Below are positions 1 to 64,000 of a DNA stretch of 64,000 nucleotides, piece after piece. The stretch comes from Sinomonas gamaensis (GTDB taxonomy: Bacteria; Actinomycetota; Actinomycetes; Actinomycetales; Micrococcaceae). The first letter of the stretch is position 1. Every line of letters begins with the position of its first letter. A model generated the notes under the pieces. It worked only from the letters and a program-made list of their open reading frames with translations. It was not told where the DNA came from and made no database searches. A program made the position numbers and the translations under genes. The stretch covers positions 186,001-250,000 of the forward strand of contig NZ_SSCL01000005.1 in the NCBI RefSeq assembly GCF_005876955.1. The letters run 5' to 3'.

Positions 1-450
1 ACCAAAGCCGTGCTGAAGCGGATCGACCACACGAACATCATGTTCGTCATCGCAGGGACCTACACGCCGCTCTCGTGGGTGCTCCTGCCCCGCGACACCG
101 GCGTCCTGCTGCTCTGCCTCGTCTGGCCGGGCGCGGTCCTCGGGGTGCTCTTCCGCGTCCTCTGGGTGGGTGCCCCCCGGTGGCTCTACGTGCCCATCTA
201 CGTGGCGCTCGGATGCGCGGCGTTCCTGTTCCTCCCCCAATTCTTCGCCGCGAGCGTTCCCGCCGCGATCCTCATCTGTGTGGGCGGCGCGTTCTACATC
301 GCCGGTGCGGTCTTCTACGGAATCCGGCGCCCTAACTTCAGCTGGAAGCACTTCGGCTTCCACGAGTTCTTCCACGCCTTCACCGTTGCCGGCTTCGCGG
401 TGCACTTCGCGGCGATCATCGTCGCGGTCCTCAGCGCGCCCGTCGCCTAG
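1..450 (+). CDS. Hemolysin III family membrane protein (C-terminal part)
   Basis: The gene runs in from the left edge: the frame is open from base 1 (Thr-Lys-Ala before the GTG at 10), so the true start lies outside. About 149 residues are visible, against roughly 220 for the family. The segment RIDHTNIMF followed by AGTYTPLS is the family signature. Four or five hydrophobic helices follow, and the last carries HEFFH, the HxxxH metal-ligand motif of the HlyIII/PAQR superfamily. Members are integral membrane proteins; haemolysin activity is reported for a few, and the normal role is unclear. It converges on the DUF255 gene, whose stop lies 7 bp downstream. Confidence 0.9.
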   Translation, partial: TKAVLKRIDHTNIMFVIAGTYTPLSWVLLPRDTGVLLLCLVWPGAVLGVLFRVLWVGAPRWLYVPIYVALGCAAFLFLPQFFAASVPAAILICVGGAFYIAGAVFYGIRRPNFSWKHFGFHEFFHAFTVAGFAVHFAAIIVAVLSAPVA

Positions 451-456
451 GCCGCC

Positions 457-2562
457 TCAGCCGCCCAGCGCGAGCTGTTCGCGCAGGGCCTCCCTGCTTG
501 CCACCGGAAGGCGGCAGGCGAACTCGCGGCAGACGTAGGCGAGGGGACCGCCGTCGTCCGCTGCGCCGCGATGCGCAAGAAGCGGCACCCGGGCGTCCTC
601 CCCCACGGGCGCGCCCACGGCGACCACGAGCCCAGGATTCGTCGCTGCGAGCGCCTCGGCGTGCAGACGACGGCGCTGCTCGCCCGGGCTGCCGACGATC
701 GCCACTTCGAGCGGGCCGGCGAGGGAGGCCTGGGCGACGGCCAGCGACCAGCCCGCCACGCGCGCGCCCTGCCTGAGCATCGTCGGCAGCCCCCCGAGGA
801 TCGACGATGCGAGCGCCCGGTGGTCGGCCGACCCGCTGTACGCGGCGTGCGTGAGGAGGGCCCCCGCAAGCAGGGAGGCGCCGCTCGGAGTCTCGGTGTC
901 GTGGGGATCCAGGGTCCGTGCGCCGGCGAGCGCCGTCTGCACAGCAGCCGCCCCGGTGCGCTCCACGGCGTCGTCGGAAAGGAGGCCATCGGCGACGAAC
1001 CTTCGAGTGGCTGCGGCAAGGAGCTCCTCGCCCCACGCGTACCAGCGCTCCTCCCCCGTGGCGGCGTAGAGTGCGAACGCTCCCTCAGCACACGCTGCAT
1101 AGTCCGCCAGAAGACCTTCGATGCCCGCTGCGGTTCCCGCGTGCGAGACGCGCAGGAGGCGGGAGCCGTCCCAGTGGACCGCCTGCAGGAGGCCTGCGGC
1201 ACCCCTGGCCTCCTCGAGCAGCTCGGGGCGGCCCAAGGCCCAGGCTGCGTCGGCCAGCGCAGCGACAGCGAGCCCGTTCCATTCGGCCACCACCTTGTCG
1301 TCCCGACCGGGCGCGGTACGGCGAGAGCGGTCTGCGAGCAGCGCTGCCCGGTGCCGTTCGAACAGCTCACGCTCCTCCGGCTCCAGCGCGCGTCCGGCAT
1401 GGAGAGGCGCCGCCCTGTCAGCGTGGGGCCCGAGCGGAAGGCCGAACACGCCAGCCAGACGCGCGGCATCGTCGGCTGCCTCTGGCCCGAGCGCCGCGGC
1501 GAATTCGCTCCGCGTCCAGACGTAGTACCCGCCCTCCACGCTTCGGCCATCACGCTCGGAATCGGCGTCGAGGGAGGAGGCGAAGCCCCCTTCCGGCAGG
1601 CCGAGTTCGCGCAGCATCCAGTCAGCCGTGAGTCCAGCGGCCGCCCTCGCTTCCTCCAGCGGAAACTCCTCCGAGCCTCCCAGTCGCATCCAGTGGGCGA
1701 GCACGCGGAGGAGCTGGACGTTGTCGTACAGCATCTTTTCGTAGTGCGGCAGCGACCAGTCGGCCGTCACTGAGTAGCGGGCGAAGCCACCGGCAAGCGC
1801 GTCGAACAGCGCCGAGCGGCACATCGCGGCGAGCGTCCGGCCGGCGAGGGCGCGGGCGACGGCGGCCGACTCCCCTGAGCCGTTGGTCGCACCCGCGTGC
1901 CGCACGAGGAATTCGAGCACGGGCGACGGCGGAAACTTCGGCGCGCCGCCGAAGCCGCCATGCTCGGGGTCCTCGTGGGTGACGAGGGCCGTCACCGCGT
2001 CGGCCAGAAGCTGGGGCTCGATCGCGCCGGCCGGGGCGGCAATGTCGAGGAGGTGGGCCGAGAAGACTCCGCCGAGCCCCTCGGCGAGGGCAGCGCCTTG
2101 GCGCTCCACCGCCTCGCGACGTTCCGTCCATGCTTCCCAGACGGCGTCGAGCACTTGCCGGAAGCTCGGCCGCCCCGGAACGGGCCGCGGCGGGTAATAC
2201 GTCCCCGCGTAGAAGGCCCGCCCATCGGGGAGCGCGAAGATGCTCAGCGGCCAGCCGCCCTGTTCCCCCATCGCCTGGCATGCGGCCATGTAGACGGAGT
2301 CGACATCTGGTCGTTCTTCGCGGTCCACCTTGATGCTCACGAATCGGCTGTTGAGCTCGTCGGCAGTGGTCTGGTCCTCGAAGGATTCATGGGCCATGAC
2401 GTGGCACCAGTGGCACGCCGCGTAGCCGATGGAGATGAAGACCGGGACGTCGCGCCGTGCCGCCTCGGCAAAGGCCTCGTCGCCGTACGGCTGCCAATCG
2501 ACAGGGTTGCCGGCGTGCTGGCGGAGGTAGGCGGAGGCCTGTCCCGCGAGTCGGTTCGTCAT
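457..2562 (-). CDS. DUF255 / YyaL-type protein with thioredoxin-like domain
   Basis: The protein has 701 residues. The N-terminal ~170 residues are a thioredoxin fold with a CHWC motif at residues 50-53 (context [13 protein letters not shown]); the remainder resembles the six-hairpin glycosidase fold of the YyaL/spermatogenesis-associated protein 20 family. Biochemical function is not established for the family; a redox or sugar-processing role is often suggested. I chose the ATG at 2562 (MTNRLAGQ), preceded by AGGGG. An in-frame ATG at 2583 would add seven residues. Length matches the family (about 650-720). Confidence 0.92.
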
Positions 2563-2636
2563 ACCCCTGAGTCTGCCCCACATCTGGGCCCGCTACACCG
2601 AGCAGCGAAGCCAGTCTCGAGCAAGCCCCTCATTCG

Positions 2637-2663
2637 AAGTGTAGGGGGCAGTCATCTACACTT
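2637..2663 (+). promoter_or_regulatory. Operator-like inverted repeat with -10 for the polysaccharide genes
   Basis: A perfect 8-bp inverted repeat, AAGTGTAG at 2637-2644 and CTACACTT at 2656-2663, has an 11-bp spacer. The right arm contains TACACT (2657-2662), a good -10 hexamer, with TTCGAA 18 bp upstream. The downstream ATG at 2672 has no clear Shine-Dalgarno, so the transcript probably begins only a few bases before it. A dimeric repressor here would block initiation. Confidence 0.5.
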
Positions 2664-2671
2664 GATGCCCG

Positions 2672-3193
2672 ATGCCACCCCTCGTCGATGCCTCCACTCC
2701 GCCCACGTCAGCCCCAGCCCAAGGGCCCGTATTCGTTGACGCCTCTGGTCGGAGGCTCCGTCGTGCCCGGCTTGCCGGGCAGATCACGCTCGGGCTCGTT
2801 GCAGGGTACGTTGCCTTGGTCGTCGCTGCGCTCCTCGGCGCCCCGAACGTCGCGGCGCCGTTCCTCCCGCAGCCCGCCCTGCCGTCGTCGAACGCCCAAG
2901 CGCCCAATGCTCCGGCAGGCGGCGCGGCCGGGCCCGCGCCCGAGCCGACTCCGCTCGAACGCGGCGAGGCGGCTGTCCTCGCCGCGCCGCTGCCCGCCCC
3001 GCATGCTCCGGAAGGAGCCGTAGCGGCACCTCAGGCCTCGCAGCAACCCGCGGTGGCCCCTGCGCCCATCGCACAGGCGCCCGCACCTGCCTCCGCACCG
3101 ACGGCCACGGCCGCCCCGCAGTCGACGGCCGCAGGGAAGAGCCTGACCGCTCCGGGCCAGGGCAACCGACCGACGGCCCCGCAGCACCCGTGA
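2672..3193 (+). CDS. Pro/Ala-rich single-pass membrane protein, partner of the polysaccharide synthase
   Basis: A 173-residue protein I do not recognise as a named family. Residues 1-33 are hydrophilic with a basic patch (GRRLRRARL); one transmembrane segment follows at about 36-57 (ITLGLVAGYVALVVAALLG). The rest, to the C terminus, is low-complexity Ala/Pro with Gln and Thr. The topology suggests a short cytoplasmic N terminus and a long flexible exterior arm. Its stop overlaps the next gene's GTG by 4 bp, so the two are translationally coupled. An accessory or wall-spanning role in polysaccharide synthesis or export is inference from that coupling only. Confidence 0.75.
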   Translation: MPPLVDASTPPTSAPAQGPVFVDASGRRLRRARLAGQITLGLVAGYVALVVAALLGAPNVAAPFLPQPALPSSNAQAPNAPAGGAAGPAPEPTPLERGEAAVLAAPLPAPHAPEGAVAAPQASQQPAVAPAPIAQAPAPASAPTATAAPQSTAAGKSLTAPGQGNRPTAPQHP

Positions 3194-5331
3194 TGATGCT
3201 GCGCACGCGAGGAAAGTCCGCCGTCCAAGCACGCACTCACTGGGTGGTGCTCGCCGCCGTGCTCATTGCGCTCGGCCTCGCTCTTGCGGTCCAGGGCTAC
3301 ACCCATCACCTCGCCGGGATCGGTGATGATTCCGTCCGCTCGGACCGTTCCGCGGCCGGTGTCCCCAGCGCCGTGGCCCACGGTGGTCCGATCATCGACG
3401 CGCGCGGCAACAGCATCCGCACGGTCGCACCGCCTGATCACACCATCGCCCTCACGTTCGACGACGGACCAGACCCGACGTGGACTCCCCGGATCCTCGA
3501 TGTGCTCCGGGCGCACCACGTGCACGCAACCTTCTTCGTCGTCGGCACCGCGGCAATCGACCATCCGGAGCTCGTCCAGAGCATTGTCGCAGAAGGACAC
3601 GAGATCGGGGTGCACACGCTCACCCACGCGGACCTCGGAACCGCCCCCGAATGGCGGCGCCAGATCGAGATCCAGGGCGCCCAGCAGGCGATCGCCGGGA
3701 TCACGGGGAAGACCGCATCGCTGCTGCGCCCGCCCTACAGCTCCGAGAACGACGCCGTGACCGACAGCCTGTGGTCCGCGATCCGCTCGACGGCGTCCGA
3801 GGGGTACCTGAACGTGCTCAGCACGATGGACAGCGAGGACTGGCGGCGGCCCGGGACAGCGGAGATCGCACGGAACCTCATCCCGTCAGAGTCTCAGGGT
3901 CAGGTGCTCCTCCTGCACGATGGCGGCGGCGACCGGAGCGAGACGGTTGCGGCCCTCGACTCCGCGTTGACGCGGCTCTCCGAGCAGGGCTACAGGGTCA
4001 CGAGCGTTGGCGACGCGCTCGGGATCGCGAGCATGCGCCCGGCTTCCGCCATGGAGCAGGTTTCGGGGACGGTCTTCGTGTGGGGCCTCCGGCTCAGCGA
4101 CCTTCTTGTCACAGCAATCTCGTGGGTTCTGGTTGCGAGCGGGGTGGTCACCATCGTGCGTGCGCTCCTCGTCGTCGGCGTCGCGTCGCGGCACAGCCGA
4201 ATGACGCGTCGGGGACGGCGGCACGTCGATATGCCACTCCGCCCGGAGGTCATAGAGCCGGTGACCGTCATCGTCCCCGCCTACAACGAGGCGGCAGGAA
4301 TCGAGGCAGCCGTCCGCTCGATTGCCGCCTCCACGCATCCCGTGGAGATCATCGTCGTCGACGATGGGTCGACGGATGCCACTGCCGACATCGTCGAGGC
4401 GCTCGGGATCCCCGGCGTGCGGCTCATTCGCCAGGAGAACGGTGGCAAGCCCTCCGCGCTCAACACGGGCTTGCGGGCGGCCAGCCACGATCTCGTGGTC
4501 ATGGTCGACGGCGACACGGTCTTCGAGCCCGGGACCGTCCACAGGCTCGTCCAGCCGTTCGCGGATCCGCGCATCGGCGCCGTCTCGGGCAACACCAGGG
4601 TGGCGAACCGCGGGGGCATCCTCGGCGCGTGGCAGCACGTTGAGTACGTCGTCGGCTTCAACCTCGATCGTCGTCTCTTCGACGTCGCCGAGTGCATGCC
4701 CACGGTCCCGGGCGCCATCGGGGCGTTCCGGCGCGAAGCACTCGTACGGGTGGGCGGCGTGAGCGAGGATACGCTGGCCGAGGACACCGACCTGACCATG
4801 TCCCTGTGCCGTGACGGATGGCGCGTGGTCTACAAGGACGACGCCGTGGCGTGGACCGAAGCGCCGGCGACGCTGAACGCCCTCTGGCGGCAGCGGTATC
4901 GCTGGTGTTATGGGACGCTTCAGGCGATGTGGAAGCATCGGGGGGCGGTCGTGCAGGGTGGGGCTGCGGGCAAGCTAGGGCGCCGGGGACTCGGCTACTT
5001 GCTCGTCCTGCAGGTCCTGCTGCCCCTGCTCGCCCCTGTGGTCGACGTGTTTGCCGTCTACGGGCTAGTCTTCCTCGATCCGCTTCGAATCGGCGCGGTG
5101 TGGCTGGTGTTCTTGGTGGTCCAGCTGCTCATGGCGGCCTACGCCTTCCACCTCGACCGGGAGCGATTGCGCCCGCTGTGGACGCTGCCGCTTCAGCAGA
5201 TCGTCTACCGGCAGCTCATGTACCTCGTGGTGATCCAGTCCGTCTTCACTGCCTTCGCTGGGATGCACCTCCGCTGGCACCGGATGGAGCGCTACGGCAG
5301 CCTTCGCGTCCCTACCTCAGAAGTGGGCTAG
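3190..5331 (+). CDS. Bifunctional polysaccharide deacetylase / family 2 glycosyltransferase
   Basis: The protein has 713 residues in this order: TM helix at about 18-36; NodB-type deacetylase at about 82-280 with TFDDGP (D91, D92), HTLTH (H142, H146), RPPY (180-183) and LLHDG (H243); a hydrophobic stretch at about 293-331; a GT2 domain at about 355-585 with DDGS (391-394), DGD (440-442), EDTD (531-534) and QRYRW (568-572); C-terminal TM helices at about 600-695. The layout places the deacetylase outside and the processive GT2 inside, as in chitin/PNAG/hyaluronan-type synthases that use UDP-sugars. Coupling of synthesis to de-N-acetylation is inferred. GTG start at 3190 overlaps the upstream stop. 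Confidence 0.93.
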   Translation: MMMLRTRGKSAVQARTHWVVLAAVLIALGLALAVQGYTHHLAGIGDDSVRSDRSAAGVPSAVAHGGPIIDARGNSIRTVAPPDHTIALTFDDGPDPTWTPRILDVLRAHHVHATFFVVGTAAIDHPELVQSIVAEGHEIGVHTLTHADLGTAPEWRRQIEIQGAQQAIAGITGKTASLLRPPYSSENDAVTDSLWSAIRSTASEGYLNVLSTMDSEDWRRPGTAEIARNLIPSESQGQVLLLHDGGGDRSETVAALDSALTRLSEQGYRVTSVGDALGIASMRPASAMEQVSGTVFVWGLRLSDLLVTAISWVLVASGVVTIVRALLVVGVASRHSRMTRRGRRHVDMPLRPEVIEPVTVIVPAYNEAAGIEAAVRSIAASTHPVEIIVVDDGSTDATADIVEALGIPGVRLIRQENGGKPSALNTGLRAASHDLVVMVDGDTVFEPGTVHRLVQPFADPRIGAVSGNTRVANRGGILGAWQHVEYVVGFNLDRRLFDVAECMPTVPGAIGAFRREALVRVGGVSEDTLAEDTDLTMSLCRDGWRVVYKDDAVAWTEAPATLNALWRQRYRWCYGTLQAMWKHRGAVVQGGAAGKLGRRGLGYLLVLQVLLPLLAPVVDVFAVYGLVFLDPLRIGAVWLVFLVVQLLMAAYAFHLDRERLRPLWTLPLQQIVYRQLMYLVVIQSVFTAFAGMHLRWHRMERYGSLRVPTSEVG

Positions 5332-5606
5332 CGCGCGGACTTCTCGCCGTCAGCGCCCTCGGCGCCGTCGGAGTCCGCCTCAGGCCCTTGGCCCTCGCGC
5401 TCTTCGGCGACTTGGCTCCGGTACCGCACTCGGCGCAGGCGGCGCACCATGTCCACGATCAGGAGGATCGTGATGAGGACAACGAACGCCGTCGCAAGGA
5501 ATCCCCAGATGCCGGGCGAAACCTGGTCCTCTGTCAGGCCCGGGCGGAGCGTCCCGGAGGGGCTGGGCGCGGGCGTGGCAGAAAGAGCCAGAAGGAGGGA
5601 ATGCAC
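5328..5606 (-). CDS. Small single-pass membrane protein, unknown function
   Basis: A 92-residue protein with a short Pro/Ser/Thr-rich N terminus, one transmembrane helix (about 33-53, GFLATAFVVLITILLIVDMV), a basic stop-transfer segment (RRLRRVRYR) and an acidic C-terminal tail. No named family is recognised. The GTG start at 5606 is supported by TAAGAT ending exactly 6 nt upstream, the pattern of a leaderless transcript. Its stop shares a CTAG palindrome with the stop of the convergent synthase gene. It is followed upstream by mca on the same strand but has its own promoter. Confidence 0.75.
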   Translation of the reverse strand: MHSLLLALSATPAPSPSGTLRPGLTEDQVSPGIWGFLATAFVVLITILLIVDMVRRLRRVRYRSQVAEEREGQGPEADSDGAEGADGEKSAR

Positions 5607-5612
5607 CCAACT

Positions 5613-5618
5613 ATCTTA
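5613..5618 (-). promoter_or_regulatory. -10 element TAAGAT for a leaderless transcript
   Basis: On the minus strand TAAGAT is followed by AGTTGG and then the GTG start (5604-5606). A 6-nt gap puts the transcription start on the G of GTG. No Shine-Dalgarno is present. Confidence 0.6.
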
Positions 5619-5655
5619 GCCGTGCGAATTATTGCCCACCGTCACCCTGCTGTGA

Positions 5656-6552
5656 TCACCGGAGTCCGGCGAACAGGTCAGTCTCGATCTCTCCGGGTTC
5701 TGGAGTTCCTACGCTCGAGGAGATGAGGGAGTAGTCCTCCCATGGCCAGATGCGCTGCCGCATCTCGAGCGACACAGCGAAGAACGAGCCGTTCGGGTCC
5801 ACCTGCGAGGCGTGCGCCGCGAGCGCGCGGTCCCGGATCTCAAAATACTTGGCGCACTCCACCTTGGTGGTCACGGGGTGGCGAGCTGCCCACGGGTGGT
5901 GCCCTTCGGCGTCGTCCTCTACCTCAGAGGCGATCCAGCGCGCGTAAGGCGATTCGAGGCCCGCCTCGAGGAGCGCCCGGTGGAACGCCTGGTACTTGGT
6001 GACGTTGAAGGGCACGTCGTAGTACAGCTTCGCGGGGGCCCAGGGCTCGCCCGCGTCGGGATACTCCTCCTCGAGGGGCGCTGCCCGGAACGCCTCGACC
6101 GCCACCCGGTGCGCCATGATGTGGTCGGGATGCGGGTAGCCGCCGTTCTCGTCGTACGCCACCACGACGTGCGGCCGGAACTCGCGGACCAGACGGACGA
6201 GCGGGGCAGCCGCCTGCTTGAGGGGCAAAGTCGCGAAGGCACCCCACGGCAGCGGTGGCAGCGGGTCGCCCTCGGGAAGTCCGGAATCCGTGAATCCGAG
6301 CCACCGGTGCTGCATCCCGATGATCCGCTGGGCCTCCGCCATCTCCAGTCGACGCACGCCCGCCATATCCCTCGCCGCGTGAGCGTGGCCCACGAGCGCG
6401 GGATTCTGAATGTCCCCGCGGGACCCGTCGGTGCAGCTCACCACCATGACCTCGTGGCCCTCGTCGAGGTACTTCGCCATCATGGGGGCACCCTTGCTGG
6501 ATTCGTCGTCGGGGTGGGCGTGGACCGCGAGCAGACGCAGGTTCTCAGACAC
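5656..6552 (-). CDS. mca: Mycothiol S-conjugate amidase
   Basis: A 298-residue zinc amidase that cleaves mycothiol S-conjugates to a mercapturic acid and GlcN-Ins, the detoxification route of actinobacteria. The zinc/catalytic motif AHPDDE is at residues 12-17, a second HPDH at 141-144, and KYFEIRDRALAAHASQ near the C terminus fits Mca rather than the shorter MshB. The GTG at 6552 gives the usual Mca N terminus (SENLRLLAVHAHPDDE). AGGAGG lies only 1 nt upstream, too close to work normally, but TATTCT sits exactly 7 nt upstream, so a leaderless start is likely. It diverges from DUF4307. Confidence 0.93.
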   Translation of the reverse strand: MSENLRLLAVHAHPDDESSKGAPMMAKYLDEGHEVMVVSCTDGSRGDIQNPALVGHAHAARDMAGVRRLEMAEAQRIIGMQHRWLGFTDSGLPEGDPLPPLPWGAFATLPLKQAAAPLVRLVREFRPHVVVAYDENGGYPHPDHIMAHRVAVEAFRAAPLEEEYPDAGEPWAPAKLYYDVPFNVTKYQAFHRALLEAGLESPYARWIASEVEDDAEGHHPWAARHPVTTKVECAKYFEIRDRALAAHASQVDPNGSFFAVSLEMRQRIWPWEDYSLISSSVGTPEPGEIETDLFAGLR

Positions 6553-6558
6553 GCCTCC

Positions 6559-6565
6559 TAGAATA
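6559..6565. promoter_or_regulatory. Bidirectional -10 shared by mca and the DUF4307 gene
   Basis: The heptamer TAGAATA reads TAGAAT (6559-6564) on the plus strand, 6 nt before the GTG at 6571. On the minus strand it reads TATTCT (6565-6560), 7 nt before the GTG at 6552. Both spacings place transcription start at the start codon, so one symmetric -10 appears to drive two leaderless divergent transcripts. Confidence 0.65.
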
Positions 6566-6570
6566 GACAC

Positions 6571-7002
6571 GTGACCCAATCCCCCGGAGCAGCCGCGTCG
6601 CGGTATGCCCAGCGTTATGGCACGGTTCGGCGCCGCGGCCTCACTCGGCGCTCAGCCGGGCTCCTCGTGGCAGCCGTGCTCGTCGTGGTCGTGATTGGCG
6701 TCGCCGTGTTCGCGTGGAGCGGAAATCAGGCGACGGTGACGTTCAAGGACGTGGGGTACACGACGCCGGACGCCTGGCACGCATCCGAGGACTTCCAGGT
6801 GACGAAGGAGGCCTCCGCGACCGCCTACTGCGCCGTGAAGGCGTTGGACGATTCGTTCGCCGTGGTCGGGTGGAAACAGCTTGAATTCGGCCCTGTAGCG
6901 GGAGCGTCAGGTCAGAGGACGCAGAACGCGCACGTCGATCTGCGGACAGAGAGCCAGGCCGTTTCGGTCGTCGTCGACTCGTGCTGGGTCGCGGGGACTT
7001 AG
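6571..7002 (+). CDS. DUF4307 membrane-anchored protein
   Basis: A 143-residue protein with a basic N terminus (AQRYGTVRRRGLTRR), one transmembrane helix at about 30-50 (LLVAAVLVVVVIGVAVFAW), and an extracytoplasmic beta-rich domain with two cysteines (CAVKAL and DSCW). This matches DUF4307, an actinobacterial family of unknown function usually beside mca and greA. The start GTG at 6571 is fixed by the TAGAAT -10 located 6 nt upstream. It shares a promoter region with mca; an involvement in thiol or envelope homeostasis is inference. Confidence 0.88.
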   Translation: MTQSPGAAASRYAQRYGTVRRRGLTRRSAGLLVAAVLVVVVIGVAVFAWSGNQATVTFKDVGYTTPDAWHASEDFQVTKEASATAYCAVKALDDSFAVVGWKQLEFGPVAGASGQRTQNAHVDLRTESQAVSVVVDSCWVAGT

Positions 7003-7057
7003 CCTGAAACACGGGCCTCTGGGCCCCCATGCGGTGTGACACGCGCCGCAGGCCAGC

Positions 7058-7086
7058 TTGGGATCCACTGCCGCGGTCACTACAAT
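7058..7086 (+). promoter_or_regulatory. Sigma-A-type promoter of greA
   Basis: TTGGGA at 7058-7063 and TACAAT at 7081-7086 are separated by exactly 17 bp. Start is predicted near 7093, giving a leader of about 120 nt before the greA ATG. Confidence 0.6.
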
Positions 7087-7092
7087 GGATAA

Positions 7093-7213
7093 ATACTCAA
7101 TGCCCCGTCGGAGCAGGCGGACCGGGCTCAGGCCCGGACTCGCGCCGCACCCCGGCGGGGTCTTTGCATGGTAGGCCGTGCCGGTACGGGCACGGAATGA
7201 TGAGGGAGACGAG
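7093..7213 (+). other. Structured 5' leader of greA
   Basis: The leader holds two hairpins. The first is ACCCC/GGGGT (7149-7161, loop GGC) followed directly by TCTTT, which resembles a weak intrinsic terminator. The second is CCGTGCC (7176-7182) with GGCACGG (7189-7195). The Shine-Dalgarno GAGGGAG lies at 7202-7208. Premature termination or attenuation in the leader is possible but unproven. Confidence 0.4.
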
Positions 7214-7705
7214 ATGACCACCACCCACCATGGCGGCGCCTGGCTCACACAGGAGGCGTACGACCGCCTGAAGGCAGAGCTGGACCACCTTTCCGGTGCC
7301 GGCCGTCACGAGATCGTCGAGAAGATCGAAGCTGCCCGCCAGGAAGGCGACCTCAAGGAGAACGGCGGCTACCACGCGGCCAAGGAGGAACAGGGCAAGA
7401 TCGAGGCCCGCATCCGCCAGCTCCAGGAGCTCCTGCGCAATGCCCAGGTTGGCGAGAAGCCCGCAGACGACGGCGTGGTCGAGCCGGGCATGCTCGTCGT
7501 GGCGAAGATCGCCGGAGACGAAGAGCGCTTCCTGCTCGGCTCGCGCGAAATCGCGGGTGACGCAGAGCTGGACGTGTTCAGCGAGAAGTCGCCCCTCGGC
7601 GCGGCGATCATCGGCCACAAGCAGGGCGAGAAGCTCTCCTACACCGCGCCGAATGGCAAGGAGATTCCCGTCGAGATCATCTCGGCGACCCCTTACACGG
7701 GCTGA
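7214..7705 (+). CDS. greA: Transcription elongation factor GreA
   Basis: A 163-residue protein of normal GreA length. The N-terminal coiled coil carries the signature REGDLKENGGYHAAKEEQ-like motif (here ARQEGDLKENGGYHAAKEE), whose acidic tip residues stimulate RNA polymerase transcript cleavage and rescue backtracked complexes. The C-terminal FKBP-like domain includes SPLGAAIIGHKQGE. ATG at 7214 is chosen because GAGGGAG is 5 nt upstream; an in-frame GTG at 7178 falls in a leader hairpin. The 3' end overlaps the convergent rhomboid gene by 29 bp. Confidence 0.96.
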   Translation: MTTTHHGGAWLTQEAYDRLKAELDHLSGAGRHEIVEKIEAARQEGDLKENGGYHAAKEEQGKIEARIRQLQELLRNAQVGEKPADDGVVEPGMLVVAKIAGDEERFLLGSREIAGDAELDVFSEKSPLGAAIIGHKQGEKLSYTAPNGKEIPVEIISATPYTG

Positions 7706-8294
7706 TCGCTTCTCCCCAGAAGACGGCGGCGAGCACCCCGCCGACCAGCCCGAACAGGTGCGCCTGCCAGGAGATGCCGCGCCCAACAGTCGGAAGGACG
7801 CCGAGGAGCACCGACCCGTACGCGAGGAACAGCACCACCGCCAGGAGCACCTGTCCCCAGCTGCGGTTCAGGAAGCCCCGCACGAGCAGGAACCCGAACA
7901 GGCCGAAGATGACGCCCGAGGCGCCGACCGTGACGGTCGGCGGCCCGAAGGCGCTGCCCCCGAACAGCCACACGCCGATCCCTGACGAGATCCACGAGAG
8001 CGCCACCGCCGTCAGGAACTGCCGCAGCCCGGCCAAGAAGGCCAGGAACCCGAACACCACGAGCGGCAGCGTGTTCGCCAGAAGGTGGTTCCAGCTGGAG
8101 GCGTCGTGGACCAAGGGCGCCGTCGCGATGTCAGGAAGGCTCGAAGGGTCCCGCGGCCGGATGCCGAAGTCCGCAGTGAGCAGGCCCGCCGTCGCCATGT
8201 TGACCGCCTCGATGACATACAGGACCACGGTGACGGCGGCCATGGTCGCGAGGCCCGCGCGAGCGCGCCCCGCGAACCGGTCCTTGAGCCCCAT
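7677..8294 (-). CDS. Rhomboid family intramembrane serine protease
   Basis: A 205-residue polytopic protein with six or so hydrophobic helices. The catalytic dyad is visible: GASG with S126, and H179 in the last helix (SWQAHLFGL). HLLAN at 70-74 matches the HxxxN motif before TM2. Rhomboids cleave substrate helices within the membrane; the substrate here is unknown. It lies 15 bp downstream of ilvA and probably ends the galM-AI-2E-ilvA transcript. Its last 29 bp overlap greA antisense. Confidence 0.92.
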   Translation of the reverse strand: MGLKDRFAGRARAGLATMAAVTVVLYVIEAVNMATAGLLTADFGIRPRDPSSLPDIATAPLVHDASSWNHLLANTLPLVVFGFLAFLAGLRQFLTAVALSWISSGIGVWLFGGSAFGPPTVTVGASGVIFGLFGFLLVRGFLNRSWGQVLLAVVLFLAYGSVLLGVLPTVGRGISWQAHLFGLVGGVLAAVFWGEAISPCKGSPR

Positions 8295-8309
8295 CCCCGT
8301 CCCCGAGCG

Positions 8310-9563
8310 TCAGACGTGCACCACGATGGGCTGGAAACCCTCGGCGCGGAGGGCCCCCAGAAGCTGCTCGGAGTGCTCGTGGCCCTTGGTCTCCATGTCG
8401 ATGGTGATGGCTACGTCACCCATCGCGATCGAGCCGCCCACACGGGTGTGGTCGACGCCGGTGACGTTCGCGTCGTTCTCGGCGATGATCCGGGAGATGG
8501 TGGCGAGCGAGCCGGGACGGTCGTCGAGCATCATGCGCACCGTGAGGAACCGGCCGGCGGCGGAGAGGCCTCGCTGGATGACCTTGAGCAGGAGCATCGG
8601 ATCGATGTTGCCGCCGGAGAGGATCACGGCCGTCTTGTGCGGCCGGATCCCGAGCTCGGCGAGCTTGCCGTCCATGAGGGCAGCGACCCCCACAGCTCCC
8701 GCGGGCTCGACCACAAGCTTGGCCCTCTCGAGCAGGAAGATCAGCGCCCGCGCGAGGGAGTCCTCGCTGACGGTCACCACGTCGTCGACCAGTTCGCGGA
8801 TGATGCTGAACGGGATCTGCCCGGGCAGCCCGACCGCGATGCCGTCGGCCATCGTCGCGACCTTCTGAAGGGGAACGACGGCGTCCGCGGCGAGCGAGGG
8901 CGGGTAGGCGGCGGCGTTCTCAGCCTGGACTCCGATGACCCGGATCTCGCGGCCCAGCTCAGCCGCCTTGGCCTTCACGGCCACGGCAACGCCCGCGAGG
9001 AGCCCTCCGCCGCCAACGCCCATGAGGATCGTGTCGACGTCCGGGATCTGCTCGAGGATCTCGAGCCCAACTGTGCCCTGGCCCGCCACCACATCAACGT
9101 TGTCGAACGGGTGCACGAACACGGCGCCCGTCTCCTCTGCATACCGCTTGGCCTCGGCGAGCGCCTCGTCCACGTTGTGCCCGTGCAGGATGACCTCGGC
9201 GCCGTGGCTCCGGGTGGCCTGGAGCTTGGGGAGGGCAACGCCGAGCGGCATGTAGATGCGGGCGCGGATGCCAAGGCGCTTCGCGGCGACGGCAACGCCC
9301 TGCGCATGGTTTCCGGCCGACGCCGCCACCACGCCAAGGGCCTTCTCCTCGGGATCGAGCCGTGCCATGCGAACGTAGGCGCCGCGCACCTTGAAGGAAC
9401 CCGCTCGTTGGAGGTTCTCGCACTTGAAGAACACCTCGCCGCCGACCATCTGGCCCAACGCTCTCGAGGTCTCAATCGGCGTCCTCGCAATAATGCCCTG
9501 AAGAATCTCCTGTGCAGCGAGGACATCGTCCAACGTCACAGCGAGAGTCGAGAGGGCATTCAT
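8310..9563 (-). CDS. ilvA: Threonine ammonia-lyase (threonine deaminase), ACT-domain short form
   Basis: A 417-residue PLP enzyme that deaminates threonine to 2-oxobutanoate for isoleucine synthesis. The PLP lysine is K58 in GSFKVRGAY; the phosphate-binding loop is GVGGGGLLAG. A single C-terminal ACT domain (from about residue 335, VRMMLDDRPGSLATI) marks the ~400-residue form typical of actinobacteria rather than the long E. coli IlvA. The ATG at 9563 has AGGAG 8 nt upstream. That Shine-Dalgarno is interrupted by the upstream gene's TAG stop (9575-9577), which implies translational coupling. Confidence 0.94.
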   Translation of the reverse strand: MNALSTLAVTLDDVLAAQEILQGIIARTPIETSRALGQMVGGEVFFKCENLQRAGSFKVRGAYVRMARLDPEEKALGVVAASAGNHAQGVAVAAKRLGIRARIYMPLGVALPKLQATRSHGAEVILHGHNVDEALAEAKRYAEETGAVFVHPFDNVDVVAGQGTVGLEILEQIPDVDTILMGVGGGGLLAGVAVAVKAKAAELGREIRVIGVQAENAAAYPPSLAADAVVPLQKVATMADGIAVGLPGQIPFSIIRELVDDVVTVSEDSLARALIFLLERAKLVVEPAGAVGVAALMDGKLAELGIRPHKTAVILSGGNIDPMLLLKVIQRGLSAAGRFLTVRMMLDDRPGSLATISRIIAENDANVTGVDHTRVGGSIAMGDVAITIDMETKGHEHSEQLLGALRAEGFQPIVVHV

Positions 9564-9574
9564 GGGTAGCACTC

Positions 9575-10759
9575 CTAGGAGGTCGTGTCAGATTCTGCTG
9601 CGCCCGCAGCCTCTGAGGGAACCTCAGTTCGAGCCGCGGGCGCCCTATCAGTCTCCCACGCCCGGGCGGAGATGTAGCGCACAGCCGAATTCACGACGGC
9701 GAGCGTAGGCACCGCGAACAGGGCCCCCGGGATCCCCGCGAGGTATGACCCGGCGGCAACGCTCAGGACGACGGCAACCGGATGCAGGGCGACGGCGCGC
9801 CCCATGACGAGGGGCTGGAGGATGTGGCTCTCGATCTGCTGCACGGCCACGACGATGACGAGCATGATGACTGCGTTCACGAGTCCGTTGGCGACGAGGG
9901 CGAGGAGGACGGCGACGGCACCGCTCAGGAGGGCGCCGACGACCGGGATGAAGGACGAGACGAAGACCAGGATGCCGAGCGGGAGCGCGAGCGGAACCCC
10001 GAGAACCGCGGCGCCGACGCCGATTCCGACGGCGTCCACTGCGGCGACGAGCACTTGGACGCGCACGTAGCTCACGAGCGAGACCCAGCCGGCGCGACCG
10101 GCACCATCTGCTGCCGGACGCGCCCCAACCGGAAGCAGCCCCACGAGGAAGGCCCAGATCCGCTCCCCCTCGAGCAGGAAGAACACGAGCACGAAGAGCG
10201 CGATAAGGGCGCCCGTGATGATGTGGCCCGCGGAACTGCCGACGCTCAGCACGCCGCTGACCAGGGTGCCCTGATTGTTCTGGAGGACGTGCTGAGCGTC
10301 GTCGATGTAGGTCTGGAGCTGCGTGGCCGTGAGCTGCAGCGGTCCTTCCGACAGCCATTTCTGCACTTCGGCCAGGCCTGCGATCGCCTCGTCCCAGAGC
10401 TGGGCGAACCCGGCGCTGATCTGTCGACCCACCAGAGTGAGGAGTCCCGCCACGAGGGCTATGAAGCCCAGCTCGGTGATCGCGACGGCGAGCCCGCGCG
10501 GGACCCGGGCGCGGACGAGCGCCTTCACCACGGGGCTGAGGAGCCCCGCGAGGAGCCCCGCCACGAGCACCGGGATCACCAGGAAGCTCAGCTGTGCGAG
10601 GCCCCATACGAGCGCCGTCACGACGACGAGGATGATCGCGAGCCGCCATGACCACGCCGCCGCGATGCGCAAGGCGTACGGGAGGTCGGAATCGCTCACC
10701 CGCCGGTAGGCACGGGAAGTTCGGGCGGTGTCGGTCCGGGGTGCGTCGGAGGCTGACAT
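9575..10759 (-). CDS. AI-2E family transporter (YdiK/TqsA-like permease)
   Basis: A 394-residue protein with the family's topology: two N-terminal helices, a long soluble loop (about 120-180), and the C-terminal cluster with LGILVFVSSFIPVVGALLSGAVAVLLAL, which is the conserved region, followed by QQIESHILQPLVMG. Members are exporters or exchangers of small solutes; the autoinducer-2 label comes from one E. coli protein. Substrate unknown here. It lies 12 bp after the galM-like gene and overlaps the ribosome binding site of ilvA, so all are likely cotranscribed. Confidence 0.92.
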   Translation of the reverse strand: MSASDAPRTDTARTSRAYRRVSDSDLPYALRIAAAWSWRLAIILVVVTALVWGLAQLSFLVIPVLVAGLLAGLLSPVVKALVRARVPRGLAVAITELGFIALVAGLLTLVGRQISAGFAQLWDEAIAGLAEVQKWLSEGPLQLTATQLQTYIDDAQHVLQNNQGTLVSGVLSVGSSAGHIITGALIALFVLVFFLLEGERIWAFLVGLLPVGARPAADGAGRAGWVSLVSYVRVQVLVAAVDAVGIGVGAAVLGVPLALPLGILVFVSSFIPVVGALLSGAVAVLLALVANGLVNAVIMLVIVVAVQQIESHILQPLVMGRAVALHPVAVVLSVAAGSYLAGIPGALFAVPTLAVVNSAVRYISARAWETDRAPAARTEVPSEAAGAAESDTTS

Positions 10760-10771
10760 GGATCCATCCTG

Positions 10772-11701
10772 TCAGAGGGCCGCTCCCACACCCCATTCCA
10801 CTGAGGTCTCCTCGCCGGGCTCGAGCCAGCCGAGGTCCTGACCGCTGTTGAAGGCATTCGCGGGGCCCGTCTGCGGTTCGAGGGCCACGGCCACGCTGCG
10901 CCCCGGGAACTTCCGGGAGACATAGACGTGCGTGTAGCGACAGCGTTCGTCCTGCCACAGCCAGACCGATCGGCCGTCTGCCGCCGTGAGCGTCGCCTTG
11001 GCGATCCCGTCCTCGAATTCGAGGTCGGTGTAGGCCGCGTCGATGCTCAAGGTGTCAACCCGTCGGCCGGACGAGAGGCCCCAGTCACCCTCGGCAGGAC
11101 CCGTGGAACGCGGGATCAGGTGCTCATCCGCGATCAGATGGGTCTTGGCTCGGACCGCGAGGGTGAGTTCGCCGGTCTCGAGGTCACCGAGCCGCAGGTA
11201 CGGATGCGCGCCGAGGACGAACGGCGCGGGCCGGCCCGAATCGTTGGCGAGGGTCTGGCGCACGCGGAGGCCGCCGTCGTCGTCAATCCTGTAGTGGACT
11301 CGATGCCGCACCACGAACGGATAGCCGTGCTGCGGGAAGATCACGCCTTCGAGCTCCACCCAGTCCGCCCCGCGGTCCATCAGCTCGTAACCCGTGTTGC
11401 GCAGGAGGCCGTGGCTCGCGTTGTTGTGGGAGGGCTCGGTGATGTCGAGCTGCTGGGCCACGCCGTCGAGCGTCCAGCGCCCTCCCTCGATGCGGTTCGC
11501 CCAGGGAGCGAGAGTGATACCGGCGGCGCCCGGCGCGATGTCCCCATCGCCGTAGGTCTCGGTGAGCTGGACTCCGCCGACTTCGAACGAGCGCAGGCCC
11601 GCAGCGAGCTCGGTGACGACGGCGGTGCTCCCGCCTCGCTGGATGCGGTATTGGTGGCCTGTGGCGGCGAGGCGGCGCGAAGGGAGGCTCTCGGGGCTCA
11701 T
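10772..11701 (-). CDS. Aldose 1-epimerase (mutarotase) family protein
   Basis: A 309-residue galactose-mutarotase-fold protein. Recognisable features are PWANRIEGGRW near residue 66, NNASHGLLRN (catalytic His in SHGLL), GAHPYLRL (second His) and VALEPQTGPANAFN with the catalytic Glu. These enzymes interconvert alpha and beta anomers of hexoses or hexose phosphates. Its position divergent from the deoR-galT-galK genes suggests it feeds beta-D-galactose to the Leloir pathway, but a glucose-6-phosphate mutarotase role cannot be excluded. ATG at 11701 is preceded by GAGGG. Confidence 0.9.
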   Translation of the reverse strand: MSPESLPSRRLAATGHQYRIQRGGSTAVVTELAAGLRSFEVGGVQLTETYGDGDIAPGAAGITLAPWANRIEGGRWTLDGVAQQLDITEPSHNNASHGLLRNTGYELMDRGADWVELEGVIFPQHGYPFVVRHRVHYRIDDDGGLRVRQTLANDSGRPAPFVLGAHPYLRLGDLETGELTLAVRAKTHLIADEHLIPRSTGPAEGDWGLSSGRRVDTLSIDAAYTDLEFEDGIAKATLTAADGRSVWLWQDERCRYTHVYVSRKFPGRSVAVALEPQTGPANAFNSGQDLGWLEPGEETSVEWGVGAAL

Positions 11702-11801
11702 GAACCCTCACCGTAATACAGGCGTCAGGCTCTTCTCATCGCGGACTAAAAATGTTATGTTTTGTTCGAAAAGTTGAGTTGCTGTGAATGAGGGGGGAAC
11801 C
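11702..11801. promoter_or_regulatory. Divergent gal control region
   Basis: This region is much more AT-rich than its surroundings. It contains TTCTCA (11733-11738), a 17-bp spacer and TATGTT (11756-11761), a possible promoter for the regulator and galTK. Just downstream is the AT-rich near-palindrome TTTTGTTCGAAAA (11760-11772), a plausible DeoR-type operator. The G-rich Shine-Dalgarno (GAGGGGGG) ends 4 nt before the chosen GTG at 11802. Confidence 0.4.
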
Positions 11802-12602
11802 GTGCTGGCAGCTGAGCGCCACGCGCGCATCGTCGCTGAGCTGGAGAAGCGGGAGGCTGTCCGAGTCGCGGAGCTGGCCGCCTCCCTTTCGGTCTCCGAA
11901 ATGACCATTCGGCGGGACATCGAGCAGCTCGAAAGCCAGGGCTTGGCCCGGCGCGTCCACGGAGGGGCCGCCCGCGTCGTGGATTTCGCGTTCTCCGAGC
12001 CGGGCTTCGAGGTGAAGTTCGGCCATCATGCAGACACGAAGTCGGCGATCGCCCACGAGGCCGTCGCGCTCGTGCGGCCCGGCGCCACGCTCTTCGTGAC
12101 GGCTGGCACCACGACGTTTGCGCTCGCGAAGCTCCTCCCGACCGTGCCCGACCTCACCGTCGCCACCAACTCCATCAAGGTTGCCGAGGCACTCGGCAAC
12201 TCGGTGCGGACCATCCTCACGGGCGGCGAGCGCACGCCATCGGAAGCCCTCGTGGGGCCGCTCGCCACGTCGTCCCTCTCACAGCTCCATGTCGAGATCT
12301 GCTTTATGGGCGTGCACGGGCTGCACCCCCGGGGCGGCCTCACCACGCCCAACCTGCTCGAGGCGGAGACCAACCGCGCCGCCGCCAACGCTGCCGCTCG
12401 CCTCGTCGTCCTCGCGGACAGCAGCAAGTACGGACTCCTGAGCCTCGCCCAGATCGCACCGCTCGAGCGCGCCGACACCCTGATCTCGGACACGGGTCTC
12501 TCAGCGGCTGCCCGGCGGGAGCTCGACGACCGGATCCCCCACGTCATCCTTGCCGAGACCTCGAAGATCGGCAGCCACGCCGCCACCGGGAGGCCCGCAT
12601 GA
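11802..12602 (+). CDS. DeoR family transcriptional regulator of the gal genes
   Basis: A 266-residue regulator. The N-terminal DeoR helix-turn-helix is clear (ERHARIVAELEKREAVRVAEL, then SVSEMTIRRDIEQLE), followed by the sugar-phosphate isomerase-like effector domain with VTAGTTTFALAK and the conserved LVVLADSSKYG. The GTG at 11802 is chosen because a strong GAGGGGGG precedes it; a GTG at 11784 would add six residues upstream of that site. The stop overlaps galT by 4 bp. Such proteins are usually repressors relieved by a phosphosugar, here probably galactose- or tagatose-derived. Confidence 0.92.
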   Translation: MLAAERHARIVAELEKREAVRVAELAASLSVSEMTIRRDIEQLESQGLARRVHGGAARVVDFAFSEPGFEVKFGHHADTKSAIAHEAVALVRPGATLFVTAGTTTFALAKLLPTVPDLTVATNSIKVAEALGNSVRTILTGGERTPSEALVGPLATSSLSQLHVEICFMGVHGLHPRGGLTTPNLLEAETNRAAANAAARLVVLADSSKYGLLSLAQIAPLERADTLISDTGLSAAARRELDDRIPHVILAETSKIGSHAATGRPA

Positions 12603-13735
12603 CCACAGCTGCCAGCCTGTCCCCCAGCGTCACGCGAAGCTCGCTCGCCGACGGCAGAACGCTCCTCTACTTCGATGACCCCGGCACACCGCGGCGCGTC
12701 CCGGTTCCGGACGCCCGCGAACTGCCAGCGCGCCCCGAACCGGGCGAGCTGCGTTTCGATGTGCTCAGCGGCGACTGGGTCGCGGTGGCTGCGCACCGTC
12801 AGAGCCGAACCCATCTGCCACCCGCCGACGCGTGCCCCCTGTGCCCCACGTCGCCGACCTTCGCCTCCGAGATCCCGGACCCGGACTATGACGTGGTGGT
12901 GTTCGAGAACCGCTTTCCATCGCTTGGACCCGCGGTCGCGGAACTTCCCTCGGAGCTTCCCTGGGGACGGAGCACACCCGCCGTGGGACGCTGCGAGGTG
13001 GTTTCGTTCACCTCGGAGCACACGGGCTCTTTCGGCTCCCTCTCGTACACCCGAGCGCGCACCGTCGTTGAAGCCTGGGCTCACCGGACGGCGGAGTTGA
13101 ACGCCTTGCCGGGGATTCGCCAGGTCTTCCCCTTCGAGAACCGCGGTGCGGAGATCGGGGTTACCTTGCACCATCCCCACGGCCAGATCTATGCGTACCC
13201 GTACCTGACGCCGCGAGGCGCCCAGCTGGCGGCCGTGGCACAGCGGCATTTCGAGGCGACTGACGGCACCCAGACCCTCCTCGGCTCGGTCCTGGACCGG
13301 GAGCGGACCAGCGGCGAGCGCATGGTCCTCGAGGGACGGCATTTCAGCGCCTTCGTCCCTTTCGCGGCACGATGGCCTATCGAGCTCCACCTCGTCCCCC
13401 ACCGTCAGGTGGCCGACTTCGCCGGACTGTCCGGCGAGGAGAAGGACGAACTCGCAGACGTGTACCTGAGGCTCCTCCGCGGCCTGGACGGACTCTACGC
13501 GACGCCCACTCCGTACATTGCCGCGTGGCATCAGGCCCCGATCGATCCTGATCTCCGTACCGCCTCCCGCTTCCATCTCCAGCTCACTTCTCCGCGCCGC
13601 GCGGCGGACAAGCTCAAGTACCTTGCAGGATCGGAGGCCGCCATGGGCGCTTTCATCAACGACACCCGTGCCGAGGATGTCGCCGACCGCCTGCGGGACG
13701 CGGTTGCTGCCGCGACTTCTGGAGGTGCCCGATGA
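12599..13735 (+). CDS. galT: Galactose-1-phosphate uridylyltransferase
   Basis: A 378-residue HIT-superfamily enzyme that transfers UMP from UDP-glucose to galactose-1-phosphate. The catalytic HPHGQ is at residues 192-196, with H194 the expected nucleophile. CPLC at 79-82 gives two zinc ligands. FENRFPSL and FVPFAARWPIELHLVPHR are further GalT hallmarks. It is joined to the regulator and to galK by 4-bp ATGA overlaps at both ends, indicating a single coupled operon. Confidence 0.97.
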   Translation: MTTAASLSPSVTRSSLADGRTLLYFDDPGTPRRVPVPDARELPARPEPGELRFDVLSGDWVAVAAHRQSRTHLPPADACPLCPTSPTFASEIPDPDYDVVVFENRFPSLGPAVAELPSELPWGRSTPAVGRCEVVSFTSEHTGSFGSLSYTRARTVVEAWAHRTAELNALPGIRQVFPFENRGAEIGVTLHHPHGQIYAYPYLTPRGAQLAAVAQRHFEATDGTQTLLGSVLDRERTSGERMVLEGRHFSAFVPFAARWPIELHLVPHRQVADFAGLSGEEKDELADVYLRLLRGLDGLYATPTPYIAAWHQAPIDPDLRTASRFHLQLTSPRRAADKLKYLAGSEAAMGAFINDTRAEDVADRLRDAVAAATSGGAR

Positions 13736-14886
13736 GCTGGGCGATCGAGCACGTGATCGGCGCCTTCCGAGAGGCGTTCGACGGCGAGCCCGACGGGGTG
13801 TGGACCGCGCCCGGGCGCGTGAACCTCATCGGAGAGCACACCGACTACAACGAGGGATTCGTCCTGCCGTTTGCGATCGATCTTGCCGCCCGGGTCGCGG
13901 TCCGCGTCCGCTCGGACGGTGCTATCCGCCTCTTCTCCACGGCCGGTTCGGAGGGCGTGGCGAAGCTGTCGGCAAGCGAGGTCCGGCGGGAGGACGCCCG
14001 GGGCTGGAGCGTCTACCCCGCTGGGGTCGTGTGGGCGCTCCGCGAACGGGGGATCAGGGTGCCGGGCTTCGACCTCGTGCTCGATTCCGACGTGCCGCTC
14101 GGAGCGGGACTCTCGTCCTCGCACGCCATCGAATGCGCCGTCGCCAGCGCCCTCAACGAGCTGACCGGTGCAGGGCTCGACGCCCCTGAGCTCGTCCTCA
14201 CGACCCAGCGCGCGGAGAATGCGTTCGTCGGTGCACCGACTGGGATCATGGACCAATCCGCGTCGCTGCGGGGCGAGGCTGGGCACGCGGTGTTCCTGGA
14301 TTGCCGGGACCAAAGCGTGGAGCTGGTCCCCTTCGATGCGCCCGGCGCTGGGCTCGTCACCCTCGTCATCGACACCCGCGTTGCCCATTCGCATGCCGAC
14401 GGCGGCTACGCGAGCAGACGGGCCGCATGCGAGCTGGGCGCCGAAGTTCTCGGCGTGAAGGCATTGCGCGACGTTGCCCTCGGAGACTTGGACGAGGCGC
14501 GAGCGCTCTTGGACGACACGACGTTCCGGCGCGTCCGGCACGTGGTGACGGAGGACCAGCGAGTCCTCGACACCGTTCAGGCCTTGCGGACCGCCGGACC
14601 CGCGGCGATCGCCCCGTATCTCGATGCGAGCCACGCGTCCATGCGGGACGACTTCGAGATCTCCTGTGACGAGCTGGACACAGCTGTCGAGGCAAGCCGT
14701 GCTGCCGGCGCGATCGGGGCGCGCATGACAGGTGGAGGCTTTGGAGGCTCAGCTATAGCTCTCGTCCCGGCAGAGGACGAAGCCGGGGTGCGGGACGCCG
14801 TCTCAGCCGCTTTCTCGGAGCGGGGCTACCGGGCTCCGCGTCTCTTCACGGTCAGCCCGGCCGACGGCGCGAGGCGCCTCGCTTAG
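13732..14886 (+). CDS. galK: Galactokinase
   Basis: A 384-residue GHMP kinase phosphorylating galactose at C1. The galactokinase signature GRVNLIGEHTDYNEG is at about 28-42, the ATP loop PLGAGLSSSHA near 122, and the third GHMP motif GARMTGGGFGGS near 327. Asp in PTGIMDQ is the catalytic base. It completes the first two Leloir steps together with galT. The stop TAG (14884-14886) overlaps the stop TAA of the convergent Pro-rich gene. Confidence 0.97.
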   Translation: MSWAIEHVIGAFREAFDGEPDGVWTAPGRVNLIGEHTDYNEGFVLPFAIDLAARVAVRVRSDGAIRLFSTAGSEGVAKLSASEVRREDARGWSVYPAGVVWALRERGIRVPGFDLVLDSDVPLGAGLSSSHAIECAVASALNELTGAGLDAPELVLTTQRAENAFVGAPTGIMDQSASLRGEAGHAVFLDCRDQSVELVPFDAPGAGLVTLVIDTRVAHSHADGGYASRRAACELGAEVLGVKALRDVALGDLDEARALLDDTTFRRVRHVVTEDQRVLDTVQALRTAGPAAIAPYLDASHASMRDDFEISCDELDTAVEASRAAGAIGARMTGGGFGGSAIALVPAEDEAGVRDAVSAAFSERGYRAPRLFTVSPADGARRLA

Positions 14887-15557
14887 TCGGGCCCGCGGAG
14901 TGCTGGTCCGACGGAGCGTATCGTCACGGTCGCGATGACGCCTCCGATCGCGACGGCGGCGAGGAACGGCGCCGTCGTCACCTCCGCCGAAGCTCGGGGT
15001 GTGTCCAGGGCGACGACGGGCATCGGACTGCTCTCAGGAGCTGTGGCGGCCGCGGTGGGCTCGGCACTGTGCGCCTCCACATTCGGCGCCGCTGATCCCT
15101 GACCCGCGGTCGCCGGATCCGGCGCCGAGGGGACTCGCGGCGCCTCGGAAGGCCGAGCGGCGTTCGGTGGTGGCGATGCGGGCTGCGGAGAAGGACTGGA
15201 GGGAGCGCTCGCCTCCGCCGGTGGTTCTAGCGGTGCGGGAGGCTGAACGGGGATCGACACCGGGACCGGCTGCTCGGCCAACGGTGTAGCCGGCGTTGCG
15301 GACACCGGTGCTACCGGGGGCCGTTCCGACGGCGACGGCGGCACGGTTTCCGGCGCCGACGGCGGAGTGGAGCTCGGTTCTGCAGGTCCCGGAGTCACGG
15401 TGGCTTCCGCCGAGGCCGCGGGCGAGGCGCTCGCGTCCGTCTCCCCGCCATCGCTCGCCGACGCCACCGCCATCCCGGACGCGGAGAAGATCGCCGCCAG
15501 CAGCGTTCCCAGCAGCGCAGCGACAAAGGTGGCGCGCTTGCGCGAGGCATGGTGCAC
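14883..15557 (-). CDS. Secreted or anchored Pro/Ala/Ser-rich protein
   Basis: A 224-residue protein from the GTG at 15557, which has GGAGGGGG 7 nt upstream; an ATG at 15608 is in frame but lacks such a site. Residues 1-33 are a signal peptide or anchor (basic start, then ATFVAALLGTLLAAIFSASGMAVASA). About 130 residues of Pro/Ala/Ser low complexity follow. A C-terminal hydrophobic helix (PFLAAVAIGGVIATVTI) ends the protein with a short charged tail. It could be a wall-spanning surface protein. No family was recognised. Confidence 0.7.
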   Translation of the reverse strand: MHHASRKRATFVAALLGTLLAAIFSASGMAVASASDGGETDASASPAASAEATVTPGPAEPSSTPPSAPETVPPSPSERPPVAPVSATPATPLAEQPVPVSIPVQPPAPLEPPAEASAPSSPSPQPASPPPNAARPSEAPRVPSAPDPATAGQGSAAPNVEAHSAEPTAAATAPESSPMPVVALDTPRASAEVTTAPFLAAVAIGGVIATVTIRSVGPALRGPD

Positions 15558-15681
15558 TGCTGTTCCCCCTCCGGAAGGCCCTCCCGTTTTGGGTGCCTTC
15601 AAGGACACTACGGGAAGGCGAGAGCACGCATTTCACCTCCGCGAGGAAACTCAGTGGCGGGACTCCGTGGCGGACACGGCT

Positions 15682-15716
15682 GAGGGCGGGCGCGGCTCCC
15701 TCCGCGACCCGCCCTC
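15682..15716 (-). terminator. Strong GC hairpin after the Bax-inhibitor gene
   Basis: GAGGGCGGG (15682-15690) pairs with CCCGCCCTC (15708-15716). CGCGG (15691-15695) and CCGCG (15702-15706) extend the stem past a one-base bulge. It lies just downstream of the minus-strand gene ending at 15740 and has no clear T-tract. Confidence 0.5.
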
Positions 15717-15739
15717 GACGGTCGATGGCCTGCCGAGGC

Positions 15740-16564
15740 CTAGTCGCTGCTGTTGAAGATCGCGAGCAGCCGGAGGATCTCGGTGTACAGCCACACGAGA
15801 GTCACCGTGAGGCCGAACGCGGCAGTCCAGGAAACCTGTCGCGGGGCACCCGAACGCACGGCGTCCTCGATGCTGTTGAAGTCGAAGATGAGCGAGATCG
15901 CGGCGAGGACCACGGCCACGAGGCCGATTCCGATGCCCAGCAGCCCGCTGCGCAGCCCCCAAGGGTTCTGGACAACCCCGAACAGCATGAGGACCAGGTT
16001 CAGAACGCTGAACGCGAGGTAACCGCCCATGGCGATGAGGAAGAACCTCGCGAGCTTCGGCGTGGCACGGACCTTGCCGCTGCGGTAGAGGAAGAGTGAG
16101 ACCCCGGCAACAGCGAACGTTCCGAGCACGGCCTGCAGGCCCAGCCCCTTGCCTGCGTAGTCGATGAGGGCCGTGAGGCCTCCGAGGAACAGGCCCTCGA
16201 GTGCGGCGTAGGCGAGGATGAGTGCGGGCACAGGCTCGCGCTTGAACGTGTTCACGAGCCCGAGGACGAAGCCGCCGATTCCGCCGAGGACCATGAGGCC
16301 GAGGCGGAGCCCGGCGGGCATGGCCAGCGTCACAGCCGCCCCGACCACCACGAAGGCGAGGCAGGCGAGGGTCTTGACGATGACGTCGTCGTAGGAAATG
16401 CGGCCGGTCTGAGCCGGTCCGGCAGACGGGGCGCGGTACAGCTCGTCGAGCTGATCGGCGGTCATGACGGGCTGTCCATAGGGTGAAGGAGGGACAGGAG
16501 GCGCCGTGGTGACGGCGCTCCTGAAGTTCTTCCCCCGGAAGACGGGGTTGCCACCAAGGGCCAT
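15740..16564 (-). CDS. Bax inhibitor-1 / YccA family membrane protein
   Basis: A 274-residue polytopic protein with a hydrophilic N terminus (MALGGNPVFRGKNF, then MTADQLDELYR) and seven hydrophobic helices from about residue 66. The pattern ALEGLFLGG, FDFNSIEDAV and the late WTAAFGLTVTLVWLYTEILRLL segment match the actinobacterial BI-1 branch. BI-1 proteins include pH-dependent calcium leak channels; the role in actinobacteria is unknown. AGGAG precedes the ATG. Monocistronic by position. Confidence 0.92.
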   Translation of the reverse strand: MALGGNPVFRGKNFRSAVTTAPPVPPSPYGQPVMTADQLDELYRAPSAGPAQTGRISYDDVIVKTLACLAFVVVGAAVTLAMPAGLRLGLMVLGGIGGFVLGLVNTFKREPVPALILAYAALEGLFLGGLTALIDYAGKGLGLQAVLGTFAVAGVSLFLYRSGKVRATPKLARFFLIAMGGYLAFSVLNLVLMLFGVVQNPWGLRSGLLGIGIGLVAVVLAAISLIFDFNSIEDAVRSGAPRQVSWTAAFGLTVTLVWLYTEILRLLAIFNSSD

Positions 16565-16670
16565 GGTGAACTCCTGTACTCATTGAGGTGCGGTGATGAA
16601 GGTGCTAGGTGCTGCGTTCGAAACGCTACCAAGAGCACGAGCGCTGACGGCTCCCGGTTCCCGCGCCAAC

Positions 16671-16676
16671 TAAACT
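16671..16676 (+). promoter_or_regulatory. -10 element TAAACT for a leaderless transcript
   Basis: TAAACT is followed by AGGGCC (6 nt) and the GTG start of the GroES-like gene at 16683, so transcription probably begins at the start codon. Confidence 0.55.
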
Positions 16677-16682
16677 AGGGCC

Positions 16683-17063
16683 GTGCCCCACTCCGATGCC
16701 TCCGAGAGCCCTGCCCGCGCCGCCGCCCCTTCGGCCGGGAAGGCGCCGTCGCGCCTCCCCCTGCGCATGCTCCACGACAGGATCCTCGTGGAGCTCGACA
16801 AGGACTCGAGCGAGCGCCGCTCCGCTTCCGGCATCGTGATCCCGGCGACCGCCGCCTTGGGGCGCCGCCTCTCGTGGGCCCACGTCGTGGCGGCGGGGCC
16901 CAACGTCAGGCAGGTCTCGGTGGGCGATCGCGTCCTCTTCGACCCCGAGGACCGGGCAGAGGTCGAGGTAGCCACAAAGGAGTACATCCTGCTTCGGGAA
17001 CGGGACATCCACGCCGTCGCGGAGCCCGAGGGCCGCGACAGCGACCTCGGCCTGTACCTCTGA
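16683..17063 (+). CDS. GroES-like (Cpn10 family) co-chaperone, orphan
   Basis: A 126-residue protein. A Ser/Ala-rich extension of about 26 residues precedes a Cpn10 core (LRMLHDRILVELD ... GDRVLFDPED ... EYILLRERDIHAV). The mobile-loop tripeptide region is conserved as ASGIVIP, so GroEL contact is plausible, but no groEL lies nearby and the extension is not typical of GroES. It may be a specialised paralogue. The start is fixed by a leaderless -10 pattern. It stands alone between the BI-1 gene and the liv operon. Confidence 0.82.
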   Translation: MPHSDASESPARAAAPSAGKAPSRLPLRMLHDRILVELDKDSSERRSASGIVIPATAALGRRLSWAHVVAAGPNVRQVSVGDRVLFDPEDRAEVEVATKEYILLRERDIHAVAEPEGRDSDLGLYL

Positions 17064-17181
17064 CCTGGGAAGGGGCATTCTCCGCCGCCCCCAGAGCCTC
17101 CTGATTGGCCCGTGAGCGAGTCGTTACACGATCTCAACCTCGAGCTGTGCCTGCGCCTCATCCAGTCCTGCTTCCGCCGAG

Positions 17182-17209
17182 TAACATGGCGTCTCAGCAG
17201 GTGAGACGC
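17182..17209 (+). promoter_or_regulatory. Putative promoter and palindromic operator of the liv operon
   Basis: TAACAT (17182-17187) resembles a -10. It is immediately followed by a perfect inverted repeat, GCGTCTCA (17189-17196) and TGAGACGC (17202-17209), with a 5-bp spacer. The palindrome would lie at the transcription start. It could be an operator or a 5' UTR hairpin. The rest of 17064-17310 shows nothing else obvious. Confidence 0.45.
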
Positions 17210-17310
17210 GTCACAGTCGTACCAAGCCGTGGCATCACGTGTCGCATCTGCGGGTCCGTCCGCACCGCCGGCCTCGGCCGGCCAGACCCCGAAACCCGGA
17301 GGTCCACCCC

Positions 17311-18654
17311 GTGAATAGACCAGGCCTAGCCGCCTACCCGGCGCGGCTCGCGCGGCCCCTTTCCGCCGCTGGCGCCGTCATCGGCCTTCTCCTTGCCCTC
17401 TTCCTCGTCCTCGCGCCCTCCGCGGAGGCGAGCACGTCGCCGTCGCCCGCACCGAGCGGGTCGGGCTCATCCCAGTTCCAGAACACCATCTCCGGCTTCC
17501 TGCGCAACAACGGCCAGGGGATCGGCGGGGTGAAGATCAACGTCAAAGGGAACGGCTTCGAGGGCAGCACAACCTCGGCAGACAACGGGTCCTGGCGGAT
17601 CTCGGTGCCCACCCAGGGCAGCTATGAAGTGGGGATCGACGAATCCACCCTCCCCTCCGGCGTGAAGCTCGCCGAGGGGCAGGAGAATCCGCGGACCGTC
17701 ACGTTCAACCAGACCTCCAACGTGAGCACCATCTTCGCGTTCGGCGCGGGGATCACCGTCCATCAGCAGAGTTTCATCTCGACGCTGCTCAACCGGCTGG
17801 TGGCCGGCCTGAGCTTCGGACTCCTCCTCGCGCTCTCCGCGGTCGGCCTCTCGCTCATCTTCGGCACCACGGGCCTCACGAACTTCGCCCACGGCGAGAT
17901 GGTGACGCTCGGCGCCGTCGTCGTCTTCGCGCTGAGCAGCGTCGGGGCGCCGTTCTGGGTCGCGATCATCGTGGGCCTCCTCGCAGGCGCGGTCTTCGGC
18001 TATGTCCAGGACGCATTCCTGTGGAAGCCCCTCCGCCGGAGGGGCACCGGCCTGGTGCCGATGATGATCGTGAGCATCGGTCTCGCACTCGCGGCGCGAT
18101 ACGTGATCCTGTTCTTCTTCGGCGGCGCCACCCAGCAGCTCCCCGGATCGCAGGTGCAGGACATCGATCTTGGCCCGGTCTCGGTCTCGCCGCTCAACCT
18201 GCAATCGCTCGTGATCTCCGCCGTCGTGATCGGCCTCATCGGATTCCTGCTGCTGAGGACGCGGCTGGGCAAGGCGACGCGCGCGGTCGCAGACAACCCG
18301 GCCCTCGCGGCGGCAAGCGGGATCGACGTCGACCGCGTGATCCGCCTCGTATGGGTCACCGGCGGCCTCCTCGCCGCCCTCGGCGGCATCCTCTGGGCCT
18401 ACTACCGGCCCGGAGTGACGTTCAACATGGGCCAGCAGATCCTGCTCATGATCTTCGCCGGCGTCACCCTCGGCGGCCTCGGCACGGTCTTCGGGGCGCT
18501 CGTGGGTTCGATCGTCGTCGGGGTCTTCGTCGAGCTCACCACAGTGTTCGGTGTGACGGCCGATCTCAAGTATGTCGGGGCGCTGGTCATCATGATCCTC
18601 GTCCTCCTGTTCCGGCCCCAGGGCATCCTGGGACGACGCGAGCGAGTGGGCTAA
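17311..18654 (+). CDS. Branched-chain amino acid-type ABC permease (LivH) with N-terminal extracellular domain
   Basis: A 447-residue protein. Residues 1-40 form a signal/anchor (LSAAGAVIGLLLALFLVLAPSAEA). Residues ~55-145 form a beta-sandwich with FLRNNGQGIGGVKINVKGNGF and STTSADNGSWRISVPTQGSYEVGID, like CNA-B or carboxypeptidase-regulatory repeats. From about 155 it is LivH with GLSLIFGTTGLTNFAHGEMV and VADNPALAAASGIDV. Ordinary LivH is ~290 residues and starts at the permease. GTG at 17311 follows GGAGGT by 7 nt. First gene of livHMGF; the fused domain may dock a binding protein (inference). Confidence 0.93.
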   Translation: MNRPGLAAYPARLARPLSAAGAVIGLLLALFLVLAPSAEASTSPSPAPSGSGSSQFQNTISGFLRNNGQGIGGVKINVKGNGFEGSTTSADNGSWRISVPTQGSYEVGIDESTLPSGVKLAEGQENPRTVTFNQTSNVSTIFAFGAGITVHQQSFISTLLNRLVAGLSFGLLLALSAVGLSLIFGTTGLTNFAHGEMVTLGAVVVFALSSVGAPFWVAIIVGLLAGAVFGYVQDAFLWKPLRRRGTGLVPMMIVSIGLALAARYVILFFFGGATQQLPGSQVQDIDLGPVSVSPLNLQSLVISAVVIGLIGFLLLRTRLGKATRAVADNPALAAASGIDVDRVIRLVWVTGGLLAALGGILWAYYRPGVTFNMGQQILLMIFAGVTLGGLGTVFGALVGSIVVGVFVELTTVFGVTADLKYVGALVIMILVLLFRPQGILGRRERVG

Positions 18655-18664
18655 GGAGGCTCCC

Positions 18665-19633
18665 ATGGATTTCGGACAGATTCTCACCGAGGCGCTCGGC
18701 GAGATGGTGAGCCCGACGACGGCGGCCTACGCACTCGCAGCGCTCGGCCTCGCCGTGCACTTCGGCTACTCGGGCCTCCTCAACTTCGGGCAGGCGGGCT
18801 TCATCGCCGTCGGCTCGTACGGCTTCGCCATGACGACGATCCACTTCGGCGCGCCGTTCTGGCTCGGGCTCATCGTGGCGATTGTCACCTCGGTCATCTT
18901 CGCGCTCATCCTCGGCATCCCCACGCTGCGGCTTCGTGCCGACTACCTCGCGATTGTCACCATCGCGGCGGCAGAGATCATCCGGTACGTCGTCACCACC
19001 AACAGCCTCACGGATGTGACCGGTTCGGCGAACGGCCTCGCGGGCTTCCGTCAGGACTTCCTCAAGCTGAACCCCTTCCCTCCCGGGAACTATCTGGGCT
19101 ACAACAGTCCGGACTTCTTCTACCGGGTCTTCGGGTGGGGCCTCGTGGTGATCCTCGGAATCATCGTGTGGCTGCTCATGCGCAGCCCGTGGGGACGGGT
19201 GCTCAAGGGGATCCGCGAGGACGAGATGGCCGTTCGGTCCCTCGGCAAGAACGTGTACTCGTACAAGATGCAGGCCCTGGTGATCGGCGGCATCTGCGGC
19301 GCTTTGGCGGGCCTCGTGTTCACGCTCCCCCGCGACGTGGTCCAGCCGGCCAACTACGGCACGGAGCTGACGTTCTTCCTGTGGACCTGCCTCCTCCTCG
19401 GCGGGATGGCCACCGTCCTCGGTCCGGTCATCGGGGCCATGCTCTTCTGGGTCGTCCTCTCCCTCACGCAGAACATCCTGTTCGGCCTCATCCAGATCGG
19501 GGTCCTGCCGTTCCTCAGCCCGACCCAGGCTGGCCAGCTCCGCTACATCCTCGTGGGCGTGGCCCTCATGCTGCTCATGATCTTCAGGCCCCAAGGGGTC
19601 TTCGGCAACAAGAAGGAGCTCGCGTTCTCATGA
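18665..19633 (+). CDS. livM: Branched-chain amino acid ABC permease LivM
   Basis: A 322-residue polytopic permease. LNFGQAGFIAVGSYGFA is the LivM signature, GIPTLRLRADYLAIVTIAAAEIIRYV follows, and GRVLKGIREDEMAVRSLGKNV is the cytoplasmic coupling loop that contacts the ATPases. It pairs with the LivH-like permease 10 bp upstream and overlaps livG by 4 bp (ATGA). An AAGGAG site precedes the ATG. The family also carries other amino acids and urea, so substrate is not certain. Confidence 0.95.
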   Translation: MDFGQILTEALGEMVSPTTAAYALAALGLAVHFGYSGLLNFGQAGFIAVGSYGFAMTTIHFGAPFWLGLIVAIVTSVIFALILGIPTLRLRADYLAIVTIAAAEIIRYVVTTNSLTDVTGSANGLAGFRQDFLKLNPFPPGNYLGYNSPDFFYRVFGWGLVVILGIIVWLLMRSPWGRVLKGIREDEMAVRSLGKNVYSYKMQALVIGGICGALAGLVFTLPRDVVQPANYGTELTFFLWTCLLLGGMATVLGPVIGAMLFWVVLSLTQNILFGLIQIGVLPFLSPTQAGQLRYILVGVALMLLMIFRPQGVFGNKKELAFS

Positions 19634-20676
19634 GCGACTCTCAGACAACCACCGCGGATGCGGTCGACTACATGACGGACACCCGGCCCATCGCCGACGG
19701 TCCGGGAGGGCCCGGCTGCAAGAAGCGGGATCCCATTGTCGTTGCGGACAACGTCAGCAGGCGCTTCGGCGGCATCAACGCCGTCGACGTCGAGCACCTC
19801 GAAATCCCGCGCCACAAGATCACGGCGCTCATCGGCCCGAACGGCGCGGGCAAGACGACGCTCTTCAATCTCCTGACGGGCTTCGACACCCCGAACACTG
19901 GGACGTGGCAGTTCGAGGGCACCGATCTGGCGGGGATGTCCTCCTACAAGGTGGCGCGGCTCGGCATGGTCCGCACCTTCCAGCTGACCAAGGTCATGGG
20001 CAAGCTCACCGTCCTGGAGAACATGCGGCTCGGCGCGTCCGAGCAGCCCGGCGAGAGGCTTCGGAACGCCCTCTTCCGCGGCGTGTGGGGCAAACGCGAG
20101 AAGGAGATCACGGGCCAGGCCGAGGAGCTTCTGGCGAAGTTCAAACTCGACACGAAGCGCGACGACTATGCGGCCTCCCTCTCCGGAGGGCAGCGGAAGC
20201 TGCTCGAAATGGCACGGGCCCTCATGGTCAACCCGAAGCTCGTGATGCTGGACGAGCCCATGGCAGGCGTCAATCCGGCCCTCTCGCAGAGCCTCCTCGA
20301 CCACATCAAGAACCTCAAGGCGCTCGGAATGACCGTGCTGTTCGTGGAGCACGACATGCACATGGTCCGGCACATCGCCGACTGGGTCGTGGTCATGGCC
20401 GAGGGCAAGGTCGTCGCCGAGGGGCCACCCGCCGAAGTCATGAAGGACCAGGCCGTGATCGACGCGTACCTCGGCGCGCACCACGACGTCGACCTCGGTG
20501 CGGCCGGCGGCGTCAAGGAACTCGAGGAGGAGCTTGCCGCCGACTCCGAGTCCGTCGTGGGCACCGAGGAGGCAGGCATCCTCTCCGAGAGCCACGTCAT
20601 CGGGGACGAAGAGACGCTGTCCGTCGAGGCGCCCGCTGACGCTGGCCGGAGCGAGACGAAGGAGGAACGTCCATGA
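19630..20676 (+). CDS. livG: Branched-chain amino acid ABC ATPase LivG, with acidic C-terminal tail
   Basis: A 348-residue ATPase. Walker A GPNGAGKTT is at 69-77, signature LSGGQRKLLEMARAL follows, Walker B VMLDEPMAGVNP, and the switch His in FVEHDMHMV. Two features exceed the usual ~255 residues: about 35 extra N-terminal residues, and a tail of about 60 residues rich in Glu/Asp (KELEEELAADSESVVGTEEA). Tail function is unknown. ATG at 19630 overlaps livM; the stop overlaps livF by 4 bp. Confidence 0.95.
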   Translation: MSDSQTTTADAVDYMTDTRPIADGPGGPGCKKRDPIVVADNVSRRFGGINAVDVEHLEIPRHKITALIGPNGAGKTTLFNLLTGFDTPNTGTWQFEGTDLAGMSSYKVARLGMVRTFQLTKVMGKLTVLENMRLGASEQPGERLRNALFRGVWGKREKEITGQAEELLAKFKLDTKRDDYAASLSGGQRKLLEMARALMVNPKLVMLDEPMAGVNPALSQSLLDHIKNLKALGMTVLFVEHDMHMVRHIADWVVVMAEGKVVAEGPPAEVMKDQAVIDAYLGAHHDVDLGAAGGVKELEEELAADSESVVGTEEAGILSESHVIGDEETLSVEAPADAGRSETKEERP

Positions 20677-21464
20677 GCCGCGAGAGCACGAGCCCCGCTT
20701 CGACGCAGACGACGACGGCGGAGGGCGACTCAGTCGTCAAGGTCACCGATCTGGTGGCTGGCTACCTGCCCGGAGTCAACATCCTGAACGGCTGCAGCAT
20801 CGAAGCGAAGAAGGGCGAGCTCATCGGGATCATCGGCCCGAACGGGGCTGGCAAATCCACCCTGCTGAAGGCCATGTTCGGGCTCGTGAAAGTCCACTCG
20901 GGCTCCGTCGTCGTCCGCGGCCAAGACCTCACAGGCCTCAAGGCCAACAAGCTCGTGAGCCGGGGGATCGGCTTTGTGCCCCAGACCAACAACGTGTTCA
21001 CCTCGCTGACCATCGAAGAGAACATGCAGATGGGCATGTTCCAACGCCCCAAGAACTTCAAGGAGCGCTGGGACTTCGTGACAGACCTGTTCCCCGAGCT
21101 CGGGAAGCGCCGTGCCCAGCGGGCAGGCTCGCTCTCCGGAGGGGAACGGCAGATGGTCGCGATGGGAAGGGCGCTCATGATGGATCCCGCGGTGCTGCTG
21201 CTGGACGAGCCGTCGGCCGGCCTCTCCCCCGTCAAGCAGGACGAGACGTTCCTGCGCGTGCACGAGATCAACCGGGCCGGCGTCTCCGTCATCATGGTGG
21301 AACAGAACGCCCGGCGCTGCCTGCAGATCTGCGATCGAGGCTACGTGCTCGATCAGGGCCGGGACGCCTACACCGGATCGGGGCGCGAGCTGCTGCACGA
21401 TCCCAAGGTGATCCAGCTCTACCTCGGAACCCTCGCCGAAACCCTTGAGGACGAGGGCCGCTAG
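20673..21464 (+). CDS. livF: Branched-chain amino acid ABC ATPase LivF
   Basis: A 263-residue ATPase that would dimerise with LivG. Walker A GPNGAGKST, a Q-loop in FVPQTNNVF, signature LSGGERQMVAMGRAL, Walker B VLLLDEPSAGLSP and switch His replaced by Gln (MVEQNARRC), as usual for LivF. A Ser/Thr-rich N-terminal extension of about 18 residues precedes the domain. It ends the livHMGF operon and is followed by a strong terminator. Confidence 0.95.
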   Translation: MSRESTSPASTQTTTAEGDSVVKVTDLVAGYLPGVNILNGCSIEAKKGELIGIIGPNGAGKSTLLKAMFGLVKVHSGSVVVRGQDLTGLKANKLVSRGIGFVPQTNNVFTSLTIEENMQMGMFQRPKNFKERWDFVTDLFPELGKRRAQRAGSLSGGERQMVAMGRALMMDPAVLLLDEPSAGLSPVKQDETFLRVHEINRAGVSVIMVEQNARRCLQICDRGYVLDQGRDAYTGSGRELLHDPKVIQLYLGTLAETLEDEGR

Positions 21465-21472
21465 GAGGCAGC

Positions 21473-21525
21473 CCAAGGGAAAGGGCCCGTCCCCCGCTGT
21501 GCGGGAGACGGGCCCTTTCCCTTGG
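21473..21525. terminator. Bidirectional terminator between livF and the binding-protein gene
   Basis: A 19-bp perfect stem (21473-21491 with 21507-21525) contains an inner CCCGC/GCGGG pairing in the loop. The outer arms are AAGGGAAAGGG and CCCTTTCCCTT, giving partial T-tracts in both directions. It separates convergent genes. Confidence 0.85.
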
Positions 21526-21551
21526 AACGGATCGCGCTCAGGAGCCTCGGC

Positions 21552-22919
21552 TCAGGAGAGCTTTCCGTATTCCTCGCTCACCGGCTGCGGCACGTTCTTG
21601 TCATCGAACTTGTAGATGCCGATGTAGGCCTCCGTCGGATCACCGTTCTTGGCGAAGGTGACGGGGCCGGACTGGCCGTCGTAGTCGATGTCCTTGCCCT
21701 GCCGCAGGAGCGTGACGCAGGATGCGAAGTCGTTGCACTTCGTGCCGCCCTGCGAGACGTCCTGGAGGTGGGCCGCGATGTCCGTGCCCTTCGTGCTCTT
21801 GGCCTCTTCGGCTGCAAGGGCGATGAGGTTCACCGCATCCCAGGACTCGCCGGCGTAGCTGTAGTCCTTCAGGCTGGGATCGATGCTCTGGAGCTGCGTC
21901 TTGAAGTTGCCCTTCGCGAACGTGCCCGGAATCGTTCCCCGGGCGCCGCTGAGGGTGCCCGCCTGGAGGTCCTTGCTGTAGTCCGACGTATTGCCGTCCA
22001 CGAAGAACATCTGGGTCGGCTTGACGCCCTTGCCCGCGAGCAGCGGGATGATCTGCTTCGCCTGGTCGAACGAGATGACGGCGATGGCGTCGGGCTTCGC
22101 AGCCACAACCTTGTCCACCTGCGAGCTGAACTGCGAATCGCCCTCGTTGAACAGCTCCTCGTCGACGACCTTGCCGCCAGCCGACTCGAAGGCCTTCTTG
22201 ACGTTGTCCCGCAGGCCCGTGCCGTAGGCGTCGTTGAGGACGACCATGCCGAGGGTCTGGGCGCCGCAGGAGGCCATGTAGTTGCCGAGGACGCGGCCCT
22301 GCAGGACGTCGGATGGCGCGGTCCGCCAGTACAGTCCGTGGGCCGGCCATGTGCTGAAGTCGGGCGACGTGTTCGCGGGCGAGAACTGCACGACCCCCGC
22401 ACCCGTGATCTGGTTGATCACGGTCTTGGATACGCCGGAGGAGGCCGCACCGACGATTGCGCCCACTCCTTGACCGAGGAGGTTGGTGACCGACTGGGTC
22501 GCGATGTCCGTGGTGGTGTCGCCCGAGTCGCGGTGGATGACCTCGATCGGGTGCCCGAGCACGCCGCCTGCGTCGTTGATCTGCTTGACGGCGAGGTTCA
22601 CGCCCGCGATCTCGGGCGGGCCAAGGAAGGCGAGCGCGCCGGTCTGCGGCAGGAGCGAACCGATCTTGAGCGGGGTCGGAGAGACCGTGCTGGACTTGGG
22701 CACGTCTGCCGGGGCGACAGAGGACGCGCCGCCTGAGGGCTGGGCGCCGCCGGAACTTGGAGCGGGGCACGAGATGCCGCCAGCTGCCGCAGAAGTTGAG
22801 CTGCCGCTGCTTGACGGTGTTCCTGAGGAGCCCCCGCAGGCTGTTGCGAGGAGGGCCACCCCAACGCCAAGAACGGTCAGCTTGGCGAGGCGGGGTAACG
22901 CCTCTTGACGTGAACTCAT
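21552..22919 (-). CDS. Branched-chain amino acid-type ABC substrate-binding lipoprotein
   Basis: A 455-residue periplasmic-binding-protein type I lipoprotein. The signal peptide ends in the lipobox LLATAC at about residue 28, followed by a Ser/Gly-rich linker. The body has IGSLLPQTGALAFLGPPEIAGVNLAVKQIN and IGAAS-like ligand-loop segments (AIVGAASSGVS) of LivJ/LivK proteins. ATG at 22919 is preceded by GGAGGAGA. It converges on livHMGF rather than heading it, so uptake and capture subunits have separate promoters. It is the likely partner of that importer. Confidence 0.94.
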   Translation of the reverse strand: MSSRQEALPRLAKLTVLGVGVALLATACGGSSGTPSSSGSSTSAAAGGISCPAPSSGGAQPSGGASSVAPADVPKSSTVSPTPLKIGSLLPQTGALAFLGPPEIAGVNLAVKQINDAGGVLGHPIEVIHRDSGDTTTDIATQSVTNLLGQGVGAIVGAASSGVSKTVINQITGAGVVQFSPANTSPDFSTWPAHGLYWRTAPSDVLQGRVLGNYMASCGAQTLGMVVLNDAYGTGLRDNVKKAFESAGGKVVDEELFNEGDSQFSSQVDKVVAAKPDAIAVISFDQAKQIIPLLAGKGVKPTQMFFVDGNTSDYSKDLQAGTLSGARGTIPGTFAKGNFKTQLQSIDPSLKDYSYAGESWDAVNLIALAAEEAKSTKGTDIAAHLQDVSQGGTKCNDFASCVTLLRQGKDIDYDGQSGPVTFAKNGDPTEAYIGIYKFDDKNVPQPVSEEYGKLS

Positions 22920-22966
22920 TCGATTCTTCTCCTCCATGAAGGGCGTGCGCACCCCAAACAGGACGA

Positions 22967-22982
22967 ATCAGGTGTTCCTGAT
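22967..22982. promoter_or_regulatory. Palindrome upstream of the binding-protein gene
   Basis: ATCAGG (22967-22972) and CCTGAT (22977-22982) form a perfect 6-bp inverted repeat with spacer TGTT, about 48 bp before the ATG at 22919. This is a candidate operator. Confidence 0.35.
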
Positions 22983-23111
22983 CACACCGTCAGGCTAATC
23001 GAATGATCATTTTCACAGAAGAACCACAGGTCACAGCCTCATAACGGCTTCTGCACGGGATGGAATCGAGCCAGCCTGCCCGCTTCCGGAGACAACCTTC
23101 CGCCGAGTCCG

Positions 23112-23492
23112 CTAATTCAGTCTTCGAATTCTCTTCTCGATCTTCATCTTGATCCGATGAAGACCAGCCCAACTTCCCATTCCGGAGGCGGTAATTCTGC
23201 CTACTTCCTGGGTGCTTGGCAGAGAGTTCTTCTGAAGGTCCGCGTCGATTGCCTCCGGTTCTCGACCTCGCATGCTGTCGATGAGCGACTGGGCTGCCCG
23301 CATGGGGCCAGACGCAAAGGGGTGCTCGCTGATCTCGCGGTTCACCGATGCCGACTCGGCCTGAAGCTGCTCACGACGCTGCCTTCTGCGCAGACTATTG
23401 CCGCTCGCAGTCGCCGCATTGAAACTCCTTGCCTCCGGAACCCCCAGCGGGTGAGTTTCTTGGACGATATCTAGGAGAATTCTGCAGAACAA
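23112..23492 (-). CDS. Doubtful hypothetical ORF
   Basis: A 126-codon frame that can only start at a TTG (23492) or at internal Met codons. It has no convincing ribosome binding site. The product is hydrophilic, rich in Arg/Ser/Gln, and ends in a basic helix (HRIKMKIEKRIRRLN). It matches no family I recognise and lies in atypically AT-rich DNA. It may be a decayed gene. Confidence 0.25.
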   Translation of the reverse strand: MFCRILLDIVQETHPLGVPEARSFNAATASGNSLRRRQRREQLQAESASVNREISEHPFASGPMRAAQSLIDSMRGREPEAIDADLQKNSLPSTQEVGRITASGMGSWAGLHRIKMKIEKRIRRLN

Positions 23493-23530
23493 CTGAATGG
23501 ACGCGTGGACGCCAAGGCATATGCAAAACG

Positions 23531-23604
23531 TGCCCCAGCAGGGACTCGAACCCTGACTTGGCGGATTTTAAGTCCGCTGCCTCTGCCGATTGGGCTACTG
23601 GGGC
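23531..23604 (-). tRNA. tRNA with UAA anticodon and class I fold (Leu-UAA by codon)
   Basis: On the minus strand a complete cloverleaf is readable: acceptor GCCCCAG/CTGGGGC, D-arm with GCC/GGC, anticodon stem GCGGA/TCCGC with loop CTTAAAA (anticodon TAA, codon UUA), a 5-nt variable region (CAAGT), T-arm CAGGG-TTCGAGT-CCCTG, discriminator A73. No CCA is encoded. Bacterial tRNA-Leu normally has a long variable arm; this one does not, so the amino acid identity is uncertain even though UUA is a leucine codon. Confidence 0.88.
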
Positions 23605-23657
23605 GCGCGTCCAGCCTATCGCCTCAACCCGGTCTCCCCGGACAGGAGAGACGACGA

Positions 23658-23689
23658 CGGCGGCCGCCTCCCGAGGGAAGCGGCCGCCG
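23658..23689 (-). terminator. Terminator of ndh
   Basis: CGGCGGCCGC (23658-23667) pairs perfectly with GCGGCCGCCG (23680-23689) around a 12-nt loop, 26 bp beyond the ndh stop. A pyrimidine-rich stretch follows on the minus strand. Confidence 0.65.
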
Positions 23690-23714
23690 AAGTGAGTGCA
23701 GCTCCGGAGAGGAA

Positions 23715-25133
23715 CTACTGGGCCGGAGCCTTGGCGGGCTCGACCGGAGGCGCGATGGTTTTCGGCTTCGGGCTCGCGGCCGCGACGAAGGACGCGCGAG
23801 GGTTGTCGAGGTTCTCGAGCGGCGTGTTGTCACGGCCCGCGAACAGCGCCGACAGCCAGTCGAGGCCGACGCGGAACTTGCGCTCGGCGGTCGGGATCGC
23901 GAGACCGTGGTAGCCGCGGTGCGCCAGCCACGCGAGGGGGCCGGTCAGGCCGATGTGACCCACGAGGTTGATGTTCGCGACGCCCTTCCAGGGGCCGAAA
24001 CCTGCGACGGCGCCGAGGTTCTTGTGCTTGTAGTCCTCGAGCGGGCGGTCCCAGCGGGCGGCCCAGAGGTTCTTCGCGAGGAGCTTGGCCTGACGCAGGG
24101 CGTGCTGGGCGTTGGGCACGCAGGTGCCGTCCGGGAGGCCCTTGCCCGTGAGATCGGGAACGGCGGCGATGTCGCCGGCAGCCCAGGCGTTCTCGATGAT
24201 GCCCTCGTCGCCAGCGATGCGCAGGTCCGGCAGGACGCGGACGCGGCCGCGCGGTTCGAGCGGGAAGCTCGTGGAACGCACCATCGGGTTGGCCTGAACG
24301 CCGGCGGTCCAGATGAGGGTGTCCGCCTTGAACTCCTGCGCCGGGGACTTGTCCGGCATATTGATGAGCTTGAGCGTGTCCTCGGCGCTGGCGAGGGAGG
24401 TGTTGAGGAGGACCTCGATGCCGCGGCTCCGGAGGTGCTGGACGACCCAGTCGGCCTGCTCGGGCGTGACCTCGGGCATGATGCGGCCCATCGCCTCAAC
24501 GAGGACGAAGCGGACTTCCTCCTGCTTGACACGGTCGTTCGCCGCCACGGTCGAGCGGGCGAGGTCCTCGAGCTCGGTGAGGGTCTCGATGCCGGCGAAG
24601 CCGCCACCCACGACGACGAACGTGAGAGCGGCCTTGCGCTCCTCCGGGTCCGAAGCAGTCGAAGCGAACTCGATGCGCTCGAGGACCTGGTTGCGGAGGG
24701 CGATGGCCTCCTCGATGGTCTTGTTGCCGATGCCCTTCTCGGCCAGGCCGGGGATCGGGAACGTGCGGGTGATCGCGCCAGCGGCGAGCACGATGTCCAC
24801 GTAGGGGATCTCCACTGTGCCCTCGTTGCCGGGCAGCTCCACGACGGCAGTCCGCTTGTCGTGGTCGACGGAGACGACCGAGCCCTGGATGACCTCGGCG
24901 TCCGGGAGCGTGCGGCGAAGCGGGACCACCACGTGGCGGGCCTCGATGTTGCCGCCAGCAACCTCGGGGAGGAACGGCTGGTAGGTCATGTACGGCATGG
25001 GATCGACGACGGTGACAATGCCGCCGGCCTTGGCGATCTTCTTCTGCAGCCCGAGGGCGACGTAAAGACCGACGTAACCACCGCCGGCGACAAGGACGCG
25101 CGGGCGGTCGACGAGATCAATGGTGGAAGGCAT
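23715..25133 (-). CDS. ndh: Type II NADH:quinone oxidoreductase (NDH-2)
   Basis: A 472-residue FAD flavoenzyme that passes electrons from NADH to menaquinone without proton pumping. The FAD motif is VLVAGGGYVGLYVA near residue 13; the NADH-binding motif is FVVVGGGFAGIETLTEL near 170. YMTYQPFLPEVAGG and WAAGDIAAVPD are conserved in NDH-2, and the amphipathic C-terminal part (FRVGLDWLSALFAGRDN) would attach it to the membrane. The start ATG has TACAGT exactly 7 nt upstream and a Rex operator next to that, so redox control is likely. It lies downstream of the S8 protease gene but has its own promoter. Confidence 0.95.
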   Translation of the reverse strand: MPSTIDLVDRPRVLVAGGGYVGLYVALGLQKKIAKAGGIVTVVDPMPYMTYQPFLPEVAGGNIEARHVVVPLRRTLPDAEVIQGSVVSVDHDKRTAVVELPGNEGTVEIPYVDIVLAAGAITRTFPIPGLAEKGIGNKTIEEAIALRNQVLERIEFASTASDPEERKAALTFVVVGGGFAGIETLTELEDLARSTVAANDRVKQEEVRFVLVEAMGRIMPEVTPEQADWVVQHLRSRGIEVLLNTSLASAEDTLKLINMPDKSPAQEFKADTLIWTAGVQANPMVRSTSFPLEPRGRVRVLPDLRIAGDEGIIENAWAAGDIAAVPDLTGKGLPDGTCVPNAQHALRQAKLLAKNLWAARWDRPLEDYKHKNLGAVAGFGPWKGVANINLVGHIGLTGPLAWLAHRGYHGLAIPTAERKFRVGLDWLSALFAGRDNTPLENLDNPRASFVAAASPKPKTIAPPVEPAKAPAQ

Positions 25134-25138
25134 GGATC

Positions 25139-26485
25139 TTACTGTAGCAGTTTGTGAAAACTTTCACTAGCACTCGGGCGCCTGCGTCTCCTGAGGGTCA
25201 GAAGGTGCCACGTGCCGCCCGCGAGGATCGCCAGGACAAGCCCTCCGAAGCCGAGCACGACGATAGGGGGCCAAGGTGATGAGTCGGCAGCTGCAACCGG
25301 GCTCGGAGCTGGCCCTTCCGCGACGGGCGTCTCGGTCGCAGGGGGTGCAGCAGGAGCGGCGGGGGCTGAAGAGGCAGGCGAGTCGCGGCGGTGGACGCGG
25401 ATCCAATCGGCGATGGATCCGAGCGGATTGGCTGTGACCTGCGGGACGTCCGCCTTCAGGGCCGCCTCCGCGTTGAGGATCCCGTAGCCATAGATGGGGT
25501 CGTGCCCTGGTGCGCCCGCGTCCTTGGCCGTCGAGATGATGCGGTTGATCACCTGCTCGGCGCTCATGTCCGGCCACTTCGCGCGGATGAGCGCGGCTAC
25601 CCCGGCGACGATCGGAGTGGCGCCCGAGCTGCCAGCCCACTGGGCGTAGGTTCCGTCCGGGAGGCCGCCCACGAGCTGCTCCGCGGGGGCGGACACGCCG
25701 ATGCTCACGCCCTGCGAGGACGCATCCACGCTCGCGTGCTCGTCGCGGTCCAGGCCCGCCACGGTGAGGACACCCGGGATCGTCGCGGGAGCACCGACTT
25801 GGACGCTTCCCGCCCCGCGATTGCCGGCTGCCGCGACCACCACGACGTCCTTCTGCTCGGCATAGAGGAACGCGTCGTCCCAGCTCCGGGGCCAATCGGG
25901 AGAGGAGCTGCCCAAAGACATGTTGATCACCTTGGCGCCGTGATCCACTGCCCAGTGGACCGCTGCCGGAATCTGCTGGAGGTCCGTGGGCCCGGCGGGG
26001 TTCGGAGACCCGAGCCACGTCGAGACAGTGAGCAGATTCGCCTGCGGCGCGACGCCGACGATGCCGTCAGGACCTGTCGAGCCCCCGCTCAGCGGCGAAC
26101 CGTCAGGGCGATGCCCACGGCCTCCGAGTACCGTGGCCACGAGCGTTCCGTGCTCCGGTTCCGCTCCGATCGGCTTCTGGCCGTCGGGCTGGCCCGCGCC
26201 GGAGACGTCGGTGCCGCCCGATACGGCCCCCTTGAGGTCCGCCACTCCCCCATTGACGCCGCTGTCGATGACGGCCACCGTGACGCCAGCCCCCTGCGAC
26301 ACGCTCCATGCCTTGTCGATCCCGTATTCAGAGATCCAGTACTCGGCGTCGCGGATGGTGTCCGCGTGCGCAGACGAGGCCGGAGCAAGAAGAGCCAAGC
26401 AGGCGAGCGCCGCGCTTGTCAGGCACGCGAGGACGACGGCGGTCAGCCGCGCCGCCGTCGTGGGCGGGCTGTTGTGGACTCCCAT
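25139..26485 (-). CDS. S8 (subtilisin/mycosin-like) secreted serine protease with C-terminal anchor
   Basis: A 448-residue protease. A signal peptide occupies about 1-41 (cut near SAHA-DT). The catalytic triad is D74 (VAVIDSGVN), H112 (EHGTLVAT) and S287 (GSSGAT), with N222 in AAGNRG for the oxyanion hole. A Pro/Ala linker (~375-405) leads to one C-terminal TM helix and a basic tail. This is the layout of type VII secretion mycosins, but no ESX genes are in view. It starts 3 bp after ppx and is likely cotranscribed with it. Its last codons contain the ndh promoter and a Rex operator. Confidence 0.92.
   Translation of the reverse strand: MGVHNSPPTTAARLTAVVLACLTSAALACLALLAPASSAHADTIRDAEYWISEYGIDKAWSVSQGAGVTVAVIDSGVNGGVADLKGAVSGGTDVSGAGQPDGQKPIGAEPEHGTLVATVLGGRGHRPDGSPLSGGSTGPDGIVGVAPQANLLTVSTWLGSPNPAGPTDLQQIPAAVHWAVDHGAKVINMSLGSSSPDWPRSWDDAFLYAEQKDVVVVAAAGNRGAGSVQVGAPATIPGVLTVAGLDRDEHASVDASSQGVSIGVSAPAEQLVGGLPDGTYAQWAGSSGATPIVAGVAALIRAKWPDMSAEQVINRIISTAKDAGAPGHDPIYGYGILNAEAALKADVPQVTANPLGSIADWIRVHRRDSPASSAPAAPAAPPATETPVAEGPAPSPVAAADSSPWPPIVVLGFGGLVLAILAGGTWHLLTLRRRRRPSASESFHKLLQ
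25141..25146 (-). promoter_or_regulatory. -10 element TACAGT of ndh (leaderless)
   Basis: On the minus strand TACAGT is followed by 7 nt and the ndh ATG. It overlaps the CTA-CAG codons and the stop of the upstream protease gene. Confidence 0.6.
25152..25169. promoter_or_regulatory. Rex operator upstream of ndh
   Basis: TTGTGAA (25152-25158), spacer AACT, TTCACTA (25163-25169) matches 13 of the 14 fixed bases of the Rex consensus TTGTGAA-N4-TTCACAA. It covers about -19 to -36 relative to the predicted ndh start at 25133, ideal for repression relieved by NADH-bound Rex. It is embedded in the codons for Glu-Ser-Phe-His-Lys of the protease. Confidence 0.75.
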
Positions 26486-26488
26486 GCC

Positions 26489-27454
26489 TCAGCTCGCGGC
26501 GCGGTCGAGCGTGCTCAGCGCGATGCCATCCAGGATGTCGTGCTCGCTCGTGATGGCGGTCGTGATCCGGCCTTCCGTCACGTCGGCGAGGCGATCGACG
26601 ATCCTCCTCCACACGAGCGCCCCCGCTCCGATGACGTCGGCGCGGCCGGGGTGCATATAGGGGAGGTCCTTGCGGGCAGAGCGACTCATGGCGAGGAGCG
26701 ACGCGCACGCCGACTCCACCTCGAGGAGCGGGAGCTCAGCGCCGTGGATGCGATCGGGCTGGTAGGAGGGCAGCGCCAGCGCGTGGGCTGTGATTGTGGT
26801 GATCGAGCCTGCGACGCCAATGACGGCCGTCGCCTGGGCGAGCGGCACCTCGGCGAGGGCCTCATCAATGCCGCGGTCGACGTCGTCCTCCGCCTCGGCG
26901 ATCTCGCTCGCCGTCGGCGGGTCGGTGCGGAGGTGGCGTTCGGTGAGCCGGACGGAACCGATGTCCACCGAGCGGGCGGCGATGACACCAGCTGCATCGC
27001 CCAGCACGAACTCGGTGCTGCCGCCTCCGAGATCGACGACGACAACGGGTTTGCCAGCTGAGAGGGGAAGAACGCTGGCGGCGCCGGCGAAGCTGAGCGC
27101 CGCTTCCTCGGCTCCCGGGACGACCTCGGGTTCGACGCCGAGCCGAGACCGGATGCCGTCGACGAACACGTCCCGGTTGCGCGCATCCCGCGTAGCACTC
27201 GTCGCAACGAAGCGGACGCGCTCGGCGCCGAGGCTCCGGATGGTCGCCGCATACTCGTCGACGGCCGCGAAGGTGCGCTCCAGCGCCTCCGCCGCGAGGA
27301 GGCCGGTGGCGTCAACCCCTTGTCCGAGCCGCACAATGCGCATCTCGCGGTGCACGTCGGTCAGGCGTTGAGGACGTCCGGACTGGCCATCGTCTGAGTC
27401 GGCGACGAGGAGACGGATGGAATTCGTCCCGCAGTCGATCCCGGCAACCCTCAC
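26489..27454 (-). CDS. ppx: Exopolyphosphatase / guanosine pentaphosphate phosphatase family
   Basis: A 321-residue sugar-kinase/actin-fold enzyme. The N-terminal GIDCGTNSIRLLV and VVVDLGGGSTEFVLG are the two phosphate-binding signatures; GVAGSITTITA is the third. The length equals the short actinobacterial Ppx lacking the C-terminal HD domain. It hydrolyses polyphosphate or pppGpp. GTG at 27454 overlaps the DUF501 stop by 4 bp (GTGA), so the pair is translationally coupled; the S8 protease follows after 3 bp. Confidence 0.94.
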   Translation of the reverse strand: MRVAGIDCGTNSIRLLVADSDDGQSGRPQRLTDVHREMRIVRLGQGVDATGLLAAEALERTFAAVDEYAATIRSLGAERVRFVATSATRDARNRDVFVDGIRSRLGVEPEVVPGAEEAALSFAGAASVLPLSAGKPVVVVDLGGGSTEFVLGDAAGVIAARSVDIGSVRLTERHLRTDPPTASEIAEAEDDVDRGIDEALAEVPLAQATAVIGVAGSITTITAHALALPSYQPDRIHGAELPLLEVESACASLLAMSRSARKDLPYMHPGRADVIGAGALVWRRIVDRLADVTEGRITTAITSEHDILDGIALSTLDRAAS

Positions 27455-28122
27455 GCGCTCTCCCCCTGTGCTTCGGCTGCTGTCCCTGTTCCCTCGGCCG
27501 GTCGATTCCGGACCGGGGCTGGCCGACCCGTGATCGACGGCAGCCCTTGAGGTCCGTGGCGGCTCAGATCCCTGCTCGGGACGGGGGCCTCGGCGTCCCA
27601 GGCACCAGCGCAGTAGCAGCGATCGGCGGTCCACCATTCCGCGATGGCCTCGATGGCCTCGTCGCCGAGCGGGTTCGCGCCCACGCCCATGGCAAGCGAC
27701 TGGCCCACCAGGACGTGGAGGCACTTCACACGGTCGGGCATCCCCCCGGCTGACACTCCGTCGATCTCCGGGACCGGACCGGTTCCTGCGCGTTCGCCAA
27801 TGCGCCGGCGCTCTGCGAGGTAGGCCTCATGGGCGGCGCGGTAAGCGCTGGCTAGTTCCGCATCATCGGCGAGCCGGGCATTCATCTCGTTCATCAGGCC
27901 GGCCGCCTCGAGGCGCGACACGGCGGAGGTCACAACCGGGTGGGTGAGGTAGAACGTCGTGGGGAACGGCGTGCCGTTCGAGAGACGCGGAGCGGTGGCT
28001 GCGACCAGCGGGTTCCCGCACACGCAGCGAGCGGGAATCTCGACGACGTCCCGCGCCGGACGGCCAAGTTGGCGACTGATGACCTCGAGGTCTTCGGGGG
28101 TCACAGCGGTCGAGTCTGTCAC
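27451..28122 (-). CDS. DUF501 domain protein
   Basis: A 223-residue cytosolic protein of the actinobacterial DUF501 family, almost always between the divIC/ftsB-like gene and ppx. Conserved landmarks are ARCVCGNPLVAATAPRL, FPTTFYLTHP, RVKCLHVLVGQSLA and the cysteine pair in ADRCYCAGAW. The cysteines could bind a metal. Function unknown. GTG at 28122 with AAAGGA upstream. A Pro-rich C-terminal tail of about 40 residues follows the domain. Confidence 0.92.
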   Translation of the reverse strand: MTDSTAVTPEDLEVISRQLGRPARDVVEIPARCVCGNPLVAATAPRLSNGTPFPTTFYLTHPVVTSAVSRLEAAGLMNEMNARLADDAELASAYRAAHEAYLAERRRIGERAGTGPVPEIDGVSAGGMPDRVKCLHVLVGQSLAMGVGANPLGDEAIEAIAEWWTADRCYCAGAWDAEAPVPSRDLSRHGPQGLPSITGRPAPVRNRPAEGTGTAAEAQGESA

Positions 28123-28156
28123 GATGTCCTTTCTCAGGGTGCGCCGGGTCGCGGGC

Positions 28157-28804
28157 TCACTCCGTCCCGGCGCGGCGCACGGCGTCCCAGAGGGCTTGGG
28201 TCCACGGGACGCCCGACGAGGTCGATCCGGTGCCGGAGGCCCCCGACGTTCTGCTGGGTGAGGACGACGTGCCGTCGTCACCGAAGACCCAGTAGGACGT
28301 CTCGCCCGGCATGACCATGTTAATCCGGTCCCGGGCCTGCTGCTGGATGTAGGCAGGATCCTGCCACCGGGAGATCTGCGTCTTGAGGTTCGCCTGGTCG
28401 TTCTGCTTGGCCGCGATGTCGGCCTGGATCGACTGGATCTCGGCGCGCTGGCTGAAGAACACGCGAACCGTGGGGGCGAGCATGATCGTGACGGCAACGA
28501 GCACCAGGATGAGGGCGAAGATGCGGCCCGAGAAGGCACGCGCCGGAACCGGCCCATCATCCAGGCTCGGCGGGGCCACGCGGCTGGCGGCGGACGGCCG
28601 AGTCTTGACGGACGCACCAGTCTTCCGCGAATCCCGCGAGGAATGCGTCGGGGCGGCCGACGGCGCTGGCCGTCTCGCCGCCGTCGAGCGTGGCGCTGTG
28701 CTTGGCTCGGCCTCCGGTTGAGCTGAGCGGGGAGATGAGTGGGATGCTGCCGAAGAACCGCCTGCCCGGGCGGCCCGTGGAACTGATGGGCGTCGCGTAG
28801 CCAT
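28157..28804 (-). CDS. FtsB/DivIC-like septum formation initiator
   Basis: A 215-residue bitopic division protein. A long disordered basic/Ser/Ala/Pro N-terminal cytoplasmic region (~90 residues) precedes a TM helix (about 95-111, FALILVLVAVTIMLAPTV). A coiled coil with FFSQRAEIQSIQADIAAKQNDQ-type heptads follows, then the conserved WQDPAYIQQQARDR and PGETSYWV. FtsB/DivIC bridges FtsL and FtsQ at the septum. ATG at 28804 follows AAGGGAG. It lies between eno and DUF501 as in other actinobacteria. Confidence 0.93.
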   Translation of the reverse strand: MATRRPSVPRAARAGGSSAASHSSPRSAQPEAEPSTAPRSTAARRPAPSAAPTHSSRDSRKTGASVKTRPSAASRVAPPSLDDGPVPARAFSGRIFALILVLVAVTIMLAPTVRVFFSQRAEIQSIQADIAAKQNDQANLKTQISRWQDPAYIQQQARDRINMVMPGETSYWVFGDDGTSSSPSRTSGASGTGSTSSGVPWTQALWDAVRRAGTE

Positions 28805-28824
28805 GGGTCTCCCTTCAAACGTCA

Positions 28825-28860
28825 GCGGCGGCCATGGTCTCGTTCAACCATAGCCGCCGC
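28825..28860 (-). terminator. Hairpin after eno
   Basis: Arms 28825-28837 and 28848-28860 (GCGGCGGCCATGG with CCATAGCCGCCGC) pair over 13 bp with one mismatch, 30 bp beyond the eno stop. It could attenuate readthrough into the FtsB-like gene. Confidence 0.5.
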
Positions 28861-28890
28861 CGGAACGAATCCGCGGGATGCCCTGCCGGG

Positions 28891-30228
<1,338 letters not shown>

Positions 30229-30319
30229 TTACACGCGGATGACCTCGGTGTCACCCACAGCCTAGTGGTCGCAGGGGAAGCTTGCGACACTGTGACTCGC
30301 TTGGCCCCTGCGCCGGGGC

Positions 30320-31033
30320 TTATGACGGCATGCGGCGGACCGCCGAGCGGAGGGCCCGCTCCGGATCCAGTCCCTTCGCCCGTGCCGCGCGGACAACCTC
30401 GAGGAGCAACTGCCCGAGTTCGTCCTCGTCCCCAAACCTCGCCGAGATCGGGTGGTGTGGGGCCGAGATCGGCTCACTCGTTGCAGCGTGCGGCACACCG
30501 TTCAAAGCACGACGCCGTTCAGCCCGCCCGATTGCCTTGTCGGCCAGCGCCAAGGCCGGCAGGTGCCGCGGAAGGCCTTCAACGCCGTCGTCGGCTGCCC
30601 TCCCCGCCGGCAGCACGTCGTCGCGCTCCGCCGCGGAGGCGCGCTCAGCCTTCTCCTCCGCCTTCGCCGCGTCCCACGAGGCGATGATCTCCTCGACGGT
30701 CGCGGGGAAGCTCGGCTGAAGGCCGCCGTCGGCAGTGAAGACGTGGCGGTTGCGGCGCACCATCTTGGCGGTCAGCGCCTCGGCGACGGAATCCAAATCG
30801 AACGCACCTCGTTCACGCGCAATCTCGGAATGCAGCACCACCTGCAGGAGAACATCGGCGAGCTCGCCCTTCAGCTCCTCCTCGGGGTGCCCGTCCTCAA
30901 TGGCCTCGACCAGCTCGTACGACTCCTCGACGAGGTACTCCACGAGGGAGGCGTGGGTGAGCGCGGCTGTCCAGAGGCAATGCTCCCGCAGGAGCCGGAC
31001 CACCTCCACGAGGCGGTCGACGGCGGCACTCAC
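30320..31033 (-). CDS. mazG: MazG family nucleoside triphosphate pyrophosphohydrolase
   Basis: A 237-residue all-alpha NTP pyrophosphohydrolase. The metal motif is VEESYELVEAIED (ExxE), with the second acidic cluster ELADVLLQVVLHSEIA. One MazG domain (~1-125) is complete; the C-terminal part is variable and rich in Ala/Arg, ending in ELGQLLLEVVRAARAKGLDPERALR, which resembles a degenerate second helical half. It removes aberrant NTPs. GTG at 31033 follows GGGAGG. It lies 20 bp after add. Confidence 0.88.
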   Translation of the reverse strand: MSAAVDRLVEVVRLLREHCLWTAALTHASLVEYLVEESYELVEAIEDGHPEEELKGELADVLLQVVLHSEIARERGAFDLDSVAEALTAKMVRRNRHVFTADGGLQPSFPATVEEIIASWDAAKAEEKAERASAAERDDVLPAGRAADDGVEGLPRHLPALALADKAIGRAERRRALNGVPHAATSEPISAPHHPISARFGDEDELGQLLLEVVRAARAKGLDPERALRSAVRRMPS

Positions 31034-31053
31034 CCCAGATCCTCCCGGAACCG

Positions 31054-32196
31054 CTACGCGCCGAGGTTCGCGTACGCCTCATTGATGTACTCGACGAGGT
31101 CCTCACGGTCCTCGAGCGGCAGGAACGCAGCCTCGGCCGCGTTGAGCGTCAGCTCCAGGAGGTCGTCGAGGTCGTAGTCGAAGGCCTCGACCAGGAGCTC
31201 GAACTCGTCGGTGAGCGTCACGCCGCTCATGAGGCGGTTGTCCGTGTTCACCGTGACCTTGAAGCCAAGTTCATAGAGCATGTCGATCGGGTGGTCGAGG
31301 ATGTCCTCGCCCCAGCGCGCGATCGCGCCGGTCTGGAGGTTCGACGACGGGCAGATCTCGAGCGTGATGCCACGGTCGCGGACCCAGGCGGCAAGCTCCC
31401 CGAGGCTCACGTCGAGAATCGGCACGCCGTCCTCGTCGACCTCCCCGGAGTCGTCGACAGCGATGTCCTCCGCGATACGCACGCCATGGCCGAGCCGGAG
31501 CGCGCGGCCATCCACGAGCGCCGACTGGATGCTCTCGAGCCCGGCGGCCTCTCCCGCGTGGACCGTGGCCGGGAAGTTGTGGCGTGCCAGATAGGTGAAC
31601 GCATCGGCAAAGCGGGATGCCGGGAAGCCGTCTTCGGCCCCCGCGATGTCGAACCCGACGGCGCCACGGTCCCGCTGCCGCACGGCGAGCTCCGCGATCT
31701 CCTGCGCGCGATCGGCGTGGCGCATAGCCGTGATGAGCTGGCCGACGGCGATCACTCGGCCCGTCTCCTCGACCCTTGCGACGCCCTCCTCGATCCCGGC
31801 CTGGACCGCCTCGACCGCCTGGTCGAGGGTGAGGCCTCGGGTCAGATGCTGTTCGGGCGCCCAGCGCACTTCGCCGTACACCACGCCGTCGTCGGCGAGA
31901 TCCTCGACGAACTCCCGCGCGATGCGCCGCAGCGCGGGCTCCGTCTGCATCACGGCGATCGTGTGGTCGAACGTCTCGAGATAGCGGGGAAGCGACCCCG
32001 AGTCGGCGGATTCGCGGAACCACTGGGCGAGCGCCACGGGATCGGTGGACGGCAGGTCATGTCCGATCTCCGCCGCGAGCTCGATGATCGTCGCCGGGCG
32101 CAGTCCGCCGTCGAGATGGTCGTGCAGGGAAACCTTGGGGAGGGAGCGCAGGTCGAAGGTCAGGTCGGGGGCAGCGTCGATGATCGGCTCAGTCAC
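31054..32196 (-). CDS. add: Adenosine deaminase
   Basis: A 380-residue zinc enzyme converting (deoxy)adenosine to (deoxy)inosine. HDHLDGG gives the HxH metal ligands near residue 25, TVHAGE holds a ligand His and catalytic Glu, LGHG has the catalytic His, and TVNTDN the final Asp. PSSNLQTG is family-specific. It overlaps DedA by 8 bp and precedes mazG. With deoA and cdd it belongs to the nucleoside-salvage group in this window. Confidence 0.96.
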   Translation of the reverse strand: MTEPIIDAAPDLTFDLRSLPKVSLHDHLDGGLRPATIIELAAEIGHDLPSTDPVALAQWFRESADSGSLPRYLETFDHTIAVMQTEPALRRIAREFVEDLADDGVVYGEVRWAPEQHLTRGLTLDQAVEAVQAGIEEGVARVEETGRVIAVGQLITAMRHADRAQEIAELAVRQRDRGAVGFDIAGAEDGFPASRFADAFTYLARHNFPATVHAGEAAGLESIQSALVDGRALRLGHGVRIAEDIAVDDSGEVDEDGVPILDVSLGELAAWVRDRGITLEICPSSNLQTGAIARWGEDILDHPIDMLYELGFKVTVNTDNRLMSGVTLTDEFELLVEAFDYDLDDLLELTLNAAEAAFLPLEDREDLVEYINEAYANLGA

Positions 32197-32962
32197 GGTC
32201 CAACTCTAGGGAAGGGCCGTGGTGCGCACCAGTTGGCGGGGTGGAGGCCTCCGGGTGCGGTGCGTAGTCGTCCGGTGCGGCGTCTTCCGGGTGGAGGATG
32301 AGGTGGGCCCGGTGCGCCATGGCGGCCCGCTGGGCCGCCCGCTCGGCGTCCTTCGCATCGCGCCAGCGGTGGAAGACCGTGATCACATGGTCCAGGATGA
32401 CGCCGAGGACCAGCGCGAAGACCACGGCAACCACAACGCTCAGGAGCGGGTTGTGGTGCAGCCAGGGGAACGAGCTCGCGAGGAGGCCCACCCCGAGGGA
32501 ATAGGCCACCCAGGTGAGGCACGCGAACGCATCCAGCCAGAAGAAGGTGCGGTGGCGGAACCGCGTGGACCCTGCGACGTAGTTGACCGCCACGCGCCCC
32601 CAAGGGATGTAGCGCGCGGTGAAGATCAGGACGGCGCCGCGCTTGTCCAGCTCGTGGCGTGCCCATCCGAAGACCTTCTGCACCTTGGCACGGCGCATCC
32701 ATTTCCAGCGGTCAGTGCCGATCCGCCGCCCCAAGAGGTAGGCCACGTTGTCGCCGGCAATCGCCCCGATGAGCGCAGTTCCCCCGAGGATCCACAGATT
32801 CGGTTCTCCGCTGTGACGCCAGTAGGCTGCAAGGGCGACGATGAGCGTCTCGCTGGGGGCGATCATCGCGAACCCGTCGATGAAGAAGAAAACGAGCAGG
32901 ATCGGGTAGATCCACCATTGGCCAGCGGCATGCAGAATCGCGTGGTCGATGACGTCCAGCAT
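32189..32962 (-). CDS. DedA / VTT-domain membrane protein
   Basis: A 257-residue polytopic protein. IAPSETLIVALAAYW and IGAIAGDNVAYLLGRRIG belong to the first half of the DedA domain; FTARYIPWGRVAVNYVAGSTRF is the conserved F-x-R-F/Y-x-P-x-x-R region with its essential Arg. DedA proteins are linked to lipid carrier recycling and proton-coupled transport. A hydrophilic His/Ala/Pro-rich tail of ~60 residues is added. AAGGAG precedes the ATG; it overlaps add downstream. Confidence 0.92.
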   Translation of the reverse strand: MLDVIDHAILHAAGQWWIYPILLVFFFIDGFAMIAPSETLIVALAAYWRHSGEPNLWILGGTALIGAIAGDNVAYLLGRRIGTDRWKWMRRAKVQKVFGWARHELDKRGAVLIFTARYIPWGRVAVNYVAGSTRFRHRTFFWLDAFACLTWVAYSLGVGLLASSFPWLHHNPLLSVVVAVVFALVLGVILDHVITVFHRWRDAKDAERAAQRAAMAHRAHLILHPEDAAPDDYAPHPEASTPPTGAHHGPSLELDRD

Positions 32963-33047
32963 GCGGTGGTGCTCCTTGCGCGGTGGGCCTCAATTCAGTG
33001 TCGCATGCCTCGGTACATGCTGCCATCCGCAGGAGTGGTTTTCTGCG

Positions 33048-33074
33048 TAGCGGTGCTGTCCCCTGACACCGCTA
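33048..33074 (-). terminator. Hairpin after deoA
   Basis: TAGCGGTG (33048-33055) and CACCGCTA (33067-33074) form an 8-bp perfect stem, 18 bp beyond the deoA stop. It likely ends or attenuates the nucleoside operon before DedA. Confidence 0.5.
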
Positions 33075-33091
33075 AGGTCTATTTCAGATTG

Positions 33092-34423
33092 TCATGCGAT
33101 TCGGTCGATGACAAGACGTTGGGCCGGACGCGAACCCGCAGGTGCGATCACCGCAGCGTCTTGCACGGCTTCCCTCGCTCTCCCGAAGCGCTCCGGAGTG
33201 TCAGTGAGCAGGGTCATCAGCGGTTCTCCCGCCCGCACGAACGCCCCCGGCTTGGCGTGCAGCCGCACGCCCGCCCCAGCCTGCACCGGGTCCTCCTTGC
33301 GGGCCCGGCCAGCCCCGAGCCGCCAGGCTGCAACACCGATCTTCAGGGCATCGAGTTCCACCAGCACGCCGTCGGCGGCGGCGTACACCACCTCGGACTC
33401 CTTCGCCCTCGGCATCGAGGCGTCAGGGTCTCCGCCCTGAGCCGCGATCATCCTCCGCCACACATCCATCGCGCGGCCGTCCTTGAGCGCCTGGGCCGGA
33501 TCGGCGTCGTGCACACCGGCGCAGGCGAGCATCTCCTCGGCGAGCCGCACCGTGAGTTCCACGACGTCCTCCGGGCCTCCCCCGGCGAGAACCTCCAGCG
33601 TTTCCTCGACCTCGATCGCGTTGCCCACTGTCAACCCGAGCGGCGTCGCCATGTTCGTCAAGAGGGCCACCGTGTTGACGCCGGCGTCTTTGCCCAGAGC
33701 GACCATGGTCTCAGCGAGCTCACGGGCCTGAGCCTCGTCCTTCATGAACGCGCCGGATCCCACCTTCACGTCGAGCACGAGCGACCCCGTGCCCTCAGCG
33801 ATCTTCTTGCTCATGATCGATGACGCGATGAGTGGGATCGCCTCGACCGTGCCCGTCACATCGCGCAGTGCGTAGAGCTTCTTGTCCGCGGGCGCGAGAC
33901 CGCTGCCGGCAGCGCAGATGACGGCGCCGATGTCGCCGAGCTGGCTCAGCATCTCCTCGTTCGAGAGGGCGGCGCGCCACCCGGGGATCGACTCGAGCTT
34001 GTCGAGCGTGCCGCCCGTGTGCCCAAGGCCCCGGCCCGAGAGCTGCGGAACGGCGACCCCGAATGCCGCGACAAGCGGCGCCAGCGGAAGGGTGATCTTG
34101 TCCCCGACCCCGCCCGTGGAGTGCTTGTCCGCGGTGGGCCGTGGGTGGCCATTCGCCCCGCGGAGCCCGGAGAAGTCCAGCCGCTCCCCCGAGGCGATCA
34201 TCGCTGCAGTCCAGCGGGCCGTCTCGCGATGGGTCATGCCGTTGAGCAGGATTGCCATGGCCAGTGCAGACATCTGCTCATCTGCAACGACACCACGGGT
34301 GTACGCGTCCACCACCCAGTCGATCTGGGCGTCCGAGAGTTCGTGGCGGTCGCGCTTGGTCCGGATCACATCGACGGCGTCAAAGGGCTCGCCGCTCGGG
34401 CTTCCGGTCGACTGGGCGCTCAC
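33092..34423 (-). CDS. deoA: Thymidine phosphorylase
   Basis: A 443-residue pyrimidine-nucleoside phosphorylase cleaving thymidine/deoxyuridine to base and deoxyribose-1-phosphate. DKHSTGGVGDKITLPLAPL is the phosphate site and signature; SGRGLGHTGGTLDKLESIPG and DVKVGSGAFMK are further hallmarks. The C-terminal domain carries AGRARKEDPVQAGAGVRLH. It overlaps cdd by 4 bp. cdd then deoA follows the biochemical order cytidine to uridine-type nucleoside to base. Confidence 0.96.
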   Translation of the reverse strand: MSAQSTGSPSGEPFDAVDVIRTKRDRHELSDAQIDWVVDAYTRGVVADEQMSALAMAILLNGMTHRETARWTAAMIASGERLDFSGLRGANGHPRPTADKHSTGGVGDKITLPLAPLVAAFGVAVPQLSGRGLGHTGGTLDKLESIPGWRAALSNEEMLSQLGDIGAVICAAGSGLAPADKKLYALRDVTGTVEAIPLIASSIMSKKIAEGTGSLVLDVKVGSGAFMKDEAQARELAETMVALGKDAGVNTVALLTNMATPLGLTVGNAIEVEETLEVLAGGGPEDVVELTVRLAEEMLACAGVHDADPAQALKDGRAMDVWRRMIAAQGGDPDASMPRAKESEVVYAAADGVLVELDALKIGVAAWRLGAGRARKEDPVQAGAGVRLHAKPGAFVRAGEPLMTLLTDTPERFGRAREAVQDAAVIAPAGSRPAQRLVIDRIA

Positions 34424-34857
34424 AGGAAGCCCTTCGATTCGTCCTCGAGGTTCTCAGGCCCGAAAGCATCGGGCAGCACGTCCTCCATGGAGCGGACGCC
34501 GCGCGTCGTCATGACCTCCATGCCCGGCCCCCGGAATTCGTAGAGGAGCTGGCGGCAGCGCCCACACGGCATGAGAGCGTTCCCCTCGCCGTCAACGCAC
34601 GTGAAGGCCCTGATGCGCCCGCCTCCGCTCATCTGGATCTGGCCGACGAGGGTGCACTCGGCGCAGAGGGTGAGGCCGTAGGAAGCGTTCTCGACGTTGC
34701 AGCCGGACACCGTCCGGCCATCGTCGAGGAGAGCCGCGGCCCCCACGGGAAAGCGCGAATACGGCGCGTAGGCACGCCGCATGGCCGACCGCGCGAGATC
34801 CGCGAGCAGCTCCCAGTCGACAGCCTGTCTGCTGGCGACCGTCTCAGCCCTTGACAT
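34420..34857 (-). CDS. cdd: Cytidine deaminase
   Basis: A 145-residue homotetramer-type zinc deaminase. NVENASYGLTLCAECTLV contains CAE (zinc ligand Cys and catalytic Glu), and MPCGRCRQLL holds the other two cysteines. The N-terminal RRAYAPYSRFPVGAA is conserved. The last ~25 residues are a non-core extension. The ATG at 34857 overlaps the upstream permease gene by 14 bp, so translation is coupled to the importer. Confidence 0.96.
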   Translation of the reverse strand: MSRAETVASRQAVDWELLADLARSAMRRAYAPYSRFPVGAAALLDDGRTVSGCNVENASYGLTLCAECTLVGQIQMSGGGRIRAFTCVDGEGNALMPCGRCRQLLYEFRGPGMEVMTTRGVRSMEDVLPDAFGPENLEDESKGFL

Positions 34858-36304
34858 AGGGAATACCTTCCATCGCTGGCGGACGCGAACGGCCCACGAG
34901 TCCCGCGACGGCGAAGACCGTCACGACATACGGGAGCATGGCCATGAACTGGCTCGGAACAGGCGAGCCAATGATCGTGATGACGCTCTGCAGGTTATCG
35001 GCAAAGCCGAAGAGGAGCGAGGCGAGGAACGCCCCAATGGGGTTCCAGCGGCCGAAGATGAGCGCTGCGAGCGCGATGTACCCGCGACCGGCCGACATTT
35101 CCTTGCTGAACGCGTCGACGGCCACGAGGGTGAAGAACGAGCCGCCGATGCCGGCGACCGCTCCTCCGATGACGGTGTTCCAGAACCGCGTGCGATTGAC
35201 GTTCACACCGAGGGTGTCCGCGGCCTGCGGGTGTTCGCCGACTGCCCTGACCCGAAGTCCCCAGCGTGTGTGGAAGAGGCCTACGTACACGACGATCACG
35301 GCGACGTACATGAGGTATCCGACGAGCGACTGCCGGAACAGGATGGGCCCGATGAGCGGGACGTCGGCCAGGACAGGAATCTCGATGCTGCTGAGGTGCG
35401 GAGGCTTGTTGAGGCCCTCCGGGTTGGCGGTGAGCAGCGTGGAGAAGAGGAAGTTCGTGAGCCCGACCACGAGCACGTTCAGCACGACGCCGACGATGAT
35501 CTGGTTCACGAGGTACTTGATGCTCACGACAGCGAGCACCAGAGAGACGAGAGCGCCGGCTATCGCGGCAGCCACAAGGCCCGCGTAGACGCTGTGGGTG
35601 ACGGTAGCGCCCACGGCCGCAGAGAACGCGCCAATGAGAAGCTGACCCTCGATGGCAATGTTGACGATCCCCGAGCGCTCGCACAAGACCCCTGAAAGGG
35701 ATCCGAACACGAGCGGGACTGCGAGGGTCACCGCTCCGGCGAGAAGTCCCGCAAGCGAGATGAATGGCGTTGCGTCACGGCCTCCGGCGACGATCCAGAC
35801 AAGGAACCCCACCACGAACGCCACCGCGAAGGCCGCAGCCGCCCAGGGTGGCAGCTTTCGGCCCCGCGGCGCGAGCCACGCCGACCAGCCCGCGACCCCG
35901 AGCATCACGAGTGCGGCAATCCATCCGATCAGGGGTGAGCTCACCGTGATCACGGTGACTCCAGCCACACCGAGGAGGGCCAGCACAAGGACGACGACGG
36001 CGGCCGCCAGAGTGGGCGGGATCCACCTCTCGAGGGGCTTGCCGGTTCGACGGGCGCGGAACCAGACCGACCCGAGCCACCCCGCTGCCGCAAGCGCAAC
36101 CACAAAGGCGAGCCACGCGGCGAGGACGGACGAGGCGCGTCCGCTGTCCACGATGCCGAATGCCGCGCTCTTCGAGCCCGCGAAGATGCCGAACATGACA
36201 GTTCCCGCAATGGCGAGGATTCCGAGGCCGATGGGAGCCTTCCAGCTCACCATCGCCCTGCTGGCTGGGGCGCTCTGCGCCGGCGCTGTGGCCAACGTGC
36301 TCAT
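34844..36304 (-). CDS. Nucleoside-type ABC importer permease (NupQ/YufQ-like)
   Basis: A 486-residue permease of the BMP/ribose-like class. The conserved core begins near residue 190: FGSLSGVLCERSGIVNIAIEGQLLIGAF, VVLNVLVVGLTNFLF, and GLRVRAVGEHPQAADTLGVNVNRTRF, the EAA-like coupling loop. About 170 residues with additional helices precede it, making it longer than the ~310-residue Bacillus counterpart. ATG at 36304 overlaps the preceding permease by 4 bp. With its partner it forms the membrane channel. Confidence 0.92.
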   Translation of the reverse strand: MSTLATAPAQSAPASRAMVSWKAPIGLGILAIAGTVMFGIFAGSKSAAFGIVDSGRASSVLAAWLAFVVALAAAGWLGSVWFRARRTGKPLERWIPPTLAAAVVVLVLALLGVAGVTVITVSSPLIGWIAALVMLGVAGWSAWLAPRGRKLPPWAAAAFAVAFVVGFLVWIVAGGRDATPFISLAGLLAGAVTLAVPLVFGSLSGVLCERSGIVNIAIEGQLLIGAFSAAVGATVTHSVYAGLVAAAIAGALVSLVLAVVSIKYLVNQIIVGVVLNVLVVGLTNFLFSTLLTANPEGLNKPPHLSSIEIPVLADVPLIGPILFRQSLVGYLMYVAVIVVYVGLFHTRWGLRVRAVGEHPQAADTLGVNVNRTRFWNTVIGGAVAGIGGSFFTLVAVDAFSKEMSAGRGYIALAALIFGRWNPIGAFLASLLFGFADNLQSVITIIGSPVPSQFMAMLPYVVTVFAVAGLVGRSRPPAMEGIPYVKG

Positions 36305-37563
36305 GATGCCGCTCCGCTCGTCGCCGCAGGGGTAGCCTTGCGCTTCGGTCTCCTCGGATTCAGGCCGAACATCGCCCTGACGAGCGGCGGCGCGGCGATG
36401 AAGAGGACGATGAGGGACTGGATGACCAGGACGATATCGATCGGCGTCTGGGTGACTGCCTGCATCGAGACTCCGCCCGCACGGAACGCGCCGAACAGGA
36501 GGCCCGCGAAGAAGGTGCCCCACGGCGTCGACCTCCCGAGCAGCGCGACGGTGATGGCGTCGAAGCCGATCGATGCCGCGACGCCGGCGGAAAGGTACTT
36601 CTCCGTGCCCGACACCTGGGCAATTCCGGACAGCCCCGCCAGCGCGCCCGCGAGGGCCATGACGACGACCGTGGCGCGGCCCACGTTCACCCCGGCGGTA
36701 CGGGCCGCATTCGGGTTGGCGCCGATCGCCCGGAACTCGAACCCGACGGTGGACCGGCTGAGGATCCACCACACGCCCCACGTGACGAGGATCGCGAGGA
36801 TGAAGCCCGCGTGGAGTCTGAACTGCGGCCCGAGCAGCTCGGGGAAAAGAGCGGTCTGATCCAGGAACGGGGAGATGGGGTTCGTGGAGCCCTTCCGCTG
36901 GAATGCCGGGGTGGTGAGCAGGAACAGAAGGAGGAAGCTCGCGACGTAGTTGAACATGATGGTGACGATCACCTCGTGGGCGCCGGTGCGCGCCTTGAGC
37001 AGGCCGACGATACCGCCCCACAGCGCTCCGCCCAGAATGCCGGCGAGAACGACGACCAGCAGGTGAAGACCGAAGGGCAGATGCCAGCTGAAGCCCACGT
37101 ACGCGCCGAAGAGGGCGCCGAAGATGAGCTGGCCCTGGGCGCCGATATTGAAGAGGCCGGCGCGGAAGGCGAGCGCCACGCCGAGGCCTGCGAAGATGAG
37201 CGGGGTCGAGACCGTGAGGGTCTCGGCCAGTGGGTAGAGCTGGGCCGCGACGTCCGCTCCCTGCCAGTTGAAGATCGAGCCTTGGACGAGCGCGGCATAC
37301 GGCCGGAAGATCTCGGTGATGGTGTCCGAGGGGCGCGCGAAGAAATAGCCGGCGGAAGTTGCGACGCGGGGGTTCGTGACCGCCATGAGGATCCCGCCGA
37401 TGACGATGGCAAGCACGACCGAGAGGAGGGACACCATGGGCGTTCCGGTGGCGATCCGACGCAGGACCGGCTCGCGTTCATCCACCAGCCCCGGGGCTGG
37501 GACCGCCGGACCGGTGGGCAAGGGCGGCTGGGCCGTCTCGGGGGCCTGGGGTGCCTCAGCCAT
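36301..37563 (-). CDS. Nucleoside-type ABC importer permease (NupP/YufP-like)
   Basis: A 420-residue permease. A Pro/Ala-rich cytoplasmic N terminus leads into TM1 ([19 protein letters not shown]). The family core has [52 protein letters not shown] and [23 protein letters not shown] at 37563 follows AGGAGAG and overlaps the ATPase stop by 8 bp. It lies second in the minus-strand order ATPase-permease-permease-cdd-deoA. Confidence 0.94.
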
Positions 37564-39103
37564 GGTTCTCTCCTGAAGTCTGGGCGGCATGCGCGGCCGC
37601 CTCCTCCGCCGTCATGCCCGCCATCATGAGTCCAAGCGTGTCTCGCGGAGTGCCCCCGGGCACGATGCCCATGAGCCGGCCGCGGTAGAGAACGGCGATG
37701 CGGTCGGCGAGTTCGAGGATCTCGTCGAGTTCGGTTGAGACGATCATGACCGGGGTGCCATGGTCTCGTTCGGCGATGATCCGCCGGTGGAGGAACTCGA
37801 TCGAGCCGACATCTACGCCGCGGGTGGGCTGGGATGCGATGAAGAGTCGCAGCGGGCGCGACAGCTCCCGTGCCATCACGACCTTCTGCTGGTTGCCTCC
37901 GGAAAGGGTCGATGCCGGAACATCCGCCGAGGGGGTGCGGATATCGAACTCGGCGATCTTCTCCTTGGCCTGGGCCTCGATCCGTGAGGGCTTCATGCCG
38001 AGTCCACGGGCGAAGGGAGCGCGGTCGTAGAGATCGAGCACGAGGTTCTCCGCGACGCTGAAGGCAGCGACGAGGCCGTCGTGACTCCTGTCCTCGGGGA
38101 CGAATCCGACCCCGGCCCCCAGGACGTCCTTCACCGACTTGCCCAGGAGTTCCTTCCCGTCGAGCTGCACCGAACCGGTCGCATGCCGGTGCAGCCCAAG
38201 AATTGCCTCGGTCAGCTCTGTCTGGCCGTTTCCCTGCACGCCGGCCACGGCGACGATCTCTCCCTGCGCGACGTCGAAGCTCACGCCGTCGACCACGTGC
38301 TGGCCGTTTGGGGCGACGACGGTGAGGTCGCGCACCACGAACGTCTTCTCCTTCGGCTTGGCGGGTGCCTTGTCAAGGCTCAGGCTCACCTGCCGGCCCA
38401 CCATCATCGAGGCAAGCTCGGCGGGAGCGGCCGACGGCGGGGCGTCGCCGACGACTTTTCCGCGCCGGATGACGGTGATGACGTCCGCGACGGCCTTCAC
38501 CTCGCGCAGCTTGTGCGAGATGAAGATGATGGACGTGCCGGAGGCCTTGAGCTCGCCGATGATTTCGAGCAGTTCGTCCGTCTCCTGCGGAGTGAGGACG
38601 GCGGTCGGTTCGTCGAGGATGAGGACCTTGGCGTTTCGGACCAGTGCCTTGATGATCTCGACTCGCTGCTGGACACCGACGGGCAGGTCCTCGACGAGGG
38701 CGTCGGGGTCCACGTCGAAACCGTAACGTCTGGAGATCTCGCGGATCTTGGCGCGGGTTGTCTCGAGATCAAGGAAGCCGGCCGCCTTGGTCGACTCGGC
38801 GCCGAGGGCCACGTTCTCCGCGACCGTGAACACCGGGACCAGCATGAAATGCTGGTGTACCATGCCGATGCCCGCCGCCATCGCATCGCCCGGCCCGCGG
38901 AAGACGACCGGGCGCCCATCGACCAGAATCTCGCCCTCGCTGGGCTCATAGAGGCCGTAGAGAACATTCATGAGCGTCGACTTCCCCGCCCCGTTCTCTC
39001 CCAGGAGGCAGTGGACCTGGGCGTCATCGACCACGAGATCGATGTGATCGTTGGCGACGAGGGTGCCGAAGCGCTTGGTGATGCCGCGCAATTCCAGTTT
39101 CAT
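37556..39103 (-). CDS. Nucleoside-type ABC importer ATPase, tandem domains (NupO/YufO-like)
   Basis: A 515-residue protein with two ABC domains. Domain 1 has Walker [10 protein letters not shown] and Walker [14 protein letters not shown]. Its signature is the degenerate [16 protein letters not shown] of this class. Domain 2 (from ~255) has a degenerate Walker A (GVQGNGQTE), signature [15 protein letters not shown] and [14 protein letters not shown], as in RbsA-like importers. [18 protein letters not shown] is typical of the BMP-linked subgroup. It is separated from the binding-protein gene by a hairpin. Confidence 0.95.
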
Positions 39104-39121
39104 AGCCTGTCCTGGATGCCG

Positions 39122-39149
39122 CGCCGCCCGCCCGGGAAGGCGGGCGGCG
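39122..39149 (-). terminator. Intercistronic hairpin between the binding-protein and ATPase genes
   Basis: CGCCGCCCGCC (39122-39132) pairs perfectly with GGCGGGCGGCG (39139-39149). It lies between the stop of the lipoprotein gene and the start of the ATPase. It probably lowers downstream expression or protects the upstream mRNA, giving excess binding protein. Confidence 0.6.
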
Positions 39150-39172
39150 TCAGGGGTGGAAGCGGACTCGAG

Positions 39173-40294
39173 CTAGCTGCCCGAGACCGGGCTGGACTTC
39201 GAGCTGACCTTCACCGTGCCCGAGGTGATGTCCTTCTTGAGCTGATCGATCTCGCTCTTGAGGTCAGAGGGCACCGAGGAGTCGAGATCGTGGTAGGGCG
39301 CCAGGGCCACGCCGCCGTTCGCGAGCGTCCCCACGTAGGGCTTCGCATCGAACTTGCCCTGAGTGTCGTCCTTGATGACGCTCTCCACGGCGGTGGCCAT
39401 CGTCTTCTGGACCGAGGTGAGCAGGATCGACTTGTAGTCCGGGGCCGTGAGGTAGCCGTCCGAGTCGACCCAGATGAGCTTGGCGTTCGTACCGGCTGCC
39501 TTCGCCTCCAGGATCGCCGAGCCAGCGCCCGCGCCGACCGGCCCGGCCACGGGAAGGACGATGTCCGCACCCTGCTGGAGGAAGCCCTGCGTGAGTACCT
39601 TCCCCTTGTCGATGGACTTGAAGTCGCCCACGAAGACGCCGTCCTGCTTGTCCTTGTCCCACCCCAGAAGCTGGACCGACTTGCCCTTCTTCTGGTTGTA
39701 GTACTTGACGCCGTCGGCGAAGCCGTCCATGAAGATCGTCACGGTCGGGATGTTGAGTCCGCCGAAGGTCGCGACCTTGCCGCTCTTGGAAACGCCTGCG
39801 GCGAGATAGCCGGCGAGGAAGGCCGCTTGCGCCGTGTCGTACACGATCGGCTTGACGTTCTTCGGGAACGAGGGGTCAGAGTAGTCGATGATCGCGAAGT
39901 GGCTGTTGGGGTTGGCCGTCGCGATGTTCTTCGTCGCATCGCCGAGGAGGAAGCCGACCGTGACGGTGAGCTTGCAGCCGGCCTGCACCATCGAGCGAAG
40001 GTTGGGATCGTAGTCCGTATCTGCTTTCGACTGGACGTGCTTCTCCTGGATTCCCAGGTCCTTGACGGCCTGCTGGAGGCCTTCGTAGCCGGACTGGTTG
40101 AACGACTTGTCGTCGAAGCCGCCCGAGTCGGAGACCATGCAGCCGAGGTAGCTGGAGTTGGCCGCCGAGGTTCCCCCCGAGGAACCGCCCGACGGCGGAG
40201 GGGCACCGCAGCCGGCCAGGACGAGGGCAGATGCGCCGACCGCGGCGACGCCCAGAAGGCTCTTCCTGGCGAGCCGGTGACGAAGTGAGCTCAC
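39173..40294 (-). CDS. BMP family nucleoside-binding lipoprotein
   Basis: A 373-residue binding protein from the GTG at 40294, which follows GGAGGAATAC. The signal peptide ends with the lipobox LVLAGC at about residue 29. The body begins CMVSDSGGFDDKSFNQSGYEGLQQA, the hallmark of the BMP/PnrA family that binds purine nucleosides; GGLNIPTVTIFMDGFADGVKYYN and WVDSDGYL continue the fold. It heads the importer-salvage operon. Nucleoside specificity is inferred from the family and from downstream cdd, deoA and add. Confidence 0.95.
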   Translation of the reverse strand: MSSLRHRLARKSLLGVAAVGASALVLAGCGAPPPSGGSSGGTSAANSSYLGCMVSDSGGFDDKSFNQSGYEGLQQAVKDLGIQEKHVQSKADTDYDPNLRSMVQAGCKLTVTVGFLLGDATKNIATANPNSHFAIIDYSDPSFPKNVKPIVYDTAQAAFLAGYLAAGVSKSGKVATFGGLNIPTVTIFMDGFADGVKYYNQKKGKSVQLLGWDKDKQDGVFVGDFKSIDKGKVLTQGFLQQGADIVLPVAGPVGAGAGSAILEAKAAGTNAKLIWVDSDGYLTAPDYKSILLTSVQKTMATAVESVIKDDTQGKFDAKPYVGTLANGGVALAPYHDLDSSVPSDLKSEIDQLKKDITSGTVKVSSKSSPVSGS

Positions 40295-40466
40295 GTATTC
40301 CTCCACAGGTGCGCGAGGTACGCCCGTGGCATGGGGCAGCCCGGGCGGTACCGCGGCCCGCACGGTACAAGAGCACGATAGTGGGAAACATCACTTTCAG
40401 ACAGAGAGCCTCGCCCCCGCACGCCCATTGTTCGTGATTCGTTACCCGCGCGTAGGGCGGACGAGC

Positions 40467-41666
40467 TCAGAGGTCGCGGATGCTCCGCAGCGCAGCAGCC
40501 GCCAGGACGCGAACGCCGCAGCCGATCGCGCCTTCGTCGACGATCAGATCGCCGCGGTGCAGATCGTATTCCTCGCCCCCGGGCACATGCGTACCGAGAC
40601 GGAACATCGAGCCGGGGACGTCCGCCAAGAACCAGGCGAAGTCCTCTCCGCCCATCGACTGCGGCGTGAGCACGACGGCGTCCTCGCCCAGTTCGGCCCG
40701 CGCGGCCGCTTCGATGAGCGCGGTCTCGTGCTCCGAGTTCACCACTGGCGGCACGCCCCGCGTGTGCTCGAGCCGCACGTCGACCCCGTAGGGCGCGGCG
40801 ACCTGCTCCACGACCTCATCCAGCAGCTCCCCCGCGCTGTGCCATGCTTCTCGGTCAAGACAGCGCATGGTGCCTGCGAGATGGCCGACGGCGGGAATGG
40901 CGTTGGGCGCGGAACCTGCCGAGATCTGCCCCCACACCATCGAGACGCCGCTGCGCACGTCGACGCGGCGCGAGAGGACCGCAGGAACGTTGATCGCGAT
41001 CTGCGAGAGCGCGAACACGAGGTCCTCAGTGAGGTGCGGCCGGGAGGTGTGGCCGCCGCGACCCTGGAGCTCGATGCGGATGGTGTCCGATGCCGAGGTG
41101 ATCGAACCGATGCGCGTTCCGATCCGGCCGACTTCGATGCGCGGATCGCAATGGAGTGCCATGATGCGGGGGACCCCGGAGAGCACGCCCTGCTCGATGC
41201 AGGCGAGGGCCCCGCCGGGCATGGTCTCCTCGGCGGGCTGGAACACGACGCGGACGGTGGCGCCCAGCGGTTCCTCGCGGTGCTGCTCGGCGAGCACCAA
41301 GGCTGCGCCCAGCGCGCAGGTCGTGTGCACGTCGTGCCCGCAGGCGTGAGTGACGCCGTGGTTGAGGGACGCGAAGGGAAGGCCCGTCTCCTCGATGATC
41401 GGGAGCGCGTCGATGTCGCCGCGGAGCGCCGTCGCAATCGGGCCCTCCCCCACGTCGACGACCACACCCGTGCCGTCGAGCCTCCGCGGCTGAAGGCCCG
41501 CGGCCTCGAGGGTCGCCACGATCCTGTCGGTGGTCCGGAACTCCTGGAAGCTCAGCTCGGGGTGCGCATGGAGGTCCCGACGGAAGGCGATGAGGTCCGG
41601 AAGGAGATTCTCGAGACGGGGGCCGACGAGGGGCGTCGGGTCCGCTTCCGTGGTGTAATTGCGCAC
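40467..41666 (-). CDS. M20 family amidohydrolase / peptidase
   Basis: A 399-residue zinc hydrolase of the M20D (aminoacylase/carboxypeptidase) type. RRDLHAHPELSFQE near residue 29, ACGHDVHTTCALGAA (metal ligands His/Asp), VFQPAEETMPGGA with the catalytic Glu pair, GRGGHTSRP in the dimerisation domain and MGGEDFAWFL at the end all fit. Such enzymes deacylate N-acyl amino acids or indole conjugates; substrate unknown. GTG at 41666 is supported by TAGAGT located 6 nt upstream (leaderless). Confidence 0.93.
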   Translation of the reverse strand: MRNYTTEADPTPLVGPRLENLLPDLIAFRRDLHAHPELSFQEFRTTDRIVATLEAAGLQPRRLDGTGVVVDVGEGPIATALRGDIDALPIIEETGLPFASLNHGVTHACGHDVHTTCALGAALVLAEQHREEPLGATVRVVFQPAEETMPGGALACIEQGVLSGVPRIMALHCDPRIEVGRIGTRIGSITSASDTIRIELQGRGGHTSRPHLTEDLVFALSQIAINVPAVLSRRVDVRSGVSMVWGQISAGSAPNAIPAVGHLAGTMRCLDREAWHSAGELLDEVVEQVAAPYGVDVRLEHTRGVPPVVNSEHETALIEAAARAELGEDAVVLTPQSMGGEDFAWFLADVPGSMFRLGTHVPGGEEYDLHRGDLIVDEGAIGCGVRVLAAAALRSIRDL

Positions 41667-41672
41667 CCGTTC

Positions 41673-41678
41673 ACTCTA
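41673..41678 (-). promoter_or_regulatory. -10 element TAGAGT for a leaderless transcript
   Basis: On the minus strand TAGAGT is followed by GAACGG and the GTG of the M20 amidohydrolase. Confidence 0.55.
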
Positions 41679-41741
41679 GCGCCACGCCTTGTTCGCCAGC
41701 GTTTGGCCCAGCGGCCGTTACGCGTACGGAGCTCTCGGCGT

Positions 41742-42896
41742 CTACAGGACGTCGGTGTCGCCGCTGGCCTTGAGCGCGGCGACCGCACCCTTGACCTTCT
41801 GCGCGTGTTCCTTCGTGGTCACGAGGAGAGCGTCCGGAGTGTCGACAATGACAACGTCTTCGATCCCGATGAGCGCGATGACGCGCTTCGTGTCCGAGAC
41901 GACGATCCCGCTCGCATCTTCGGTGAAGACGCGGGCGCCCTCACCCAGCACGGTGACGGCGTCGCCCTCGCGGGCGCTGTTGAGGCGGCCGATGGCGGCG
42001 AAGTCGCCGACGTCGTCCCACCGGAAGGCACCGGGGACGACGGCGACGTCCCCGGCTGCCGCCGCGGGCTCGGCGACGGCGTAGTCGATGGCGATCTTCG
42101 GCAGGGTCGGCCACACTCTCGCCGTCACCTCATCGCGCGCGGGCGTGTCCCACGCCTCCGCGATCTCGGTGAGGCCGGCGTAGAGCTCCGGCTGGTTCGC
42201 CTCCAGGTGCTCGAGCATGAGCGAGACCGGCGCGACGAACATGCCGGCGTTCCAGAGGTACTCGCCTGACGCGAGGTACTTCTCCGCGACCTCGAGGCTC
42301 GGCTTCTCGACGAACTCCGCGACCTCGCGGGCGCTCGGTGCGCCCTCGACGTCGAGGGCGTCCCCGCCGCGGATGTAGCCGAACCCGGTGGACGGATGGG
42401 TGGGCTGGATGCCGATTGTCACGATCTTCCCGCGATCGCCCGAAGCCGCCGTGTGGATCGCCTCGAGCACGGCCTGCTGGAACACCTGGATCGGACTGAT
42501 CACCTGGTCGGCGGCGAACGACCCCATGATCGTCCGGGGGTCGCGGCGGTGCAGGATCGCGGCGGCAAGGCCAATGGCCGCGCCCGAGTCCTTGGGCTCG
42601 CTCTCGAGCACGAGGTCTGCGGAGTCGAGCTCGGGGATCTGATGGCACACGGCCGCCCGGTGCGCCTGGCCGGTAACGACGAGGAACCGGCCCGAGGCGA
42701 GGGGCTTGAGCCGATCATAGGTAGCGCGGATGAGCGTGCTCCCAGACCCCGTGAGGTCGTGGAGGAACTTCGGCGCGGCAGCGCGGGACAGGGGCCACAG
42801 CCGGGTACCGACACCGCCTGCGGGGATCACCGCGACGAAACGGCTCAGGGCGGCGTCGCGGGAGGCCGCGCTCGCAGTCGGAGTTACAGTGCTCAT
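41742..42896 (-). CDS. manC: Mannose-1-phosphate guanylyltransferase
   Basis: A 384-residue nucleotidyltransferase making GDP-mannose, the precursor for mannosylated lipids and glycoproteins. The pyrophosphorylase signature is AVIPAGGVGTRLWPLSRAAAPKFL near residue 21, with FVEKPSLEVAEKYL and YLWNAGMF later. There is no C-terminal phosphomannose isomerase domain. The ATG at 42896 lies 7 nt after TAGAGT, so the mRNA is probably leaderless. It diverges from sdhCDAB. Confidence 0.93.
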   Translation of the reverse strand: MSTVTPTASAASRDAALSRFVAVIPAGGVGTRLWPLSRAAAPKFLHDLTGSGSTLIRATYDRLKPLASGRFLVVTGQAHRAAVCHQIPELDSADLVLESEPKDSGAAIGLAAAILHRRDPRTIMGSFAADQVISPIQVFQQAVLEAIHTAASGDRGKIVTIGIQPTHPSTGFGYIRGGDALDVEGAPSAREVAEFVEKPSLEVAEKYLASGEYLWNAGMFVAPVSLMLEHLEANQPELYAGLTEIAEAWDTPARDEVTARVWPTLPKIAIDYAVAEPAAAAGDVAVVPGAFRWDDVGDFAAIGRLNSAREGDAVTVLGEGARVFTEDASGIVVSDTKRVIALIGIEDVVIVDTPDALLVTTKEHAQKVKGAVAALKASGDTDVL

Positions 42897-42903
42897 CGCC
42901 CCT

Positions 42904-42909
42904 ACTCTA
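42904..42909 (-). promoter_or_regulatory. -10 element TAGAGT for a leaderless manC transcript
   Basis: On the minus strand TAGAGT, then AGGGGCG (7 nt), then ATG. Confidence 0.55.
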
Positions 42910-42959
42910 CTGGAGCGGAAACAGGCGCCCCTGGGCCTAGCAAGGGCCTCCGTGGGCCC

Positions 42960-42975
42960 TGTGATAATTGCCACT
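42960..42975. promoter_or_regulatory. CRP/GlxR-like site upstream of sdhC
   Basis: TGTGA-N6-CCACT matches 8 of 10 fixed bases of the CRP/GlxR consensus TGTGA-N6-TCACA. Its centre is about 69-70 bp upstream of the predicted sdhC start, a typical activator distance. Confidence 0.45.
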
Positions 42976-43001
42976 CTGCGGCATCCGAGGGGCTGAGCAA
43001 A

Positions 43002-43030
43002 TTGAATAAGCTCTGGGCGAAGCCTAGATT
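43002..43030 (+). promoter_or_regulatory. Sigma-A-type promoter of sdhCDAB
   Basis: TTGAAT (43002-43007), a 17-bp spacer and TAGATT (43025-43030) lie upstream of the sdh operon. The predicted start near 43037 leaves a leader of about 114 nt. Confidence 0.6.
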
Positions 43031-43150
43031 TAGGCTGGAGCTCGACAGAGTATGCGTCCGCCAGCCGAGACGGACGCCTTCTGCACTCGATGCCCTCGCC
43101 GCCGCAACGCGGGTGAGCGCCGGCATCGGTGCTCGCAGGGAGGTTTATCA

Positions 43151-43528
43151 GTGCCGACAAAACCAGCTGGCACCCTGTACCGCGGCCGTGAAGGCATGTG
43201 GTCCTGGGTCGGGCACCGAATCACCGGTGTCGTGATCTTCTTCTTCTTGTTGGTGCATGTGCTGGACACCTCATTGGTGCGTGTGTCCCCTGACGCCTAC
43301 AACGCCGTGATCGGCGAGTACAAGAACCCGATCATGGGGCTCGGCGAGACTGCCCTCGTCGCGGCCATCCTCTTCCACGCGTTCAACGGCCTTCGAATCA
43401 TTGCCGTCGACTTCTGGAAGAGCGGCCCGAAGTACCAGCGGCAGATGCTGTGGACCGTCCTCGTGGTCTGGGCCGTCGTGTTCGTGGCCTTCGCCATCCG
43501 CCAACTCTCGATCGTGTTCGGAGGCTGA
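43151..43528 (+). CDS. sdhC: Succinate dehydrogenase cytochrome b556 subunit
   Basis: A 125-residue membrane anchor with three TM helices. GTLYRGREGMWSWVGHRITGVV is the SdhC signature; HVLDTSLV and LFHAFNGLRIIAVDFW contain candidate haem-ligand histidines. It binds quinone and haem b in complex II. GTG at 43151 is chosen because AGGGAGG lies 8 nt upstream; an in-frame upstream extension in 43052-43150 has no such site and no conserved sequence. First gene of sdhCDAB. Confidence 0.95.
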   Translation: MPTKPAGTLYRGREGMWSWVGHRITGVVIFFFLLVHVLDTSLVRVSPDAYNAVIGEYKNPIMGLGETALVAAILFHAFNGLRIIAVDFWKSGPKYQRQMLWTVLVVWAVVFVAFAIRQLSIVFGG

Positions 43529-43533
43529 CCGCC

Positions 43534-44019
43534 ATGAGCACCACTCCTGACATCCGCTTCCCGCGCAGCAGCTCGGAGACCGGCCGGGTCGCCCCGAAGT
43601 ACACGCGCCACGGCGGCGGCACCAAGGGCGGCTTCGAGATGGCCGCATGGCTCTTCATGCGCCTCTCCGGCATCGTCCTCGTGGTCCTGATCTTCGGCCA
43701 CCTGTTCGTCAACCTCATGGTCGGGAATGGCGTCCACGCCATCGACTTCGGCTTCGTCGCCGGCAAGTGGGCCAGCCCCTTCTGGCAGTGGTGGGACCTC
43801 GCGATGCTCTGGCTCGCCATGCTCCACGGCACCAACGGCGTCCGGACCATCGTGAACGACTACGCCGATCGCGACACGGTTCGCTTCTGGCTCCTCGTGG
43901 TGCTCTACGCCGCGGCTACCGCGATCGTCATCCTCGGCACGCTGGTCATCTTCACGTTCGACCCGTGCCCGGTGATCAACGGCGTCCGCACGGGCGCCGA
44001 CTTCTGCCCCAAGCCGTAG
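43534..44019 (+). CDS. sdhD: Succinate dehydrogenase hydrophobic anchor subunit
   Basis: A 161-residue anchor with three TM helices after a hydrophilic N terminus (~40 residues). FEMAAWLFMRLSGIVLVVLIFGHLFVNLM and MLWLAMLHGTNGVRTIVNDYA are the conserved quinone/haem helices of actinobacterial SdhD. GGAGG near the sdhC stop is the ribosome binding site for the ATG at 43534; the gap to sdhC is 5 bp. Confidence 0.94.
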   Translation: MSTTPDIRFPRSSSETGRVAPKYTRHGGGTKGGFEMAAWLFMRLSGIVLVVLIFGHLFVNLMVGNGVHAIDFGFVAGKWASPFWQWWDLAMLWLAMLHGTNGVRTIVNDYADRDTVRFWLLVVLYAAATAIVILGTLVIFTFDPCPVINGVRTGADFCPKP

Positions 44020-44085
44020 CAGCATTCCAGGCGGCGCCCCAGCGAGCGGTGCCGCAGACTTGCGCGAGAGAGAGAAGCACCCAGT

Positions 44086-45873
44086 ATGCAGGTCCACAAG
44101 TATGACGTGGTGATCGTCGGCGCCGGTGGCGCCGGCATGCGCGCGGCCATCGAGTCCGGCCAGCGCGCCCGCACCGCTGTACTGACCAAGCTGTACCCCA
44201 CCCGCTCCCACACCGGCGCGGCCCAGGGCGGCATGTGTGCCGCCCTCGCCAACGTCGAGGAGGACAACTGGGAATGGCACACCTTCGACACGGTCAAGGG
44301 CGGCGACTATCTCGTCGACCAGGACGCCGCCGAGGTCATGGCGAAGGAGGCGATCGACGCCGTCCTCGACCTCGAGAAGATGGGCCTGCCCTTCAACCGC
44401 ACGCCGGAGGGCCGCATCGACCAGCGTCGCTTCGGCGGCCACACGCGTGACCACGGCAAGGCTCCGGTCCGTCGCGCATGCTACGCCGCGGACCGCACGG
44501 GCCACATGATCCTGCAGACGCTCTACCAGAACTGCGTCAAGCACAACGTCGAGTTCTACAACGAGTACTACGTGCTGGACCTCCTCATGGTCGAGGAGGA
44601 CGCAGTGCGCGAGGACGGCACGCCGTTCAAGCAGAAGCGCGCCGCAGGCGTGGTGAGCTACGACCTCGCGTCCGGCGAGATCCACGTCTTCCAGGCCAAG
44701 GCCATCGTCTTCGCCACGGGCGGCGCCGGCAAGGTCTTCAAGACCACCTCCAACGCCCACACCCTGACCGGTGATGGCATGGGCATCGCGTTCCGCCGCG
44801 GCATCCCGCTCGAGGACATGGAGTTCATCCAGTTCCACCCGACGGGCCTCGCCGGACTCGGCATCCTCCTTTCCGAGGCGGCCCGAGGCGAGGGTGCCAT
44901 CCTCCGGAACTCGGAGGGCGAGCGCTTCATGGAGCGCTACGCGCCGACCATCAAGGACCTCGCTCCTCGCGATATCGTGGCCCGTTCCATGGCCAACGAG
45001 GTGCGCGAGGGCCGCGGAGCCGGCCCGAACAAGGACTACGTGCTCCTTGACCTGACCCACCTCGAGCCCGCGCACATCGATGCGAAGCTGCCGGACATCA
45101 CCGAGTTCGCGCGGACGTACCTGGGCGTGGAGCCCTACACCGAGCCCGTTCCCGTGTACCCCACGGCGCACTACGTGATGGGCGGCGTCCCGACCAACAT
45201 CAAGGGTGAGGTCCTCCAGGACAACGAGACCGTGGTGCCGGGCCTCTACGCGGCCGGCGAGGTTGCCTGCGTGTCCGTTCACGGCTCGAACCGCCTGGGC
45301 ACGAATTCGCTTCTCGACATCAACGTGTTCGGAAAGCGCTCGGGCATCGCGGCCGCCGAGTACGCCAAGACGGCCGAGTTCGTGGAACTCCCCGAGAACC
45401 CGGCTGCGGAGACGGAGGCGCTCCTGAGCGCCGTCCGCAACTCTGCGGGCAACGAGCGGATCGCCTCGATCCGGGCCGACCTGCAGGAGACCATGGACGC
45501 GAACATGCAGGTGTTCCGGACCAAGGACTCCATCGCCAAGGCCCTTGCAGACATCGCAGCCCTGCGCGAGCGCTACCGGAACATCGGAATCCAGGACAAG
45601 GGCAAGCGCTTCAACCTCGACCTCCTCGAGGCCGTCGAGCTCGGCTTCCTCCTGGATCTTGCCGAGGTCATGACGGTTGCTGCCCTCCACCGCAAGGAGT
45701 CGCGAGGCGGCCACTACCGCGAGGACTTCCCCGACCGCGACGACGCCAACTTCATGAAGCACTCGATGCTCTACAGGGACCCCGCGGCGGAGACCGAGGG
45801 CGTCAAGGGCATCCGCTTCGGTACGAAGCCGGTTGTCTTCACCCGTTACGAGCCGATGGAGCGTAAGTACTGA
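44086..45873 (+). CDS. sdhA: Succinate dehydrogenase flavoprotein subunit
   Basis: A 595-residue FAD subunit oxidising succinate to fumarate. [16 protein letters not shown] binds [17 protein letters not shown] carries the His for covalent FAD linkage. HPTGLAGLG and [21 protein letters not shown] belong to the active site, and the C terminus ends in [28 protein letters not shown] precedes the ATG. The stop shares one base with the sdhB start. Confidence 0.98.
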
Positions 45874-46655
45874 TGACCGCGTCAACTGCAGAGCCAGCCT
45901 CGAAGGTCGAGCTGCCCGCGAGCGTCGGCGGCGGGGGCGAGATCCCGACCTTCGACATCACGCTCCGGGTGCGCCGCTACAACCCCGAGGTCTCGGAAGA
46001 GTCCCACTGGGACGAGTTCAAGCTCACCATGTATGGCACGGACCGCGTGCTGGACGCCCTGCACAAGGTCAAGTGGGAGCACGACGGGTCCCTCTCGTTC
46101 CGCCGGTCGTGCGCGCACGGCGTGTGCGGCTCCGATGCCATGCGGATCAACGGCCGCAACCGTCTCGCCTGCAAGACGCTGCTGAAGGACCTCGACACGT
46201 CCAAGCCCATCACGGTCGAGCCCATCAAGGGCCTGCCGGTGGAGAAGGACCTCATCGTGGACATGGAGCCGTTCTTCCAGTCCTACCGCGAGATTATGCC
46301 GTTCCTCGTGGCCAAGGGCCACGAGCCCACGAAGGAGCGCCTCCAGTCCCCCGAGGATCGCGAGCGCTTCGACGACACCACGAAGTGCATCCTCTGCGCC
46401 GCGTGCACGTCGTCGTGCCCCGTGTTCTGGACCGACGGCCAGTACTTCGGCCCGGCGGCGATCGTCAACGCGCACCGCTTCATCTTCGACTCGCGCGACG
46501 ATGCCGGTGACATGCGCCTTGAGATCCTCAACGACAAGGAAGGCGTGTGGCGCTGCCGCACGATCTTCAACTGCTCCGAGGCCTGCCCGCGCGGCATCCA
46601 GGTCACCAAGGCCATCTCGGAGGTCAAGCAGGCCATCCTGGCCCGCCAGTTCTAG
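45873..46655 (+). CDS. sdhB: Succinate dehydrogenase iron-sulfur subunit
   Basis: A 260-residue subunit carrying three clusters: [2Fe-2S] in SCAHGVCGSDAM with the later CKTLL cysteine, [4Fe-4S] in CILCAACTSSCPV, and [3Fe-4S] in CSEACPRG together with the final cysteine of the second motif. It wires SdhA to the membrane quinone site. The N terminus has a ~25-residue extension. A strong terminator follows 46 bp downstream. Confidence 0.98.
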   Translation: MTASTAEPASKVELPASVGGGGEIPTFDITLRVRRYNPEVSEESHWDEFKLTMYGTDRVLDALHKVKWEHDGSLSFRRSCAHGVCGSDAMRINGRNRLACKTLLKDLDTSKPITVEPIKGLPVEKDLIVDMEPFFQSYREIMPFLVAKGHEPTKERLQSPEDRERFDDTTKCILCAACTSSCPVFWTDGQYFGPAAIVNAHRFIFDSRDDAGDMRLEILNDKEGVWRCRTIFNCSEACPRGIQVTKAISEVKQAILARQF

Positions 46656-46701
46656 CCTTACGGGCTTCTAGCCTTGCTGGCCGCACTCGGGGCCTCACGG
46701 C

Positions 46702-46740
46702 AAAGGGGGCGCTGCTGCAGATTGCAGCGGCGCCCCCTTT
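46702..46740. terminator. Bidirectional terminator after sdhB
   Basis: Arms 46702-46719 and 46723-46740 form an 18-bp stem with one wobble pair and a 3-nt loop. The outer AAAGGGGG/CCCCCTTT gives a short T-tract in both directions. It separates sdhB from the convergent BrkB gene. Confidence 0.85.
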
Positions 46741-46751
46741 CCTGTCCCGCC

Positions 46752-47897
46752 TCAGCCCCGGTGGGCGAGAGGCCTCGAAGGCCTGCGCGCAGGGCGGGAG
46801 GAGCCGAAGGGAGCGGTCTTGCGCTCGGGGAGGGCAGCGCCGTCGGCCTCGCGGATGGCGGCCCACGCGCCGGAGACGAGATAGACCTGGCTCACGAGGT
46901 TGAACCAGATGAGCAGACCGATGATGACGGCGAAGGACGCCAGGAGTGGATTCGCGCCGGCTCGGGCGAGGAGTTGGCTGCTGAAGAGCTGGAGGATCGT
47001 GGTGCCCGCGCCGGCGATCGCCGTGCTCTCGAGCAGGGCACGGCGGGAGAGCGAGAGCCCCGCAGCGAGGCGGAACAGGATCAGCGCAGTGGCCCAGTTC
47101 AGCAGGAGCGGAACGACGATGCCGATGAGCCAGCTGACCGGGGCCACAACAGCTTGATCGAGGCTCAGGAGGTCCGCGATAAAGCCGACAGCGCCCGTGA
47201 ACAGGATGCTGACGCCGGAGGTGAGCACCAGGACGATCCCCAGGAGCAGAAGGGTGCCGGTGTCCCGCAGACGCATGAGCACCGGGTTGACCTGCAGGGG
47301 GCGTTCGTCGACGACGCCCCGGAGGCCGTCACGGATGCTGCTGATCCACCCGAGGGAGGTCAGCACGGTCACGATGGCGGCGATGATCGCCGTGAGCCCC
47401 AACCCGGACGGGTTCAGAAGCGCGTGGGGATCGGCGAGCCCGTCGTGGCCGTCCACCTTGAGGAGCCCCGGCGCCGACTGCGCCACGAGCTGCACGATCT
47501 TGTCGACCAGCTCCGGCTGGCCTGCGAGCACAAGCCCAGCCACGGAGAATCCGGTGGTCAGGAGGCCTGCGACCGAGAAGAACATGTTGAAGCCGATGCC
47601 GGCGCTCAGCAGCGGTCCGTAGCGCAGGCCGTAGAGCTGGAACGTCCGAATAGGACGCCACGTGCTTGTCTGGGCGACCACCCACTGCACAAGGGCAAGA
47701 TACCGCTTGGGCGCGCCGACGCCGTCGAGCTTTGCCCGGCCCCACGCCTGTCGCGCCTTCAGAGCAGCGAGCTTGAGCTGCTCCAGTTCGGTGGGGAGGG
47801 GCTGACCCGACCGCGAGCGGTCAAGAGCCGCCCGGCGCCTCTCCCCCGAAGTCGAGCTCTTCCCGGAGTTGCCAGAGGCCGTCGGAATCGTGCTCAT
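46752..47897 (-). CDS. YihY/BrkB family membrane protein
   Basis: A 381-residue protein with about six TM helices. YGLRYGPLLSAGIGFNMFFSVAGLL, VTVLTSLGWISSIRDGLRGV and FNLVSQVYLVSGAWAAIREA match the actinobacterial YihY family, of uncertain function (the RNase BN label is historical). The start is unclear: no ATG or GTG occurs near the upstream gene's stop, so I take the ATG at 47897, which overlaps the 2'-5' ligase-like gene by 77 bp. A TAGCAT lies 8 nt before it. Confidence 0.88.
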   Translation of the reverse strand: MSTIPTASGNSGKSSTSGERRRAALDRSRSGQPLPTELEQLKLAALKARQAWGRAKLDGVGAPKRYLALVQWVVAQTSTWRPIRTFQLYGLRYGPLLSAGIGFNMFFSVAGLLTTGFSVAGLVLAGQPELVDKIVQLVAQSAPGLLKVDGHDGLADPHALLNPSGLGLTAIIAAIVTVLTSLGWISSIRDGLRGVVDERPLQVNPVLMRLRDTGTLLLLGIVLVLTSGVSILFTGAVGFIADLLSLDQAVVAPVSWLIGIVVPLLLNWATALILFRLAAGLSLSRRALLESTAIAGAGTTILQLFSSQLLARAGANPLLASFAVIIGLLIWFNLVSQVYLVSGAWAAIREADGAALPERKTAPFGSSRPARRPSRPLAHRG

Positions 47898-48390
47898 AGA
47901 GCCCCATGCTAGCCACTGTGAAAGAGGTGCTGTAGTTCTTGAGGGCGAGTTCGGCCTCGTCGAGGCGCTCGGGGTCGACGTCATGGGCCACCGTGACGTG
48001 CGGATGGTACGGGAACGGGAGCTCACGCTCGAGGGGACCCTGCTGAAGTTCGGCGTGCAGTTTGACGCACGCCTCGAAGCCCTCGGCCACGTTCAGGTAG
48101 ACGACCTCTGAGACCGGGCGGAACGAACCCGTCCCGGAGATCGTCACGCGGAACGGCGACTGCCGCGCCGCCACGCTGCGGACGTGCTCGACGGCCGCCT
48201 CCCAATCATGGGCCTCGGTCGTGGTCACGAGGGTGATGTGGGCCGGAATCGACTCCGCCATCGGATCCCCGAAGGACGCGCGCCACTTGCGCAGCTCCGC
48301 CGCGACGTCGTCCGGGAAACCCAGGATGACGCCCACGAGGGGGGCGTTGCCGTCTCCCTCGGCGACGTGATCGTCGAATCGGTCCGTCAT
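47821..48390 (-). CDS. thpR: 2'-5' RNA ligase / cyclic phosphodiesterase family protein
   Basis: A 189-residue 2H phosphoesterase. The two HxT motifs are visible as HITLV (near residue 51) and HVTVA (near 132), in the expected spacing. Family members hydrolyse 2',3'-cyclic phosphates or ligate tRNA halves in vitro; the natural substrate is unknown. It starts 4 bp after trpS and overlaps the BrkB gene at its 3' end, so trpS-thpR-BrkB are likely one transcript. Confidence 0.88.
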   Translation of the reverse strand: MTDRFDDHVAEGDGNAPLVGVILGFPDDVAAELRKWRASFGDPMAESIPAHITLVTTTEAHDWEAAVEHVRSVAARQSPFRVTISGTGSFRPVSEVVYLNVAEGFEACVKLHAELQQGPLERELPFPYHPHVTVAHDVDPERLDEAELALKNYSTSFTVASMGLYEHDSDGLWQLREELDFGGEAPGGS

Positions 48391-48394
48391 TGCC

Positions 48395-49477
<1,083 letters not shown>

Positions 49478-50323
49478 CTAGAGCTGGTAGTCGATGACAA
49501 GCGGTGCATGGTCTGAGAACCGGGTGTCCCACGCGGTGGCGCGATCGACGACGGCGTTCCTCGCCGCCGCGGCGAGTCCCGCCGTCGCCATGTGGTAGTC
49601 GATGCGCCAACCGGCATCGTTGTCGAAGGCGCGGCCGCGCTGGGACCACCAGGTATACGGCCCATCGACCTGGCCGGAGAGCTCCCGGTGCACGTCCTTC
49701 CAGCCGATCTCCTCGCCGAAGAAGCGGTCGAAGTAAGCCCGCTCCTCGGGCAGGAAGCCCGCGCGCTTCTGGTTCGACTTCCAGTTCCGAATGTCGAGCG
49801 GGGTGTGGCCCACGTTGAGGTCTCCCACCACCAGGGCGAAGTCGCTCAGCTCTGTCAGTTCGGGAAGCCGCTTGAGCATCACGTCGAGGAAGCGGTACTT
49901 GTCCACCTGCTTCGGTGTGTCCACCTCGCCCGAGTGCACATAGGCGCTCACCACGGTCAGCTGCTTGCCGCTCGGGAGCGCGAAATCGGCCTCGACCCAG
50001 CGGCCGGCCGTCGCGAAGTAGTCGTCGCCGATGCCCACGCGGGTCGCGGTCGGTTCCTGCCGGGAGGCAATCGCCACTCCGGCGCGCCCCTTCGCGTCAG
50101 CCTCCGCGTGCAGCACATGCCAGCCGTCGAAGTACTCGTTGACCACGTCGTCGGGCGCGCGCACCTCCTGCATGCACAGGATGTCCAGATCGCGCGGCTC
50201 AAGCCACTCCGGCATGCCCTTGCGCCAGGCGGCGCGGAGCCCGTTGACGTTCACTGTGGCGATGCGCAGCGCTCCACCCTTGGGCGCATACGAGGAAGTC
50301 GTCATAGCAGCTTCGAGGGTCAC
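49478..50323 (-). CDS. xth: Exodeoxyribonuclease III / AP endonuclease family
   Basis: A 281-residue Mg-dependent nuclease of the exonuclease III superfamily. IATVNVNGLRAAWRKG, LCMQEVRAP (metal-binding Glu), VVGDLNVGHTPLDIRNWK (catalytic Asp/Asn) and FSDHAPLVIDY (catalytic His) are all intact. It repairs abasic sites. The GTG at 50323 is selected because TAGAGT is exactly 6 nt upstream, a leaderless pattern; an ATG at 50305 is the alternative. It lies 21 bp upstream of trpS. Confidence 0.95.
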   Translation of the reverse strand: MTLEAAMTTSSYAPKGGALRIATVNVNGLRAAWRKGMPEWLEPRDLDILCMQEVRAPDDVVNEYFDGWHVLHAEADAKGRAGVAIASRQEPTATRVGIGDDYFATAGRWVEADFALPSGKQLTVVSAYVHSGEVDTPKQVDKYRFLDVMLKRLPELTELSDFALVVGDLNVGHTPLDIRNWKSNQKRAGFLPEERAYFDRFFGEEIGWKDVHRELSGQVDGPYTWWSQRGRAFDNDAGWRIDYHMATAGLAAAARNAVVDRATAWDTRFSDHAPLVIDYQL

Positions 50324-50329
50324 CCAGAT

Positions 50330-50335
50330 ACTCTA
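50330..50335 (-). promoter_or_regulatory. -10 element TAGAGT for a leaderless xth transcript
   Basis: On the minus strand TAGAGT, then ATCTGG (6 nt), then GTG. The TAG of this hexamer is the stop codon of the upstream membrane-protein gene. Confidence 0.55.
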
Positions 50336-50842
50336 CCCTTCGTCCACGATGGTTCCGGTGACCGGCTCCCCTCCGTCGGGACGCAGCATGTCCCGGGCGT
50401 TGGACGCGGTGATCTGGATCGTCTCGAGAGCGCGGACAACCTGCTCGGCGTCCTTGCCGAGGTTCTCGCGGACCACGCGCTCCTGGACCTGGATGATCTT
50501 GAAGGAATGGTCGAGCTTGAGGTCGCGGACGTCGTCGACGGTGCGGGCTTCCCCCGGGGTGGCGCCCGTCATCGCCGGGGCCCTGCCGCCCAGGCGCTGA
50601 GCCGCTTCCTCGAACTTGGCCTGGGCCCGGCGGCCGGCGTTGCGCACCGACACGAACACGAAGATCGCGAACACGAGCCAGCCCAGCGAGATCACCGCGA
50701 CGATCCAGCCGATGACCTCGTTCCGATTCGCGGCGAAGATCACGGCAATGAGGAAGGCGAGGACGAGGACGGACAGCCCGAGCGCGCCGATGCGGATGCC
50801 CGAGCGCGCCGGGGCAGGGTTCTGGGAGCCGATTGACTGCAT
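50333..50842 (-). CDS. Two-helix membrane protein, unknown function
   Basis: A 169-residue protein. Two adjacent TM helices (about 20-40 IGALGLSVLVLAFLIAVIF and 48-72 IGWIVAVISLGWLVFAIFVFV) are followed by a cytoplasmic helical region of ~95 residues with EARTVDDVRDLKLDHSFKIIQVQERVV. No named family recognised. ATG at 50842 is the first plausible start; an upstream extension to 50935 is Arg/Ser-rich and looks non-coding. Confidence 0.8.
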   Translation of the reverse strand: MQSIGSQNPAPARSGIRIGALGLSVLVLAFLIAVIFAANRNEVIGWIVAVISLGWLVFAIFVFVSVRNAGRRAQAKFEEAAQRLGGRAPAMTGATPGEARTVDDVRDLKLDHSFKIIQVQERVVRENLGKDAEQVVRALETIQITASNARDMLRPDGGEPVTGTIVDEG

Positions 50843-50885
50843 GGAGCCATTCTCCCAGACCGTGGGTGCCGCGGCTCGCGGCAGG

Positions 50886-51728
50886 CTACCGGAGGAACAG
50901 CGCCCGCAGGCGCCGCGTCGTGAAGGCGAGCCCAATGAGGATCATCACCACGTAGTACGCGAGGTGGATCCACGTCGCCGCGCTGAACACGCCGATGCTG
51001 ATCTCGCGCATGAGCTCGACCCCGTGCCAGAGGGGAAGGGCCTGGATGACCCACTGAACGGGCTCGGGGTAGACGCTGAGGGGGTAGAAAGTGGCCGAGA
51101 ACAGGAACATCGGCAGCATGACGAACGTGATGATGTCCATCTGCTGGAAGGTCTTCATGTAGCTCGTGATCGCCATCCCGAAGCTCGCGAAGCCGAACGC
51201 CACCATCACTGACGTGGGGACGAGCAGGAGGGCCCACGGCGTGGTGATGAGCCCCATGAGGCCCATGACCCCGGTGAACCCCAGCGCGTAGAGAAAGCCG
51301 CGGAAGAGGGCCATGAAGATCTCGCCGACGGCGATGTCGAACGGCCCGAGGGACGTGTAGAGCATGCTCTGGTAGAGCTTGCCGAAATGCATCTTGAAGA
51401 AGATGTTCCACGTCGAGTCGTAGATCGCCCCGTTCATCGCGGAGACGGCGAGCAGGGCAGGGGCGATGTAGGCGGCGTAGCTGATCGGGGCTCCGCCCGG
51501 ACCTGCGACGGCGCCTACGAGCCCTCCGAGCCCGATGCCGAGGGACAGCAGGTAGAAGACCGGCTCGAAGAAGCCGGAGATCAGAATGACCCAGTTCTGG
51601 CTCTTGATGACGCGGAAGCCGCGTTCGATCACCGAGCGGGCATTGCGTGCGTAGAGCGCACTCAGAGGGCGTCGGTCGGCGGAGAGGATGTAGTCGCCGT
51701 CAGGGTTCTCCTCGGTCAGCGCCTTCAT
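50886..51728 (-). CDS. ABC-2 type exporter permease (NodJ/DrrB-like), second
   Basis: A 280-residue permease with six TM helices. The N-terminal amphipathic YARNARSVIERGFRVIKSQNW, SLGIGLGGLVG and the conserved PMFLFSATFYPLSVYPEPVQWVIQALPLWHGVELMREI match the NodJ/DrrB class. It overlaps the first permease by 4 bp (ATGA), so exporter genes are ATPase, permease, permease in one unit. Substrate unknown. Confidence 0.94.
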   Translation of the reverse strand: MKALTEENPDGDYILSADRRPLSALYARNARSVIERGFRVIKSQNWVILISGFFEPVFYLLSLGIGLGGLVGAVAGPGGAPISYAAYIAPALLAVSAMNGAIYDSTWNIFFKMHFGKLYQSMLYTSLGPFDIAVGEIFMALFRGFLYALGFTGVMGLMGLITTPWALLLVPTSVMVAFGFASFGMAITSYMKTFQQMDIITFVMLPMFLFSATFYPLSVYPEPVQWVIQALPLWHGVELMREISIGVFSAATWIHLAYYVVMILIGLAFTTRRLRALFLR

Positions 51729-52564
51729 GCCGCCATCCGCCTCGCGTAGTTGCGACGGGCCCAGCCGATGCCGAATAGGCCGAGCGCCACAAGATAGAGG
51801 ACGTGCACGGCGACGAGCCAGACGGGCTCCATGAGGCCGATGGTAGCGAGGCGTCCAAGCTGATTCCCATGCCACAGGGGGGAGATCCACCCGATCCACT
51901 GCATGGCCGGAGGCATGGTCTCGAGCGGATAGAACGTCCCCGAGAACAGGAACAGCGGCATCACGATGAACCGCTGGATCATGGAGAACTGGAAGTTCTC
52001 CTTCTCGATCCTCGCCGCATACGCCATGAGGGGTGTCCCGAAGGCCATGCCCGCGAGGACTCCGATCGGCACCACGAGCCACGAAGCCGGGCTCCGGACG
52101 GCCCCGAACGCAAGCATGATGAGGAAGAACACGAGGCACTGGACGAGGAGCCGGACACCCACGGCCATGACGTGCCCCGCGGCGAGCTGCCCCGGCACGA
52201 GCGGAGTCACGTGGGGACCGTAGTAGACCCGTCGCCACTTGAAGCCGTCCATGACAGGGAACATCATCTCGTTCGCGCAGGTCATGACCGCGCTGGAGAC
52301 GAGGAGCGCGGGGGCGGCGTACGCGAGGTAGCCGACGCCGGCGAAATGGGCGGAAGGGCTGCGGTCCACGATGGACGCGAGCCCGACCCCCATGGAGAAG
52401 AGGTACAGGAGGGGATTCCCCACGCTCGTCACCACGATGGTCACTGCGTAGGCGCGCATGCTGCGCAGCATGTGCTCCATGAAGTAGAACGAGCCCCACC
52501 GCCTGGCCTTGGCCGCGGAGGCTTCCGGGGAATGGGCCTGAAGACGCGGCTGGGTCTCAGTCAA
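51725..52564 (-). CDS. ABC-2 type exporter permease (NodJ/DrrB-like), first
   Basis: A 279-residue permease paralogous to its neighbour: FYFMEHMLRSMRAYAVTIVVTSVGNPLLYLFSMGVGLASIV and PLFLFSGTFYPLETMPPAMQWIGWISPLWHGNQLGRL. The likely start is a TTG at 52564 that overlaps the ATPase stop by 8 bp; no ATG or GTG occurs until MEHML about 30 codons later. A heterodimeric membrane domain with the second permease is expected. Confidence 0.9.
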   Translation of the reverse strand: MTETQPRLQAHSPEASAAKARRWGSFYFMEHMLRSMRAYAVTIVVTSVGNPLLYLFSMGVGLASIVDRSPSAHFAGVGYLAYAAPALLVSSAVMTCANEMMFPVMDGFKWRRVYYGPHVTPLVPGQLAAGHVMAVGVRLLVQCLVFFLIMLAFGAVRSPASWLVVPIGVLAGMAFGTPLMAYAARIEKENFQFSMIQRFIVMPLFLFSGTFYPLETMPPAMQWIGWISPLWHGNQLGRLATIGLMEPVWLVAVHVLYLVALGLFGIGWARRNYARRMAA

Positions 52565-53540
52565 TGAGGGACCGTCCGGTGAGGCGCAGGAACACGTCCT
52601 CGAGCGAGGCCCGCCGCACGAGCGAAGTGATCGGGTGGAGCTGGCGCGCGCGAATCTGCTCGAGTGAGGCCTCGCCGTTGTCCGTGTAGACGAGGACCCG
52701 ATCGGGCAGCACCTCGATGCGCTCCCCCACGCCGTCGAGCTGAGGGGCGACGGCGGCATTCCGGTCCGTCCCAAAGCGAACCTCGAGCACCTCACGGCTC
52801 GAATGCTCGCGGATGAGCGCAGACGGCGACCCCTCCGCCATGATCTTGCCCTTGTCCACGACGATGAGCCGGTCGCACAGCTGCTCCGCCTCATCCATGT
52901 AGTGGGTCGTGAGCACGAGCGTCACGCCCTGCTCCTTGAGCCGGAACAGGCGGTCCCAGAGGACGTGGCGGGCCTGGGGGTCGAGACCTGTGGTCGGCTC
53001 GTCGAGAAGGAGGATCCGCGGATCGTTGATGAGCGAGCGGGCGATCGTCAGCCGCCGCTTCATGCCGCCGGAGAGCGAATCGACGCGTGCCTTCGCCTTC
53101 TCCGCCAGCTGCGCGAAGTCGAGGAGCTCGTCCGCCCTCTGTGCGAGGTAGGAGTGCGAGAGGCCGAAGTACCGGCCATAGACGATGAGGTTGTCCCGGA
53201 CGCGGAGCTCCTCGTCGAGATTGTCCTGCTGCGGGACCACGCCGAGGTGCGCCCGCACTTCCGGGCCCTGCTTCTCCGGGTCGAGGCCCATGATGCTCAG
53301 CTCGCCGCTGGTCCTCTGGGTCACGCCGCCGATCATCCTCATGGTGGTCGACTTGCCAGCGCCGTTGGGCCCGAGCAGGCCGAACGACTCCCCCGCCGGC
53401 ACTTCGAAGCTGATGCCGTCGACGGCGTTGACGTCTCCGTACGTCTTGACGAGATTCCGAGCACTGATCACTGGCGGCCGAACCGTGCGAGCACCGGCCA
53501 CGGCAGTTCCCTTGGCACGGCCTGGTGCTTCCTGCGACAC
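52557..53540 (-). CDS. ABC-2 exporter ATPase (NodI/DrrA-like)
   Basis: A 327-residue ATPase. Walker A GPNGAGKST is near residue 57, signature LSGGMKRRLTIARSL, Walker B ILLLDEPTTGLDPQ, switch His in TTHYMDEAEQLCDRL. HLGVVPQQDNLDEELRVRDNL is typical of NodI. The C-terminal ~90 residues form the regulatory domain of this family. GTG at 53540 has TAGTGT exactly 7 nt upstream, so the operon mRNA is probably leaderless. Drug or lipid export is a family-level guess. Confidence 0.95.
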   Translation of the reverse strand: MSQEAPGRAKGTAVAGARTVRPPVISARNLVKTYGDVNAVDGISFEVPAGESFGLLGPNGAGKSTTMRMIGGVTQRTSGELSIMGLDPEKQGPEVRAHLGVVPQQDNLDEELRVRDNLIVYGRYFGLSHSYLAQRADELLDFAQLAEKAKARVDSLSGGMKRRLTIARSLINDPRILLLDEPTTGLDPQARHVLWDRLFRLKEQGVTLVLTTHYMDEAEQLCDRLIVVDKGKIMAEGSPSALIREHSSREVLEVRFGTDRNAAVAPQLDGVGERIEVLPDRVLVYTDNGEASLEQIRARQLHPITSLVRRASLEDVFLRLTGRSLID

Positions 53541-53547
53541 TCACCGC

Positions 53548-53553
53548 ACACTA
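53548..53553 (-). promoter_or_regulatory. -10 element TAGTGT for the exporter operon (leaderless)
   Basis: On the minus strand TAGTGT, then GCGGTGA (7 nt), then the GTG of the ATPase gene. Confidence 0.55.
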
Positions 53554-53661
53554 TCCGACGGGGCGCGGCACGGGAAGGGTTTGTGCAACGCTTCTTTCAG
53601 AGTGAGTGCGGCACTTCCGGTTGCTGGGACGGCGGCGCGAAAAGGTCGGCGGCGAAATCCA

Positions 53662-54549
53662 TCAGGGCCTGTGCGCGGCGCGTGGGGCGAACGCCGCGGA
53701 CCAGGCCAGCAGGATGCGGACGGGCGCAGGCGGAGGGGTGATCTCTGCGGCAACGACGGGAAGCCCCTCGTACGTCTCGCTCCGTCTCGGTCGCTGCACC
53801 AGCAGCCCATAGCCGAGCCCTCGGCCCACGAGGGAGCGCGTCAACTCGAAGTCGGTGGTCCGGTAGCGGATCCGCGGCTCGACACCGGCCGCCCGGAACA
53901 CGGCCATGGTGTGCTCGCCGCTCGGATGGAGGTCGAGGAAGACGAGCGGTTCTTCGGCGAGCGCCGCGAGGTCCACGGGATCGCCGGTGGCGAGCGGGTG
54001 TGAGGCGGGCAGCAGCACGTAGACGCGGGACTCGTAGAGCGTCCGTGCGGCGAGGCCCATGGGGAGGTTCATGTCGTAGATGAGCGCCGCGTCGAGTTCG
54101 CCCTCGAGGAGCCTCCGCTCGAGCGGAACCTGTTGGTCGGCGACAAAGTCGAGCTCGACCTCCGGGTGCCGCTCTCCGAAGCCTTGGAGGATCGGCGGGA
54201 TGAGGGTGACGGCAAGGGTCGAATAACAGCCGAGCGCGACGGGGCCGCGGAGCGCTTTCCCAGCGTCCCGCGCTGAGAGTTCGAGGTCTGCGGCCTCGCC
54301 CAGGAGCGTCCGGGCGCGGTCGCACACATACTGGCCCGCGGGCGTGAGCAGCGCCCCATGAGCGCGACGGCGGACGAGGAGTTGGGTGCCGAGCGCCCGC
54401 TCGAGATCGTTGAGCGCGGCGCCGACCGCGGTCTGCGTCACGTGAAGGCGCGCGGAGGCCGCGCTGATCGAGCCCGTGTCCGCGACGCCGATCAAGTAGC
54501 TCAGCTGGCGGAGGGTGAATCTGCTCGGTGCGCGGACGACGTCGTCCAT
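53662..54549 (-). CDS. LysR family regulator, divergent from the P450 gene, apparently frameshifted at its 3' end
   Basis: A 295-residue regulator as read. The LysR helix-turn-helix is FTLRQLSYLIGVADTGSISAASARLHVTQTAVGAALNDLERALG; the effector domain follows with ALIYDMNLPMG and SLVGRGLGYGLL. It ends abruptly at APRAAHRP. The overlapping frame continues as RRAQALMDFAADLF to a stop at 53597, the normal kind of LysR C terminus. The break falls in a CG run at 53673-53682, so an indel or sequencing error is likely. ATG at 54549 has GGAG upstream. Divergent placement suggests control of the P450 operon. Confidence 0.85.
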   Translation of the reverse strand: MDDVVRAPSRFTLRQLSYLIGVADTGSISAASARLHVTQTAVGAALNDLERALGTQLLVRRRAHGALLTPAGQYVCDRARTLLGEAADLELSARDAGKALRGPVALGCYSTLAVTLIPPILQGFGERHPEVELDFVADQQVPLERRLLEGELDAALIYDMNLPMGLAARTLYESRVYVLLPASHPLATGDPVDLAALAEEPLVFLDLHPSGEHTMAVFRAAGVEPRIRYRTTDFELTRSLVGRGLGYGLLVQRPRRSETYEGLPVVAAEITPPPAPVRILLAWSAAFAPRAAHRP

Positions 54550-54664
54550 TCCTTGCCTCTCCAGTTTTTCTTGCTTATCCCACACCTTATTTGAACTTTA
54601 CCTGACTATATGTCCCAGCCCACACTCATGGGGAGGCCAGCAACAGCGACAAAGGGAGTGCGGG
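54550..54664. promoter_or_regulatory. Divergent LysR / P450 control region
   Basis: This 115-bp AT-rich region lies between a LysR gene and its presumed target. It holds TATATG (54607-54612), a candidate -10 for the P450 gene, and AT-rich half-sites, but no clean T-N11-A palindrome was identified by eye. GGGAG precedes the P450 ATG. Confidence 0.4.
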
Positions 54665-55852
54665 ATGACCGCGGCAGAAGCAGAGACAACAGCACCCACG
54701 GCCGAGTGGGTCCGCATCGAGGACCTCTACGAGAACCCTTACCCGATCTACCGCAGGCTGCGGGAGGAATCCCCTGTTGCATGGGTGCCCGCCGTGGGCC
54801 GTTACCTGGTGACGAGCTTCGAGGCCTGCCACCGGATCGAGCAGGACGCCGAGACGTTCTCCGCAAACGAAGAGGGCTCGCTCATGAAGCGGTCCATGGG
54901 GCACTCCATGCTGCGCAAGGACGACCCCGACCATCAGACCGACCGCGCGGCCTACGGACCCGTGCTGCGCCCGAAGGCGATCAAGGAGACCTGGACGGCG
55001 GCCTTCGAGAAGAACGCCGAGAAGTACCTCGAGGAGTTCCGGGCGAAGGGCCCGGGCGCTGACCTCCACCTCGGTTTCGCGGCCCCCTTCGCTGCGGAGA
55101 ACCTCCGCGAGATCATGGGCTTCCGCAATGCGGCGCAAGAGGACCTGCAGCGCTGGTCCCAGACCATGATCGATGGGACGGGCAACTATGCGGACGATCC
55201 CGAAGTCTGGGCCAAGGCCGCCGCCTCAAGCGCTGAGGTGGACGCAGCCATCGACGAACTCGTCCCCGTGCTCAAGGCGGAGCCTGACGCGAGCCTGCTC
55301 TCCGCCGTCGTCAATGCCGGCATGCCGATCGAGGCCATCCGGGCCAACATGAAGATGACAATCGGCGGCGGGCTCAACGAACCGCGGGACGTCCTCGGGA
55401 CGGCGGTGTGGGCGTTGCTGTCCCACTCGGACCAGCTGGCCCAGGTCCTCGCCGAGCCCGCACTGTGGGCCACGGCGTTCGAAGAGGCAGTGCGGTGGGT
55501 TGCGCCGATCGGCATGTACCCGCGTCAGACAACCCGCGAGGTCGAAATCGGCGGGGCGACGCTGCCCGCAGGCGCACGGCTCGGCGTGGTCCTCGGGGCC
55601 GCCAACCGGGACCCCGAGCAGTTCGAGAACCCCGAGGCCTTCGACATCAATCGCGAGAAGAAGCCGCACCTCGCGTTCGGCGGCGGTGCCCACTTCTGCG
55701 CCGGCACGTGGGTCGCCCGCACCTCGGTCGCGCAAGTCGCCCTTCCGAAGCTCTTCGCGGGCCTCCCGGGACTCCGGCTGACCGATCGGCCCGCGCGGGA
55801 GGGCGGCTGGGTGTTCCGCGGAATGCTCGAGCTGCCCGTCGCCTGGAACTGA
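54665..55852 (+). CDS. Cytochrome P450 with an atypical I-helix motif
   Basis: A 395-residue P450. Haem-binding FGGGAHFCAG has C345 as the axial thiolate; ExxR is E274-R277. The I-helix, normally AGxDTT, reads GGGLNEPRD (234-242), so the usual acid-alcohol pair is replaced by Asn-Glu. From memory, the aromatic O-demethylase GcoA (CYP255A) has a comparable Gln-Glu-Pro. The N terminus (YENPYPIYRRLREESPVAWVP) and the C-terminal V-x-W are also reminiscent of it. It heads a P450-ferredoxin-reductase operon; the substrate is unknown, a methoxylated or other small aromatic being a reasonable guess. Confidence 0.93.
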   Translation: MTAAEAETTAPTAEWVRIEDLYENPYPIYRRLREESPVAWVPAVGRYLVTSFEACHRIEQDAETFSANEEGSLMKRSMGHSMLRKDDPDHQTDRAAYGPVLRPKAIKETWTAAFEKNAEKYLEEFRAKGPGADLHLGFAAPFAAENLREIMGFRNAAQEDLQRWSQTMIDGTGNYADDPEVWAKAAASSAEVDAAIDELVPVLKAEPDASLLSAVVNAGMPIEAIRANMKMTIGGGLNEPRDVLGTAVWALLSHSDQLAQVLAEPALWATAFEEAVRWVAPIGMYPRQTTREVEIGGATLPAGARLGVVLGAANRDPEQFENPEAFDINREKKPHLAFGGGAHFCAGTWVARTSVAQVALPKLFAGLPGLRLTDRPAREGGWVFRGMLELPVAWN

Positions 55853-55878
55853 ACGCCGCCCACACCTGAAGGAGAACC

Positions 55879-56202
55879 ATGCCCACCATCACCTACATCC
55901 AGCCCGACGGTGCGGAGCTCACCCTCGACGCGTCCCCCGAGACCTCGGTCATGCGCGCGGCCGTCAACGCGGGGGTGCCGGGCATCGTCGGCGAATGCGG
56001 CGGCCAGGCGATGTGCGCCACATGCCACGTCTACGTGAGCCCCAATTCGCTCGAGGGGCTGCCCGAGATCAATGACGAGGAGGACGAGATGCTCGAGTGC
56101 ACGTCCGCTCCGCGGGATCCCGAGCGGAGCCGGCTGGGCTGCCAGATCTCGTGCGGCCCGCGCGCCTCGCTCGTGGTCGAGGTTCCCGCGGGCCAGGTGT
56201 GA
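55879..56202 (+). CDS. [2Fe-2S] ferredoxin, putidaredoxin type
   Basis: A 107-residue adrenodoxin/putidaredoxin-like protein. Cluster ligands are C40, C46, C49 and C88 (C-x5-C-x2-C-x38-C). EINDEEDEMLE is the acidic interaction helix used for docking to reductase and P450. AAGGAG precedes the ATG. It lies 26 bp after the P450 gene and 4 bp before the reductase gene, forming a class I electron chain. Confidence 0.95.
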   Translation: MPTITYIQPDGAELTLDASPETSVMRAAVNAGVPGIVGECGGQAMCATCHVYVSPNSLEGLPEINDEEDEMLECTSAPRDPERSRLGCQISCGPRASLVVEVPAGQV

Positions 56203-56206
56203 CGCG

Positions 56207-57481
56207 ATGACCGGACAGGACAAGGCGCCCGGCCACGTTGTCGTGGTCGGCGCGGGCCAGGCGGGAGTCCAGCTCGTCGACTCGCTGCGCGCCGGCGGGT
56301 ACCGCGGACGGCTCACGCTCCTCTCCCGGGAGTCCGAGCGACCGTATCAGCGGCCTCCCCTCTCCAAGGACTTCGTGGTGGGCGGCCGCGACGCCGAGCC
56401 GCTGCGGCTGCGCGGCGAGTCATTCTTCGAGGACGTCGGAGTCGGTGCGCGGTGGGGAGTCTCCGCCGTCGCCATCGACCGCTCGGGCCAGCGGGTCCGG
56501 ACGAGCGCCGGCGACTGGATGACGTACGACGCGCTCGTGCTCGCCACCGGCGCCGACAGCCGCGGGCTGGGCATCCCCGGGGAGCACCTCGCCGGCGTCC
56601 ACCGGCTGCGCACACTCGACGACGCCAGGGACGCTTCCGGCGGGCTCGAGTCGGCCCGCCAGGTGGTCGTGGTGGGCGCGGGCTTCATCGGCCTCGAGTT
56701 CGCTGCGGGGGCGCGGGCCAGGGGGCTCGACGTCACCGTCGTCTCGCCGACGGCGCGACCTCTGCGCCGATCCGTCACCCCAGCCGTATCCGCGTACCTC
56801 ACCGAACGCCAAGAACTCGACGGCGTGCGCTTCGAGCTCTCCGAGGGAGTCGCCGCGCTCTCAGGCGGGGACGACGACGCGGGCCGGGTTGCCGCCGTCG
56901 TCCTGACCTCGGGCCGGACGCTGCCCGCGGACCTGGTCGTCGTCGGCGTCGGCGTCACCCCGGCCTCGGCCCTCGCGGCCGAGGCCGGTGTGGCCATCGA
57001 GGGCGACGGCGGCATTGCCGTCGACGGCTCGCTGCGCACCTCGGACTCGGCGATCTTCGCGATTGGCGACTGCGCGAGCTTCCCGAGCCTCCACGCGGGG
57101 CGCCGTATGCGGCTCGAATCGGTGCAGAACGCGACCGACCACGCACGGCATGCCGCGGCCGTCCTCCTGGGGCAGGATCCGGGGCCCTATGCCGAGCTCC
57201 CGTGGTTCTGGAGCCATCAGGGGAAGGTCAAACTGCAGATCGCCGGCCTCTCCAGACCGGGCGTGTCGACGGTACTGCGAGGAGACCCGGCGTCGGGCAA
57301 GTTCTCGGTCTTCGCGTTCGACGACGGCGAGCTCGTGAGCGTCGAGTCCGTGAACAGCCCAGCGGATCACCTCGCGGCCCGGCGGCTGCTGGCGGCGGGG
57401 GCCGCACTGTCCCCCGACGAGGCTGCCGACCTCGCGTTCGATCTCAAGGCCTACTCGCGCGCGGCTCCGGTGCCCGCGTGA
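56207..57481 (+). CDS. NAD(P)H:ferredoxin reductase (FAD)
   Basis: A 424-residue reductase of the putidaredoxin-reductase/rubredoxin-reductase class. FAD motif VVVVGAGQAGVQL near residue 11, NAD motif VVVVGAGFIGLEFA near 155, ATGADSRGLGIPG and IGDCASFPS are conserved. The C-terminal domain has WFWSHQGKVKLQIAGL. It transfers electrons from NADH to the adjacent ferredoxin. Its 3' end overlaps the convergent LysR gene by 31 bp. Confidence 0.95.
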   Translation: MTGQDKAPGHVVVVGAGQAGVQLVDSLRAGGYRGRLTLLSRESERPYQRPPLSKDFVVGGRDAEPLRLRGESFFEDVGVGARWGVSAVAIDRSGQRVRTSAGDWMTYDALVLATGADSRGLGIPGEHLAGVHRLRTLDDARDASGGLESARQVVVVGAGFIGLEFAAGARARGLDVTVVSPTARPLRRSVTPAVSAYLTERQELDGVRFELSEGVAALSGGDDDAGRVAAVVLTSGRTLPADLVVVGVGVTPASALAAEAGVAIEGDGGIAVDGSLRTSDSAIFAIGDCASFPSLHAGRRMRLESVQNATDHARHAAAVLLGQDPGPYAELPWFWSHQGKVKLQIAGLSRPGVSTVLRGDPASGKFSVFAFDDGELVSVESVNSPADHLAARRLLAAGAALSPDEAADLAFDLKAYSRAAPVPA

Positions 57482-58380
57482 CGGTCGCCCAACGCCTCGA
57501 CGGCGAAGTCCACGAGGGCCGCAGCCCGAGGCGTGAGCGTCATGTCCTCTGGCCAGATCGCCACGACGTGTGTCCGGGTGGCCGGGGGCCGCAGGGGCCG
57601 CACGGCGAGCGGGAGGCCCTCGACGCTCACGGGCGCGCTGTTCGGGCGGGACATGAGCAGGCCGTACCCCACGCCGCGGCCCACGAGGGCCTGGACGAGG
57701 ATCACCTGCGGGACGCTCGCCACGACGCGGGGCCGCAGGCCTCGCGAGGCGAAGGCCTCGTGGGTGTTCATGGTGCTGGGGCTCGATTCGTACATGATGA
57801 GCGGTTCGTCGGCGAGCTCCGCGAGGTCCACGGCATCGTCCTGCGCGAGCGGATGGTCCGGGTGGAGGACCGCCTCGAGCTCGGTCGCGTAGATCTCCCG
57901 CTGGGCGTAGCCGACGGGCAGGAGCATGTCGTACACGATCGCGACGTCGAGCCGGCCGGACTCGAGGGCGGGGAGGAAGTCGTCGTGGGTCCCAACCGTG
58001 ACGTCCACCGTGACACCCGGGTGACGCTGCGGGAACCGGTCGAGGATCTCGGGGATCACGCTCGTCGCAAAGCTTGCGAAGCACCCGAGGTTGACCGGGC
58101 CGCGAAGCGCCTCGCCGTGCCGGGGCGCGAGGACCAGGTCCCGGGCGCTGCGCAGGATGCCCAGGGAGCGGGAGGCGAAGTGCTGTCCCGCCGGTGTGAG
58201 CTGCAGCCCGCGCCCCTTCCTGCGCACGCACAGCTGCTCCCCCACGGCCCTCTCCAGGGCGGTGATGGCCTGGGAGAGCGCGGACTCGGAGATGTGCAGG
58301 CGCTCGGCCGCCTCACTGAGAGTCGAGACGTCCACGAGCGCCGTGAACAGCTCCAGCTGGCGGAGTGTGATGTCTGCCAT
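57451..58380 (-). CDS. LysR family regulator, convergent to the reductase and divergent from the MHS transporter
   Basis: A 309-residue regulator. ITLRQLELFTALVDVSTLSEAAERLHISESALSQAITALERAVG is the DNA-binding domain. The effector domain (AIVYDMLLPVG, ALVGRGVGYGLLMSRP) resembles that of the LysR at 53662-54549, and the two are evidently paralogues. ATG at 58380 has GGAGGG upstream; longer in-frame extensions enter AT-rich non-coding sequence. It likely controls the divergent transporter. Confidence 0.93.
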   Translation of the reverse strand: MADITLRQLELFTALVDVSTLSEAAERLHISESALSQAITALERAVGEQLCVRRKGRGLQLTPAGQHFASRSLGILRSARDLVLAPRHGEALRGPVNLGCFASFATSVIPEILDRFPQRHPGVTVDVTVGTHDDFLPALESGRLDVAIVYDMLLPVGYAQREIYATELEAVLHPDHPLAQDDAVDLAELADEPLIMYESSPSTMNTHEAFASRGLRPRVVASVPQVILVQALVGRGVGYGLLMSRPNSAPVSVEGLPLAVRPLRPPATRTHVVAIWPEDMTLTPRAAALVDFAVEALGDRHAGTGAARE

Positions 58381-58408
58381 TCTCCCCTGCGCCCTCCGTA
58401 AGACATAT

Positions 58409-58428
58409 AAGCGAAACTGAATTAGCTT
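58409..58428. promoter_or_regulatory. Candidate LysR operator between regulator and transporter
   Basis: AAGC (58409-58412) and GCTT (58425-58428) form an inverted repeat with a 12-bp AT-rich spacer just upstream of the regulator, LysR-like in size. The wider 58381-58592 gap also has TTTACA (58444-58449) and CCAC-GATA-GTGG (58466-58477). Confidence 0.35.
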
Positions 58429-58592
58429 GCCGCTTTTCTGAAGTTTACAACCGGAAGTTGGGCAGCCACGATAGTGGTATCCCTCACTTTTCAACGGCTC
58501 GCCGCGTGCTTGGCGCGGAGCGCCCATCCCCTCGCGGCCACAAGCCGTCCAGTGAGGCATCAGAGCTGATGCCGTTTCATGCAAGGACAGAG

Positions 58593-59972
58593 ATGAACAA
58601 TCCCGGCGCCGCATCCGCCGCCACGACCCAGCGCCGCGTCGCGCTGGCCACCATCATCGGCACCACCATCGAGTGGTACGACTACTTCATCTACGCCACG
58701 GGCGCAGCCCTCGTGTTCGCCGAGCTCTTCTTCAAGCCGGCGGGCGAGAACATCGCCCTCCTGCTCTCGTTCGCCACCGTGGGCATCAGCTTCCTGTTCC
58801 GCCCCCTCGGCGCGTTCCTCGCGGGCCACTTCGGGGACCTGATCGGCCGCCGCGCCATGCTCGTCCTGACGCTCATCCTCATGGGCGGTGCGACCACCCT
58901 GATCGGCGCGCTGCCGACCTACAGCCAGATCGGCATGGGAGCCCCCATCCTCCTGCTCGTGCTCCGGATCATCCAGGGCATCTCCGCGGGTGGCGAATGG
59001 GGTGGCGCGGTCCTCATGGCCGTCGAGCACGCACCCGCGAAGCGCCGCGGGCGTGCGGGCTCGTTCCCCCAGCTCGGCGTGCCCCTCGGCATGCTCATCG
59101 CCTCGGGCGTGATGGCACTCATGACCGGCGTCATCTCCCCCGGCAAGGCGTTCCTCGAGTGGGGCTGGCGCGTGCCGTTCCTCCTGAGCGTCGTGCTGAT
59201 CGTGATCGGCTTCTTCGTCCGCCGTGCGGTTGAGGAGAGCCCCGTGTTCGCCGAGCTCGCCGAACGCGGACGGCAGGTGAAGGTTCCGATCGTCCAGCTC
59301 TTCCGCAAACACTGGCACCTCGTGATCCTCGCCGCACTCGTCTTCGTGGGCAACAACGCGGCCGGCTACATGACCACCGGCGGCTTCATCCAGGGCTACG
59401 CGACGGGCAAGCTCAAGATGGACGCCACAGCCGTGCTCGTCGCAACGACGGTCGGTGCCGCCATGTGGTTCGTGGCCACGTGGGTCTCTGGAATCCTGGC
59501 CGACACCATAGGCCGGAAGAAGACCTATCTCATCGGCTTCGTGCTGCAGGGCCTCATGGTGTTCCCCCTGTTCTTCTTCGTCAACACGGGAACCCTGGGC
59601 GGGCTGTACGTCGGGCTGATCCTGTTCTCGATCGGTCTGGGCCTCACCTACGGCCCCCAGGCCGCCTGGTACTCGGAGATCTTCCCCGCGTCGGTCCGGT
59701 TCTCCGGCGTCTCGATCTCCTACGCGATCGGCGCGATCCTGGGCGGCGCGTTCGCCCCGACCATCGCCCAGGCCCTTCTCCAGGCCACCGGCTCGACCGC
59801 TTCGATCTCGACCTACCTGCTGATCGTCACGGTCGTATCGATCGCTGCCGTCCTCTGCCTCCGCGACCGGCGAGGCATCCCGCTGGGCCCCGATCACGAG
59901 GCCGAGCAGGCCACCGGCGCCACGGTCTTCGGACCACAAGCGGCCCCGGCGACGGCACCTGCACAGGTCTAG
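58593..59972 (+). CDS. MHS family MFS transporter
   Basis: A 459-residue 12-TM symporter of the metabolite:H+ family. TIIGTTIEWYDYFIYATGAALVF starts TM1, GHFGDLIGRRAMLVLTLILMG is the MFS loop 2-3 motif, and GGEWGGAVLMAVEHAPAKRRGRAGSFPQLGVPLG is the MHS signature. MHS carriers take up aromatic acids, shikimate, proline or dicarboxylates. Location beside two LysR genes and a P450 system suggests import of that pathway's substrate. ATG at 58593 follows AAGGA. Confidence 0.94.
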   Translation: MNNPGAASAATTQRRVALATIIGTTIEWYDYFIYATGAALVFAELFFKPAGENIALLLSFATVGISFLFRPLGAFLAGHFGDLIGRRAMLVLTLILMGGATTLIGALPTYSQIGMGAPILLLVLRIIQGISAGGEWGGAVLMAVEHAPAKRRGRAGSFPQLGVPLGMLIASGVMALMTGVISPGKAFLEWGWRVPFLLSVVLIVIGFFVRRAVEESPVFAELAERGRQVKVPIVQLFRKHWHLVILAALVFVGNNAAGYMTTGGFIQGYATGKLKMDATAVLVATTVGAAMWFVATWVSGILADTIGRKKTYLIGFVLQGLMVFPLFFFVNTGTLGGLYVGLILFSIGLGLTYGPQAAWYSEIFPASVRFSGVSISYAIGAILGGAFAPTIAQALLQATGSTASISTYLLIVTVVSIAAVLCLRDRRGIPLGPDHEAEQATGATVFGPQAAPATAPAQV

Positions 59973-59984
59973 CCAGCCCACAGC

Positions 59985-60028
59985 AGAGGACGACGTCGGC
60001 ACCCGCGTGGGTGCCGACGTCGTCCTCT
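59985..60028 (+). terminator. 20-bp perfect-stem terminator after the transporter
   Basis: Arms 59985-60004 and 60009-60028 pair perfectly over 20 bp around a GCGT tetraloop, followed by CTTGT. This is the strongest hairpin in the window. Confidence 0.85.
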
Positions 60029-60112
60029 CTTGTGTCACGTTGCTTAGCGCATTGTCGGCGTGCGATGCCGAGCGTACTGTGATCGCCGTCACACCCGAAC
60101 AAGGAGGACGCT

Positions 60113-60556
60113 ATGGCTCTTCTCTCCGCGCGCTCGAAGGCGATTGCCGCCGCCGTCGCCGCCCTCACTCTCGCGGGCACACCCGCCGCATTGGCCAACT
60201 CGGGAGGCGTTCCCGCAATTCCGCTCAATGTTGGTCAAGAGACCACCGGATCGAACACCGGCGCCTCGGGCTTCTTCACCTACACGATCAGCGGCAGCCA
60301 ACTCTGCTTCACGCTTCAGGCCCGCAATCTCTCCGCTTCGGCCGTGGCCGCACACATCCACGTTGCGCCTCGCAATGTCGCTGGCCCGGTCGTGATTCCG
60401 CTCGCGGTGGGCTCGGGGACATCATGGACGGTCAGCGGCTGCAAGACGGTCAGTGCGGCGCTCCTGTCGGCGATCTCCACGGACCCCGGCGCCTACTATG
60501 TCAACGTCCACACGCCAACGTTCCCCGGAGGCGAGATCCGGGGCCAGCTCAAGTAA
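60113..60556 (+). CDS. Secreted CHRD-domain protein
   Basis: A 147-residue exported protein. The signal peptide is residues 1-28 (AIAAAVAALTLAGTPAALA). The CHRD fold follows with FFTYTISGSQLCFTLQARNL, AAHIHVAPRNVAGPVVIPL and the signature YYVNVHTPTFPGGEIRGQL at the end. Two cysteines may form a disulfide. CHRD domains occur in chordin and in many bacterial secreted proteins; function unknown. AAGGAGG precedes the ATG. Monocistronic. Confidence 0.9.
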   Translation: MALLSARSKAIAAAVAALTLAGTPAALANSGGVPAIPLNVGQETTGSNTGASGFFTYTISGSQLCFTLQARNLSASAVAAHIHVAPRNVAGPVVIPLAVGSGTSWTVSGCKTVSAALLSAISTDPGAYYVNVHTPTFPGGEIRGQLK

Positions 60557-60565
60557 CTCCAAAAA

Positions 60566-60621
60566 CGACTGCTCCACAACTGTCGTTATGGCGCCCGAAA
60601 ACGACAGTTATGGAGCAGTCG
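60566..60621. repeat. Long inverted repeat between the CHRD gene and folD
   Basis: Arms 60566-60587 and 60600-60621 pair over 22 bp with one mismatch around a 12-nt loop. The arms are markedly less GC-rich than the genome and lack a T-tract. It may be a bidirectional terminator or one copy of a dispersed intergenic palindrome. Confidence 0.7.
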
Positions 60622-60645
60622 ACGCGGGTGGGCGGAGATGGGCGT

Positions 60646-61551
60646 TCAGGCGCCGGCGGCGACCCGCTCAGCGGCCTCGACGACGTTCGTCATGAGCAGG
60701 GCTACCGTCATGGGGCCCACTCCCCCGGGGTTCGGCGAGAGGTAGCCCGCGACCTGCGCGACGTCCGGGTGGACATCGCCATAGACCTTCGGCTTGCCGC
60801 CCTCGGGATCGTCCTCGCGGGTCACCCCGACGTCGAGCACGGCGGCGCCAGGCTTGACGTCCTCCGGCTTGACGATGTGCTTGACACCCGCGGCGGCCAC
60901 GATCACGTCCGCCTGACGCAGATGGTCGGAGAGGTCCCGCGTTCCAGTGTGCGTGATCGTCACGGTCGCGTTGATGTCGCGGCGCGTAAGCAGGAGCGGA
61001 ATCGACCGGCCGATCGTCACTCCCCGCCCGACGACGACGACGTGCTTGCCCTTGAGGTCGTAGTCGTTGCGCAGCAGGAGCTCGATGACTCCGCGAGGCG
61101 TGCAGGGCAGCGGCGTCTCAATCCGCTTGTTCACGTTCAACACGAGCCGGCCCAGATTGGTCGGGTGCAACCCGTCCGCGTCCTTGGCCGGATCGATGCG
61201 CTCGAGGATCGCGTCGGTGTCGAGGTGCTTGGGCAGCGGCAGCTGCACGATGTACCCGTGACACGTCGGATCCGCGTTGAGCTCGTCGATGAGAGCCTCG
61301 ACCTGCTCCTGCGTGGCGTCAGCGGGCAGCTCCTTCTGGATCGAGTTCATCCCGATCGCGACGGACTGCTTGTGCTTCATGCCGACGTAGAGCTGCGAGG
61401 CTGGGTCCGCGCCCACGAGCACGGTCGCGATCCCGGGGGTGATGCCCTTCTCCTTGAGGGCCGCGATTCGCTCCCTCAGCTCGGCCTTGATCGCCGCCGA
61501 GGCGGCCTTTCCGTCAAGGACCACTGCCTTGCTCGAGGTGCGGGACGTCAT
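60646..61551 (-). CDS. folD: Methylenetetrahydrofolate dehydrogenase / cyclohydrolase
   Basis: A 301-residue bifunctional enzyme converting 5,10-methylene-THF to 10-formyl-THF. [14 protein letters not shown] holds the catalytic Lys, [13 protein letters not shown] and [11 protein letters not shown] are FolD signatures, and [17 protein letters not shown] is the NADP site (ordinary FolD has GRSxxVGxP; here GRGVTIGRS). [14 protein letters not shown] ends the fold. ATG at 61551 lies 8 bp after the glyA stop, so both share the upstream riboswitch. Confidence 0.96.
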
Positions 61552-61559
61552 CGAGGCGC

Positions 61560-62852
61560 TCACCACTCCTCGTGGCCCGGGTACAGCGGGAAGTCGGCCG
61601 CGAGCTTGTCGACGCGGCCGCGCAGGGCCGCAAGATCAGCGCCGCCCTTGAGCGCGGTCGCGATGATGTCCGCAACCTCTGTGAACTCGTTCGCGCCGAA
61701 CCCGCGCGTCGCGAGGGCAGGGGTGCCGATGCGGAGGCCGGAGGTGACCATTGGCGGGCGGGGGTCGAACGGGACCGCGTTGCGGTTCACCGTGATGCCC
61801 ACCTCGTGGAGGAGGTCCTCGGCCTGCTGGCCGTCGAGCTGGGAGTTGCGGAGGTCGACGAGCACGAGGTGCACGTCCGTGCCGCCAGTGAGCACCGAGA
61901 CGCCGGCCTCGGCGACGTCCTGCTGGTTGAGGCGGTCAGCGATGATCCGCGCGCCCTCGAGGACGCGCTCCTGGCGCTCCTTGAACTCATCCGAGCCCGC
62001 GATCTTGAACGCGACGGCCTTCGCCGCAATGACGTGCATGAGCGGGCCGCCCTGCTGGCCGGGGAAGACGTTCGAGTTGAGCTTCTTGCCGAACTCCTCC
62101 TTGGCCAGGATCACGCCGGAGCGCGGGCCCGCGAGGGTCTTGTGCACGGTCGAAGTGACCACGTGCGAGTGCGGCACCGGGCTCGGGTGCAGGCCAGCGG
62201 CGACGAGGCCGGCGAAGTGAGCCATGTCCGTCCACAGGTAGGCGCCGACCTCGTCCGCGATCGAGCGGAAGGCGGCGAAGTCCAGATGACGCGGGTACGC
62301 GGACCAACCGGCAATGATCACCTGCGGGCGCTCGGCGAGGGCCTGCTCGCGGAGCTTGTCCATGTCGACCCGGAACGTGTCCTCTTCGACCTGGTACGCC
62401 GCGACTTGGTACAGCTTGCCCGAGAAGTTGAGCTTCATCCCGTGGGTCAGGTGACCGCCGTGGGCGAGCGAGAGGCCGAGGATCTTGTCGCCCGGGTTGA
62501 TGAGGGCGGAGAGCGCCGCGGCGTTCGCCTGTGCGCCGGAGTGCGGCTGAACGTTCGCGAACTCGGCACCGAAGAGCTCCTTGACGCGGCTGATCGCCAG
62601 GTTCTCGGCGATGTCCACGTACTCGCAGCCGCCGTAGTAGCGGCGGCCGGGGTAGCCCTCGGCGTACTTGTTGGTCAAGACGGAACCCTGCGCCTCCATG
62701 ACGGCGCGGGGCGCGAAGTTCTCGGACGCGATCATCTCGAGCGTGCCGCGCTGGCGGCCCAGCTCCTGATCGAGGACGGCGGCAATCTCGGGATCGACGT
62801 CCGCAAGGGGGAGGTTGCTGACGGAGGACACAGTGGGATTCGCGGTGGTCAC
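61560..62852 (-). CDS. glyA: Serine hydroxymethyltransferase
   Basis: A 430-residue PLP enzyme making glycine and methylene-THF from serine and [40 protein letters not shown] is the N-terminal signature; [14 protein letters not shown] contains the PLP lysine. GTG at 62852 follows AGGAGA. It supplies the substrate for FolD, the next gene. A ZTP-type riboswitch lies ~110 nt upstream. Confidence 0.97.
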
Positions 62853-62961
62853 GGGATCTCCTGGGTTGGGCTCGGAGTGCTACTGGTCAGGCTACCGGCC
62901 GTCATGCTGCGGCCGGAACTCTCGTGGCCGGGCGTGACGACGCGGAAGTGCTCAACCGCAT
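62853..62961 (-). promoter_or_regulatory. Expression platform between the ZTP aptamer and glyA
   Basis: Two mutually exclusive hairpins are visible: CCGGCC (62895-62900) with GGCCGG (62911-62916), and CGGCC (62910-62914) with GGCCG (62926-62930). They share bases 62911-62914. Neither has a T-tract, so translational or Rho-dependent control is more likely than intrinsic termination. Confidence 0.4.
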
Positions 62962-63040
62962 GGCCCAGGCGTACGACCCGCGATGTCCCGTTCGCCGCTC
63001 CCCGGTGGTGACCCACCCAACGCCAGTCGCGGCCCGCCCA
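62960..63040 (-). ncRNA. ZTP (pfl) riboswitch aptamer upstream of glyA-folD
   Basis: On the minus strand the conserved pfl elements appear in order: GGCCGCGACTGGCG, the hairpin GGTGG-GTCA-CCACC, CGGGGAGCGGC closing the first stem (GCCGC with GCGGC), a linker, then CGCCTGGGC, the 3' conserved pseudoknot strand. This order and these sequences match the ZTP/ZMP riboswitch, known to control folD, glyA, fhs and purH. Binding of ZTP signals folate shortage and raises expression of one-carbon genes. Confidence 0.85.
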
Positions 63041-63131
63041 GTCTACCGCGCTGGCTGCGGGAACAGTCGAGAGGCCTTCTTGGTTACGCCGATAGTTGAC
63101 GTGTCAGGAAATCGATGCAGGAAGGACCCCC

Positions 63132-64000
63132 GTGGAGCGTCTCAAGACGGTGGTGATCGGAGCCGGACAGGCGGGTCTCAGCGCGGCCTATTGGCTCCAG
63201 CGCCGGGGGCTCACGCCGTCGATGGGCTTCGTGGTCCTCGACGGCAACGACGGTCCAGGCGGCGCGTGGCGTCACCGGTGGGACTCGCTCACGTTCGACG
63301 CCGCCCATGGCCTCCACCCTCTCCCCGGCCTCCCGCTCGAGGCTCCCGACCCCGCCGAGCCGAGCTCCGCCGTCGTCAGCCGCTACTACGACAAGTACGA
63401 GCGCACCTTCGAGCTGCCCATCATCCGTCCCGCGAGGGTCACCGCGGTGTCACGAACGGACGACGGCGACGCCCTCCTCGTCCGCGCGGCCGACGGCCGG
63501 TCTTGGCTCGCTGACACAGTCATCAATGCGACGGGGACTTGGGACCGCCCGCATTGGCCGCACTACCCCGGACAAGAGCTCTTCCGCGGGCGGCAGCTGC
63601 ACACCCACGACTTCGTCTCGGCCGACGAGTTCCGCGGGCAGCGCCTGCTCGTGGTCGGCGGCGGCACGTCGGCGCTGCAGTTCCTCCTCCAGCTCGAGGC
63701 CGCAGGCGCGACCACGTTCTGGTCCACGCGCCGGGCGCCCGATTTCACAACGGTGCCGTTCGATGCCGACTGGGGCATCGACGTCGAACGCCGCGTCAAC
63801 GAACGCACGCGCGCCGGCCTGCCACCGCTCAGCGTTGTCGCCGCCACCGGCCTTCCGCTCACCCAGCAGTACCGCGCGGGGATCGAGGCGGGCGTGCTCG
63901 TCTCGCGCGGGCCCCTCGCGCGCCTTACCCCAGAAGGCGCCGTGCTCGCGGACGGCAGTGAGCTGGAGCTGGATGCCATCCTGTGGGCCACCGGGTTCCG
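63132..64000 (+). CDS. Flavin-dependent monooxygenase-like NAD(P)/FAD protein (partial)
   Basis: The gene starts at GTG 63132 with AGGAAGGA upstream and is open to the right edge (289 codons visible). VVIGAGQAGLSAAYWLQRRG is the FAD motif, LVVGGGTSALQFLLQLE the NADP motif (GGGTSA in place of GxGxSG), NATGTWDRP follows the first and LWATGF is at the end. This resembles the YhhY/CzcO-like flavoprotein monooxygenase group. Substrate unknown. It diverges from the glyA leader. Confidence 0.88.
   Translation, partial: MERLKTVVIGAGQAGLSAAYWLQRRGLTPSMGFVVLDGNDGPGGAWRHRWDSLTFDAAHGLHPLPGLPLEAPDPAEPSSAVVSRYYDKYERTFELPIIRPARVTAVSRTDDGDALLVRAADGRSWLADTVINATGTWDRPHWPHYPGQELFRGRQLHTHDFVSADEFRGQRLLVVGGGTSALQFLLQLEAAGATTFWSTRRAPDFTTVPFDADWGIDVERRVNERTRAGLPPLSVVAATGLPLTQQYRAGIEAGVLVSRGPLARLTPEGAVLADGSELELDAILWATGF

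Follow-up and report, generated by a model that had tools for sequence, protein, structure and literature searches.

A regulatory loop between the redox sensor Rex and Ndh is reportedly spoken of in the title of a 2006 paper by Gyan and others. In Bacillus subtilis, Rex represses yjlC-ndh, according to PMC5355995. For Streptomyces avermitilis, the same source describes Rex as controlling ndh2 and the WhiB-family gene wblE, with the consensus TTGTGAANNNNTTCACAA, and also cyd, nuo, atp and rex-hem (PMC5355995). Rex of S. avermitilis binds an ndh2 probe in electrophoretic mobility shift assays and protects a region at wblE, and the operators of rex, atpI and nuoA1 encompass the -35 element (PMC5355995). 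The ndh2 site of S. avermitilis is a weak one with 3 mismatches, the enzyme is labelled complex I, and the site is tabulated with the figure 119, which we read as its distance (PMC5355995). Rex control of ndh is reported from B. subtilis and, as ndh2, from S. avermitilis, and the case from Sinomonas gamaensis analyzed here is a new and well-conserved example. Among the papers listed by literature searches, no title or displayed abstract describes a site for Rex before ndh in this genus or in relatives of it; RegPrecise and subscription papers lay outside the scope of these searches, and an earlier prediction for the family may exist. A reading made earlier from the letters alone (the sequence-only reading) had called ndh a logical target of Rex; the choice is sensible and of a type known from both B. 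subtilis and S. avermitilis.

Sinomonas resembles S. avermitilis in the consensus and in the presence of Rex-type sites at ndh (ndh2 in S. avermitilis) and at a WhiB-family gene. Unlike S. avermitilis and Streptomyces, the Sinomonas genome has no site at up to 3 mismatches in the neighborhoods of cydA and rex, a marker of complex I was not found, and the operator extends into the end of the protease gene located upstream. On account of the empty neighborhoods of cydA and rex, we rejected strong-site control of cydA and of rex by its own product. With B. subtilis, as far as the same source describes it, the Rex-ndh link is shared but the promoter layout is different, ndh being located behind yjlC.

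The DNA analyzed is a stretch of 64,000 nts (the window) of the S. gamaensis genome. An 18-bp palindrome is present at positions 25152-25169, reading TTGTGAAAACTTTCACTA on the forward strand and TAGTGAAAGTTTTCACAA on the ndh strand. It differs from the Rex consensus TTGTGAANNNNTTCACAA by a single mismatch, with 13 of 14 fixed positions identical. The palindrome stands in front of ndh (23715-25133, reverse strand, ATG at 25133) and spans -36 to -19 relative to the A of the ATG (+1), where it covers the -35 and spacer of a predicted leaderless-type ndh promoter. It falls entirely within the last codons of the reading frame of an S8 protease located upstream of ndh (25139-26485, reverse strand). 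The match to 13 of 14 positions, the placement at -19 to -36 and the inclusion of the whole site in the final protease codons had all been claimed by the sequence-only reading, and a recount returned the same figures. At a threshold of 3 mismatches or fewer, the window holds no further match to TTGTGAANNNNTTCACAA, 0.22 matches are expected by chance, and at least one match occurred in 19 of 100 shuffles. In the whole genome (4.32 Mb in 35 contigs), 34 matches were obtained at this threshold versus 10 for a reversed control pattern, and only two matches, the palindrome at 25152-25169 and a site at position 44845 of contig C23, had at most 1 mismatch. The motif alone is moderately improbable, and its significance comes from its position in front of ndh and from its conservation. 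From these features, we consider it very probable (about 0.92) that the palindrome is the operator through which the NADH/NAD+ sensor Rex controls ndh.

The ndh gene encodes a protein of 472 aa with a Pyr_redox_2 domain, whose best solved relatives are type II NADH dehydrogenases (NDH-2; best E 5.8e-33); the protein is a flavoprotein related to the solved NDH-2 enzymes. Its best hits among named contigs come from Sinomonas. A tRNA-Leu (TAA) gene is located downstream on the same strand (23530-23604). To follow ndh and rex across the family (Micrococcaceae), we used a sample of 149 genomes from 32 genera, drawn evenly from a larger group. A relative of Ndh at E <= 1e-100 was detected in 148 of these, the exception (G029) being an assembly that is 82% complete. 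The 49-kDa family of complex I (PF00346) was found in none of the 149 genomes, while the same marker was positive in 11 of 14 control genomes; this suggests that NDH-2 may be the chief NADH:quinone enzyme of the family.

The rex gene is present in the same genome as the palindrome, on a separate contig (C30; locus L002, positions 1225-1947). Its product carries Put_DNA-bind_N above the cut-off together with CoA_binding, scores 336.7 bits against the NCBIfam Rex equivalog NF003992 (cut-off 226), and shares the segment RKDLSxxGSYGTRGVGY with a solved Rex (3ikv, 3ikt). We take this segment to be part of the Rex DNA-binding region. A genome devoid of rex had been named beforehand as an observation that would speak against the proposal, and this is not the situation here. 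In the family sample, rex was above cut-off in 109 of 149 genomes and was accompanied by ndh in 108. The 40 genomes of the rex-less set comprise 35 without any match, 15 of which were assigned by elimination, and 5 with sub-threshold matches only.

The regions upstream of ndh were then compared, using 147 genomes plus the window for S. gamaensis itself, one region (G070) being shortened by a contig end. Within 200 nts upstream of ndh, 79 of the 108 genomes with rex had a best site with 1 mismatch, 25 had one with 2 and 4 had one with 3, so that a site was present in 108/108 at a threshold of 3 mismatches and in 104/108 at a threshold of 2. Among the 40 rex-less genomes with ndh, no site was found at up to 2 mismatches and a single one (G025) at 3. 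In upstream regions simulated with a first-order Markov model, sites with at most 2 and at most 3 mismatches appeared in 4 and 130 of 29,600 sequences, respectively. All of the 80 named loci, which overlap the family sample and whose rex status was outside the scope of the comparison, carry a site with 1 mismatch. The site is conserved together with rex and lost without it: loss despite the presence of ndh, which the sequence-only reading had named as counter-evidence, is seen in 39 of 40 rex-less genomes but never in the 108 having both genes. This confinement of site loss to genomes lacking rex speaks for Rex as the regulator.

Fisher tests of this association are extreme but treat relatives as independent. 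A tree of 37 chosen genomes was built by a quick search from Ndh, enolase and a Ppx-like protein, encoded by three neighboring genes. On this tree, the presence of rex requires at least 6 changes, 5 of which are forced by supported branches. Of the 5 independent pairs available on supported branches, 4 agree with the association, none opposes it and 1 is tied (p 0.125), with the same result at either mismatch cut-off; it follows that the Fisher values overstate the independence of the data. The tied pair is presumably G053/G025 at the 3-mismatch cut-off (1 versus 3 mismatches) and G064/G011 at the 2-mismatch cut-off (3 versus 5 mismatches). G053 and G025 belong to the same genus (g25); the site in G053, which has rex, carries 1 mismatch, and the copy in the rex-less G025 carries 3 at the same position. 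The G025 copy looks like an operator in decay when compared with that of its genus mate. Four genomes of genus g10 that have rex also carry sites with 3 mismatches, a number equal to that of G025.

Comparative data do not distinguish Rex from a partner with the same history of gains and losses, and such another regulator could in principle read the site. We hold this to be highly improbable: the motif is the consensus determined by experiment for Rex of S. avermitilis (PMC5355995), and the Sinomonas Rex shares with a solved Rex the segment taken above as part of the DNA-binding region.

Operators of actinobacterial CRP/GlxR regulators consist of half-sites TGTGA and TCACA with 6 bases between them. 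The Rex consensus includes this arrangement (TGTGA-N6-TCACA), the 18-mer in front of ndh holds GTGA-N6-TCAC, and HTH_Crp_2 proteins are encoded in 149/149 family genomes, so that the palindrome could be read as a site for a regulator of this type at the ndh promoter. Yet the site is lost with rex while CRP-type proteins, traced at the family level, persist in the 40 rex-less genomes; the ubiquity of HTH_Crp_2 means that loss of the whole CRP family does not explain loss of the site. Within the site, conservation extends to bases lying between the CRP half-sites, with T at position 12 in 108/108 genomes and A at position 7 and T at position 11 in 100/108; in the TGTGA half-site, the leading T is retained in just 19/108. 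The Sinomonas-family site differs from CRP/GlxR operators in following rex and in the identity of its conserved bases, and its presence does not follow that of CRP-type regulators, as far as tracing at the family level goes. Since genomes that have lost the site still encode CRP-type proteins, we rejected CRP/GlxR as the main reading and regard a role of this kind as very unlikely.

If Rex acts at the ndh promoter, its operator is expected to keep a set distance to the promoter elements. A predicted -10 hexamer of the TAnnnT type, TACAGT, is present on the reverse strand at 25141-25146 and ends 7 nts before the ndh ATG. A TAnnnT element 6-7 nts before the ATG is found in 108/108 genomes with rex and in 33/40 without. 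With a spacer of 17 nts, the place of the -35 is occupied by TAGTGA (25164-25169, reverse strand), located inside the operator and matching TTGACA at 3 of 6 positions. A simple scan for promoters and terminators gave no result, with no consensus sigma-70 promoter in 25100-25300. The distance from the operator start to the -10 start is 23-25 nts in 62 and 33-35 nts in 46 of the 108 genomes with rex, with sites beginning at -35 to -38 (the -37 class) or at -45 to -48 (the -47 class), respectively. The two places are about one helical turn apart, and the class is constant within each genus. Within the -47 class, 31 of 46 genomes have the ndh-proximal half-site itself (TTCACA, 5 of 6 matches to TTGACA) at the -35, which fits occlusion of the promoter. 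The operator is thus located, at a fixed spacing to TAnnnT, where it is able to block transcription from the predicted promoter.

Alternatively, instead of occluding the ndh promoter, Rex could act mainly as a roadblock to transcription arriving from the protease gene or from a promoter further upstream. The two genes are codirectional and lie 5 nts apart, and the scan did not see a consensus promoter at ndh. Against this, the -10 element precedes the ATG by 6-7 nts in all 108 genomes and the operator occupies two set distances, as promoter occlusion expects, and the site is retained in 5 of 108 genomes in which the protease was not detected. We judge the roadblock unlikely and retain occlusion of the ndh promoter by Rex as the preferred reading.

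In the rex-less genus g11 (G011, G041, G065 and G088), a consensus -35 hexamer, TTGACA, is present at -33 to -28 of ndh, at about the place where the half-site TTCACA stands in the sister genus g10. One base change could convert a relic half of the operator (TTCACA) into a -35 element (TTGACA).

The protease gene encodes a mycosin-like S8 (subtilase) protein of 448 aa (Peptidase_S8, E 5.7e-45). The score against the NCBIfam mycosin model TIGR03921 was 229.2 bits, under the cut-off of 278.75, and only membership in the S8 subtilases is claimed. In S. gamaensis, the tail of the protease (...SASESFHKLLQ) is encoded through the operator and the -10; its stop codon TAA occupies 25141-25139, the last T of TACAGT serving as its first base, and five bases separate it from the ndh ATG. 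Calling the end of the protease as the first in-frame stop, we compared the 108 genomes with rex. In 72 of them the protease frame is closed before it reaches the site, and in 5 no protease was detected. In 30 of the 108 (30 of the 103 with a detected protease), the operator itself supplies the stop codon, as TAG at site positions 1-3 in 19 genomes or as TGA at positions 4-6 in 11. Reading through the whole operator occurs in a single genome of the 103, that of S. gamaensis. Among the 80 named loci, the protease ends upstream in 54, uses the TAG in 22, reads through in 3 (Sinomonas susongensis, Sinomonas humi and Sinomonas albida) and was not detected in 1.

The tail SE(S/T)FHKLLQ read from the site is common to S. 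gamaensis and these three species, and conservation of the palindrome could be attributed to the coding of the protease end rather than to a regulator. The distribution of protease ends led us to reject this as the cause: the site is kept where the protease stops before it (72/108) or inside it (30/108). Moreover, the only difference inside the site among the four read-through species is an S to T change, which is non-synonymous and affects a free base at the center of the operator. We give this explanation next to no credence. The protease overlap is incidental to an operator located at a gene junction, where, according to lineage, the protease frame closes before the site, closes at the TAG or TGA inside it or, in the branch of Sinomonas studied here, continues across it in the third frame. 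What the operator shapes is a variable tail at the end of the protease, and only in one small branch does it do so over its whole length. The sequence-only reading had combined a Rex operator controlling ndh with protease codons constrained by the regulator. Its first part is supported by the site, the rex gene, their co-conservation and the promoter overlap; its second part does not hold in general, as most proteases end before or inside the site, and the claim is a weak one.

The second strong Rex-like site of the genome, TCGTGAAAATCTTCACAA, is located on contig C23 (positions 44845-44862; locus L008, 1501-1518), 35-52 nts before a WhiB-family gene (L008, 1553-1801). The product of this gene belongs to the WhiB domain family (PF02467, E 2.8e-28) and had no NCBIfam match; we infer that it is the wblE orthologue. 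In the genus Sinomonas, exactly two sites with at most 1 mismatch were found in 15/15 genomes, the reversed control giving 0 or 1. A pattern combining the site with the start of the WhiB gene was present in 59 of 149 family genomes, all of them with rex, including 7/7 members of Sinomonas in the sample. The start motif alone occurred in 103/109 genomes with rex and in 34/40 without, and in none of these 34 rex-less genomes was the site found with it. The exact pattern was missing from 50 of 109 genomes with rex, including all members of 11 genera. The WhiB-gene site was seen in 12 genera with rex of the -37 class of ndh sites plus genus g29. It was not found in any of the 46 genomes with rex (11 genera) of the -47 class, where it may be absent, altered or otherwise spaced.

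Combined, these observations suggest how the locus would work. At low NADH, Rex would bind the operator at -36 to -19 and keep RNA polymerase off the -35 and spacer. When NADH accumulates, NADH-bound Rex would be released and ndh would be transcribed as a leaderless message. NDH-2 would then oxidize NADH, the NADH level would fall and the feedback loop would be closed. Unexpectedly, the perfect consensus was found in none of the 108 rex-linked ndh sites. The ndh-distal half carries at least 1 mismatch in 104/108, most commonly A or C for T at position 2 (89/108), and the ndh-proximal half is perfect in 89/108 genomes with rex. The absence of a perfect site and the accumulation of mismatches mostly in the ndh-distal half may reflect a tuned affinity. 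It is conceivable, though we are inclined to doubt it, that the ndh operator is deliberately kept below full strength to set the NADH/NAD+ threshold, while also serving as a translation stop and occupying one of two alternative places about a helical turn apart.

The locus offers an example of an operator that extends across a gene boundary and, in part of the species, provides a stop codon. The several losses of rex, each accompanied by loss or decay of the site before ndh, provide a natural experiment on orphaned operators. Finally, since the complex I marker was not found in the family sample, this well-supported redox switch for NDH-2 may govern the chief route by which electrons enter respiration in these bacteria.
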